NCBI GenBank assembly: GCA_023954745.1 | Contig: JAGSHC010000035.1 | Span: 1-35,852 of the forward strand | Direction: 5' to 3' | Origin: Deltaproteobacteria bacterium | GTDB taxonomy: Bacteria; Myxococcota_A; UBA796; UBA9615 | Length of the DNA stretch: 35,852 nucleotides | In this document: one piece after another, positions 1-35,852 of the stretch | How the letters are laid out: every line of letters starts with the position of its first letter | Numbering within the stretch: position 1 is the first letter of the stretch | The notes under the pieces: model-generated | Databases searched by the model: none | What the model saw: only the letters and a program-made list of their open reading frames with translations | Told to the model about the DNA's origin: nothing | Program-made: the position numbers and the translations under genes

Positions 1-1
1 G

Positions 2-730
2 ATGGCCGCAGCGCTCCCGCTCGCCCTGAGCCCGGCTCTCGCTCTGGCCGAGGAGGTCGACGCCTCAGCCGAGGAAGGCGCGGAGGAGGGCGACGACACC
101 GTCGAGGTCGGCGAGACTCCGGTGGCCGACGAGCCCGCCAAGGAACTCAACCTGCGCCTCGCCCCCGCGGAGCCCGACGACTTGTCCTACCTCGGGGTGA
201 AGCTCTGGGAGTCGGTGCAGGGGTCCCGCGTGCAGCTTCGCCTCGACGACGCCCTCGAGGTCCGCGGAGTGTTGCTCACCCAGGCCGAAGGCGAGATCGC
301 CATCGCCCGCGAGCCCGAGGGGGTCGTGATGCGCATCCCCAAGAACCTCGTCCTCGGAGTCAGGCTGCTCCCGTCCTTGGGCGAGGGTCCCGGCCTGATG
401 CCCGCCGAGGACCCCACAGCGAACAAGCCACCTCCGGGGGGGCAGACCATGGCCGCCGTCGGCGGCATCCTCACCGGCATCGGGGTGGGAATGATGACGA
501 CCTTCGCCATCGGAACCGCGGTGGACAGCAGCTTCGCGTACTACGCCTTTCCGCTGATGTTCATCGGGCCGTCCATGCTTGGCCCAGGCATTCCACTTCT
601 CACCGGCGGTCTCGCCCGGGAGGAGAAGCGCACCAACTGGATCCGTGAGCGCGAGAAGAGGGAGCTGGACCTCTCCATGGGCCCCACCCTCCACGGTGGA
701 TGGAGCGGGCGCCTCACCCTCCGCTGGTGA
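2..730 (+). CDS. Exported protein of unknown function, possibly 5'-incomplete
   Basis: An open frame of 242 residues runs from an ATG two bases into the window to a TGA stop. The true start may lie upstream, because the visible N-terminus (Ala/Leu-rich to about residue 16) looks like the end of a signal peptide. An acidic stretch follows (about 17-45). A small beta-rich segment (about 72-122) alternates hydrophobic and charged residues and could be a small beta-barrel fold. Two hydrophobic, glycine-rich segments (about 148-170 and 178-203) look like membrane spans. The C-terminus ends in a strand-like LTLRW, a style also seen in the protein at 7013-7756. I recognise no family. The gene converges on the next one with no spacer. 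Confidence 0.6.
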   Translation: MAAALPLALSPALALAEEVDASAEEGAEEGDDTVEVGETPVADEPAKELNLRLAPAEPDDLSYLGVKLWESVQGSRVQLRLDDALEVRGVLLTQAEGEIAIAREPEGVVMRIPKNLVLGVRLLPSLGEGPGLMPAEDPTANKPPPGGQTMAAVGGILTGIGVGMMTTFAIGTAVDSSFAYYAFPLMFIGPSMLGPGIPLLTGGLAREEKRTNWIREREKRELDLSMGPTLHGGWSGRLTLRW

Positions 731-1468
731 CTATTCGCCGCCTTCCGCGGGAGGGTCTTCCTTGGGGGGCGGGGGCGGTGCCTCCTCGAGGGCAGCGAGC
801 TCGTACTCGGCCTTGAGGGTCCACTTCTCGTACTTCGCCGAGATGGTGCCCTTCTCCGCGCCCTTTCCGAGGCCCGACACCGTCCAGGTGTAGCTGGCGT
901 CTTCCTTGCCAGCCTTCTTCGTCGGCCCCTTCGCGGAGCCCGACGCGGTCCACTTGATGGCCTTGACCACGTCCGCCTCGCCGCGCACCGAGATGGTCAC
1001 CTCACCCTCCGTCGCGCTCGTACGCGCCGCGCCGAAGATCGAGATGTCGAAGGGCGCCTCGGTGCCCTCCGGCCGCGGCTCCGGTGCGGGGTCGTCGGGG
1101 TTGCCCTTCTGCTCCTCGCCCGGGGGCTCGGGAGCAGAGGTGGGCTCGGGCAGCTCGGCGTCCGTGGGGGCCTCTTCGTCGACTTCGGCATCGCCGTCCG
1201 CCGACGCCTCGCCCTCACCCGCGGCTGCGTCTCCCGGGTCGGCCGCGGGGTCCGCGACAGCGTCTCCTTCGGCGGGAGCCTTCGCGGAGTCGTCGTCGTT
1301 GGCGGCTGCCTCCGCCACCACCTCGGGCGTGGCCTCCGGGGCCGCCTCGGGCGTCGCTTCGGCCTCGGAGGCCTCCGGGGCGGCTTCGGTGGTCGGGCTC
1401 TCGCTCGAGCCGCAGGCCGTCAGCCCGAGGGCCAGGCAGAGCAGGAAGGTCAGCTTCGTCGTTCGCAT
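731..1468 (-). CDS. Pro/Ala/Glu-rich lipoprotein, function unknown
   Basis: A 245-residue protein starts at the ATG at 1468, preceded by a GGGAG ribosome site about six bases upstream. An in-frame ATG four codons further upstream lacks this. The N-terminus is a lipoprotein signal ending in LTAC, so the cysteine near residue 19 is the predicted lipid anchor. Residues about 20-140 are low-complexity and rich in Ala, Glu, Pro and Asp, with TPEAAPEA-like repeats, and form a probable disordered tether. A beta-rich domain (about 143-228) containing YTWTVSGLG follows, then a proline-rich tail. No known family is recognised. It lies downstream of the protease gene on the same strand with a gap of about 60 bases, so the two may be co-transcribed. 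Confidence 0.75.
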   Translation of the reverse strand: MRTTKLTFLLCLALGLTACGSSESPTTEAAPEASEAEATPEAAPEATPEVVAEAAANDDDSAKAPAEGDAVADPAADPGDAAAGEGEASADGDAEVDEEAPTDAELPEPTSAPEPPGEEQKGNPDDPAPEPRPEGTEAPFDISIFGAARTSATEGEVTISVRGEADVVKAIKWTASGSAKGPTKKAGKEDASYTWTVSGLGKGAEKGTISAKYEKWTLKAEYELAALEEAPPPPPKEDPPAEGGE

Positions 1469-1527
1469 GTGTTCTCCCACCCGAGCGCTCGGGCGGGGCG
1501 ATCATCGCACGGGAGAAGTGGTCCCCG

Positions 1528-3633
1528 TCAAGACCGGCGACGACGGCCCATCAGGCCAAGGGCCCCGAGAAGCAGCGCGAAGCCTCCTCCCGCGCTGCCG
1601 CCGTCCATCCGGCTCGAGCAACCGGAGCAGCCCGTTCCGTCACCCTCGACCTCGTCTCCACCGTTGTCCACGAGGGACGCGTCGTACTCGGTCTCGCCGG
1701 AGACCTGGGCCTCAGCAAAGCCAAAGCCGGACATGCCCTTCATGGGCTGCGAGACGACGGCGAAGTAGTAGGTCTCCCCGATCTCGAGAGGCGGATCCGA
1801 GCGGTCGTCGAACAGCAGCCGGAAGTCGCTGCGGTCGTCGGTGTACTCGAGGTCGAACTCCGTCGCCTCGGGACGCCCGCCACCACCAGGCCCACCGCCA
1901 CCGCCGCCCACGCGCTCAAACAGGACGGTCTCACCCCGGCGCACCAGGATGCGGTAGCCCATGTCGGGGTTGCTCGAGACCCACTCGTCGATGCGGAAGG
2001 TCAGGGACGTGGTGCCCTCGGGAGCCTCGAGGCTGTACTGGTTGGGCATCGGCAAGGAGAACGCACCGTTCTGGCCGACACCACCGAAGGTCGCCTGACG
2101 GGGCGCGGCGCCGCCATCGAGCACCGCCACCCGACTGCAGTCGGCAAAGCCCGCCACCTCGATGATCTCGTTCATCCGCGCGTGCTGGGCCTCATCGATG
2201 GTCCCCGTGTCGAGCAGGATGTCGACCGCCTCGAGCAGCGAGTCTCCGGCCGACCCGAAGGTCACTTCGTCGTCCCACAGGTTCAGCGCGCCGAACACCG
2301 CCTCCGCCGCGATCTCCGGTCCGATGGTGGGGTCCTCGATGAGGTTCCAGCCGAGGGCACCCCACAGCTCGCCGTCCACGTGGGACTCCCCGTAGATGTC
2401 CGTGGGGCAGTGCCGGTCCGCGTCGAGATTGCGAATGGCGGAGTCGCTGCCGAACCCGGCGGTGCCGGCGTACTCGCCCAGCTCCGGGTCCATGGTCATG
2501 GCGAGGCTGAAGAAGTCCGCGCTGCCTTCATTGAGGCCCTGCGGCGCCACCAATCGACCCACGTCGTCGAAGCGACCGCTCCCGCTGTCCACCACCGAGC
2601 CGAACACCGCGTGCCCAAACTCGTGATAGACGACGTCGGCATCGTAGGAGTAGTCGACGCCGCCCCCCTGGCCGAAGGCGACCTCCGGGAGGCCATCGCC
2701 ATCGGCGTCGCCGAAGAACGCGTTCTGCAGCTCGAAGTTCACGAGCCCCTCGATGGCGCCGCTGCCCCCAAAGTTGGTCCGGAAGCCGAAGCGGTCCTCG
2801 AACCAATGAGCCACGTAGTCGAGGTGATAGAACATCTGCACCTCGGCGAAGGGATCTTCGAGCTCGGTGGGGTCCGGCTCGAAGAAGAAGTCGCCCACCG
2901 AGTCCGGCGTGGCCCAGGAGCGCTTGTCGAGGCACTGCCACTGCTGGTCGTCGAAGTCGATGCAGGAGGTGGTCCAGGCGTAGTCGTTGCGGAGGGAGTC
3001 CGTCACCCCCGGCAGCTCGACTTCTTCGAGCTCGCTGGCGAGCGGGTTGCTTCCATAGACGTTGGCCCGGGCCGTGAAGAGCTGCTTCTGCTCGCCCAGC
3101 ACCTCGCCCGAGGCGGCATCCACGAACACCCGCCAGGCACCGATGGGCTCAGCGGTGGAGACGTCGACCACCCAGGAGAGCGCCGGCACCTCGTCGGTCC
3201 GGGCCAGCACGCCCAGCTCGGAACGCGAGGGCCACAAGGACCCGTCGCCCTTCCAGAAGTCCACGTACTCCTCGGCGAAGCCCATGGCCTTCTCGGCTGT
3301 GATGCTGGGGGCCTGGCTGACCGGGGCGGCAGCGATGGGGGCGCCCACGAAGCGCTGGAGGGCTCCATCGGGGGTGTAGGCGGCGGAGAGGCGCGTGCCA
3401 TGCACCGGCAGGCCGTTCCACGTCTGGTTCATCTGCACGAACGTGCCGCCGGCCCAGCGCAGGGTCTGCTTCGGAGTCACCTCCAGCAGCTGCGCCTGAG
3501 GGAGCGCTCCCACCTCGATGAGGGCCGACTCCTCGAGCATCGGGAAGTCGATGTCGGAGAGCTCGTCCGCGTGCGCCGAGGGAACGGCGAGGAGTCCGAG
3601 AGCGAGGGCGAGGGACAATGTCTGGCTTTGCAT
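1528..3633 (-). CDS. Secreted fungalysin/thermolysin-like metallopeptidase with MYXO-CTERM tail
   Basis: A 701-residue zinc peptidase. It has a signal peptide (1-22), a propeptide region resembling FTP and PepSY-type inhibitory domains (about 45-190), and a catalytic domain with HEFGH at 337-341 (zinc ligands His337 and His341, catalytic Glu338). NEGSAD at 368-373 supplies the likely third ligand, Glu369. GELWGALGWNL (from residue 421) resembles the matching helix of M36 fungalysins. A beta-rich region (about 500-650) resembles a pre-peptidase C-terminal domain. The last 35 residues hold a CSGCSS cluster, a hydrophobic span and a terminal RRRRS, which is the layout of the MYXO-CTERM sorting tag of Myxococcota. 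It is probably exported, autoprocessed, and held at or released from the surface. It diverges from the purine cluster with no evident functional link. Confidence 0.88.
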   Translation of the reverse strand: MQSQTLSLALALGLLAVPSAHADELSDIDFPMLEESALIEVGALPQAQLLEVTPKQTLRWAGGTFVQMNQTWNGLPVHGTRLSAAYTPDGALQRFVGAPIAAAPVSQAPSITAEKAMGFAEEYVDFWKGDGSLWPSRSELGVLARTDEVPALSWVVDVSTAEPIGAWRVFVDAASGEVLGEQKQLFTARANVYGSNPLASELEEVELPGVTDSLRNDYAWTTSCIDFDDQQWQCLDKRSWATPDSVGDFFFEPDPTELEDPFAEVQMFYHLDYVAHWFEDRFGFRTNFGGSGAIEGLVNFELQNAFFGDADGDGLPEVAFGQGGGVDYSYDADVVYHEFGHAVFGSVVDSGSGRFDDVGRLVAPQGLNEGSADFFSLAMTMDPELGEYAGTAGFGSDSAIRNLDADRHCPTDIYGESHVDGELWGALGWNLIEDPTIGPEIAAEAVFGALNLWDDEVTFGSAGDSLLEAVDILLDTGTIDEAQHARMNEIIEVAGFADCSRVAVLDGGAAPRQATFGGVGQNGAFSLPMPNQYSLEAPEGTTSLTFRIDEWVSSNPDMGYRILVRRGETVLFERVGGGGGGPGGGGRPEATEFDLEYTDDRSDFRLLFDDRSDPPLEIGETYYFAVVSQPMKGMSGFGFAEAQVSGETEYDASLVDNGGDEVEGDGTGCSGCSSRMDGGSAGGGFALLLGALGLMGRRRRS

Positions 3634-3724
3634 CCGGGTCTTTTAGCCTCTCCGGTACGGCTCGTCAGCCGAAGAGAGCGGTCTCAACAAACCTTGACGG
3701 GTCCATGACACACTCGCCTCTCGC

Positions 3725-5086
3725 ATGGCCGACTCCCTCCCCATTGGACTGCGCTCCCGTCGTGTCTTGACGGCCGATGGCCCCCGCGACGCAGTCGTCG
3801 AGTTGCTCGATGGACGGATCACGGCGGTCCACGACCCCGAGGACGCGCCTCCGCAGCTCGCCACCGAAGACCTGGGCGAGCTCGTGCTGATGGCGGGCCT
3901 TGTCGACACGCACGTACACATCAACGATCCCGGCCGCACCGCTTGGGAGGGCTTCGCCACGGCCACTCGCGCCGCCGCCGCCGGAGGGGTGACCACCCTG
4001 GTGGACATGCCCCTCAACTCCTCGCCGGTGACCACGACGCGCTCGGCCCTCGACGCCAAGCTCCGCACCGCCACTGACGAGCCCCTCACCGTGGACGTGG
4101 GCTTCTGGGGGGGCGCGGTCCCGGGCAACTCCGAGCAGCTCGGGGACCTCGCCCGCGGCGGCGTGCTCGGCGCGAAGGCCTTCTTGTGCCACTCGGGCAT
4201 CGACGAGTTCCCTGCATCCGACGAGGAGAGCCTGGTGGCCTCGGGGCGGGCCCTGTCCAACCACGACCGCCCGCTCCTGCTGCACGCCGAGCTCGAGCGG
4301 GAGAGCGACCTCGACCGCGCCGCCCTCGCCGAGCTGCCCCTGGACGACTACCGCATCTGGCTGGAGAGCCGTCCGCCGTCGTTCGAGGAGGCCGCCGTCC
4401 TGCGGGCCATCGACGTCGCGCGGCGCACCGGCTCCCGCGTGCACGTGGTGCATCTCTCCGCCGGCAGCGCGGTGCCGTTGCTGCGCCGCGCCAAGGAAGA
4501 GGGCCTCCCCGTCACCGTCGAGACATGCCCGCACTATCTGGTGCTGACCGCCGAGGAGGTCGGCGCCGGGCAGACCCAGTTCAAGTGCGCGCCGCCCATC
4601 CGCGAGGCCAGCAACCGGGACCTCCTGTGGGACGGCCTGCGCGACGGGACCATCGACTTCATCGTGAGCGACCACTCCCCGTGCACGGCGGACCTCAAGT
4701 GCGGAGACACGGGGGACTTCGGCGCCGCTTGGGGCGGCATCGCCACCTTGGGACTCACCCTGCCGGTCGTGTGGACCGAGGCGCGGCGCCGCGGCTTCGG
4801 GCTCGACGACGTGGCCCGCTGGCTCGGAGCGGGACCGGCTGCTTTCGCGGGACTCTCGGATCGCGGCACCCTCCGGGCCGGCGCGCGCGCCGACCTCGTG
4901 GCCTGGGACCCCGACGCGAGTTGGGTGTGCACCCCGTCGGCGGCGGAGTTCCGCAACAAGGTTTCCCCCTGGTTCGGCCGCTCATTGCAGGGCCGAACCG
5001 TGACGACGTGGCTCGGGGGGAGCAGGATCTGGCACGACGGCGCCGCCGTCGGCGCACCGCAGGGCATCGCCCTCCTGGAGACTTGA
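3725..5086 (+). CDS. allB: Allantoinase
   Basis: A 453-residue cyclic amidohydrolase, the usual length for the family. It hydrolyses (S)-allantoin to allantoate in the cytoplasm. The dinuclear metal site is complete: His63 and His65 in DTHVHINDPG, a carboxylatable Lys151 in GAKAFLCHSG, His187 in LLLHAE, His243 in VHVVHLSAG and Asp316 in IVSDHSPC. The segments GFWGGAVPGN and KCAPPIR are typical of allantoinases and argue against dihydropyrimidinase or dihydroorotase. It is the first gene of the purine cluster; the next gene starts one base after its stop. No clear Shine-Dalgarno sequence precedes the ATG. The 91-base divergent gap upstream contains a TTGACG hexamer at 3694-3699, but no convincing -10 box lies at the right distance. 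Confidence 0.95.
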   Translation: MADSLPIGLRSRRVLTADGPRDAVVELLDGRITAVHDPEDAPPQLATEDLGELVLMAGLVDTHVHINDPGRTAWEGFATATRAAAAGGVTTLVDMPLNSSPVTTTRSALDAKLRTATDEPLTVDVGFWGGAVPGNSEQLGDLARGGVLGAKAFLCHSGIDEFPASDEESLVASGRALSNHDRPLLLHAELERESDLDRAALAELPLDDYRIWLESRPPSFEEAAVLRAIDVARRTGSRVHVVHLSAGSAVPLLRRAKEEGLPVTVETCPHYLVLTAEEVGAGQTQFKCAPPIREASNRDLLWDGLRDGTIDFIVSDHSPCTADLKCGDTGDFGAAWGGIATLGLTLPVVWTEARRRGFGLDDVARWLGAGPAAFAGLSDRGTLRAGARADLVAWDPDASWVCTPSAAEFRNKVSPWFGRSLQGRTVTTWLGGSRIWHDGAAVGAPQGIALLET

Positions 5087-5087
5087 A

Positions 5088-6605
5088 ATGAGCGTGGATC
5101 TGGCTGCATTCGCTGACTGCACAGAGCTGGCGAGCGAGTCGGTGGGGGGCGCCGTGCTCGCCGCCAGCGACGACTTCTTCGCCGAGAAGGAGAACCTGCT
5201 CAAGGTGGGCGAGGCCGAGTTCGACCCTCACGCCTACACCGAGCGGGGCAAGCTCATGGATGGCTGGGAGTCCCGGCGCAAGCGCGTGTCCGGCAACGAC
5301 TGGGCCATCGTGCGCCTCGGAGTCCCCGGGCTCGTGCGGGGCCTGGACATCGACACCAGCTGGTTCCTCGGCAACCACCCGCCGTTCTCGCGGCTGGAAG
5401 GCATCGTCGCGGATCCTGACGCCGACGCGGTCCAGCTCGCCAACCGCAGCGACTGGTTCGAGGTCCTGCCCCAGGTCCCCCTCAAGTCCGGCAGCCACAA
5501 CCTCTTCGCAGCCTCGCAGGTCCAGCACTGCACCCACCTCCGGCTGTGGATGCTGCCCGACGGCGGCATCGCCCGCCTGCGCGTCTACGGGGACCCCGCA
5601 CCGCGACTCGCCGGCGACGAGCTGCTCGATCTGGCGGCTCTGGTGCACGGCGCCCGCGCCCTCGCCGCCTCCGACATGTTCTTCGGAAACAAGGACCACC
5701 TCATCCAGCCCGGTCGAGCCGAGAACATGGGGGGCGGATGGGAGACCCGACGCCGCCGCGACACCGGCCACGATTGGATCGTCGTGCAGTTGGCCGGCCG
5801 CGGGACCCTGGCCCGGCTGGTGCTGGACACCCACCACTTCAAGGGCAACTTCCCCGACCGCTGCTCGGTGCAGGGGCTGGACGCGGCGGATGCCGAGCCG
5901 TTCCGCATCGAGCGCCGCGACGACTGGGTGGACGTGCTGCCCGAGACGAAGATGGCCGCGGACACCGCCCACAGCTTCGAGGCCGGAGAGCTGCAAAGCG
6001 TCGGGCCCTTCACCCATCTGCGCCTCAAGGTGCACCCCTGCGGGGGGGTCTCGCGCTTGCGGGCAATGGGCTCCCTCGTCGCCCCGCAGGCGAGCGGCCC
6101 GGCAGACCTCCTCAATGGGCTCGACGAGGCCGCTGCGCACAGCGCGCTGATGCTCTGCTGCGGGTCTGAGGAGTGGGCGACGCGCATGACCGCCGCCCGC
6201 CCCTTCGCCGACGACGTCTCCCTGATGCTCGCGGCGGACGAGGTGTGGTGGAACCTGCCGGAGAGCGAGTGGCTGGCTGCCTTTGCCCACCACCCACGCA
6301 TCGGCGAGGACCCGGAGCGTCTGCGGCGTCGGTTTGGCAGCACCGCGGAGTGGGCGGGTGGAGAGCAGGCCGGAGTCGCCGGGGCTGCGGAGCAGACCCT
6401 GTCGTCCCTGGTCCAGGGCAACCACGACTACGAAGCCCGGTACGGCCACGTCTTCCTCATCTGCGCCACGGGTCTCTCGGCCCACCAGATGTTGAGCGCG
6501 CTTCAGCGCCGACTCCCCAACGACCCCGCCCGCGAGCGCCTCGTCGCTGCTGGCGAGCAGGCCAAGATCACCCGCCTGCGCCTGCACAAGCTGGACACCC
6601 CATGA
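5088..6605 (+). CDS. Fused allantoicase and OHCU decarboxylase
   Basis: A 505-residue fusion of two purine-catabolism enzymes. Residues about 10-330 are an allantoicase (allantoate to ureidoglycolate plus urea) made of two similar halves. Each half carries the family pattern: FFAEKENLL, DGWESRRKR and DTSWFLGNHPP in the first, and FFGNKDHLI, GGWETRRRR and DTHHFKGNFPD in the second. Residues about 337-503 are a 2-oxo-4-hydroxy-4-carboxy-5-ureidoimidazoline decarboxylase, shown by HHPRIGE (401-407) with its catalytic-type histidine and by the helix YGHVFLICATG with the later RLPNDPARE and EQAKITRLRL. That domain makes (S)-allantoin. The fused activities are not consecutive, since allantoinase (the preceding gene) acts between them. 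The stop overlaps the next start as ATGA. Confidence 0.92.
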   Translation: MSVDLAAFADCTELASESVGGAVLAASDDFFAEKENLLKVGEAEFDPHAYTERGKLMDGWESRRKRVSGNDWAIVRLGVPGLVRGLDIDTSWFLGNHPPFSRLEGIVADPDADAVQLANRSDWFEVLPQVPLKSGSHNLFAASQVQHCTHLRLWMLPDGGIARLRVYGDPAPRLAGDELLDLAALVHGARALAASDMFFGNKDHLIQPGRAENMGGGWETRRRRDTGHDWIVVQLAGRGTLARLVLDTHHFKGNFPDRCSVQGLDAADAEPFRIERRDDWVDVLPETKMAADTAHSFEAGELQSVGPFTHLRLKVHPCGGVSRLRAMGSLVAPQASGPADLLNGLDEAAAHSALMLCCGSEEWATRMTAARPFADDVSLMLAADEVWWNLPESEWLAAFAHHPRIGEDPERLRRRFGSTAEWAGGEQAGVAGAAEQTLSSLVQGNHDYEARYGHVFLICATGLSAHQMLSALQRRLPNDPARERLVAAGEQAKITRLRLHKLDTP

Positions 6606-6934
6606 GCACCATCTCCACCCACGTCCTCGACACCGCCCGTGGCCGCCCCGCTGCCGGCATGGTCATCCAGCTGGACCGCCTCGGCGCGGCCGCCACCCAC
6701 GTCAACGACGGAGTCACTGACCGCGACGGTCGCATCGGGGACCTCGGCGTCGATGTGGTCCCCGGGACGTACAAGGTCACCTTCGGGACCGGCGACTACC
6801 TGTCGCGGCACGGCGTGACGGAGGCGTTCTATCCGGTGGTCGAGATCGTCTTCCACATCTACGAGGACGACGAGCACTACCACATCCCCCTCCTGCTCAG
6901 CCCCTACGGCTACTCCACGTACCGCGGCAGCTGA
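6602..6934 (+). CDS. hiuH: 5-hydroxyisourate hydrolase (transthyretin-like)
   Basis: A 110-residue enzyme, the full normal length, starting at the ATG that overlaps the upstream stop. It opens 5-hydroxyisourate to OHCU, the step between the urate hydroxylase PuuD and the OHCU decarboxylase domain encoded just upstream. Family marks are STHVLDTARGRPA at the N-terminus with catalytic-type His7, TDRDGRI near residue 40 with active-site arginines, YHIPLLLSPYGYSTY with His94, and the C-terminal YRGS signature that separates HIU hydrolases from transthyretins. There is no signal peptide, so it should act in the cytoplasm. A gap of 78 bases separates it from the next gene. Confidence 0.96.
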   Translation: MSTISTHVLDTARGRPAAGMVIQLDRLGAAATHVNDGVTDRDGRIGDLGVDVVPGTYKVTFGTGDYLSRHGVTEAFYPVVEIVFHIYEDDEHYHIPLLLSPYGYSTYRGS

Positions 6935-7012
6935 AGCTCCGTAGGCACCGTTGATCACGGGCTGACCGGCGATCCCGCCTCGTTTACCCTGAGGTCATCG
7001 CCTGGAGGGACC

Positions 7013-7756
7013 ATGACCCGCGTACTTCTCGCCTGCCTCGCCGTGCTGCTGGTGGCCGCCCCGGCCTCCGCCTCGGAGTCCAGCATGCTTGCGGCCGACG
7101 CCTCCGCGCGCACCCTCCACCTCGTGCCGCTGCCGGACCTGCCAGACAGGCGCATGCCGGCTGCGAACATGGACGAGGCCGCGATGAAGACGGCCCGGGG
7201 ACTCAACCCGTTCCTCAAGGTCGCCCCCCTCGCCATCGGCATCCCTCTGGGGGTGGCAGGGATCTCCATCCTCGCCAGCGTGCCCATCGCCCTCTCCGCC
7301 AATGACCCCTTCGCCGCGGCCTCGATGTACAACGGCGGGGTCGGGATCATGGGGGGCGCCTTCGCCGCCGTGCTGACCTTCAACATCCTCGCCCGCACCC
7401 TGCGCTTCTTCCTGGACGCCGGGGACTGGCAGAAGGACATCGCCTTCCTCGCCGCGGGCTCGGGACTCGCGATCAGCGGGTACGCGCTCGCCAGCATCGC
7501 GGGGCGCTTCGCCCTCATCGGCACATGGCCGGACGGCGCCATCGCCGCCGGCCTCGTCGGGGGCGCCACCTTGTGGGGCGTGGGCCTCGCTCTGCTGATG
7601 ATCGACACACTCCGCACTACCTGGAAGGACAACGACCCGGTCATCACGCTGCGGGCCGGCGACCAGGGCATGCAGTTCGCTGGCATCTGGGCCGCGCCGG
7701 TCGACCACGGCCCGGGCGAGGTGGCGGCCGCTGCGGGGGTCGTGCTCCGTTGGTAG
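7013..7756 (+). CDS. Predicted membrane protein of unknown function in the purine cluster
   Basis: A 247-residue protein with a ribosome site (GGAGG, four bases before the ATG). Residues 1-20 form a signal peptide ending in ASA. After a polar stretch there are about four hydrophobic segments (about 66-92, 104-127, 142-163 and 171-200), then a polar C-terminal part ending in a strand-like VVLRW. I recognise no family. It sits between hiuH and puuD on the same strand and may be co-transcribed with them, but a role in urate oxidation or uptake is only inference. The 78-base gap before it is large enough to hold a separate promoter. Confidence 0.7.
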   Translation: MTRVLLACLAVLLVAAPASASESSMLAADASARTLHLVPLPDLPDRRMPAANMDEAAMKTARGLNPFLKVAPLAIGIPLGVAGISILASVPIALSANDPFAAASMYNGGVGIMGGAFAAVLTFNILARTLRFFLDAGDWQKDIAFLAAGSGLAISGYALASIAGRFALIGTWPDGAIAAGLVGGATLWGVGLALLMIDTLRTTWKDNDPVITLRAGDQGMQFAGIWAAPVDHGPGEVAAAAGVVLRW

Positions 7757-7781
7757 ACCCCACCGCAACGCCAAGGCGTCG

Positions 7782-8552
7782 ATGAGCGACACCCCAGAGC
7801 CCCCTTCGGTCGTGCAAGCCCGGGAGAGCGTCGAGCTCTTCCAGAAGCGGCTGACCGTCTACGTCACCGGAGTCTTGTTCTTCATCTTCAGCATCGTGGG
7901 CGCCGCGGTGGCTGACGCGCCGAAGTCGGCGCTCTTCGCGACGCTGGCGCTGTACGTGGTCTGGGCCCTGGGCGGCGTGTTCGCCATGCGGGCCACAAAG
8001 CAGAAGGACCACCAGCACGTCATCAAGGAGTGGGAGTCCCGCGAGCTGCGCGAGGAGTTCGCCAAGTTCGACGTGGCCGTGCAGTCCACGGACGACCCCC
8101 GGGTCGCGGCGGCCGCCGCCATGGCGGACCGCATCCGGGCCCTCGACAGCTCTCCCCGAGAGACGGACGACATGGTGACTCGCTTGGAGGCGCGGCTCCG
8201 CTCCCTCGTCACCGACCAGAACGCTGCGGCGGCGGCGGTGAAGGCGCTGGAAGCGGCCGGCGCGGGCTCGACGGGCACCGGCCGACTCCTCGAAGCGTCG
8301 GAGCGACTCGATGAGGAGATCTCCCGCATCGTCGAGGGCATGTCGGAGCTGTACGCCTCCCTGCTCGAGGCGGGATCCCGGGCTCAGAACGCCGAGGATC
8401 TGGCCGACGTGATGGCCTGGCTCGAAGCTGAAGCAGAGATCGCGAGGGCGCAGGAGCGGGAGGCCATTCGTCCCGCCGGCGGTCACCGCTCCACGAACGC
8501 AGAGCTCGCCCAGACCGCGAGCAAACCACGCCCCCAGACGGCGAAGGAGTAG
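7782..8552 (+). CDS. Membrane-anchored coiled-coil protein, unknown function
   Basis: A 256-residue protein. Two closely spaced transmembrane segments (about 24-44 and 48-68) are followed by a long, mainly helical, charged and Ala/Glu-rich domain (about 75-235) with heptad-like spacing, for example in LEARLRSLVTDQNAAAAAVKALE. The short loop suggests that both ends face the cytoplasm. I recognise no family. It ends three bases before the puuD start, and the puuD ribosome site lies in its last codons, so the two genes are almost certainly co-transcribed and translationally coupled. It could scaffold or modulate PuuD, but no motif shows this. Confidence 0.75.
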   Translation: MSDTPEPPSVVQARESVELFQKRLTVYVTGVLFFIFSIVGAAVADAPKSALFATLALYVVWALGGVFAMRATKQKDHQHVIKEWESRELREEFAKFDVAVQSTDDPRVAAAAAMADRIRALDSSPRETDDMVTRLEARLRSLVTDQNAAAAAVKALEAAGAGSTGTGRLLEASERLDEEISRIVEGMSELYASLLEAGSRAQNAEDLADVMAWLEAEAEIARAQEREAIRPAGGHRSTNAELAQTASKPRPQTAKE

Positions 8553-8555
8553 ACG

Positions 8556-9737
8556 ATGGTTGCGCATCTGTACGAGTGGTTGGCCTTGGCGATTCGCTGG
8601 CTCCACGTCATCGCCGGAATCGCCTGGATCGGCGACTCCTTCTACTTCATGTGGCTCGACGCGAGCCTCAAGCGCGACGAGTCCACCCCCGACGGCATCA
8701 AGGGGGAGTCGTGGTCGGTGCACGGTGGCGGCTTCTATCGCGTCATCAAGTTCAGCAACGCCCCCGACGCGATGCCCGAGACCCTCCACTGGTTCAAGTG
8801 GCAGGCCTACACCACGTGGCTCTCGGGCTTCGCGTTGCTGGCGGTCGTGTACTGGCTGCAAGCGAAGGCGTTCATGGTCGACGCCGGAGGCCTCGCCCCC
8901 GGGGTAGCGGTGGGCGTCGGACTGGGGACCCTCGTGCTGGGCTGGGGCGTCTACACCGGGCTATGCAAGAGCCCTCTTGGCAAGAGCCCCGTCGCCCTCG
9001 CGTTCGTCCTCGGGGGAGTCCTTGCGGGCACGGCCTACGGACTCGGCGAGCTGCTGTCGGCCCGGGCTGCCTACATCCACGTGGGGGCCATGATCGGCAC
9101 CTGGATGGCCGGCAACGTCGCGATGATCATCATCCCGAACCAGCGCAAGATCGTGGCCGCACTGCTCGACGGCAAGACCCCGGACCCGAAGTACGGCGCG
9201 GAGAGCAAGCTCCGCAGCACGCACAACAACTACCTGACCCTGCCAGTCCTGTTCGTGATGATCAGCAACCACTACCCCATGACCTACGGCCACGAGCACG
9301 CCTGGCTCGTCCTGGTGGCGCTGTTCGGCATCGGGGCCCTGACCCGGGTCTTCTTCAACTTCCGCAACGCGGGCCGCGTGCTCGGCTGGGTGCTCCCGGT
9401 GGTGGCCGTTGCCTACATCGGTCTGGCCTTCGTCACCGCGCCTCCCGCGCCGGAGAAGGTGGAGGGCGTGACGTCCGCCACCTGGAGCGACGTGCAGCCC
9501 ATCATCACGGTGCACTGCACGCCCTGCCACAGCGCAAACCCAACCCACGCCGTGTTCCGCACCGCCCCCAACGGGGTGATGTACGACACGCCGGAGCAGG
9601 TCGCCAGCAAGTCGGCCCTCATCAAGGTGCGGGCTGTGGACACCGCCACGATGCCCCTCGCGAACGAGACGAACATGACCGCCGAAGAGCGGGCCAAGCT
9701 CGGGGTGTGGATCGAGGCGGGGTCGCCGATTCCGTGA
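8556..9737 (+). CDS. puuD: Membrane-bound urate hydroxylase with cytochrome c domain
   Basis: A 393-residue integral membrane protein that oxidises urate to 5-hydroxyisourate and passes electrons to the respiratory chain rather than to oxygen directly. The opening motifs WLHVIAGIAWIGDSFYFMWLD and ESWSVHGGGFYR are the hallmarks of the PuuD (Urate_ox_N) family. About eight hydrophobic helices fill residues 8-297. The C-terminal domain (about 305-393) is a c-type cytochrome with the heme motif CTPCH at 321-325 and a probable distal ligand Met366 in TATMPLAN. It supplies the first step of the pathway whose later enzymes lie upstream on the same strand. Its stop is followed by the convergent amylase gene 67 bases away. 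Confidence 0.94.
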   Translation: MVAHLYEWLALAIRWLHVIAGIAWIGDSFYFMWLDASLKRDESTPDGIKGESWSVHGGGFYRVIKFSNAPDAMPETLHWFKWQAYTTWLSGFALLAVVYWLQAKAFMVDAGGLAPGVAVGVGLGTLVLGWGVYTGLCKSPLGKSPVALAFVLGGVLAGTAYGLGELLSARAAYIHVGAMIGTWMAGNVAMIIIPNQRKIVAALLDGKTPDPKYGAESKLRSTHNNYLTLPVLFVMISNHYPMTYGHEHAWLVLVALFGIGALTRVFFNFRNAGRVLGWVLPVVAVAYIGLAFVTAPPAPEKVEGVTSATWSDVQPIITVHCTPCHSANPTHAVFRTAPNGVMYDTPEQVASKSALIKVRAVDTATMPLANETNMTAEERAKLGVWIEAGSPIP

Positions 9738-9804
9738 GTCCGGGCCCAGAGGCCCCGTAGCTGGACGTTCGCGCAGCGAGCTCCCAGGGCACCCGGGTTC
9801 CCCG

Positions 9805-12114
9805 CTACTGCGGCAGCAGAATCGCGTACTCCCAGGGATTCAGCGACAGCTCGAAGCTCTGGCTGCCCACGGTGACCACCCGGTCGGGGTGGATGGCGTC
9901 CACGAGGGTCATCCCGTCGAGGGCATTGATGGTGGCGCCGGTGGGGATGGTCACCACCCGCGGCGTGTCCGCCTTGTTCATGGCCACCACCGCCGCGTCG
10001 GCCCCGTCGACCCGCGCGTAGACCAACAAGTCGTCGTCCACCCACAGCTGGGTCCGGTCGCCGCGACGCAGGGCCTTGCTCGATGCTCGCGCCTGTCCGA
10101 TGGCCCGCACGCGGCTCAGCAGCTCAGTCTGGTTCCCGGACAGGTAGGGGTCGAAGCTCATGAAGCGCCGGTTGTCCGGGTCGCCAGCCCCGGCGAGGCC
10201 GATCTCGTCGCCGTAGTAGATGAGGGGAAGGCCGGGCTGGGTCAGGGTGAAGGCGAACGCCATCGACTGCTTGTTGATGATGTCCCACTGGGTGACGTCG
10301 CTGCCGCCACCGGCCATCCAGTCCTCGGTGCCGCCGAAGGGGTCCCCCGCGTTGCCCGCCGCGTCCGTGGCGAAGCGCAGGATGTCGTGGTTGCCCAGGA
10401 ACGGCGACATCAGCCCGTAGGCGTCGCCATAGGCCGCTTGCCCCGTCGCCACCGTGCCCTCGAGGCCGTTGAAGCTGCCGCCGTGGGCGAAGGCGTTGCG
10501 GATGGACCAGTAGAGCGGGAAGTCGAACTGCGCATCGAGCTCGTCCTCGGACACGTAGTCCATGATGAGCCCGTGGCCGTCCCCGCCGGTGAACGTCTCC
10601 CCCACGGTGTAGACCTTCGCCCCGCCGCCAGCCTCGATGTCCTCCCGCAGGCGGCGACGCAAGGTGCGCATGATGACGTGGTCCATGTGCTTGGCGGCAT
10701 CCACCCGCACGCCGTCCACGTCGAAGCGCCGGATGAGCTCGACGGTGTCGTCCACCACGCGCTCCAGCACGTAGTGGTTCTTGTAGTTCAGGTCCGGCAG
10801 GTAGGGCATGAACCAGCAGCCGATGGGGTTCTCCTCCCACCCGCAGCCGGCCTCCCCGCACACGCACCCGTCGCCGAACCACTCCGGGTGCTCGGAGCGA
10901 TAGACGTGGTCCTCGTGCACATGGTTGAGCACGAGGTCGAACAGCACCCGAATCCCTCGCGCGTGGGCCTCGGTGATGAGCTCGTTGAGGCGGTCCTCGC
11001 TGTCGGCCCATACGTCCCCCAGCTTGCCCTCGATGGCGAAGGGGTCCGTGGGCCAGTACCCATGAAAGCCGCTGAAGTTGTTGAAGCCGTCGGCGGCGAT
11101 GTAGGGGCTGTCGGGGTTCTCGTACACCGGGGTGAGCCACAGCACGTTCGCGCCGAGGGCCTCGAAGTAGTCCTCCTCCATGGCGTCGAGCACGCCGAGG
11201 AAGTCGCCGCCCATGTAGTTGGCGATCTCCGCGGTGTCGGCCACCGGGGATGCGGACCCCTCTTCGCCGAAGTCACCGTTGCGGAAGCGGTCGACGAAGG
11301 CGAAGTAGATGAGGCCGTCCTCCCACTGGAAGGGCTCCTCCTCGACCCACAGCGGCACGAAGATGGGCTTCTCCGAGGCGCGACCCGCCGTGTCGGACGC
11401 CCAGGCGCGCAGGGAGTGCTTGCCTGGGGGCAGCGGGCCCGCCGACACCGTGATGGCCCCGGTGGCGGGGTCTGCTCCGACGGTGACGAGGCCGTTGGCG
11501 CTGGACGCTTCGCGGCCCAGCTCCACCACCACCGAGGCGGGGTCCAAGGGCGCGTCGTCCACCGCCCGCGCGAAGCGCAGGGTGGCGGCGATGGAGCCAT
11601 CGGGGGACGCGACCGCGCTGGCGACTTGCAAGAGCGGCTGCTCGCAGTCGCCCACATACAGCGCGCGGTTCTCGGTGCCGTCGAGCCACTTCGCGTAGGC
11701 GCTGGCTGGCGGCGCGCCTTCCCACTCCCCGTTGATGAGGAACTTGTGGGCGTAGTGCCCCGCGGCCAGGGCACCGACGGCGGCGAACCAGGTGCCGTCG
11801 CCGTTGTCGGTCATGGCGGCCGGCGTCCACCCGTTGAACTCCCCGGCGACCTCGACGCTGCCGGGGCTCCCGCCAGGGGTGTGGGTGATGGTGACATCGC
11901 ACTCGCGCTGCGAGACGGTGGGGTTGTCCGTGGCGTCGTCGTCGTCGCCGACCGAGTCATCGTCGTCCGTGGGGGCGGGCGGGAGACCGATGTCGTCGTC
12001 GGGCTCTCCGCAGGTGAGGCCCACACAGACGCAGCCCGAGGTGCTCAACAGCGCCACTGCGGCGATGGCGCTCGCCAACGGTGCGAACAGAGCGACGAGG
12101 TCCGAGCGCTTCAT
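9805..12114 (-). CDS. GH13 alpha-amylase-family lipoprotein
   Basis: A 769-residue secreted glucanase acting on alpha-1,4-glucans or related oligosaccharides. The signal ends in a lipobox, STSGC, with Cys28 as the anchor. An acidic linker with DDDDSVGDDDD (about 50-62) follows. Then come a CBM48/AMPK-like starch-binding fold (about 72-155, GEFNGW), a second beta domain (about 160-255) and the catalytic barrel (about 262-660). The four conserved GH13 regions are present: DLVLNHV (393-399), GVRVDAAKH with nucleophile Asp472, VGETF with acid/base Glu506, and FLGNHD with Asp577. A beta-sandwich domain C ends the protein. Exact specificity (alpha-amylase, neopullulanase or cyclomaltodextrinase) cannot be told. 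Its ribosome site GGAGGAG lies in the end of the TrmB-type gene, so the two form an operon. Confidence 0.93.
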   Translation of the reverse strand: MKRSDLVALFAPLASAIAAVALLSTSGCVCVGLTCGEPDDDIGLPPAPTDDDDSVGDDDDATDNPTVSQRECDVTITHTPGGSPGSVEVAGEFNGWTPAAMTDNGDGTWFAAVGALAAGHYAHKFLINGEWEGAPPASAYAKWLDGTENRALYVGDCEQPLLQVASAVASPDGSIAATLRFARAVDDAPLDPASVVVELGREASSANGLVTVGADPATGAITVSAGPLPPGKHSLRAWASDTAGRASEKPIFVPLWVEEEPFQWEDGLIYFAFVDRFRNGDFGEEGSASPVADTAEIANYMGGDFLGVLDAMEEDYFEALGANVLWLTPVYENPDSPYIAADGFNNFSGFHGYWPTDPFAIEGKLGDVWADSEDRLNELITEAHARGIRVLFDLVLNHVHEDHVYRSEHPEWFGDGCVCGEAGCGWEENPIGCWFMPYLPDLNYKNHYVLERVVDDTVELIRRFDVDGVRVDAAKHMDHVIMRTLRRRLREDIEAGGGAKVYTVGETFTGGDGHGLIMDYVSEDELDAQFDFPLYWSIRNAFAHGGSFNGLEGTVATGQAAYGDAYGLMSPFLGNHDILRFATDAAGNAGDPFGGTEDWMAGGGSDVTQWDIINKQSMAFAFTLTQPGLPLIYYGDEIGLAGAGDPDNRRFMSFDPYLSGNQTELLSRVRAIGQARASSKALRRGDRTQLWVDDDLLVYARVDGADAAVVAMNKADTPRVVTIPTGATINALDGMTLVDAIHPDRVVTVGSQSFELSLNPWEYAILLPQ

Positions 12115-12118
12115 CGGG

Positions 12119-12919
12119 CTACTCCTCCGCCGCCAGGTGGGGCCGCATCATCGGCGCGACATCCGCGGCCGGGTCTCGGCCCTGGGCGCGGGCGAGCAGC
12201 GTGATGTCGAGGATGATGTGGTTGGTGGCGACGTCCACGAGGGACGGGTTGGTGGTCACCACGGCGTGGTTGTCCGCATCCGGGTCCGCGCCCCCCATCA
12301 ACGCAGTCTTTCGATCGACGACCGCGAGGATCTTGTGGGACCAGGTGGCCTTGTCGGCGTCGTCGGTGACGCTGTCGGTCCAGCACGAGAAGCCGGGCGG
12401 GCAGTCGGTGACCGCGTCCACGGAGTGCACGACCTGGTGGAGGCCTCGGTCCGCCACGGACTCCAGGGCAGGACGCAGAGCGTCCAGCTCTCGACTCCAC
12501 AGGGACAGATAGATGCTCTGTTCTGCGCTCCGCAGCATCTGGTCCAGGCGCGCGAGGACCTGCTCGTACCGAGAGAGCGTCCAGATGGGCTCGGGCAGCG
12601 CGCGGATGGGGATGCGCTTCAAGGCAGTGTCGAGCTTGTCGTAGGTGGAGTTCGACTCGCTCCTCAGGCCCGTGACGAAGCGCTCCGGCGGCGTGGGCAC
12701 GTAGCGGGCGGGCTTGTCGCCGGTAGAGAAGGCGGCGCCGGTGTTCTCGAGCTTGCGGAGGACGCTGTAGACCGCGCTGCGCGGGATGCCGGACCGGGCG
12801 GCCACTTCGTATCCCGTCATGCCGCCGTCCTCGTCGGACTCGAGCAAGCTGACGTACGCAAGGGATTCGTTCCGGGTGAGGCCGGCGGCGACGAGGTGGC
12901 TTACGATCTCTTCGTGCAC
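12119..12919 (-). CDS. TrmB-family transcriptional regulator of sugar genes
   Basis: A 266-residue regulator starting at a GTG with a GGAG site seven bases upstream. Residues about 5-75 form a winged helix-turn-helix (GYEVAARSGIPRSAVYSVLRKLENTG) of the TrmB type. After a short coiled linker, residues about 110-260 resemble the phospholipase D-like sugar-sensing domain of TrmB proteins (SIYLSLWSRELDALRPALE). TrmB proteins mostly control maltose, trehalose or other glucan genes. The directly downstream GH13 gene, four bases away, fits that role. A near-perfect palindrome lies in its promoter region and could mediate autoregulation. Confidence 0.87.
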   Translation of the reverse strand: MHEEIVSHLVAAGLTRNESLAYVSLLESDEDGGMTGYEVAARSGIPRSAVYSVLRKLENTGAAFSTGDKPARYVPTPPERFVTGLRSESNSTYDKLDTALKRIPIRALPEPIWTLSRYEQVLARLDQMLRSAEQSIYLSLWSRELDALRPALESVADRGLHQVVHSVDAVTDCPPGFSCWTDSVTDDADKATWSHKILAVVDRKTALMGGADPDADNHAVVTTNPSLVDVATNHIILDITLLARAQGRDPAADVAPMMRPHLAAEE

Positions 12920-12945
12920 GGGCCGGCTCCGCTCGCCAGGCTGGG

Positions 12946-12973
12946 AATACAGCGTGACTCAGGTCTGAGTTAC
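12946..12973 (-). promoter_or_regulatory. Putative promoter and operator of the trmB-amylase operon
   Basis: An imperfect 20-base palindrome occupies 12954-12973. Its core arms ACTCAG and CTGAGT are perfect and are separated by GT; two further outer pairs also match. Reading on the minus strand, a possible -10 hexamer TGTATT lies just downstream at 12946-12951, so a protein bound at the palindrome would cover the core promoter. No good -35 box is visible. It lies 35 bases upstream of the regulator's start codon. The ACT..AGT outline resembles known TrmB sites from memory. The gap is shared with the divergent sulfur transporter genes. Confidence 0.5.
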
Positions 12974-13083
12974 GGAACCTAACGGCCGGCACTCCAGGGA
13001 TCAAGGGCAAAGCTCGCCAACCGCCGAGCCGGTGTCACACTGCGGGCATCTCGAAGACATGGATGTCTGGAGAAGCGGGTCCC

Positions 13084-13515
13084 ATGGAAAACTTCACCCC
13101 TGTTGCGTCGACCCTCGGCGGAATCCTCATCGGCCTCTCAGCGGCCATGCTCATGCTGTTTCACGGCCGCATCGCGGGGATCACCGGCATCCTCGCCGGC
13201 ACGGTCCGCGGTGTCGCGGGCGACCTGCGCTGGCGCGCGTGGTTCCTCGGCGGAATGGTCCTGGGCGGGCTCTGTCTCGGGTTCGCCAACCCCTCGTTCT
13301 TCGCCATGGAGATCACCCGCTCGCCGGTGGCGATGCTGACTGCGGGGCTGTTGGTGGGCTTCGGCACGCGACTCGGGAGCGGCTGCACCAGCGGACACGG
13401 GGTCTGTGGGATCTCGAGATTCTCTCGGCGCTCCATCCTCGCCACCATCACCTTCATTGCCACGGGCGTCGTGATGGCGACGGTGGTGACGCAGCTTCTG
13501 GGGGGCACGGTATGA
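13084..13515 (+). CDS. YeeE/YedE-family sulfur transporter, first half
   Basis: A 143-residue membrane protein with about four helices. I chose the ATG at 13084 because GGAGAA lies nine bases upstream; an in-frame ATG at 13063 has no ribosome site. The motif GFGTRLGSGCTSGHGVCGISR is the cysteine signature of YeeE/YedE (DUF395) proteins, which import thiosulfate or related sulfur compounds through conserved cysteines. Its stop overlaps the start of the second half. Pairs of such half-size subunits stand in for the single longer transporter of other bacteria. The substrate is not determined by the sequence. Confidence 0.9.
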   Translation: MENFTPVASTLGGILIGLSAAMLMLFHGRIAGITGILAGTVRGVAGDLRWRAWFLGGMVLGGLCLGFANPSFFAMEITRSPVAMLTAGLLVGFGTRLGSGCTSGHGVCGISRFSRRSILATITFIATGVVMATVVTQLLGGTV

Positions 13516-13958
13516 GCCGCTCGGACCTCCTGGCCCTGCTCGCGGGGGGGCTGTTCTCCGTGGGCCTCGCGGTGGCGGGGATGACCAAGCCCGGCAAGGT
13601 CGTCGCGTTTCTCGACGTCACCGGAGCCTGGGACCCGTCCCTCGCCTTCGTGATGGTGGGTGCGCTGGTGGTCTACGGCATCGCCTTCCGCCTCATCACG
13701 CGTCGCGAGGCTCCGGTGCTCGGAGGACGGTTCCAGATCCCGACCCGCCAGGACCTCCCGCCGCGCTTGTTCGTGGGCGCGGCGATGTTCGGGGTCGGCT
13801 GGGGGCTGGGCGGCTACTGCCCCGGCCCGGCCCTCACGTCCCTCGGGACGGGAGCGAGCTCCGCCCTGCTCTTCGTCCCCGGCATGCTGGGAGGGATGGT
13901 GCTGTTCCACGTGTGGGACGAAGCCCAGGCGCGCAAGGCGGCCGAGGCCTCCCGCTGA
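13512..13958 (+). CDS. YeeE/YedE-family sulfur transporter, second half
   Basis: A 148-residue membrane protein beginning at an ATG that overlaps the upstream stop (ATGA). It carries the matching signature GVGWGLGGYCPGPALTSLG with the second conserved cysteine, and about four hydrophobic helices. The N-terminal segment GLFSVGLAVAGMTKPGKVVAFLD is also typical of the family. With the preceding gene it should make a complete pore, here kept as two separate polypeptides. No persulfide dioxygenase or rhodanese gene, a frequent neighbour, is seen nearby. Confidence 0.9.
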   Translation: MSRSDLLALLAGGLFSVGLAVAGMTKPGKVVAFLDVTGAWDPSLAFVMVGALVVYGIAFRLITRREAPVLGGRFQIPTRQDLPPRLFVGAAMFGVGWGLGGYCPGPALTSLGTGASSALLFVPGMLGGMVLFHVWDEAQARKAAEASR

Positions 13959-13992
13959 GCCCAGCCAGCGCGGAGCCCCGCTCTAAGGCACG

Positions 13993-14313
13993 TCAGCCAT
14001 CCGGCTCGTCGCTGATGGACGACTGGCAATCCACCGACGGGTTCGAAGAGCTCTCGCACTCCTTGTTCAAGGGGGCCTCGTGGATGACGAGGCAGCGCCA
14101 GTCCGCGTTGGAGACCGCAACGACTTCGCCGGGGTCACGATCGGTGATCTGCGCGATGTAGCCGCCGTCCCCCATCTGCTGGTTCCCAGCCCCGAAGTAC
14201 TCGAGGCCCGAGTCGTCCTCCTTGAAGTCCTTGAGGACAGCGCTGAGCTGAAGAAGGGGGCCAGAGACGCATGCGGGGCTCCAGGGTTGCCCCGAACCTA
14301 AACGGCTTCTCAT
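13993..14313 (-). pseudogene. Possible 5'-truncated gene remnant or small hypothetical protein
   Basis: This frame encodes 106 residues. From about residue 22 onward codon use matches the genome (G or C in most third positions), and the protein reads as real sequence, with YFGAGNQQMGDGGYIAQITDRD and a cysteine-containing C-terminus. The first 15 to 20 codons use rare-type codons (AGA, TTA, GGT), and the start has no ribosome site. The simplest reading is the C-terminal part of a once longer gene whose 5' end has been lost. A short intact gene cannot be excluded. I recognise no family. The rest of 13959-14404 holds no other convincing gene. Confidence 0.35.
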
Positions 14314-14404
14314 GCAACTGAGGCACTCGGGCTGGCCGAGGGACCGCCTCCCTGCCTCGCTCCTCGGTAAGGGTTTGTGAGCCCGGCGCTCCCGAACCGC
14401 GGGC

Positions 14405-14977
14405 TCAGCCCTTCAGCAGCGCATACACGCAAGTGCTCCTGAGCTCGCCCTGCGGGGAGAACGCGTCTTCCCGGGAGATGCCCTCGAGGACGAAGCCGGC
14501 GGACTCTGCCGTGCGGCGACTCGCGGTGTTCTCCGGGGAGCACCTCCACACCAGACGGCGCCAGGGCCACTCGGTCCACGCCCACTCCACCATCGCGGCC
14601 AACACGTGCTTGCCGAGGCCCTTGCCTGATTCGTCGGCCCGGACCCACATCCCGATCTCGGCCACCCCGCTGGAGATCGCCCCATGCCGCAGATGAAAGC
14701 CCGTGCCGCCGAGGCAGCGCGCCCCATCAGCGCTGAGGATGGGGAGGATGAAGTTCTCGCCGAGCAGGTACCGGGCCCGAAAGCCACGGACCCGCAGCTC
14801 CATCACCTCGGCAGACTCCGCCTGCTCCGACGCCCAGGGCATCCAGGGCGACAGATGGGCGTAGGACCCAGCCAGCGCTTCGCTCAACTTGCGGCCCTCG
14901 CCCGGCATCCACGAGCGGATGAGCACCCGCTCGGTGGAGGTGCTCACGGGGGCACGAAAGGTGGGATCCATCGTCAT
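14405..14977 (-). CDS. GNAT N-acetyltransferase, RimJ/RimL type
   Basis: A 190-residue acetyltransferase. The N-terminal strand (TERVLIRSW) and the helix region with HLSPWMPWA are typical of the RimJ/RimL branch, which acetylates ribosomal protein N-termini or small amines from acetyl-CoA. The acetyl-CoA-binding loop is ESGKGLGKHVL at about residue 115-125. After it come the core strand (RRLVWRCSPENTASRRTAESAGFVLEG, asparagine included) and the C-terminal Tyr-containing strand. It is cytoplasmic. A second ATG two codons in could also serve as the start. It is a single gene between the truncated frame and the glucan operon, and its substrate is unknown. Confidence 0.87.
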   Translation of the reverse strand: MTMDPTFRAPVSTSTERVLIRSWMPGEGRKLSEALAGSYAHLSPWMPWASEQAESAEVMELRVRGFRARYLLGENFILPILSADGARCLGGTGFHLRHGAISSGVAEIGMWVRADESGKGLGKHVLAAMVEWAWTEWPWRRLVWRCSPENTASRRTAESAGFVLEGISREDAFSPQGELRSTCVYALLKG

Positions 14978-15051
14978 GGACCCAGGCTACTTCGGATTCG
15001 AGCCCGGGCTCACCGACCTCGCCGCATCCCTGACACGCCCCCCGAGTCGGC

Positions 15052-17087
<2,036 letters not shown>

Positions 17088-17096
17088 GGCGCGCTC

Positions 17097-17660
17097 CTAG
17101 ATGTCGAGGGACTGCACAACGGCGCCGTTGCCGTTGTCGCCGGTGATGCGGACCCAACCACCTTGGGGATTGCCCCCGAGGGCGACGATTCCGTCGTACG
17201 CGAGCAGGTTCAAGGGGAGGACGAAGCCCTCTGCGGCGAAGGTCACGTCGTTGGGGAAGTTGTCGAGCACCGCCTGGTAGGCGTCGATGGCCATGGTCCG
17301 CACTGCATACAGATCCTCGGGGGCGGCGAGCTCCCGCTGGAAGATCCGCTGCAGATTGAGCGCTGTGTAGTACTGCGCCTCGCCGTGGGCGCCCTGCACG
17401 TTGATCATCGCCCAGGAGTAGAAGGCCGCCGCCGCCGCGCCGGACGACTCCACCTCCCACTTGTTGACGTTGTCCATGCCCGAGGTGGCGAACGGGTTGT
17501 CGGGGTGGTCGAGGATCGACGTCGACGGGAAGATGCCCTCGGTGCCGTCGTAGTAGGTGTAGACCACGTCGTTCAGGTCGATGGGGTAGACGTAGGTGGG
17601 TTCCTCGGGGCAACCCGAGACGAGGAGGAGCGCGAAGAGGGCGAGCAGGAGCTTGTTCAT
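17097..17660 (-). CDS. Small lipoprotein of unknown function in the glucan operon
   Basis: A 187-residue lipoprotein. I chose the ATG at 17660 because AGGAGG lies seven bases upstream, whereas the ATG two codons earlier would be one base from it. The signal ends in LVSGC. The mature part has a tyrosine-rich start (about 24-40), a helical middle region (AAAAAFYSWAMINVQGAHGEAQYYTALNLQRIFQ) and a short beta-rich end. I recognise no family and see no catalytic motif. It follows the barrel glycosidase after 11 bases, so it is probably translated with it and may be an accessory subunit or anchor for it. Confidence 0.75.
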   Translation of the reverse strand: MNKLLLALFALLLVSGCPEEPTYVYPIDLNDVVYTYYDGTEGIFPSTSILDHPDNPFATSGMDNVNKWEVESSGAAAAAFYSWAMINVQGAHGEAQYYTALNLQRIFQRELAAPEDLYAVRTMAIDAYQAVLDNFPNDVTFAAEGFVLPLNLLAYDGIVALGGNPQGGWVRITGDNGNGAVVQSLDI

Positions 17661-17671
17661 CGTCATTCCTC

Positions 17672-20600
17672 CTAGAGTCCGACCTGGACGTAGAGACCGA
17701 GCTCCCACTCGTTCTGCCACCCGTCGGGGTCGATGGGGTCTCGTTCGTAGCGGTTGCTGTACTGGTTGAGGTAGCGCAGCTGCCCGCGCAGACCGAGGCG
17801 CGTCCAGGGCATGCCGAGGCGCGGCGCGCTCAGGCCGACCCAGAGGTCACCCATGGCCTGCACCGGGAACGTGAGGTTGAAGTCACGGTGGTAGTCATAC
17901 GGCCCGAAGTCCCCGAACTTGAGGAAGCCCTCGAAGCCCATCTTCCGGTACCAGATCTTCCAGTCGACCCCCGCGCGGTTGGCGAGGCGCTCCGACGGGC
18001 CGCTCGACTGAGCCTGTCCGCCCCAGACGTTCCCGATGATGCGCAGATTGTTTGTGGCGGCGGAGATCAGCCGGAACTTGAGGTCCCACACATTCGCCGC
18101 GGGCTGGCCCGCCCCGAGGATGAGAGGGTCGCCGGTGGCGCTCCACCCGATGTTCGAGTCCGTCGCCGTGGGCTGGATCTTGTAGACGAAGTCCATGGAG
18201 ACGGCGAACTTCGCGTCCTCTCGGACGTCGTTGTCCCACTGCCACATCCAGGTCGCGGGCGTCGGGTCGTAGCCCATGAGCAACTCGAACGCGATGGTCT
18301 CGCGGTTGTCGCCCACGCGGAACGGGTCGGCGATGCGGTTGCGGGGGTTGACTCCCCGCCAGAACACGCCGTCCTGCACGCCCGCCTCGATCTGCGGCAC
18401 CGCCTCTTCGAGGGGGCGCTGGTACATGAAGGCGGGGCCGATGCTCAGCTTGCCGACGTTGATGAGCACGCCGGTGATGCCATGCACGTGGTTGCCGCGG
18501 CCGGACTCCTTGAGCGACCAGCGGGCGAAGTTGATGGTGTTGTCACCACCGGAGTCCGCGACGACGCCCTTGTATGCGCCCTGGATCCACCAGTTGATGG
18601 GCCCCTTGCTCAGGCGGAACTTGATCTTGGCGCCCAGCGTGTCGGTGAAGGCGACCTTGTCATTGCGGACGAAGTAGCCGGAGTCCTTGTACGACGCCGC
18701 TCCCTCGGGGGCGCGCCGGACCGACACGAAGCTCTGACCGAGGCGCTCGGTGCCGGCCATCAGCCCGCCGAACTCGACCTGGGCCGGGCCGCGCTTGAGC
18801 GTGAGATAGACCGACGTCTTCCGACCGACGTACTCGGGGATGACGCGGGTGGCGCCCGTGGCCCCCAGGGACGTGATGTCCTCCTGGTGCATCACCGCGA
18901 AGCCAAAGGGCCCGAAGGTGCGGCCGTACTTGGCGATGACCGTGGGGTTGGCGCCCCAGGTGATCTGAGGGCCGGTGGCGATGCTGAGGCCCTCCAGGAA
19001 CTTCTTGCCGTGGAACTCGAGCCCGAAGGGCACGTTGGCGTTGTAGGTGTCGATGTTCGGTCCGTACTGGGCCTCCTGATAGAAGCCGAAGAAGTCGCCG
19101 TCGTCACCCCAGTGGCCGTGGCCCCGCCGGAAGTACCCCTCCAGCTCGAACCACTTCGTGTCCCACTGGAACGACGCGCCGTGGATCTGGACGCGGTCGA
19201 AGAAGGTGACCCGCTCTTCACCCTCGGCGTCCACGACGGCCACCGGCTGCGCCCGCGCCTCGTAGAAGATCTCGTCGATACGGTTCTGGGCAGCGTTGGC
19301 CACCACGTTGATGCCCACCTCGGCCCGGAAGTTGGGCGTCGGGGTGACCTTGAGATCGACGTAGAAGCTCTCGGTGTGGTCGAACCTGATCTTCTCCTTG
19401 CCCGTGCCCGGCACGTAGCTCCCCGAGGTGGCGTACCCGCCGATGTCGGCCCGGATGTTGGCGATGACCGCCTTCTGGATCTCCGCCAGCACCTTCTCGG
19501 CGCGGTCGGCCTGGTACCCCGCCTTGAAGGCGATGGGCTTGAGGCGGTCGAAGTGCCGCTCGATGGTCTCCGGCGTGGCGCGCTCCTCGTAGGGATGCAG
19601 CGTGAAGGCCTCCTTGAGCATGTAGTACGCGGACCGGGGCTGGACCTCGTAGATGCCCGCGGAGTTCGGCGGGGTCTTCGCCGCGATGCCGAACCACTCC
19701 TCGTTCATGTTGTTGCCGCCCTCGACGAAGTCCAGGGGGTAGGCCCGGTTGGGCCAGGTGGCGCTGTTGTTCTGGATGTCGAGGTCGTACTCCTGGCCCG
19801 TCTTCCACCAGCCGTCGGACCATTGGAAGATGTACCCACCGAGGGCCGAGCCGGACTTGCCGTTGCCATAGGCGTGCTCGTACATCTCCTGCCACTGGCC
19901 TCGCAGGTACCAGGCCTGGTCCAGGTGGTCTTCCTTGTCGTCCCGGGCGTTGTAGGCATCGGCCCCGAACTCGGCGAACATCACCGGGATGTCGAGCTTG
20001 GCCACCACCTCGTCGAACAGGTTCCCGAAGCTCACGCCGCGGTAGACGTTGCTGCCCATGATGTCGAGGTTGGGCACGTGCTCGGCGATGAGGTCGATGT
20101 ACTGCAGGTCGCCGTTGCAGATGGACACCGGGTGGTTGGGGTCCATGGCATGGATGGCGTCCACCAGCTCGCCGTAGAGCGTGTAGAGGTGCACCGCCCG
20201 GGCCTTGTCGCGCTCGCCCTGGGGTAGCGCCTCGATCTCGAAGCTGCTCCAGGACAGGCCGTAGTTGTTCTCATTGCCGAGCAGGTAGAAGAGCATCCCC
20301 TTCGTGTCCTTGAACCTCTCGAAGTTCTTCATCACGTCGGCCTTGACCACCTCCCGGGTGCGGGCGTCGCTGTAGTCCACGACCGGGACCCACTTGCCGT
20401 CGATGTCGAAGCCGTAGCGCGCCATCGTGTGGTTGATCATCGTCCAGATGCCGTACGTCTCGTAGATGTAGGTCACCCAGCGCGGAGGCGTCGTGTAGTA
20501 CTGGCGGATGGTGTTGATGCCCATCGCCTGCATCAGCTCCATCTCGGGAGCGAGGGCCCGCTTGATCCACTCGTCGTCGTGGGCCCAGAAGTCGTAGCTG

Positions 20601-20926
20601 TAGTTCTCACCGATGGGCACGTAGCCCCAGTTCATGCCGTACAGGTAGACGGGCTCTCCGTTGGCGAGCAGCTTCCAGCCGTCCTCGTCGCGGTAGACCT
20701 CGACGACGTCCCCGCCGCCGTCAGCCATGCGCACGACGGTGGGGGGAGCTGGGACCACCTCGGCCGGGGCAGGCGCGACGACGTCGACCGCTGGGGCTGG
20801 CTCGCCCTCGGGAGCAGGCTCCTCGGGAGCAGGCTCCTCGTCCGGGGGCGGGTCTTCCTGGGCCCAGGCGGGCGCCGCGAGCAGCAGCACCCAGGAGCAG
20901 AAGATGAGGAGAAGGCTGCGATTCAT
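17672..20926 (-). CDS. Clan GH-A glycosidase fused to a predicted outer-membrane beta-barrel
   Basis: A 1084-residue exported protein. The start at 20926 overlaps the upstream stop (ATGA). It has a signal peptide (1-22) and a Pro/Glu/Ala linker (about 23-65), followed by a TIM-barrel glycosidase domain (about 75-450) resembling GH2 and GH72-like enzymes. EPVYLYGMNWGYV opens this domain, GINTIRQYYTTPP follows, LLGNENNYG holds the likely acid/base Glu219, and VMFAEFGAD holds the likely nucleophile Glu319. After a helical joint (about 450-500), residues about 510-1084 are almost entirely alternating polar and hydrophobic strands with Gly and Trp/Tyr girdles, ending in ELGLYVQVGL. That is the look of an outer-membrane barrel. 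The family and linkage specificity are unsure; beta-1,3-glucan is inferred from the operon. Confidence 0.82.
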   Translation of the reverse strand: MNRSLLLIFCSWVLLLAAPAWAQEDPPPDEEPAPEEPAPEGEPAPAVDVVAPAPAEVVPAPPTVVRMADGGGDVVEVYRDEDGWKLLANGEPVYLYGMNWGYVPIGENYSYDFWAHDDEWIKRALAPEMELMQAMGINTIRQYYTTPPRWVTYIYETYGIWTMINHTMARYGFDIDGKWVPVVDYSDARTREVVKADVMKNFERFKDTKGMLFYLLGNENNYGLSWSSFEIEALPQGERDKARAVHLYTLYGELVDAIHAMDPNHPVSICNGDLQYIDLIAEHVPNLDIMGSNVYRGVSFGNLFDEVVAKLDIPVMFAEFGADAYNARDDKEDHLDQAWYLRGQWQEMYEHAYGNGKSGSALGGYIFQWSDGWWKTGQEYDLDIQNNSATWPNRAYPLDFVEGGNNMNEEWFGIAAKTPPNSAGIYEVQPRSAYYMLKEAFTLHPYEERATPETIERHFDRLKPIAFKAGYQADRAEKVLAEIQKAVIANIRADIGGYATSGSYVPGTGKEKIRFDHTESFYVDLKVTPTPNFRAEVGINVVANAAQNRIDEIFYEARAQPVAVVDAEGEERVTFFDRVQIHGASFQWDTKWFELEGYFRRGHGHWGDDGDFFGFYQEAQYGPNIDTYNANVPFGLEFHGKKFLEGLSIATGPQITWGANPTVIAKYGRTFGPFGFAVMHQEDITSLGATGATRVIPEYVGRKTSVYLTLKRGPAQVEFGGLMAGTERLGQSFVSVRRAPEGAASYKDSGYFVRNDKVAFTDTLGAKIKFRLSKGPINWWIQGAYKGVVADSGGDNTINFARWSLKESGRGNHVHGITGVLINVGKLSIGPAFMYQRPLEEAVPQIEAGVQDGVFWRGVNPRNRIADPFRVGDNRETIAFELLMGYDPTPATWMWQWDNDVREDAKFAVSMDFVYKIQPTATDSNIGWSATGDPLILGAGQPAANVWDLKFRLISAATNNLRIIGNVWGGQAQSSGPSERLANRAGVDWKIWYRKMGFEGFLKFGDFGPYDYHRDFNLTFPVQAMGDLWVGLSAPRLGMPWTRLGLRGQLRYLNQYSNRYERDPIDPDGWQNEWELGLYVQVGL

Positions 20927-21909
20927 TGCGTCCTCGCGGTGTGGAGATGACAGGCGACCCGGTGGCCGGGTCCTAGTTGAATGACGGGCGGAGTGGTGGT
21001 GGTGCACGCGGCGACGGTCTGTCGGCACCGGGCAGCGAAGGGGCAGCCGGGCCTTGGGTCCACCAGCGGAGGCGTCCCGGGATCGGCGGGGAGAGGGTCG
21101 TGCAGGGAGCCCCCTCGGCGCGGCACCGCAGCCATCAGGAGCTGACTGTAGGGATGAGCCGGCTCCTTCACGAGCTGGTCCGCCGGCGCCTCCTCCATCA
21201 TCCGCCCCGCGTACATCACCACGATGCGGTCGGCGAGATGCTTCGCCGCCGCGAGGTCGTGCGTGATGAAGAGGATGGCCAGCCCCCGCTTGTGACGCAG
21301 GTCATCGAGGAGACGCAGCACGTCCATGCGGATGCTGACGTCGAGCATCGACGTGGGCTCATCGGCCAGGATGATGTCCGGCTCAGGAGCCAGGGCCCGC
21401 GCGATGGCGACCCGCTGACGCTGCCCGCCACTCAACGAGTGAGGGTGCTGGTCGATGAAGTCCTCGGCCGGCCTCAGGCCTACGTCGTCCAGAAGCTCGA
21501 GGGCGGCGCTCCGGGCGTTCTCCTTGGTCGCCTTTCCGTGCAGAAGCAGCGGCCGCTCGATGTGGTGCGCCACCGTGTGCACGGGGTTCAACGAGCCAAA
21601 GGGGTCCTGGAAGATCATCTGGACGCGACGCCGGTACGCCAGGCTGGCGCGCCGGGGCTCGCTGACGAGCACGTCGTCACCGTCGAGCAACATGGCTCCG
21701 CCAGTGGTCGGCACCAGGCGTGAGATGAGGCGGGCGATGGTGGACTTGCCGCTGCCCGACTCCCCGACGACCCCGACGATCTCGCCGCGGTCGAGGGTGA
21801 ACGAGACCTCCTGCGTCGCCTTGAGAAGCCGCGGGGTGAAGAACCCTCCCACCCGAAACGACGTGGAGACGTCGCGCAGCTCGAGGAGCGGTGTGGCGGC
21901 GGCGTTCAT
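20923..21909 (-). CDS. Opp/Dpp-type ABC importer ATPase (OppF-like)
   Basis: A 328-residue ATPase powering uptake through the two permeases of the operon. It has a Walker A (GVVGESGSGKST), a Q-loop region (QMIFQDPFGSLNP), an ABC signature (LSGGQRQRVAIARAL) and a Walker B with the D-loop (DIILADEPTSMLDVS). The C-terminal extension holds the cysteine cluster PGCPFAARC....C typical of the peptide/nickel/oligosaccharide branch. Start and stop overlap both neighbours by four bases. In annotation pipelines it would be called a peptide transporter, but the surrounding glucanases argue for beta-glucan oligosaccharides. Confidence 0.93.
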   Translation of the reverse strand: MNAAATPLLELRDVSTSFRVGGFFTPRLLKATQEVSFTLDRGEIVGVVGESGSGKSTIARLISRLVPTTGGAMLLDGDDVLVSEPRRASLAYRRRVQMIFQDPFGSLNPVHTVAHHIERPLLLHGKATKENARSAALELLDDVGLRPAEDFIDQHPHSLSGGQRQRVAIARALAPEPDIILADEPTSMLDVSIRMDVLRLLDDLRHKRGLAILFITHDLAAAKHLADRIVVMYAGRMMEEAPADQLVKEPAHPYSQLLMAAVPRRGGSLHDPLPADPGTPPLVDPRPGCPFAARCRQTVAACTTTTPPVIQLGPGHRVACHLHTARTQ

Positions 21910-22865
21910 GCGACCTCCAGCACGTGGCAGGCTGCCCAGTGGTCAGCCCCGATCTGAACGAGGGGTGGCTCGCGGGTCTCGCACACGTCCAGAGCGTCGG
22001 CGCAGCGGGGGTGGAACCGGCATCCCGGCGGCGGGTTCTTCAGCGACGGCGGCGAGCCGGGGATCGAGACGGGAGCCTCGTCGCTGTCGATGCGAGGAAT
22101 GGCCCCCAACAGCCCCTTGCTGTAGGGGTGGCGGGCGCCATCGCGGAACAGCTGGGTCGGAGCGACCTCCACGAGCCGGCCCGAGTACATGACCCCGATG
22201 CGCGTCGCGAACTCGAGCAGCAGCGAGACATCGTGGGTGATGAAGAGCACCGCGAAGCCCAGCTCCGCCTGAAGCGCCACCAGCTTGCGCATGATCTGCC
22301 GCTCCACGACCACATCCAGAGCCGTGGTGGGCTCGTCCATGAACACCAGCGGGGGCGTCAGGGCCAGAGCGATGCCGAGAACCACGCGCTGTCGCATCCC
22401 CCCCGAGAGCTCGTGGGGGTAGCTGCGCAGGTGGTGCCGGTCGATCTCCACCAGGTCCAGGAGCTCCCCGGCACGCTTCTTCGCAGCTGCGCCGGTGATC
22501 CCGTGGGCCGCCAGCGTGTCCAGCACGTGGTCGAGCACCGTCATCACGGGGTTCATGGCGTTGAGCGCGCTCTGCATCACCATCGAGACGTCGCGCCAAC
22601 GCCACTGCCGCAGCTCGGCGTCGCTCATGCGGAGCACTTCGCGACCGCGGAACCGCACGCTGCCTCCGGTGATGACGGCGGGCTGGCCGAGCACGCGCAT
22701 CGCTGCCTTGGCGACGGTGGACTTTCCGCTGCCCGACTCCCCCACGAGCCCGAGGATCTCGCCGTCCTCGAGGGTGAAGCTCACCTTGCTGGTCGCCCGC
22801 ACGGGGCCGTCCGCGGCGAGGTAAGCCACGTCGAGGTTCTCCACGCGGAGGAGCGGCTCAGGCAA
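21906..22865 (-). CDS. Opp/Dpp-type ABC importer ATPase (OppD-like)
   Basis: A 319-residue ATPase, partner of the OppF-like protein. It has a Walker A (GLVGESGSGKST), an ABC signature (LSGGMRQRV) and a Walker B (LVFMDEPTTALDV). The C-terminal extension contains PPGCRFHPRCADALDVC. The start appears to be a TTG at 22865, six bases after GGAGG inside the end of the permease gene. The next in-frame alternative, a GTG seven codons later, would cut into the first strand. The eight-base overlap with the permease gene points to coupled translation. Confidence 0.92.
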   Translation of the reverse strand: MPEPLLRVENLDVAYLAADGPVRATSKVSFTLEDGEILGLVGESGSGKSTVAKAAMRVLGQPAVITGGSVRFRGREVLRMSDAELRQWRWRDVSMVMQSALNAMNPVMTVLDHVLDTLAAHGITGAAAKKRAGELLDLVEIDRHHLRSYPHELSGGMRQRVVLGIALALTPPLVFMDEPTTALDVVVERQIMRKLVALQAELGFAVLFITHDVSLLLEFATRIGVMYSGRLVEVAPTQLFRDGARHPYSKGLLGAIPRIDSDEAPVSIPGSPPSLKNPPPGCRFHPRCADALDVCETREPPLVQIGADHWAACHVLEVA

Positions 22866-23784
22866 GGCCCACCTCCACCGGCGTGGCCGCCCCAGGAGGT
22901 GGAGTCACGCTGAGTTGCTTGCGCCAGATGGTCTCGCTCTGAAGCGCGGGGTTGGCGATCTCGTCGATGGCGAAGTTGATGAGGGTGAGGCCAAACCCCA
23001 CGAGGGCAATGCAGGCGCCCGTGGGCACGAAGGTCCACCATGCGCCGGTGAGCAGGGCGGAGTCGTTGCTCGCCCAGTACAGGTTCGTCCCCCAGGTGAC
23101 CGCACCGATGTCCCCCAGTCCCAGGAACTCGAGGCCCACCTGCGCCCCGATGGCGTACACCGTCGCGCCGATGAACGACGAGACCATCAGCGACAGCATG
23201 TTGGGCAGGATCTCGGCCATGACGATGCGCAGGGGCCCGTCGCCAGACACCTGGGCCGCCGCCACGAAGTCCTTGCCCCGCAAGGACAGCGTCTGGGCCC
23301 GCAGGACCCGCGCGTTCCACGCCCAACCCGTCAGGGTCAGGACCGCGAGCAGGGTGCCCGGCCCCGCGGGAAGCCAGGCCGCGACCACCACCATGAGGGG
23401 CAGGCCCGGCAGGACCAGGAAGACGTTGGTCAGCAGAGACAGGCCTTCGTCGACGCGCCCTCCCACGTACCCGGCCGTCGCCCCGATGACGGAGCCAATG
23501 CCGATGACGAGGAACCCGCACGTGAAACCGACGGCGAGGGTCAGGCGAGCCCCCACCACGGTCTGGGCGAAGACGTCCTGACCCTGACCCGTGGTGCCAA
23601 ACCAGTGGGCGGCGGATGGAGGCTGATGCGGCGTGGCCACGAACGCGCTGGCGTCCTGCACCAACGAGGGACCCACGAGGGACATCAGGACGAAGGCCCC
23701 CACGATGGCCAAGCCCACCATGGACTTGCGGTTCCCGAGCAGCGCGTCGAGCCAGCGCCTCCCCTCCGAACGCCCGCGGCTCAT
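22858..23784 (-). CDS. ABC importer permease (OppC/DppC-like)
   Basis: A 308-residue inner-membrane permease with an N-terminal helix (about 20-40) and five further helices in the transport domain. The segment RGKDFVAAAQVSGDGPLRIVMAEILPN is the EAA loop that contacts the ATPases and is typical of binding-protein-dependent permeases. The N-terminal layout (positively charged start, LGNRKSMVGLAIVGAF) is that of the DppC branch. It overlaps the preceding permease by four bases and the following ATPase by eight. It forms the heterodimeric channel with the next permease. Confidence 0.93.
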   Translation of the reverse strand: MSRGRSEGRRWLDALLGNRKSMVGLAIVGAFVLMSLVGPSLVQDASAFVATPHQPPSAAHWFGTTGQGQDVFAQTVVGARLTLAVGFTCGFLVIGIGSVIGATAGYVGGRVDEGLSLLTNVFLVLPGLPLMVVVAAWLPAGPGTLLAVLTLTGWAWNARVLRAQTLSLRGKDFVAAAQVSGDGPLRIVMAEILPNMLSLMVSSFIGATVYAIGAQVGLEFLGLGDIGAVTWGTNLYWASNDSALLTGAWWTFVPTGACIALVGFGLTLINFAIDEIANPALQSETIWRKQLSVTPPPGAATPVEVGLA

Positions 23785-24767
23785 CGTCGCGTCCTCGGGT
23801 CGAGGGCCACGGTGGCGCAGTCCACAAACCAGTTCGCAGCGAGCACGGCGAGGCTGATGGTGAGGAAGAGCCCCTGCATCAAGGGGTAGTCCTGGGCGCG
23901 CACGCTCTGGATCAGCAGGTAGCCCTGTACCGGGTAGCTGAAGATGATCTCGGTGAGCAGGGCCCCGCCGAGCACGAAGCCGAGAGCCATCCCGAAGCCC
24001 GTGACGTTGGGGAGAATCGCGTTGCGAGCGGCATAGGCCAGCATCACCCGGCGCGGGGCGAGACCGCGGGCGTGGGCGTATTCGATGAAGTCGCTGCCCA
24101 GCACTCCGATCATCGTGTTGCGCATGGCGAGCATCCAGCCGCCCAGGCTCACCGCCACCAGCGTCAGCGCCGGCAGGAGCGTGTGCCGGAAGACCGAGGC
24201 GAGGAACTCCGGCGACAAGCCCGGCGTGAGCTGGTCGCTGTAGGCGTGGCGCAGGGGGAAGAGCCCCATGCCGAAGCCGAGGACGAACAGCGCGAGCATC
24301 GCCAGCCAGAAGTAGGGAAAGGCACCCAGGAGGGCGAGGACTGGAGGCAGCACCGAGTCGAGCCAGCCCCCGCGGCGCCAGGCGGCGAGAGTGCCGAGCA
24401 GGGTCCCGGCCGCGAAGGCCACGACCACTGCGCTGCCGGCGAGCACGACCGTCCAGAAGAGGCCGCGCAGGAGCACCCCGGTGACGGGTTCGGGGAAGTA
24501 GGCCACCGACGTGCCGAAGTCACCGACGAGGGCGTGGCGCAAGTACGTCCAGTATTGGGACCACCAGGAGGCATCGGACAGCCCGAAGGTCTCACGCAGC
24601 GCGTCCATGGCCTCGGGGCTCAGTTGCCCTTGGAAGCGCGCGAACATCACGGTCGCCGGGTCCCCGGGCATCATCCGCGGGATGAGAAAGTTGAGGGACA
24701 GCGCGACCCACGCAGCCAGCAGGTAGAAGCCGAGGCGACCGAGCAAGTAGCGGGCAGTTCCCCCCAT
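23781..24767 (-). CDS. ABC importer permease (OppB/DppB-like)
   Basis: A 328-residue permease with six predicted helices. The start YLLGRLGFYLLAAWVALSLNFLIPRMMPGDP is characteristic of OppB/DppB proteins, as is the EAA loop SDFIEYAHARGLAPRRVMLAYAARNA. The large periplasmic segment (about 35-95) follows the first helix. It begins two bases past the stop of the binding-protein gene, and its own stop overlaps the next permease start. Confidence 0.93.
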   Translation of the reverse strand: MGGTARYLLGRLGFYLLAAWVALSLNFLIPRMMPGDPATVMFARFQGQLSPEAMDALRETFGLSDASWWSQYWTYLRHALVGDFGTSVAYFPEPVTGVLLRGLFWTVVLAGSAVVVAFAAGTLLGTLAAWRRGGWLDSVLPPVLALLGAFPYFWLAMLALFVLGFGMGLFPLRHAYSDQLTPGLSPEFLASVFRHTLLPALTLVAVSLGGWMLAMRNTMIGVLGSDFIEYAHARGLAPRRVMLAYAARNAILPNVTGFGMALGFVLGGALLTEIIFSYPVQGYLLIQSVRAQDYPLMQGLFLTISLAVLAANWFVDCATVALDPRTRR

Positions 24768-24768
24768 C

Positions 24769-26442
24769 TCAGTTGCCCTCCGCCACGACGGGCTCGCGGG
24801 GCGCGATGCGGGTCAACACGTGCAAGAACTCGAGCTCGTGGTTGGGGGAGAGTCGCGAGTACGGGTTCTCCGCCGACGGGAAGCCCGTGAACCGGGTGGT
24901 GTTCGCCTCGCCCCAGGAGGGGTCGAGGAACAGGGGAAGCAGCGGCGCCGTGGCCTGAAACCGCGCCTGGAGAGCGTGGGCGATGCGCTCCTGTTCGGCG
25001 GGGTCGGCGGTGCGCTCGAATGCCGCCAGGAGCGTGTCCGCCTCGGGGTCCGAGAATCGATGCCAGTTCTGGGGTGCCACCTCGCCAATGGGGAACATCG
25101 AGCCGCTCGACATGGCGCCAACCCAGAACCCGTATGGCGTGGGTCCGTAGGAGGCCCACCCGATGGACAGGGCGAACTCGCCGCGCTGGAGCTGGTCGAA
25201 CCAGGCGCCGAAGTCGTAGCTCTTGACCGAGACGTCGAGCCCCACCCCTTGCAGGTTCCGGGCGATGACCTGGGCGGCGCGCACCCAATCGGACCATCCG
25301 GTGATGCAGGACAGCTCGAGGGTGACGGGCTGTCCGTCGGTGCCGCGGCGTAGACCGTCCTCTCCCAGAGGGAGTCCGGCCTCATCCAGGAGGCGCGCCG
25401 CCTCGGCGGGGTCGAAGTCTGTCCACGGGTCCTCGGTCAGGGCCGCCTCGTCCCGCCACTGCGCGTAGCCATCGGACAGGCCGCTCACGTCGGCAGGAGA
25501 GGTGTAGTCGTACATCGCCACCTGCACGACCTTGTCCCGGTCGATGGCTCGCGAGAGGGCCTTGCGGACCCTCGCGTCCTTCAGGGGCCCCACCGTGTGG
25601 TTCGGGTACAGGAAGATGGCCCCGCCGAAGTTGGGGAACCAGTAGCGGTGATGCTCCGGGTTGCGGCCGGCGAAGATGCGGTCGATGGCGGGGATGAAGT
25701 TGCCAGCCCAGTCCACCTCGCCGTGCATCAGCGCGATGGTCGCCTGCTCGTTCGACGGAATCGCGGGAAAGCGGAGCGCCTCGATCTTCGGGGCTCCGTC
25801 CATCCAGTAGTTCGGGTTCTTGCCCAGCTCCCAGACCTGGTGGTCGAACCGACGGACCTCGGTGAACGGTCCCGTGGCCACGGGGTCTGGATTCGTCCAG
25901 GAGACGGGCTCCTCGACGGACTCCCAGACATGGCGCGGCACGATGACCTGGTGGGCGATCTTCTCCATCCCCGGCACGAAGGGGCGCGCGAAGGCGAACT
26001 GCACCGTCTGGGGGTCAGGCGCGCTCACGGACCGCAAGTAGCGCCAGTGTCCCTGGGTATCGAACGCCGGCACCTTCTTCATGAGGTCAAAGGTGAAGAC
26101 CACGTCGTCCGCAGTGAACGCCTCCCCGTCGGACCACCGCACGCCCTCCCGCAAGGAGAAGCTCAAGGAGGTGACGTCCTCGCCCCAGGTGAAGCCCGTG
26201 GCCAGCCAGGGTGTCCAGGCGCCCTGGGCGGGGTTGTGCACCATCAGGGGTTCGTAGATTCCGCCGCGCGTGGGCCAGCGGGCGAGTCCTCCTGCCAGCA
26301 ACGGATTGAAGTTCCGCACCCAGGAACCCACCTGCTCCCGGCTGACCACCAGCACGCCCGGTTCCGGCTCCATGGCCGGCTCCGCACATGCGGGGGTCAA
26401 GATGGCCGCCACCAGGGCGCCCACCAGGAGGATGCGAGTCAT
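24769..26442 (-). CDS. Family 5 solute-binding lipoprotein, probable beta-glucan oligosaccharide binder
   Basis: A 557-residue extracytoplasmic binding protein. The lipobox TPAC places the anchor at Cys19. The body follows the family 5 (Opp/Dpp) pattern: NPLLAGGLARWPTRGGIYEPLMVH near the start, LREGVRWSDGEAFTADDVVFTFDLM, and VRKALSRAIDRDKVVQVAMYDYTSPAD in the middle. Family 5 includes peptide binders, but also cellobiose- and laminaribiose-type binders known from Thermotoga. The GH16 gene seven bases upstream and the glycosidases downstream support an oligosaccharide ligand. Binding-pocket residues cannot be read from the sequence alone. Confidence 0.9.
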   Translation of the reverse strand: MTRILLVGALVAAILTPACAEPAMEPEPGVLVVSREQVGSWVRNFNPLLAGGLARWPTRGGIYEPLMVHNPAQGAWTPWLATGFTWGEDVTSLSFSLREGVRWSDGEAFTADDVVFTFDLMKKVPAFDTQGHWRYLRSVSAPDPQTVQFAFARPFVPGMEKIAHQVIVPRHVWESVEEPVSWTNPDPVATGPFTEVRRFDHQVWELGKNPNYWMDGAPKIEALRFPAIPSNEQATIALMHGEVDWAGNFIPAIDRIFAGRNPEHHRYWFPNFGGAIFLYPNHTVGPLKDARVRKALSRAIDRDKVVQVAMYDYTSPADVSGLSDGYAQWRDEAALTEDPWTDFDPAEAARLLDEAGLPLGEDGLRRGTDGQPVTLELSCITGWSDWVRAAQVIARNLQGVGLDVSVKSYDFGAWFDQLQRGEFALSIGWASYGPTPYGFWVGAMSSGSMFPIGEVAPQNWHRFSDPEADTLLAAFERTADPAEQERIAHALQARFQATAPLLPLFLDPSWGEANTTRFTGFPSAENPYSRLSPNHELEFLHVLTRIAPREPVVAEGN

Positions 26443-26449
26443 TGGGGAG

Positions 26450-27256
26450 TTACTCCGCGGCGGCCGAGAAGGCCCGAATCCAGTCGACCTCCATGGTCAC
26501 TTCGTCGGGCGTCGAGGCGTCTGGGGGCAAGGGGTAGTTCCCGCCCACGGCGACGTTGAGGATCATGAAGAAGGGGTGGTCGTAGACCCAGGTTCCGAAC
26601 TGCGGAACCTCGTCCCGACTGAAGGTGTAGAAGAGCTCGTCGTCGAGGAACCACCAGATGCGGTCCGGGTCCCACACGACGTTGTAGATGTGGAAGTCGT
26701 CGGCGAGGGACCCGTCTGCCCTCACGGTGCCGCCGATCCCCTGGCCACCGGAGTATCCGGGGCCGTGCACGGTGCCGTTGAGGTCTGCTGGAGCCGACCC
26801 TCGCAGCTCGAGGATGTCGATCTCGCCGCAGTCGGGCCAGCCAGCGTCCTCGAAGTCGTTGCCCAGCATCCAGAACGCAGGCCAGATGCCCTTGCCGGCG
26901 GGCAGCTTGATGCGGGCGCCGATCCAGCCGTACTCGACCTCTTCGAGGCCTTCGGTCTTGATGCGGGCCGAGGTCCACTCGTTGCCCTCGTACTGCTCGC
27001 GCTTCGCGGTGATGAGCAGGCGTCCGTCGCCGGAGAGGCCGACGTTCTCGGGGCGGTCGGTGTAGTGCTGGAGTTCGTTGTTGCCCCACCCCCACCCGCC
27101 GATGTCGGCGGTCCAGCGGTCGGGGTTGGGGAAGGCTCCCTCGTCCCCATCGAAGTCTTCGGTCCAGAGCAGGTCCCACGGGCCGTCCGGGACGTCCGTG
27201 CGGCAACCAGCGAGGAGCAGGAGGGCTGCGAGGCCAGCGAAGGTGAGAGACTTCAT
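26450..27256 (-). CDS. GH16 endo-beta-1,3-glucanase (laminarinase-like) lipoprotein
   Basis: A 268-residue glucanase with lipobox LLAGC (Cys18). The catalytic motif GEIDILE at 144-150 gives nucleophile Glu145 and acid/base Glu150. The extra residue between Asp147 and Glu150 is the beta-bulge form found in laminarinases and kappa-carrageenases rather than in lichenases. NELQHYTDRPENV (from residue 60) and GKGIWPAFWML are typical laminarinase segments, and NVAVGGNYP marks the later glucan-binding strand. It should cut beta-1,3-glucan at the outer face of the cell or in the periplasm. A stable hairpin covers its ribosome site and is listed separately. Confidence 0.95.
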   Translation of the reverse strand: MKSLTFAGLAALLLLAGCRTDVPDGPWDLLWTEDFDGDEGAFPNPDRWTADIGGWGWGNNELQHYTDRPENVGLSGDGRLLITAKREQYEGNEWTSARIKTEGLEEVEYGWIGARIKLPAGKGIWPAFWMLGNDFEDAGWPDCGEIDILELRGSAPADLNGTVHGPGYSGGQGIGGTVRADGSLADDFHIYNVVWDPDRIWWFLDDELFYTFSRDEVPQFGTWVYDHPFFMILNVAVGGNYPLPPDASTPDEVTMEVDWIRAFSAAAE

Positions 27257-27263
27257 GGAGGGG

Positions 27264-27283
27264 CTCCTGGGTCTCCCCAGGAG
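27264..27283 (-). promoter_or_regulatory. GNRA-capped hairpin that hides the GH16 ribosome site
   Basis: On the minus strand the sequence reads as an eight-pair perfect stem, CTCCTGGG with CCCAGGAG, closed by the tetraloop GAGA, a GNRA loop. The 3' arm contains AGGAG, the only good Shine-Dalgarno for the GH16 gene, seven bases before its ATG. The folded form should therefore block initiation. It could act as a translational brake, or as an RNA processing or stability element inside the operon. There is no U tract, so it is not a simple terminator. Confidence 0.6.
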
Positions 27284-27302
27284 TGCTCAGCGCACCCCTG
27301 GG

Positions 27303-27329
27303 GACTCCCTGTTGGACGGGTCCAGAGTC
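27303..27329 (-). other. Nested hairpin just after the triple-domain lipoprotein stop
   Basis: Within 30 bases of the stop codon lies an outer stem GACTC/GAGTC (27303-27307 and 27325-27329) that encloses an inner stem TGGAC/GTCCA (27313-27317 and 27320-27324) with a two-base spacer. The two-base inner spacer is too tight for an ideal loop, so the outer inner pair may open. No T tract follows. It may protect the 3' end of the upstream lipoprotein message after processing. It stands next to the hairpin at 27264-27283. Confidence 0.4.
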
Positions 27330-27331
27330 GC

Positions 27332-29245
27332 CTAGGGCGCCATCTGGATGTCGTCGACGTAGAACGTGCCGGTGCCGCCGCTCGCTCCATCGACGCCGAA
27401 GTACGGGAAGATGGAGAGCTTGTCGTACGTGTTGCCGGCGGCAAACCCTTGCCCGTTCGGGAACGGGGCGGACAGGTCAAAGGTCACGGTCTGCCAGGTG
27501 CTGGCGGTTCCGGTGAAGGTGGCCTGCTTCTCGATGAAGATGCCAGCGTTGGTGCTGTCCTCCACCTTGAGCAGGAAGTCGATGTTCGAGACGGGCGACC
27601 AGACATCCACGGTCATCTCGAGGTCGGTGGCAGTCAGCGGGAGCGCGGCGATGGAGTCGAGGGCTCCTCCCGTCGAGATCGTCACTCCAGCCCACGTGGG
27701 GGACGAAGCCACCTTGTCGAGCTGGGCGACCATGTTGCTGGAGTCCGTCGGGTCCACGACCGCCGCGCCCGATGCGTCGCCGAAGCCCACGAAGGAGTAG
27801 GTGGTCGAGCTGTCGTCAAACGTGATCGGGACCCCCGTAGCCACGACCGCGGCCGGGCAGGCGGTGGAGTACATCGTGCCGAGGAACCAGACGTCATCGA
27901 CGTAGTAGGTCTTGTCGACTCCGCCCGCGTCGGCGCCGGAGGTGCCGAAGTTGGGGAAGATCGAGATGCGGTCGTAGGTGACCGTGGGATCGAACGTCCC
28001 GCCGGTCGCCGCCGAGTAGTCGATGGTCAGGGTCTCCCAGTTCGACGCCGCCGACACGGTGCCCTGAGCTTCAGCGTACTGGGCGCCATTGCCGCTGTTC
28101 TCGATCTTGATCATGAACGGAACCGCAGGGTCCGGTGACCAGACATCGATGCTCAGCTCGGTCTCTGTCGCCGTGAAGGGCATCACGGCCACGGTGTCGC
28201 CTGCGCAGGCGGACATCGTCACGCCGGCCCAGGTCTCAGCCGCTGCGCCCTTGCCGAGTTCGGCGACCATGTTGGTCGCGTCCGTGGGATCGACCACCGC
28301 CGAGCCTCCAGCGCCACCGAAGCCGGTGAAGGTCGGGGCCACGCCTTCGAAGTCGAAGACCACGGTGTCGCCGCCGCCAGCGCTGTCGTCGTCGTCACCC
28401 GCGCTGTCGTCGTCGTCACCCGCGCTGTCGTCGTCGTCACCAGCCGCCGGACAGTCCGTCGAGTACACCGTGCCGAGGAACCAGACGTCATCGACGTAGT
28501 AGTTCTTGTCGACCCCACCTGCGTCCGCGCCAGAGGTGCCGAAGTTGGGGAAGATGGAGATGCGGTCGTAGGTGACCGCGGGGTCGAACGTGCCGCCCGT
28601 CGCAGCCGAGTAGTCGACCGTCAAGGTCTCCCAGGCCGACGCTGCCGACACGGTGCCCTGCGCTTCGGCGAACTGGCTTCCGTCAGCGCTGTTCTCGATC
28701 TTCACCAGGAACGGCACCGCGGCATCTGGCGACCAGGCGTCGATGGAGAGCGAGGTCTCGGTGGCCGTAAACGGCATCACTGCGACGGTGTCTCCCTCGC
28801 AGGCCGACATCGTGACTCCGGCCCAGGTCTCCGCGGCTGCGCCCTTGCCGATCTCGGCGACCATGTTGGAGGAGTCGGTTGGGTCGACCACGGCCGATGC
28901 GCCGGCGCCACCGAATCCGGTGAAGGTCGGGGCGTCACCCTCGAAGTCGAAGATCACCGTGTCAGTCAGGGGCCCAGTGGCGTCGTCGTCGTCTCCGCCG
29001 GAGTCGTCGTCGTCACCCGTGGCGTCGTCGTCGTCGCCCGTCGCGTCGTCGTCGTCACCCGTGGCGTCATCGTCGTCGCCCGTCGCGTCATCGTCGTCGC
29101 CCGTCGCGTCGTCGTCGTCGTCGATGGCGGTGCCATCGTCGTCCGCGCCGTCACCGGGGCAGCCGACACCGAACACGCCGAACATCATCAACGCGACAAA
29201 CAGCCGCATCGTCATCTGAAGGCTCGAGGCCTGGGGAGTGCGCAT
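27332..29245 (-). CDS. Triple-domain putative glucan-binding surface lipoprotein
   Basis: A 637-residue lipoprotein. The ATG at 29245 has AGGAG six bases upstream; other in-frame ATGs lack a site. The signal ends in FGVGC (Cys29). Residues about 41-93 are an acidic linker of DDDDATG units. Three homologous beta-sandwich-like domains follow (about 95-265, 293-463 and 472-637), the first two nearly identical and joined by a second linker of three DDDDSAG units. Each has the outline VVDPTDSSNMVAELGKG, WAGVT, WETLTVDYS, YDRISIFPNFG and YYVDDVWF. This outline resembles non-catalytic domains found next to GH16 enzymes in marine glucan-degrading loci. It is probably the main capture protein for polymer at the cell surface. 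Binding is inferred, not shown. Confidence 0.82.
   Translation of the reverse strand: MRTPQASSLQMTMRLFVALMMFGVFGVGCPGDGADDDGTAIDDDDDATGDDDDATGDDDDATGDDDDATGDDDDATGDDDDSGGDDDDATGPLTDTVIFDFEGDAPTFTGFGGAGASAVVDPTDSSNMVAEIGKGAAAETWAGVTMSACEGDTVAVMPFTATETSLSIDAWSPDAAVPFLVKIENSADGSQFAEAQGTVSAASAWETLTVDYSAATGGTFDPAVTYDRISIFPNFGTSGADAGGVDKNYYVDDVWFLGTVYSTDCPAAGDDDDSAGDDDDSAGDDDDSAGGGDTVVFDFEGVAPTFTGFGGAGGSAVVDPTDATNMVAELGKGAAAETWAGVTMSACAGDTVAVMPFTATETELSIDVWSPDPAVPFMIKIENSGNGAQYAEAQGTVSAASNWETLTIDYSAATGGTFDPTVTYDRISIFPNFGTSGADAGGVDKTYYVDDVWFLGTMYSTACPAAVVATGVPITFDDSSTTYSFVGFGDASGAAVVDPTDSSNMVAQLDKVASSPTWAGVTISTGGALDSIAALPLTATDLEMTVDVWSPVSNIDFLLKVEDSTNAGIFIEKQATFTGTASTWQTVTFDLSAPFPNGQGFAAGNTYDKLSIFPYFGVDGASGGTGTFYVDDIQMAP
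27857..28963 (-). repeat. Tandem domain duplication inside the lipoprotein gene
   Basis: Two copies of about 513 bases (28451-28963 and 27857-28369) encode domains 1 and 2 of the lipoprotein. They are nearly identical in protein and very similar in DNA; for example, both contain GAGGTGCCGAAGTTGGGGAA in the same place. Differences are mostly at third codon positions. The third domain (27332 to about 27830) is clearly related but much more diverged. This points to an older duplication followed by a recent one or by gene conversion. Confidence 0.85.
28380..28442 (-). repeat. Three 21-base units encoding DDDDSAG
   Basis: Three direct repeats of a 21-base unit, identical except at the last bases, encode three DDDDSAG linker units between domains 1 and 2 of the lipoprotein. 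Such exact repetition is prone to length change by slippage or recombination. Confidence 0.85.
28970..29122 (-). repeat. GDDDDATG linker repeats next to the lipid anchor
   Basis: About seven imperfect 21-base units encode DDDDATG or DDDDSGG directly after the lipobox region of the lipoprotein. The coding strand alternates GAC runs with GCGACG or GCCACG. The same linker style occurs in the amylase, in the small lipoprotein at 16413-17087 and at the right end of the window. Confidence 0.85.
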
Positions 29246-29259
29246 GGAAATCTCCTGGG

Positions 29260-30516
29260 TCATGCGCCGCCGGGCAGTGCCACAGCGGGGTGGTTGAAGT
29301 GGGGACGCGAGTCGGGACGACCTGCGAAGAGGGAAGGGTCGGCGAGGCATGCTTCGAGGACCTGGGTGGCGGCTCCGGTGACGACCGCGGCTTCCTTCAG
29401 CTCAGAGACCACGACCTCCGTCGCTGCAAAGGAGCGGCCCAGCGTGCGCTGGGCGAGGGTCTTCTCCATGGGACGCAGCAGAAGGTCGTCCGCGAGCACG
29501 GGAAGGCTGCCCCCGAGCACGACGCGGGCGGGGTTGAGCAGGTTGACGAGGTTGGCGACCGCCGTGCCCAGGTAGGCGCCCGCCTCCGCGAGCACCTCGC
29601 GGGCCACGGCGTCGTCCGCGCGGGCGGCCATGGCGATGGCCGCGGGCGTCGGCTCCACTCGCGCCAGGACCGACGGCGAGTCGTCGTCCAGGCGCGCCCG
29701 CACCTCCCGGGTGAGAGAACCCGAGCCGATCATCGCCTCGAGACAACCATTGAGACCACAGCGGCACTTCGGCCCCCGAGGATCGATGGCGGTGTGCCCG
29801 ATCTCGCCTGCGATGCCTGCGGAGCCGCGAAAGAGCCGGCCGTCGATGACCAGACCCGCGCCGACCCCCGTGGCCACCTTGATGTAGGCCATGTCGCCGC
29901 TGCGCTGGCCCGCCCCCCACCAGTACTCAGCCAGAGCACCGACGTTGGCGTCGTTGTCGATCCACACCGGCAGTCCCGAGAAGCCGCGGACCCGCGAGAG
30001 CACCGGAACTCCCTCCCAGGCCGGGAGGATGCGCGCCGAGAGCTCGTCGGGGTTCTTGGGGTCGAGGGGCGAGGGAACCGAGAGGCCCACCCCCACCACG
30101 ATGCGGTCCATCTTGAAGGCGGAGGCCATCGACGCGGACAGCAGGCGGTCCACGAGGTCGAGGGTGCCGTGGGGGTCCTCCTCGACGGGGTACGCCATCC
30201 GGTCGGAGCGGAGGAGCTTGCCCGCGGCGTCCATGAGCGCGATGCGGACGTGTGACGCGCCGAGGTCGACTCCAAGGAAGGCGAAGCGGTCCGTAGCGAA
30301 GCGCAACACCACGGGGGGCCGGCCTCCCTTCGAGCGCGCCACATGGGAGATGACGATCAGCCCCTGGTCCAGGAGGTCCTGGACGATGCTCCCCACCGTG
30401 GATGGAGCAAGGCCGATCTTGCGCGACAGCGAGGCCCGGGACACCTCGCCGGCCTCCCAGATCGTGCGCAGGACCTTCGTCCGATTGTCTTCGCGGGTTC
30501 CGCCATCCTGACTCAT
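29260..30516 (-). CDS. ROK-family transcriptional repressor
   Basis: A 418-residue regulator. I chose the ATG at 30516; translation further upstream would run through the AT-rich promoter island. Residues about 10-75 form a MarR-like winged helix (VSRASLSRKIGLAPSTVGSIVQDLLDQGLI). Residues about 80-400 are a ROK sugar-kinase-like domain with FLGVDLGASHVRIALMD as phosphate-binding motif, WIDNDANVGALAE, GEIGHTA, and the zinc motif CRCGLNGCLEA. The zinc motif and helix-turn-helix indicate a repressor of the NagC/Mlc/XylR type rather than a simple kinase. It is first gene of the glucan operon and diverges from the GH17 gene, so it probably controls both directions and senses glucose or a laminari-oligosaccharide. 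Confidence 0.93.
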   Translation of the reverse strand: MSQDGGTREDNRTKVLRTIWEAGEVSRASLSRKIGLAPSTVGSIVQDLLDQGLIVISHVARSKGGRPPVVLRFATDRFAFLGVDLGASHVRIALMDAAGKLLRSDRMAYPVEEDPHGTLDLVDRLLSASMASAFKMDRIVVGVGLSVPSPLDPKNPDELSARILPAWEGVPVLSRVRGFSGLPVWIDNDANVGALAEYWWGAGQRSGDMAYIKVATGVGAGLVIDGRLFRGSAGIAGEIGHTAIDPRGPKCRCGLNGCLEAMIGSGSLTREVRARLDDDSPSVLARVEPTPAAIAMAARADDAVAREVLAEAGAYLGTAVANLVNLLNPARVVLGGSLPVLADDLLLRPMEKTLAQRTLGRSFAATEVVVSELKEAAVVTGAATQVLEACLADPSLFAGRPDSRPHFNHPAVALPGGA

Positions 30517-30523
30517 GGGAGGT

Positions 30524-30553
30524 ACTTTATTCTTCGGTCGAAGAAAAAAGCAA
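30524..30553 (-). promoter_or_regulatory. Putative promoter and first operator of the ROK-glucan operon
   Basis: On the minus strand TTGCTT (30548-30553) and TAAAGT (30524-30529) could serve as -35 and -10 boxes with an 18-base spacer. The spacer is filled by a palindrome: perfect arms TTCTTCG and CGAAGAA around GT (30530-30545), extended by TTT/AAA outside one mismatched pair to 30526-30549. The -10 box ends seven bases before the ROK ATG, and no Shine-Dalgarno is present, so the transcript may be leaderless. A repressor on this palindrome would shut its own promoter. TTCG..CGAA cores are usual for ROK regulators such as Mlc and NagC. Confidence 0.6.
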
Positions 30554-30562
30554 AGGGAAAAG

Positions 30563-30575
30563 TTCGATAGTCGAA
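30563..30575. promoter_or_regulatory. Second TTCGA..TCGAA palindrome, probable ROK operator
   Basis: Perfect arms TTCGA and TCGAA flank TAG. The centre lies about 31.5 bases from that of the first palindrome, three helical turns, so both sites face the same side of the DNA and could hold two interacting dimers. It lies on the GH17 side of the divergent gap, 77 bases before that gene's start. No convincing -35 and -10 pair for the GH17 direction is visible, although TTAATA follows at 30576-30581. The stretch from about 30524 to 30590 is strikingly AT-rich for this genome. Confidence 0.6.
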
Positions 30576-30651
30576 TTAATAGGTACTGTGGCCTCAGGAG
30601 CGAGGACGTTCCGGGTCTCGACGACACCCATTCCAGCCGCTCGGAGGCGCC

Positions 30652-31680
30652 ATGAAACGTGCACTGATCGCCATCGCCTTTGGACTCCTGCTGGTCGGGT
30701 GCGGCGCGACATCACCCCCGGAGTCTTCTCCGGAGACCACCTCCGAGAGCGGCCCTTCGGAGGCGAAACCGCCCACCGGGTCTGAGACGCGTCGGGCTTT
30801 CGCCCCCGTGCGGGATGGTGCTCCGGTGATCGCCGGGATCTCGTACGGGCCATTCCGCGCAGGGCAGAAGCCCGGCGGGCCCGACCCCACGCCCGAGCAG
30901 ATCCTCGAGGACCTGCGCATCCTCGCGCCCCGCTGGGGGATGATCCGCCTCTACAGCAGCCGCGGGCCGGCAGAGATCATCCTGCGCACCATCCGGGACG
31001 AGAAGCTGCCCATCGCCGTCATGGTCGGGGCCTGGATCGCGCCGGACGACGCGAAGGCAAACGCCCTCGAGGTCGTCGAGGCCATTCGGCTCGCCAACGC
31101 CTACCCCGAGCAGGTCCTCGCGGTGAGCGTCGGCAACGAGAGCCAGGTGGAGTGGTCGGGCCACCGCTCCAAGCGCGATCTGCTCATCGCGCACATCAAG
31201 ACGGCGCGGGCGGGCGTGAAGCAGCCCGTCACCACCGCCGACGACTACAACTTCTGGAACAAGCCCGCCAGCCACGCCGTGGCCGACGAAGTCGACTTCC
31301 TGCTCCTGCACGCGTATGCCATGTGGAACCAGCAGACGCTCGCGAATGCGGTCGCCTGGACGGAGACCACCATCGCCTCCATCAAGAAGGAGCACCCCGA
31401 CCTCCCCATCGTCATGGGCGAGACGGGCTGGGCCACTGAGCTCAACCCCGAAGGCGACGAGGTGAACTACATCAAGGCGCCGGCCGGAGAAGCCGAACAG
31501 AAGCAGTTCTTCACCGAGTGGACCGCCTGGGCCGCCAAGGTGAAGCAGCCCTACTTCTACTTCGAGGCGTTCGACGAGCCCTGGAAGGGCAGCGACAACC
31601 CCCGTGAAGTCGAGAAGCACTGGGGCCTCTACAACGAAGACCGCACGCCGAAGATGGTGCTGAAGGAGGTGGTGCCGTGA
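30652..31680 (+). CDS. GH17-like beta-1,3-glucanase lipoprotein
   Basis: A 342-residue lipoprotein with lipobox LLVGC (Cys17), a Ser/Pro/Glu-rich linker (about 18-55) and a compact TIM barrel (about 58-340). The opening GISYGPFRAGQ and MIRLYSS match the first strands of GH17. SVGNES holds the likely acid/base Glu163 and IVMGETGWAT holds the likely nucleophile Glu257. YFYFEAFDEPWKG and EKHWGLYNED are typical end motifs of the family. GH17 enzymes cut or transfer beta-1,3-glucan chains. A GGAGG site precedes the ATG. It heads a two-gene operon with the symporter, divergent from the ROK gene. Confidence 0.9.
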   Translation: MKRALIAIAFGLLLVGCGATSPPESSPETTSESGPSEAKPPTGSETRRAFAPVRDGAPVIAGISYGPFRAGQKPGGPDPTPEQILEDLRILAPRWGMIRLYSSRGPAEIILRTIRDEKLPIAVMVGAWIAPDDAKANALEVVEAIRLANAYPEQVLAVSVGNESQVEWSGHRSKRDLLIAHIKTARAGVKQPVTTADDYNFWNKPASHAVADEVDFLLLHAYAMWNQQTLANAVAWTETTIASIKKEHPDLPIVMGETGWATELNPEGDEVNYIKAPAGEAEQKQFFTEWTAWAAKVKQPYFYFEAFDEPWKGSDNPREVEKHWGLYNEDRTPKMVLKEVVP

Positions 31681-33242
31681 GCGAGCAACCGAAGCCCGGC
31701 CCGCCCCAGGACCCCTTCGGGAAGCCAGCCTCCCCCGAGGCTGCCGGCCTCTTCGCCAACGCGCTGGCGGCCTGGCACCTGCGCTTCGGCGCCGACAACG
31801 ACACCAGGCCCGAGGACCGCGTGGGCTTCCTGCGCATGGTGATCTACGGCATCGGCGCCTTCGTGAACAACACGCTCGCGGCGGCCATCGGCGGAATGCT
31901 CATCGTGCTCAACCTGGGACTCGGCATGGACCCGGCGTTGGTGGGCCTGCTCGGCGCCCTGCCCCGGCTGACCGACGCCATCACCGACCCCCTGATGGGC
32001 TACATCAGCGACCACACGAAGTCTCGATGGGGACGCCGCCGTCCCTACATCTTCGCTGGCGCAATCGCGGCGGGCCTCATCTACATGGTCCTGTGGTGGC
32101 TGCCGCTCGGACAGTCCGAGACCTTCTACTTCGTCTGGTTCCTCGTCGGCTCGATCCTCTTCTATCTCGCCTACACCATCTTCGCGACGCCCTGGGTCGC
32201 CATGGGCTACGAGCTCACGCCCGACTACAACGAGCGCACGCGGCTCATGGGCACCCAGAACTTCATCGGACAGCTCGCCTACGTGGTGTCGCCCTGGTTC
32301 CTCTGGTTCATGACCAACAAGGACTGGTTCCCGGACCAGGTGGAAGGCGCCCGCTGGCTCGCCATCATCATCGGCGTCGTGGTCATCGGCCTGGGCATCC
32401 TGCCCGCCATCTTCCTGCGGGAGCGCTTCGCCGAAGCAGCCGTCGACGACAACCCCGAGCCCGACGAGCCGTCGCGAGGCTTGGTCCACAGCCTCAAGGA
32501 CTTCGGCCAGGGCTTGAAGATCACCCTGTCCTCGACCTCGTTCCTGAAGCTCGGAGCCGCCACTTTCCTGGTGTTCAACGGCTTCATCCTCATCAGCTCG
32601 TTCCAGTTCTACGTCATCATCTACTACGTCTTCGGTGGCGATCAGGAGCTCGGCTCGGAGTGGGCCGGCTACTCCGGCACCGTCGGTGCCGTCTCGACCT
32701 TCATCGTGATCACGCTCATCACGTGGCTCGGCACCAAGGTCGGCAAGCGGCGGGCCTTCTTCGGAGCCATCGGCGTGTCCATGGTCGGATATGCGCTCAA
32801 GTGGTTCTGTTACAACCCCGAGATCCCCTGGCTTCTCCTGGTCCCCGCACCGCTGATGGCGTTCGGCCTCGGGGGGCTCTTCACCTTGATGGGCTCGATG
32901 ATCGCCGACGTGGTCGACGAGGATGAGCTGATCACCCAGGAACGCCGCGAAGGCATGTTCGGCTCCATCTTCTGGTGGGTCGTGAAGCTCGGAATGGCGG
33001 CGGCCCTCGCGGGTGGCGGGTACCTCCTCAATGCCACGGGCTTCGACGTCGAGCTCGGCGGCAACCAGGCAGCGAACACCATCTTCTGGATGCGCGTGTG
33101 TGATGCCTTCGTGCCCGTCGTCACCTCGGCCTTGGCCATCTGGGCGGTGTGGAGCTACCCCATCACCGAAGAGACAGCCAACGCCACCCGCTTGGAGCTC
33201 GAGCGCCGGCGCGGAACCGAGGCGGCCCCCGCGGCTTCCTGA
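31677..33242 (+). CDS. GPH-type sugar:cation symporter (MFS)
   Basis: A 521-residue transporter with about twelve membrane helices. It begins at a GTG overlapping the upstream stop (GTGA), with AGGAGG seven bases before it. The loop 2-3 signature TDPLMGYISDHTKSRWGRRR is diagnostic for the glycoside-pentoside-hexuronide and SLC45/sucrose-transporter relatives. A second charged loop (TWLGTKVGKRRAFF) sits in the C-terminal half. It is longer than MelB because of an extended N-terminus (about 40 residues) and a central cytoplasmic loop. It probably imports glucose, laminaribiose or a similar product of the GH17 enzyme, coupled to protons or sodium. Confidence 0.9.
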   Translation: MSEQPKPGPPQDPFGKPASPEAAGLFANALAAWHLRFGADNDTRPEDRVGFLRMVIYGIGAFVNNTLAAAIGGMLIVLNLGLGMDPALVGLLGALPRLTDAITDPLMGYISDHTKSRWGRRRPYIFAGAIAAGLIYMVLWWLPLGQSETFYFVWFLVGSILFYLAYTIFATPWVAMGYELTPDYNERTRLMGTQNFIGQLAYVVSPWFLWFMTNKDWFPDQVEGARWLAIIIGVVVIGLGILPAIFLRERFAEAAVDDNPEPDEPSRGLVHSLKDFGQGLKITLSSTSFLKLGAATFLVFNGFILISSFQFYVIIYYVFGGDQELGSEWAGYSGTVGAVSTFIVITLITWLGTKVGKRRAFFGAIGVSMVGYALKWFCYNPEIPWLLLVPAPLMAFGLGGLFTLMGSMIADVVDEDELITQERREGMFGSIFWWVVKLGMAAALAGGGYLLNATGFDVELGGNQAANTIFWMRVCDAFVPVVTSALAIWAVWSYPITEETANATRLELERRRGTEAAPAAS

Positions 33243-33290
33243 CCCGGCTCCCCCCTCCTCCACGGTCTGACGCCATGACACCGACTCGCC

Positions 33291-33313
33291 CGGATCCCCC
33301 GGGACGGGGTCCG
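33291..33313 (+). terminator. Possible hairpin between the symporter and the large secreted gene
   Basis: The 105-base gap contains CGGATCCCC and GGGGTCCG, which pair with one bulged T around a six-base loop. The stem is GC-rich, but there is no T tract after it, so a terminator role is weak. The rest of the gap shows only the AAGGAGG ribosome site of the next gene. Confidence 0.25.
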
Positions 33314-33347
33314 GTAGGTTTCGCGCGCCGAACCCAAGGAGGACTCC

Positions 33348-35852
33348 ATGCCGACCGTCGCGCGCGCTCTTCCCTTCGCCCTCGCCGCACTGCTTCTCCC
33401 CGCTGCCGCCTCCGCGAACAGCGACCACCTGCTCATCACGGAGGTGGCCTACGACGTGTCGGCGAGCCCCGAGAACAGCGAGTGGTTCGAGATCTACAAC
33501 CCCACCGACACCGACATCGTGCTCAACGACGGCACCGCCCAGTACTTCGTCTCCGACGACGAGGACGTGTACTGGCAGGTGGTCAATGGGTCGGTCAGCA
33601 ACTCCGGGTCTGACTGGCTGCTCGGCTTCCCCGTGGGCACCGTGCTCCCAGCCCGCTCCTTCCTCGTGGTGGTGAAGGATGACTTCGCGTTCTTCGGTGA
33701 GTTCTTCGCCGCCGGTCAGGCGGCCTTCGAGGATCAGCCCGGCTCCCCGCAGATCTTCGAGTTCTCCACGGACACGGACGCCATCACCGACATGGTGAAC
33801 TTCGGCTCGGGCACCACCCTCAGCCTCACCAACAGCGGCGAGGACCTGGTGCTGTTCTACTGGGACGGCGTCTCGGACCTCGTGCAGGACGTCGACCACG
33901 TGTGCTGGGAGGACCTCACCGAGCTCATCAACAAGACGGGCGTCGCCATCGACGGCCCCGACGCCGATGGGAGCAACTCGGTCTTTCTCACCGACGCCGG
34001 TGGAGCCACCGCCGCGCCGGCCACCCCGGGTGGGCTCACCATTCAGCGGGCCCATGCGCTGGAGACCGGAGAGGTCTCGAGCGGCGGCAACGGCATCACC
34101 GGCCACGACGAGACCACCGAGCAGTGGGGCACGTCCTTCGTCGTCGGTGGCCCCACGCCGGGGCGCTTCCTCATCGAGACCGACGGAGACCTGGCGGACC
34201 TCGCAGCCGCTGCAGCCCCCCTGGCCGTCTCCCAGGCAGATGGGCCCGGCATGGGCTCCACGACCGACTTCGGCGGCGACGGCTCCATCACCGAGCTCTA
34301 CGCCGTGCCCGAAGACACCGACGGTGATGGCCTCGCGGACGTGCTCCATGTGGGCATCCGCGGCGAGTTCTGGACCACGGGGCCGGGCACCAACGGGACG
34401 TACATCGGGCTCGACGTGAACCCAGGCTCGGGCGTGGGAGTGACCGCGCTGATGTCCCCCGGGACCGACGGCTCGGACGTGACGGGCGCCCTCGACTACG
34501 ACATCACCTACTCCGAGGTCATGCTGGGCGCGGACCCGCTGGCCGCGGGGATTGGCTTCGACGCGGTCCTCGGCTTCACCGAAGACGCCTGTCCCACATC
34601 GGACCTCTGCGGCGCGCGCGGGCTGGGGAGCGACGGGGTCGGGGGCTTCCTCACGGACTACGCATTCCTCGGCGACTTCGCCACCCTCTCCGATGTGGCG
34701 GTCGGGATCTGCCGCCCCACCCTGCCCGGAGCCATCGGCACGGTCTACGCCGCCCCCGAAGGACTCGAGTTCGCGGTGCCCCTGGCCGATCTCGACCTCC
34801 CCAACGTGGTCGCGCTGGCCGCGTGGAGCTCCGGGGATGGCGCCGTCGGCCCCAGCCCGAACACCCTCCCCGAGAACGCGTCCAACACGTTCGGCGCCGC
34901 GGAGACCCTGGAGGCCGTTGCCTGCGTGGGCATCGACGGTCCCCTCCCCCAGGCCTACGCCGACGCGGACGGCGATGGCGAAGGCGACCCCGCGACCAGC
35001 GTGGCCGTCTGTGGCACCGCTCCTTCGGGCCTCGTGAGCAACGGCGACGACTGCGACGACAGCGACGCATTGGTGAACACCGGCGCGACCGAGGTCTGCG
35101 ACGGCGACGACGAAGACTGCGACGGAGACGTCGACGAGGGCTTCGACGCCGACGGCGACGGCGCCTACGACGGCTCCATCACGGGCTGCGTGACCGCCTA
35201 CGGCGCCAGCAACGTGGACTGCGATGACGCAGACGCCACCATCTTCCCCGGCGCGACGGAGCTGTGCGACGGCGCCGACAACGACTGCGGTGGTGACATC
35301 GACGAGGACTTCGACACCGACGGCGACGGCGCCTTCACCAACACCGTCAACGAGTGCATCACCACCTACGGCCCGACGGCCGTGGACTGCGACGACACCA
35401 ACGCCACGCTCTTCCCCCTCGCCACCGAGGTGTGCGACGGCGACGACGAGAACTGCAACAGCGTGACCGACGAGGGCTTCGACACCGACGGCGACGGGTA
35501 CTTCGACGGTTCCGATGCCGGCTGCGTGGCGTACTACGGAGCGGCCGTGGACTGCGACGACAGCGAGGCGGCGACGAACCCCGCTGCCACGGAGGACTGC
35601 GGCAACCTGCTCGACGACGACTGCGATGGACTGGTTGATCTGGCCGACACGGACTGCGTCCTCGGGGACGACGACGACGCCACGGGAGACGACGACGACT
35701 CGGGTGACGACGACGACTCGGGTGACGACGACGACGCGACCGGCGACGACGACGACTCGGGTGACGACGACGACGCCACCGGCGACGACGACGACTCGGG
35801 TGACGACGACGACGCCACTGGAGACGACGACGACTCGGGTGACGACGACGAC
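33348..35852 (+). CDS. Large secreted protein with lamin-tail domain, MopE repeats and GDDDD tail, 3' end missing
   Basis: An uninterrupted frame of 835 codons runs off the window. The ATG follows AAGGAGG by five bases. It has a signal peptide (1-23) and a lamin-tail domain (about 25-170: LLITEVAYDVSASPENSEWFEIYNP). A beta-rich middle region (about 175-535) contains an EF-hand-like DTDGDGLAD. Four MopE-type putative metal-binding repeats follow (539-599, 600-655, 656-711, 712-770), each with DCDD, ATE.C and a DxDGDG start. From about residue 773 the protein is GDDDDATG and GDDDDSG units to the window edge. It probably sits on or outside the outer membrane and binds calcium or copper. A sorting tag such as MYXO-CTERM may lie beyond the window. 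No link to glucan use is evident. Confidence 0.85.
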   Translation, partial: MPTVARALPFALAALLLPAAASANSDHLLITEVAYDVSASPENSEWFEIYNPTDTDIVLNDGTAQYFVSDDEDVYWQVVNGSVSNSGSDWLLGFPVGTVLPARSFLVVVKDDFAFFGEFFAAGQAAFEDQPGSPQIFEFSTDTDAITDMVNFGSGTTLSLTNSGEDLVLFYWDGVSDLVQDVDHVCWEDLTELINKTGVAIDGPDADGSNSVFLTDAGGATAAPATPGGLTIQRAHALETGEVSSGGNGITGHDETTEQWGTSFVVGGPTPGRFLIETDGDLADLAAAAAPLAVSQADGPGMGSTTDFGGDGSITELYAVPEDTDGDGLADVLHVGIRGEFWTTGPGTNGTYIGLDVNPGSGVGVTALMSPGTDGSDVTGALDYDITYSEVMLGADPLAAGIGFDAVLGFTEDACPTSDLCGARGLGSDGVGGFLTDYAFLGDFATLSDVAVGICRPTLPGAIGTVYAAPEGLEFAVPLADLDLPNVVALAAWSSGDGAVGPSPNTLPENASNTFGAAETLEAVACVGIDGPLPQAYADADGDGEGDPATSVAVCGTAPSGLVSNGDDCDDSDALVNTGATEVCDGDDEDCDGDVDEGFDADGDGAYDGSITGCVTAYGASNVDCDDADATIFPGATELCDGADNDCGGDIDEDFDTDGDGAFTNTVNECITTYGPTAVDCDDTNATLFPLATEVCDGDDENCNSVTDEGFDTDGDGYFDGSDAGCVAYYGAAVDCDDSEAATNPAATEDCGNLLDDDCDGLVDLADTDCVLGDDDDATGDDDDSGDDDDSGDDDDATGDDDDSGDDDDATGDDDDSGDDDDATGDDDDSGDDDD
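34962..35660 (+). repeat. Four MopE-type repeats, period 168 bases
   Basis: Repeats start at 34962, 35145, 35313 and 35481. The second and third are exactly 56 codons; the first is five codons longer and the fourth ends irregularly in DCGNLLDDDCDGLVD. Each has a DxDGDG loop that could bind calcium, then VDCDDxxA and ATExCDG with paired cysteines. This is the pattern annotated as putative metal-binding motif in Myxococcota secreted proteins. Confidence 0.85.
35664..35852 (+). repeat. GDDDD linker minisatellite at the window edge
   Basis: An array of 18-base (GDDDDS) and 21-base (GDDDDAT) units in mixed order continues to the last base. Nearly every codon in the acidic runs is GAC, so the DNA is itself a strong simple repeat. 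The total length is unknown because the window ends inside it. Confidence 0.85.

Follow-up and report, generated by a model that had tools for sequence, protein, structure and literature searches.

The forward-strand open reading frame at positions 5088–6605 of the window (the whole stretch of DNA that was analysed, 35,852 nucleotides long, from contig JAGSHC010000035.1 of a Deltaproteobacteria bacterium) begins with an ATG, ends with a TGA and encodes a 505-residue protein in which an allantoicase domain is followed by an OHCU decarboxylase domain. This fusion (alc-uraD) is genuine, both of its domains are intact and it is fairly widespread; a curated protein family model already covers its architecture. 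We consider it probable that the protein is a bifunctional enzyme of the ureide pathway, with two independent and intact active sites, that arose by the merging of neighbouring genes.

A two-domain gene within a urate-breakdown block

An earlier reading of this DNA from its sequence only had described allantoicase and OHCU decarboxylase domains in a single frame, and matches from Pfam, NCBIfam and the PDB agree with that description (Table 1). Pfam recognizes the Allantoicase repeat in two stretches (E 7.8e-91; PF03561, 302.3 bits against a cut-off of 27) and OHCU_decarbox at residues 343–499 (E 1.4e-40; PF09349, 139.8 bits against a cut-off of 24). The corresponding NCBIfam models, TIGR02961 (allantoicase, residues 12–328) and TIGR03180 (UraD_2, residues 342–502), score 392.7 bits against a cut-off of 277.9 and 174.5 bits against a cut-off of 139.4, respectively. 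Searches by sequence against the PDB matched residues 14–328 to yeast allantoicase (1sg3/1o59) and residues 355–502 to a plant OHCU decarboxylase (2q37); OHCU decarboxylase structures from plant, Klebsiella and zebrafish resemble the C-terminal domain both by sequence and by predicted fold. Foldseek matches to coagulation factor and neuropilin domains were also obtained, and were taken to reflect a shared beta-sandwich fold only.

Table 1. Genes and domains of the urate-breakdown block, in window coordinates.
Feature	Position	Strand	Evidence
allB, allantoinase	3725..5086	+	TIGR03178, 507.5 bits vs cut-off 357.85
alc-uraD fusion gene, allantoicase / OHCU decarboxylase	5088..6605	+	Pfam, NCBIfam and PDB matches in both domains; single copy
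Allantoicase domain, residues 12–328, two Allantoicase repeats	5121..6071	+	TIGR02961; 1sg3/1o59 by sequence and fold
Short linker, residues 329–341	6072..6110	+	Gap between domain matches; pLDDT dip
OHCU decarboxylase domain, residues 342–502	6111..6593	+	TIGR03180; invariant residues; 2q37, 3o7h, 2o70
hiuH, 5-hydroxyisourate hydrolase	6602..6934	+	TIGR02962, 127.5 bits vs cut-off 87.45
PuuD-type membrane urate oxidase	8556..9737	+	Pfam Urate_ox_N, 410.8 bits

An AlphaFold2 model of the fusion protein, computed from a 29-sequence input, has a mean pLDDT of 89.8 and a pTM of 0.65, with a dip in confidence (mean pLDDT 71) over linker residues 331–340. The model is consistent with two firm domains whose relative placement is unfixed, and with a hinge rather than a rigid interface between them.

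Conservation was assessed in an alignment of both domains from 158 loci, from which 7 near-duplicates had been removed. Loci lacking any uraD hit were excluded, as were the duplicate locus L001 and the plasmid loci L171–L173. The OHCU decarboxylase domain of the fusion keeps His402 and Glu426, which are present in all 158 rows, and Arg498, which is present in 157; this histidine, glutamate and arginine, which have catalytic roles in published structures, also align with 2q37. In the allantoicase domain the near-invariant positions G54-K55, D58-G59-W60-E61, P157/G159-G160, G217-W218-E219 and G319-G320 are all kept, and a second alignment, of 29 fused proteins, displays the same residue conservation. 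The sequence-only reading had allowed that one of the domains might lack essential residues; this is not so in the comparison with 2q37 or in either the 158-row or the 29-protein alignment. At the level of sequence, both fused domains are complete and retain their near-invariant residues.

The genome, 7.13 Mb in size and listed as 100% complete, contains no other copy of either activity: allantoicase and OHCU decarboxylase are each present once, both in the fusion gene. The same single frame is found, at 64–65% identity, in G246 and G256, which belong to the same genus and family and were assembled independently, and the fusion is therefore not an assembly artefact. An antisense open reading frame of 610 residues overlaps the fusion gene. 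Because long chance open reading frames of this kind occur in G+C-rich DNA, the evidence for the fusion is homology rather than reading frame length.

The order of steps in urate breakdown is PuuD, HiuH, UraD, AllB and Alc. The two fused domains thus represent steps 3 (UraD) and 5 (Alc), and the separate AllB carries out step 4, just as the sequence-only reading had proposed in placing allantoinase between the two fused activities; its further observation that the allantoinase gene lies one base upstream is also correct, the allB stop ending one base before the ATG of the fusion gene. At the other end, the hiuH start overlaps the fusion TGA by four bases (ATGA). The PuuD-type urate oxidase encoded further downstream carries a CxxCH haem motif (CTPCH) close to its C-terminus. 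PMC4562309 describes PuuD as a membrane cytochrome c urate oxidase, and gives half-lives of 7.2 min for HIU and 9.6 min for OHCU. Two forward-strand frames in the interval between hiuH and puuD (7013–7756 and 7782–8552) were without a Pfam match over cut-off, and may encode membrane components of this block. Matches to an AllA-type ureidoglycolate lyase (PF04115) and to urease alpha (PF00449) were absent from the whole genome, despite its listed completeness of 100%. Allantoicase itself may act on ureidoglycolate, as one of the titles in the reference list of PMC4016543 states.

Beyond this block, positions 9805–33242 contain a GH13 alpha-amylase, GH1, GH16 and GH17 proteins, a family-5 solute-binding protein, an MFS sugar transporter and a ROK regulator, and are likely a region for the use of beta-1,3-glucan and alpha-glucan. 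A TrmB-type regulator is found at 12119–12919. The reverse strand at 27332–29350 encodes a secreted-looking protein of 672 residues that has no Pfam match and in which repeated acidic linkers of the DDDDATG type separate similar domains.

Occurrence among relatives and comparison with described enzymes

We sampled 377 genomes of the window's phylum, inferred to be Myxococcota, of which 118 gave a match; by hand count, about 73 of these 118 carry the fusion as a full single frame (beginning at residue 12 or earlier and extending to at least residue 500). One of the 73 (G372) has a TGA inside the matched stretch, and its locus (L012/L140) is one open frame with both domains. Within the window's class the full-length fusion was found in 38 of 41 matching genomes (again a hand count of the phylum sample); the remaining three (G283, G299 and G310) gave partial or weak matches, with no separate gene pair seen. 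Outside the phylum, 25 of 199 Acidobacteriota genomes match, with a full, stop-free single frame in three (G377, G424 and G513), and 11 of 296 Bacteroidota genomes match, with no unbroken fusion. An alc-uraD match in Acidobacteriota (G383:C1:126206-127675) contains a single TAG, and is apparently one stop codon from fusion.

Further fused cases came from Cloacimonadota (L041 and L045) and Balneolota (L008), among the best 80 of 267 relatives in a scan of GTDB species genomes, the ranking of which favours fused or in-frame pairs. None of 126 matching plasmid records had 80% or more of the query covered in one place. Allantoicase is the first domain in all 96 fused loci (duplicates included), as judged by best domain hit. 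A reversed domain order, considered for loci such as L024, L083 and L098, was excluded on the same basis.

The same domain order is found in the curated model NF010371 (PRK13797.1; 521 positions, named ‘allantoicase’), to which residues 3–502 of the fusion align at positions 7–517. The window protein scores 510.6 bits against this model, below its curated cut-off of 814; none of the 20 genomes in a sample of relatives exceeded that cut-off, and all 29 fused proteins scanned matched the model at E ≤ 0.001. The sequence-only reading had raised the possibility that this architecture is already widely described. That is correct insofar as NF010371 spans both domains and fused genes occur commonly across several phyla; a paper describing it, however, was not found in a literature search conducted mostly outside subscription journals, which is weak evidence that the fusion is unpublished.

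Several known systems resemble the fusion in part. A second NCBIfam model, NF010373 (PRK13799.1), has an N-terminal ‘unknown domain’ to which the OHCU decarboxylase domain, taken by itself, aligns at E 4.5e-5, and was matched by 26 of the 29 fused proteins (best E 1.1e-14); it differs in that the partner is an N-carbamoyl-L-amino acid hydrolase rather than allantoicase. Relatives of the N-carbamoyl-L-amino acid hydrolases act on allantoate. In plant TTL (allantoin synthase), OHCU decarboxylase is likewise fused to another enzyme of the ureide pathway, HIU hydrolase, but the partner there catalyses a consecutive step and OHCU decarboxylase is N-terminal; both activities have been shown for the full-length Arabidopsis protein (PMC2834698). 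Dal2,3,3 of Cryptococcus neoformans joins allantoicase to a pathway enzyme, ureidoglycolate hydrolase, and differs from alc-uraD in linking consecutive steps, in its partner and in its occurrence in Basidiomycota (PMC3646786). Finally, ArnA (dehydrogenase–formyltransferase) fuses non-consecutive steps with a separate ArnB acting between them, as described in PMC12650200, and alc-uraD is similar in that its intermediate step, AllB, is encoded by a separate gene. The proteins and pathway are unrelated, and ArnA therefore serves as a precedent only.

Gene order and the number of fusion events

The 158 aligned loci comprise 89 fused and 69 split cases, and in both the order is mostly allB-alc-uraD-hiuH. 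The alc and uraD sequences are adjacent on the same strand in 151 of the 158, and hence in 62 of the 69 split loci. Among 28 split pairs from the phylum sample (a number that includes L111, a duplicate of L051), alc and uraD overlap by four bases in 20, by the rule chosen for the uraD start, and the alc stop codon is TGA in 27. Loss of a stop codon as the usual route to fusion was rejected, as none of the 28 phylum pairs is in frame. Considering all split pairs, 17 of 63 are in frame, and all 17 come from the GTDB scan, whose ranking favours in-frame pairs.

We propose that two neighbouring and usually overlapping genes within an allB-alc-uraD-hiuH series would have merged in frame, that merger of an overlapping alc/uraD pair would have needed a small indel at the overlap, and that merging would have occurred, or been reversed, several times. 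Non-consecutive steps would be fused simply because gene order places alc beside uraD. In the resulting protein the C-terminal domain would convert OHCU to (S)-allantoin (step 3), the separate AllB would convert allantoin to allantoate (step 4), and the N-terminal domain would then convert allantoate to ureidoglycolate and urea (step 5). Both enzyme activities of the fusion protein are predicted from its homology and conserved residues, and allantoin and allantoate would presumably diffuse freely through the AllB step, with no complex required.

The number of events was examined in unrooted trees (quick trees and IQ-TREE runs) of the 158-row set and of a 75-row subset. Parsimony indicates six changes between fused and split labels, both in the 158-row tree and in the free 75-row trees. 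A single clade of all 41 fused rows among the 75 was rejected (AU p 1.3e-6), as was a constraint joining the Balneolota row alone to the main fused group (AU p 1.3e-4). Placing the 38 main fused rows, which are mostly from Myxococcota and Acidobacteriota, in one clade was not clearly rejected, with p values of 0.10 and 0.011 in short constrained searches. Because the trees are unrooted, gains are not separable from losses.

Fusion is distributed unevenly over the boundaries of the operon. Fusion into one frame was found for 89 of 151 adjacent pairs at the alc/uraD boundary, for none of 118 at the allB/alc boundary and for 3 of 141 at the uraD/hiuH boundary, counts that are not independent, since a small number of events accounts for many of the fused rows and some of the loci were obtained by searching with a fused protein. 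When only the phylum sample is considered (83 loci), the last two boundaries contain zero fusions and one fusion, respectively. In the three uraD/hiuH cases (L075, L079 and L125) a single open frame encodes both OHCU decarboxylase and HIU hydrolase, with allantoicase encoded separately nearby, a TTL-like arrangement in bacteria. Adjacency alone leaves the boundary bias and the near-fixation of the fusion in the class unexplained, and so some benefit or structural tolerance seems to be needed. We regard these patterns as a hint, rather than proof, of a benefit of, or a structural tolerance for, alc/uraD linkage.

Possible reasons for retention of the fusion

One possible reason for keeping the fusion is that it would ensure equal dosage of its two activities, or their co-translation, in which case physical coupling would play no part. 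Split relatives apparently couple translation through the four-base overlaps described above (20 of 28 pairs), and the fusion would represent the extreme of the same coupling. The allB and hiuH genes, however, are packed just as tightly against the fusion gene, with a one-base gap and a four-base overlap, yet are almost never fused to their neighbours, and we consider this explanation unlikely. Rather doubtful, in our judgment, is the suggestion that alc-uraD was gained independently several times and kept since linkage across the AllB step is useful, the products forming a loose ArnA-like unit round AllB.

A stronger form of physical coupling, in which the fusion is kept as one particle with AllB docking and with allantoin and allantoate passed along it in the manner of ArnA, appears quite improbable to us. 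The recurrence of fusion at the alc/uraD boundary and the failure of the fused proteins to form one clade would fit such a particle, and PMC12650200 provides a precedent, with the two ArnA domains catalysing steps 2 and 4 and ArnB step 3. An amphibian allantoinase–allantoicase complex is also cited in PMC3646786. On the other hand, the authors of the ArnA study could not themselves isolate an ArnA–ArnB complex (PMC12650200), and the domain arrangement of the fusion is not fixed in its AlphaFold2 model.

The position of allB also argues against such a particle. In the phylum sample the gene immediately upstream is allB at 38 of 49 fused loci and at 21 of 27 split ones (Fisher P = 1), and across all loci with enough room the corresponding figures are 58 of 78 and 51 of 65 (P = 0.69). 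AllB therefore adjoins the pair equally often with or without fusion, indicating that the fusion has no special tie to AllB, and the complex envisaged in the sequence-only reading, with allantoinase held between the two domains, is not borne out by this comparison. Finally, the idea that one domain has degenerated into a mere scaffold can be virtually dismissed: nothing was found in its favour, both domains retain the near-invariant residues, and the genome has no further gene from which either activity could come.

The preferred reading, of a bifunctional enzyme formed by the merging of neighbouring genes, bears on how such fusions are interpreted and annotated. A fusion of non-consecutive steps can arise simply from the order of genes in an operon, and for that reason a fusion of this type offers little evidence of substrate channelling. 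Because the curated NCBI model covering both domains bears the name of allantoicase alone, OHCU decarboxylase may seem to be missing from the annotation of genomes that encode it in this form. The uneven rate of fusion at neighbouring boundaries of one operon would offer a clean case in which to weigh selection against drift.

Follow-up and report, generated by a model that had tools for sequence, protein, structure and literature searches.

Palindrome 1, an inverted repeat located just upstream of a ROK-family regulator gene in the 35,852-nucleotide stretch of DNA analyzed here (hereafter, the window), is very probably the operator of the adjacent ROK protein, as judged by comparison with its orthologs. 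The model as a whole, which we consider quite likely, is that palindrome 1 serves as the putative ROK operator within a self-repressing, leaderless promoter of a glucan cluster. The mechanism that we infer is as follows. A ROK dimer would bind the 21-bp site of palindrome 1, composed of two 8-bp half-sites that are 5 bp apart, and the bound protein, placed over the -35/-10 spacer of its own leaderless promoter, would exclude RNA polymerase. The ROK gene would be repressed and, through co-transcription, so would the β-1,3-glucan genes that follow it on the same strand. A glucan-derived sugar would loosen the ROK protein, inducing the cluster; glucose and laminaribiose are candidate effectors, guessed from the gene content. 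Palindrome 2, a putative weaker second site, may add to the repression or reach the promoter of the divergent GH17-symporter genes.

The regulator matches the ROK domain of Pfam (PF00480) with a score of 186.7 bits compared with a cut-off of 22.9 (9e-55), and contains an N-terminal winged helix-turn-helix (HTH) domain (Pfam HTH_24, residues 9–54). Within the zinc motif H..CxCGxxGCxE, residues H241, C251, C253, G254, G257 and C258 are invariant among 18 sequences. The locus (Table 1) fits β-1,3-glucan (laminarin-like) use, a substrate suggested by the gene content. The Asp-rich lipoprotein of the window and that encoded at L164:4770-5975 are both secreted; they contain extended Asp-rich linkers (GDDDDATGDDDD) and CBM-like repeats and have no Pfam match. 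In one relative, a putative ROK operator is located in trans, upstream of a homolog of the Asp-rich lipoprotein. A further Asp/Ser repeat-coding stretch is seen at the right end of the window (35534–35818 and adjoining frames).

Table 1 Coordinates of the palindromes, promoter elements and genes in the window.
Feature	Position	Strand	Basis and remarks
Palindrome 1, perfect core TTCTTCG-GT-CGAAGAA	30530–30545		Sequence and repeat search; center 30537.5
Palindrome 1, conserved 21-bp register TTTCTTCG-ACCGA-AGAATAAA	30526–30546	-	Matrices built without the window; near-palindrome 30525–30550
Palindrome 2, TTCGATAGTCGAA (TTCGA-TAG-TCGAA)	30563–30575		Sequence and repeat search; center 30569
Palindrome 2, 21-bp register TTAATTCG-ACTAT-CGAACTTT	30559–30579	-	4.6 bits; half-site match to L051
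Possible ROK -35, TTGCTT, weak	30548–30553	-	Sequence; 37 to start codon, compared with 34–36 for ortholog TTGAC
Possible ROK -10, TAAAGT	30524–30529	-	Sequence; 7 nt upstream of ATG, 5–7 nt in orthologs
ROK-family regulator, 418 aa, winged HTH and ROK domain	29260–30516	-	Pfam; 18-ortholog alignment; likely leaderless start at 30516
Asp-rich repeat secreted lipoprotein, CBM-like repeats	27332–29350	-	True start within the ORF; follows ROK in several relatives
GH16 glycoside hydrolase	26450–27256	-	Pfam 5.7e-24; retained behind ROK in 9 relative loci
Family-5 extracellular solute-binding protein	24769–26442	-	Pfam 1.8e-73; retained in 4 relative loci
Homolog of GH2-type protein found after ROK in relatives	17675–20704	-	49% over 1014 aa; Pfam of relative
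Divergent GH17 lipoprotein	30652–31680	+	Pfam 1.4e-7; sequence; GGAGG ribosome site
GPH-type sugar symporter, behind GH17	31677–33242	+	Pfam MFS_2 7.4e-65; TIGR00792 below cut-off

The first-pass annotation described two palindromes that share a TTCG/CGAA core and are spaced by three helical turns. Reading of the sequence (30514–30600) and a repeat search confirmed both palindromes with centers 31.5 bp apart, and the spacing is arithmetically correct (3.0 turns at 10.5 bp). The palindrome 1 arms (30525–30536 and 30539–30550) pair at 11 of 12 positions around a 2-bp center; its initially described 24-base form (30526–30549) is present as a near-palindrome that pairs at 10 of 11 positions. The core does occur in both palindromes, but in a different register because the spacing around it differs, TTCG-N2-CGAA in palindrome 1 versus TTCG-N5-CGAA in palindrome 2. 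Palindromy by itself is moderately unusual: dinucleotide shuffling of the AT-rich stretch produced a 7-bp perfect arm in 36 of 2000 trials and two TTCG..CGAA pairs together in none of 2000. In the organism's own 7.1-Mb genome, the perfect core (TTCTTCGNNCGAAGAA, 16 bp) of palindrome 1 has a single exact occurrence, and at up to two mismatches it is not enriched (10 places versus 11 for the reversed control). This core was rejected as a genome-wide regulon pattern; its one-mismatch place (C38:42) lies inside what appears by eye to be a Ser/Thr kinase gene. With looser core matches at chance level and palindromy only moderately rare, relatives were therefore needed, and the case for an operator rests on them.

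A protein search identified orthologs of the window ROK protein, at 45–52% sequence identity, in 16 genomes of the same class and in one genome elsewhere in the phylum, and no ROK ortholog above about 52% identity in any genome. At that distance from the closest ortholog, the window leader is not footprintable via near relatives. A single-protein scan of named genomes gave no matches; an alignment-based scan succeeded. The first site registers were picked by eye, and the test was therefore repeated with an independent matrix whose only sources were L066, L080, L083, L088 and L093, all members of other classes or phyla. The general operator form is TTTGTTCG-N5-CGAACAAA, with two 8-bp half-sites, and it is perfect in L080 (Gemmatimonadota). 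Scored with the independent matrix, palindrome 1 yields 19.9 bits in the window ROK leader, a value equaled by none of 395 random regions, and matrices built without the window rank it above every other window site. It has three mismatches to the consensus half-sites, contains two N5 readings offset by 3 bp, and in the 21-bp register covers the -35/-10 spacer and reaches into the ROK -10.

In all 16 same-class orthologs, the same matrix detects a site that coincides with either the start codon or the promoter. Fifteen of these leaders outscore every one of ~390 regions drawn at random from the same locus; the L061 leader score is matched by 3 of 391. Relative to the start codon, the site is at +3 or +7 in 14 orthologs, at -36 and -40 in L053 and L062, and at -30 in the window. 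The motif also occurs in L080, L083, L088 and L093, which belong to other phyla or classes, and the L093 site (TTTGTTCTTCGGCCGAACAAA) is identical to palindrome 1 at 18 of 21 positions. In L066, strong sites precede GH1 and lipoprotein genes rather than the ROK start. The start codon (ATG or GTG) of 14 of the 16 class orthologs is immediately followed by a 25-bp pseudo-palindrome, TTTGTTCGTTCG-N-CGAACGAACAAA, which also fits two 21-bp sites offset by 4 bp. The 25-bp register with a single central base (TTCG-N1-CGAA inside, N9 outside) was retained for same-class use only, as other phyla show N5. The genome scan for TTCGNNNCGAA-like sites advocated earlier assumed a spacing that differs from the conserved N5 form. 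An inverted-repeat site is thus conserved at the orthologs' own promoter or start. At the level of sequence, this comparison establishes the site and its association with ROK orthologs, as well as the promoter spacing described below. The autoregulatory part of the first-pass annotation, with palindrome 1 as a putative ROK operator over the gene's own promoter, is strongly supported by the orthologs, and so is the overlap of palindrome 1 with that promoter.

On the minus strand, TTGCTT (30553–30548) is followed by an 18-bp spacer (30547–30530), TAAAGT (30529–30524), 7 nt and the ATG at 30516. Both hexamers match poorly (3/6 and 4/6), and no promoter was found by a strict sigma-70 scan. The palindrome was said to fill the spacer exactly; the core covers 16 of the 18 spacer bases, but the longer near-palindrome enters both hexamers. 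The ROK ATG has no Shine-Dalgarno sequence upstream, whereas GH17 has GGAGG. The window thus combines a -10, albeit with weak hexamers, at 5–8 nt from the start codon with the absence of a ribosome site, as expected of a leaderless message. Among the 14 orthologs whose operator directly follows the start codon, TTGAC is located 34–36 bp upstream of the start in 12, compared with 6 of 642 control ORF starts in a set that includes ROK ORFs, and the best -10 hexamer ends 5–7 nt upstream of the start in all but L061. The window keeps the ortholog -35-to-start spacing, but with weaker hexamers. The leaderless ROK message proposed from the window alone is strongly supported by these ortholog promoters.

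In the 14 orthologs (L051, L052, L054–L061, L063–L065 and L067), the operator lies within bases 1–28 of the ROK gene, where it forms codons 2–9 and encodes the first residues (M-F-V-N-S-P-N-E-Q in the case of L067). The operator of the window, and those of L053 and L062, are instead in the promoter spacer, and the ortholog alignment shows that these proteins begin without the extra N-terminal tail. Five loci (L054, L056, L058, L061 and L067) contain no other in-frame ATG, GTG or TTG from the operator to the HTH, so the operator would be translated in at least five loci, barring a rare start codon. We find it reasonably probable that the class ROK operator usually comprises codons 2–9 of a leaderless gene, such that a single 25-bp segment acts as the operator while also providing the 5′ end of the message and the N-terminus of the protein, and that the window and one other lineage carry the operator in the promoter spacer and lack the tail. 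In the ROK protein tree the window row has no well-supported neighbors, a result compatible with either a single origin of the spacer arrangement or two. If true, these loci form a natural series on how operator position, spacer versus start codon, tunes self-repression.

Palindrome 2 is probably a weaker second ROK site, with moderate support from its sequence. The operator of L051, the nearest ortholog by identity, is made up of exactly the half-sites TTAATTCG, found in palindrome 2, and TTTCTTCG, found in palindrome 1; neither has a second occurrence in the 35.8-kb window. The recognition segment GLAPST is common to L051, L054, L056 and the window, and elsewhere is mostly GLSRST or GLSRAT; the pairing of GLAPST with the half-site is suggestive only, because TTAATTCG is also present in L067, which has GLSRST. 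It is conceivable, though we doubt it, that palindrome 1 is the only operator, that palindrome 2 is a chance occurrence in an AT-rich promoter, that the three-turn spacing is meaningless and that GH17 is controlled independently. Consistent with this, the 4.6-bit score of palindrome 2 is matched by 47 of 2000 shuffled regions (2.4%), and in most relatives ROK has a single site. No operators were found upstream of GH17 homologs in relatives, where GH17 mostly comes after GH16 or CBM-like genes and, in the relatives read, is not divergent from ROK. A chance origin accords poorly with a half-site shared with L051 and L067 yet unique in the window, with the failure of shuffling to produce two TTCG..CGAA pairs, and with the second sites present in L055, L065, L088 and L093. 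Cooperative occupancy of both sites by ROK on one helix face, switching both directions, is rather unlikely. ROK regulators such as NagC and Mlc are able to act at paired sites and the 3.0-turn distance is compatible with such binding; however, paired sites in relatives are 77–146 bp apart, with a spacing that is neither constant nor in phase. The reading that we prefer remains palindrome 1 as the ROK operator and palindrome 2 as a weaker second site.

In the organism's own 7.1-Mb genome (G000), TTTGTTCGN5CGAACAAA at up to three mismatches is found at palindrome 1 and at one other place only. Across 71 class genomes, the two-mismatch pattern is about three times as frequent as the reversed control. 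Sites in relatives precede an Asp-rich lipoprotein gene (G067), a GH3 gene (G070), and a GH1 gene and a lipoprotein gene (G081). In G070, a one-mismatch operator on another contig (L167:1424-1444, G070:C111) is 22 bp upstream of the GH3 start, marking a candidate distant regulon member. The G061 site (L165) upstream of a cytochrome-like lipoprotein gene and several two-mismatch places look like chance matches and were set aside. Two genomes in which no ROK ortholog was detected carry N5 sites before likely secreted-protein genes, a perfect one in L187 (G046:C274:7040-7060) and a two-mismatch one in L198 (G059:C209:2545-2565).

Short palindromes fit many transcription factor families, but we regard binding of another factor instead of ROK as very unlikely given that the motif follows ROK orthologs in 16 class genomes and beyond, into other phyla, and that its location is always either the ROK start or upstream of glucan genes. 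A role as an RNA hairpin or terminator is highly improbable and was rejected: the site would sit at the message 5′ end in 14 orthologs, yet in the window, L053 and L062 it is in the promoter spacer and would escape transcription with ROK, no terminator-like site was found, RNA around the start is predicted to fold only weakly (-0.4 to -6.8 kcal/mol), and pairing extends to just 5–7 of 12 positions in several sites that nonetheless retain their half-sites.

The palindromes first read by eye thereby become a defined putative operator, TTTGTTCG-N5-CGAACAAA, with a candidate β-1,3-glucan regulon in relatives of Myxococcota that have been little studied and are mostly uncultured. The arrangement predicted here, in which a self-repressed ROK regulator controls a β-1,3-glucan cluster, is of a kind already known, to which it would add a new member. 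The window protein has the same domain order as Mlc and NagC across nearly its full length, and its closest solved structures include those of Mlc and Lmo0178 (1z6r and 5f7p). Nonetheless, it is not a NagC or Mlc ortholog, because it scores far under the NCBIfam equivalog cut-offs (203/650 and 192/530 bits). Thermotoga maritima BglR is likewise a ROK regulator of laminarinase, β-glucosidase and transport genes, but it responds to cellobiose and glucose, regulates ABC transporters and belongs to another phylum (PMC3750489). XylR of Bacillus and Paenibacillus is also a ROK protein with an inverted-repeat operator, and many species carry such sites at the xylR gene itself; as far as the available excerpts of its descriptions go, that operator is about 25 bp with GTTT..AAAC halves, differs in its GTTT-N7-AAAC spacing and half-site letters, controls xylose genes, and is not reported in a leaderless arrangement (PMC9104551, PMC2873477). 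The closest precedent for the arrangement is AcuR of Rhodobacter sphaeroides, whose leaderless acuR-acuI-dddL operon was proven by 5′ RACE and mutation (PMC3017554). There, as predicted here, the repressor gene comes first, the transcript starts at the ATG and an inverted-repeat operator lies over the promoter; unlike the ROK protein of the window, AcuR is of the TetR family, its operator is TAATAGAC-N6-GTCTATTA and its inducer is acrylate (PMC3017554). The window protein is therefore not an AcuR-type regulator by identity, though it would work like one. It would extend the leaderless, self-repressed regulators to the ROK family, with two operator positions that are directly comparable.
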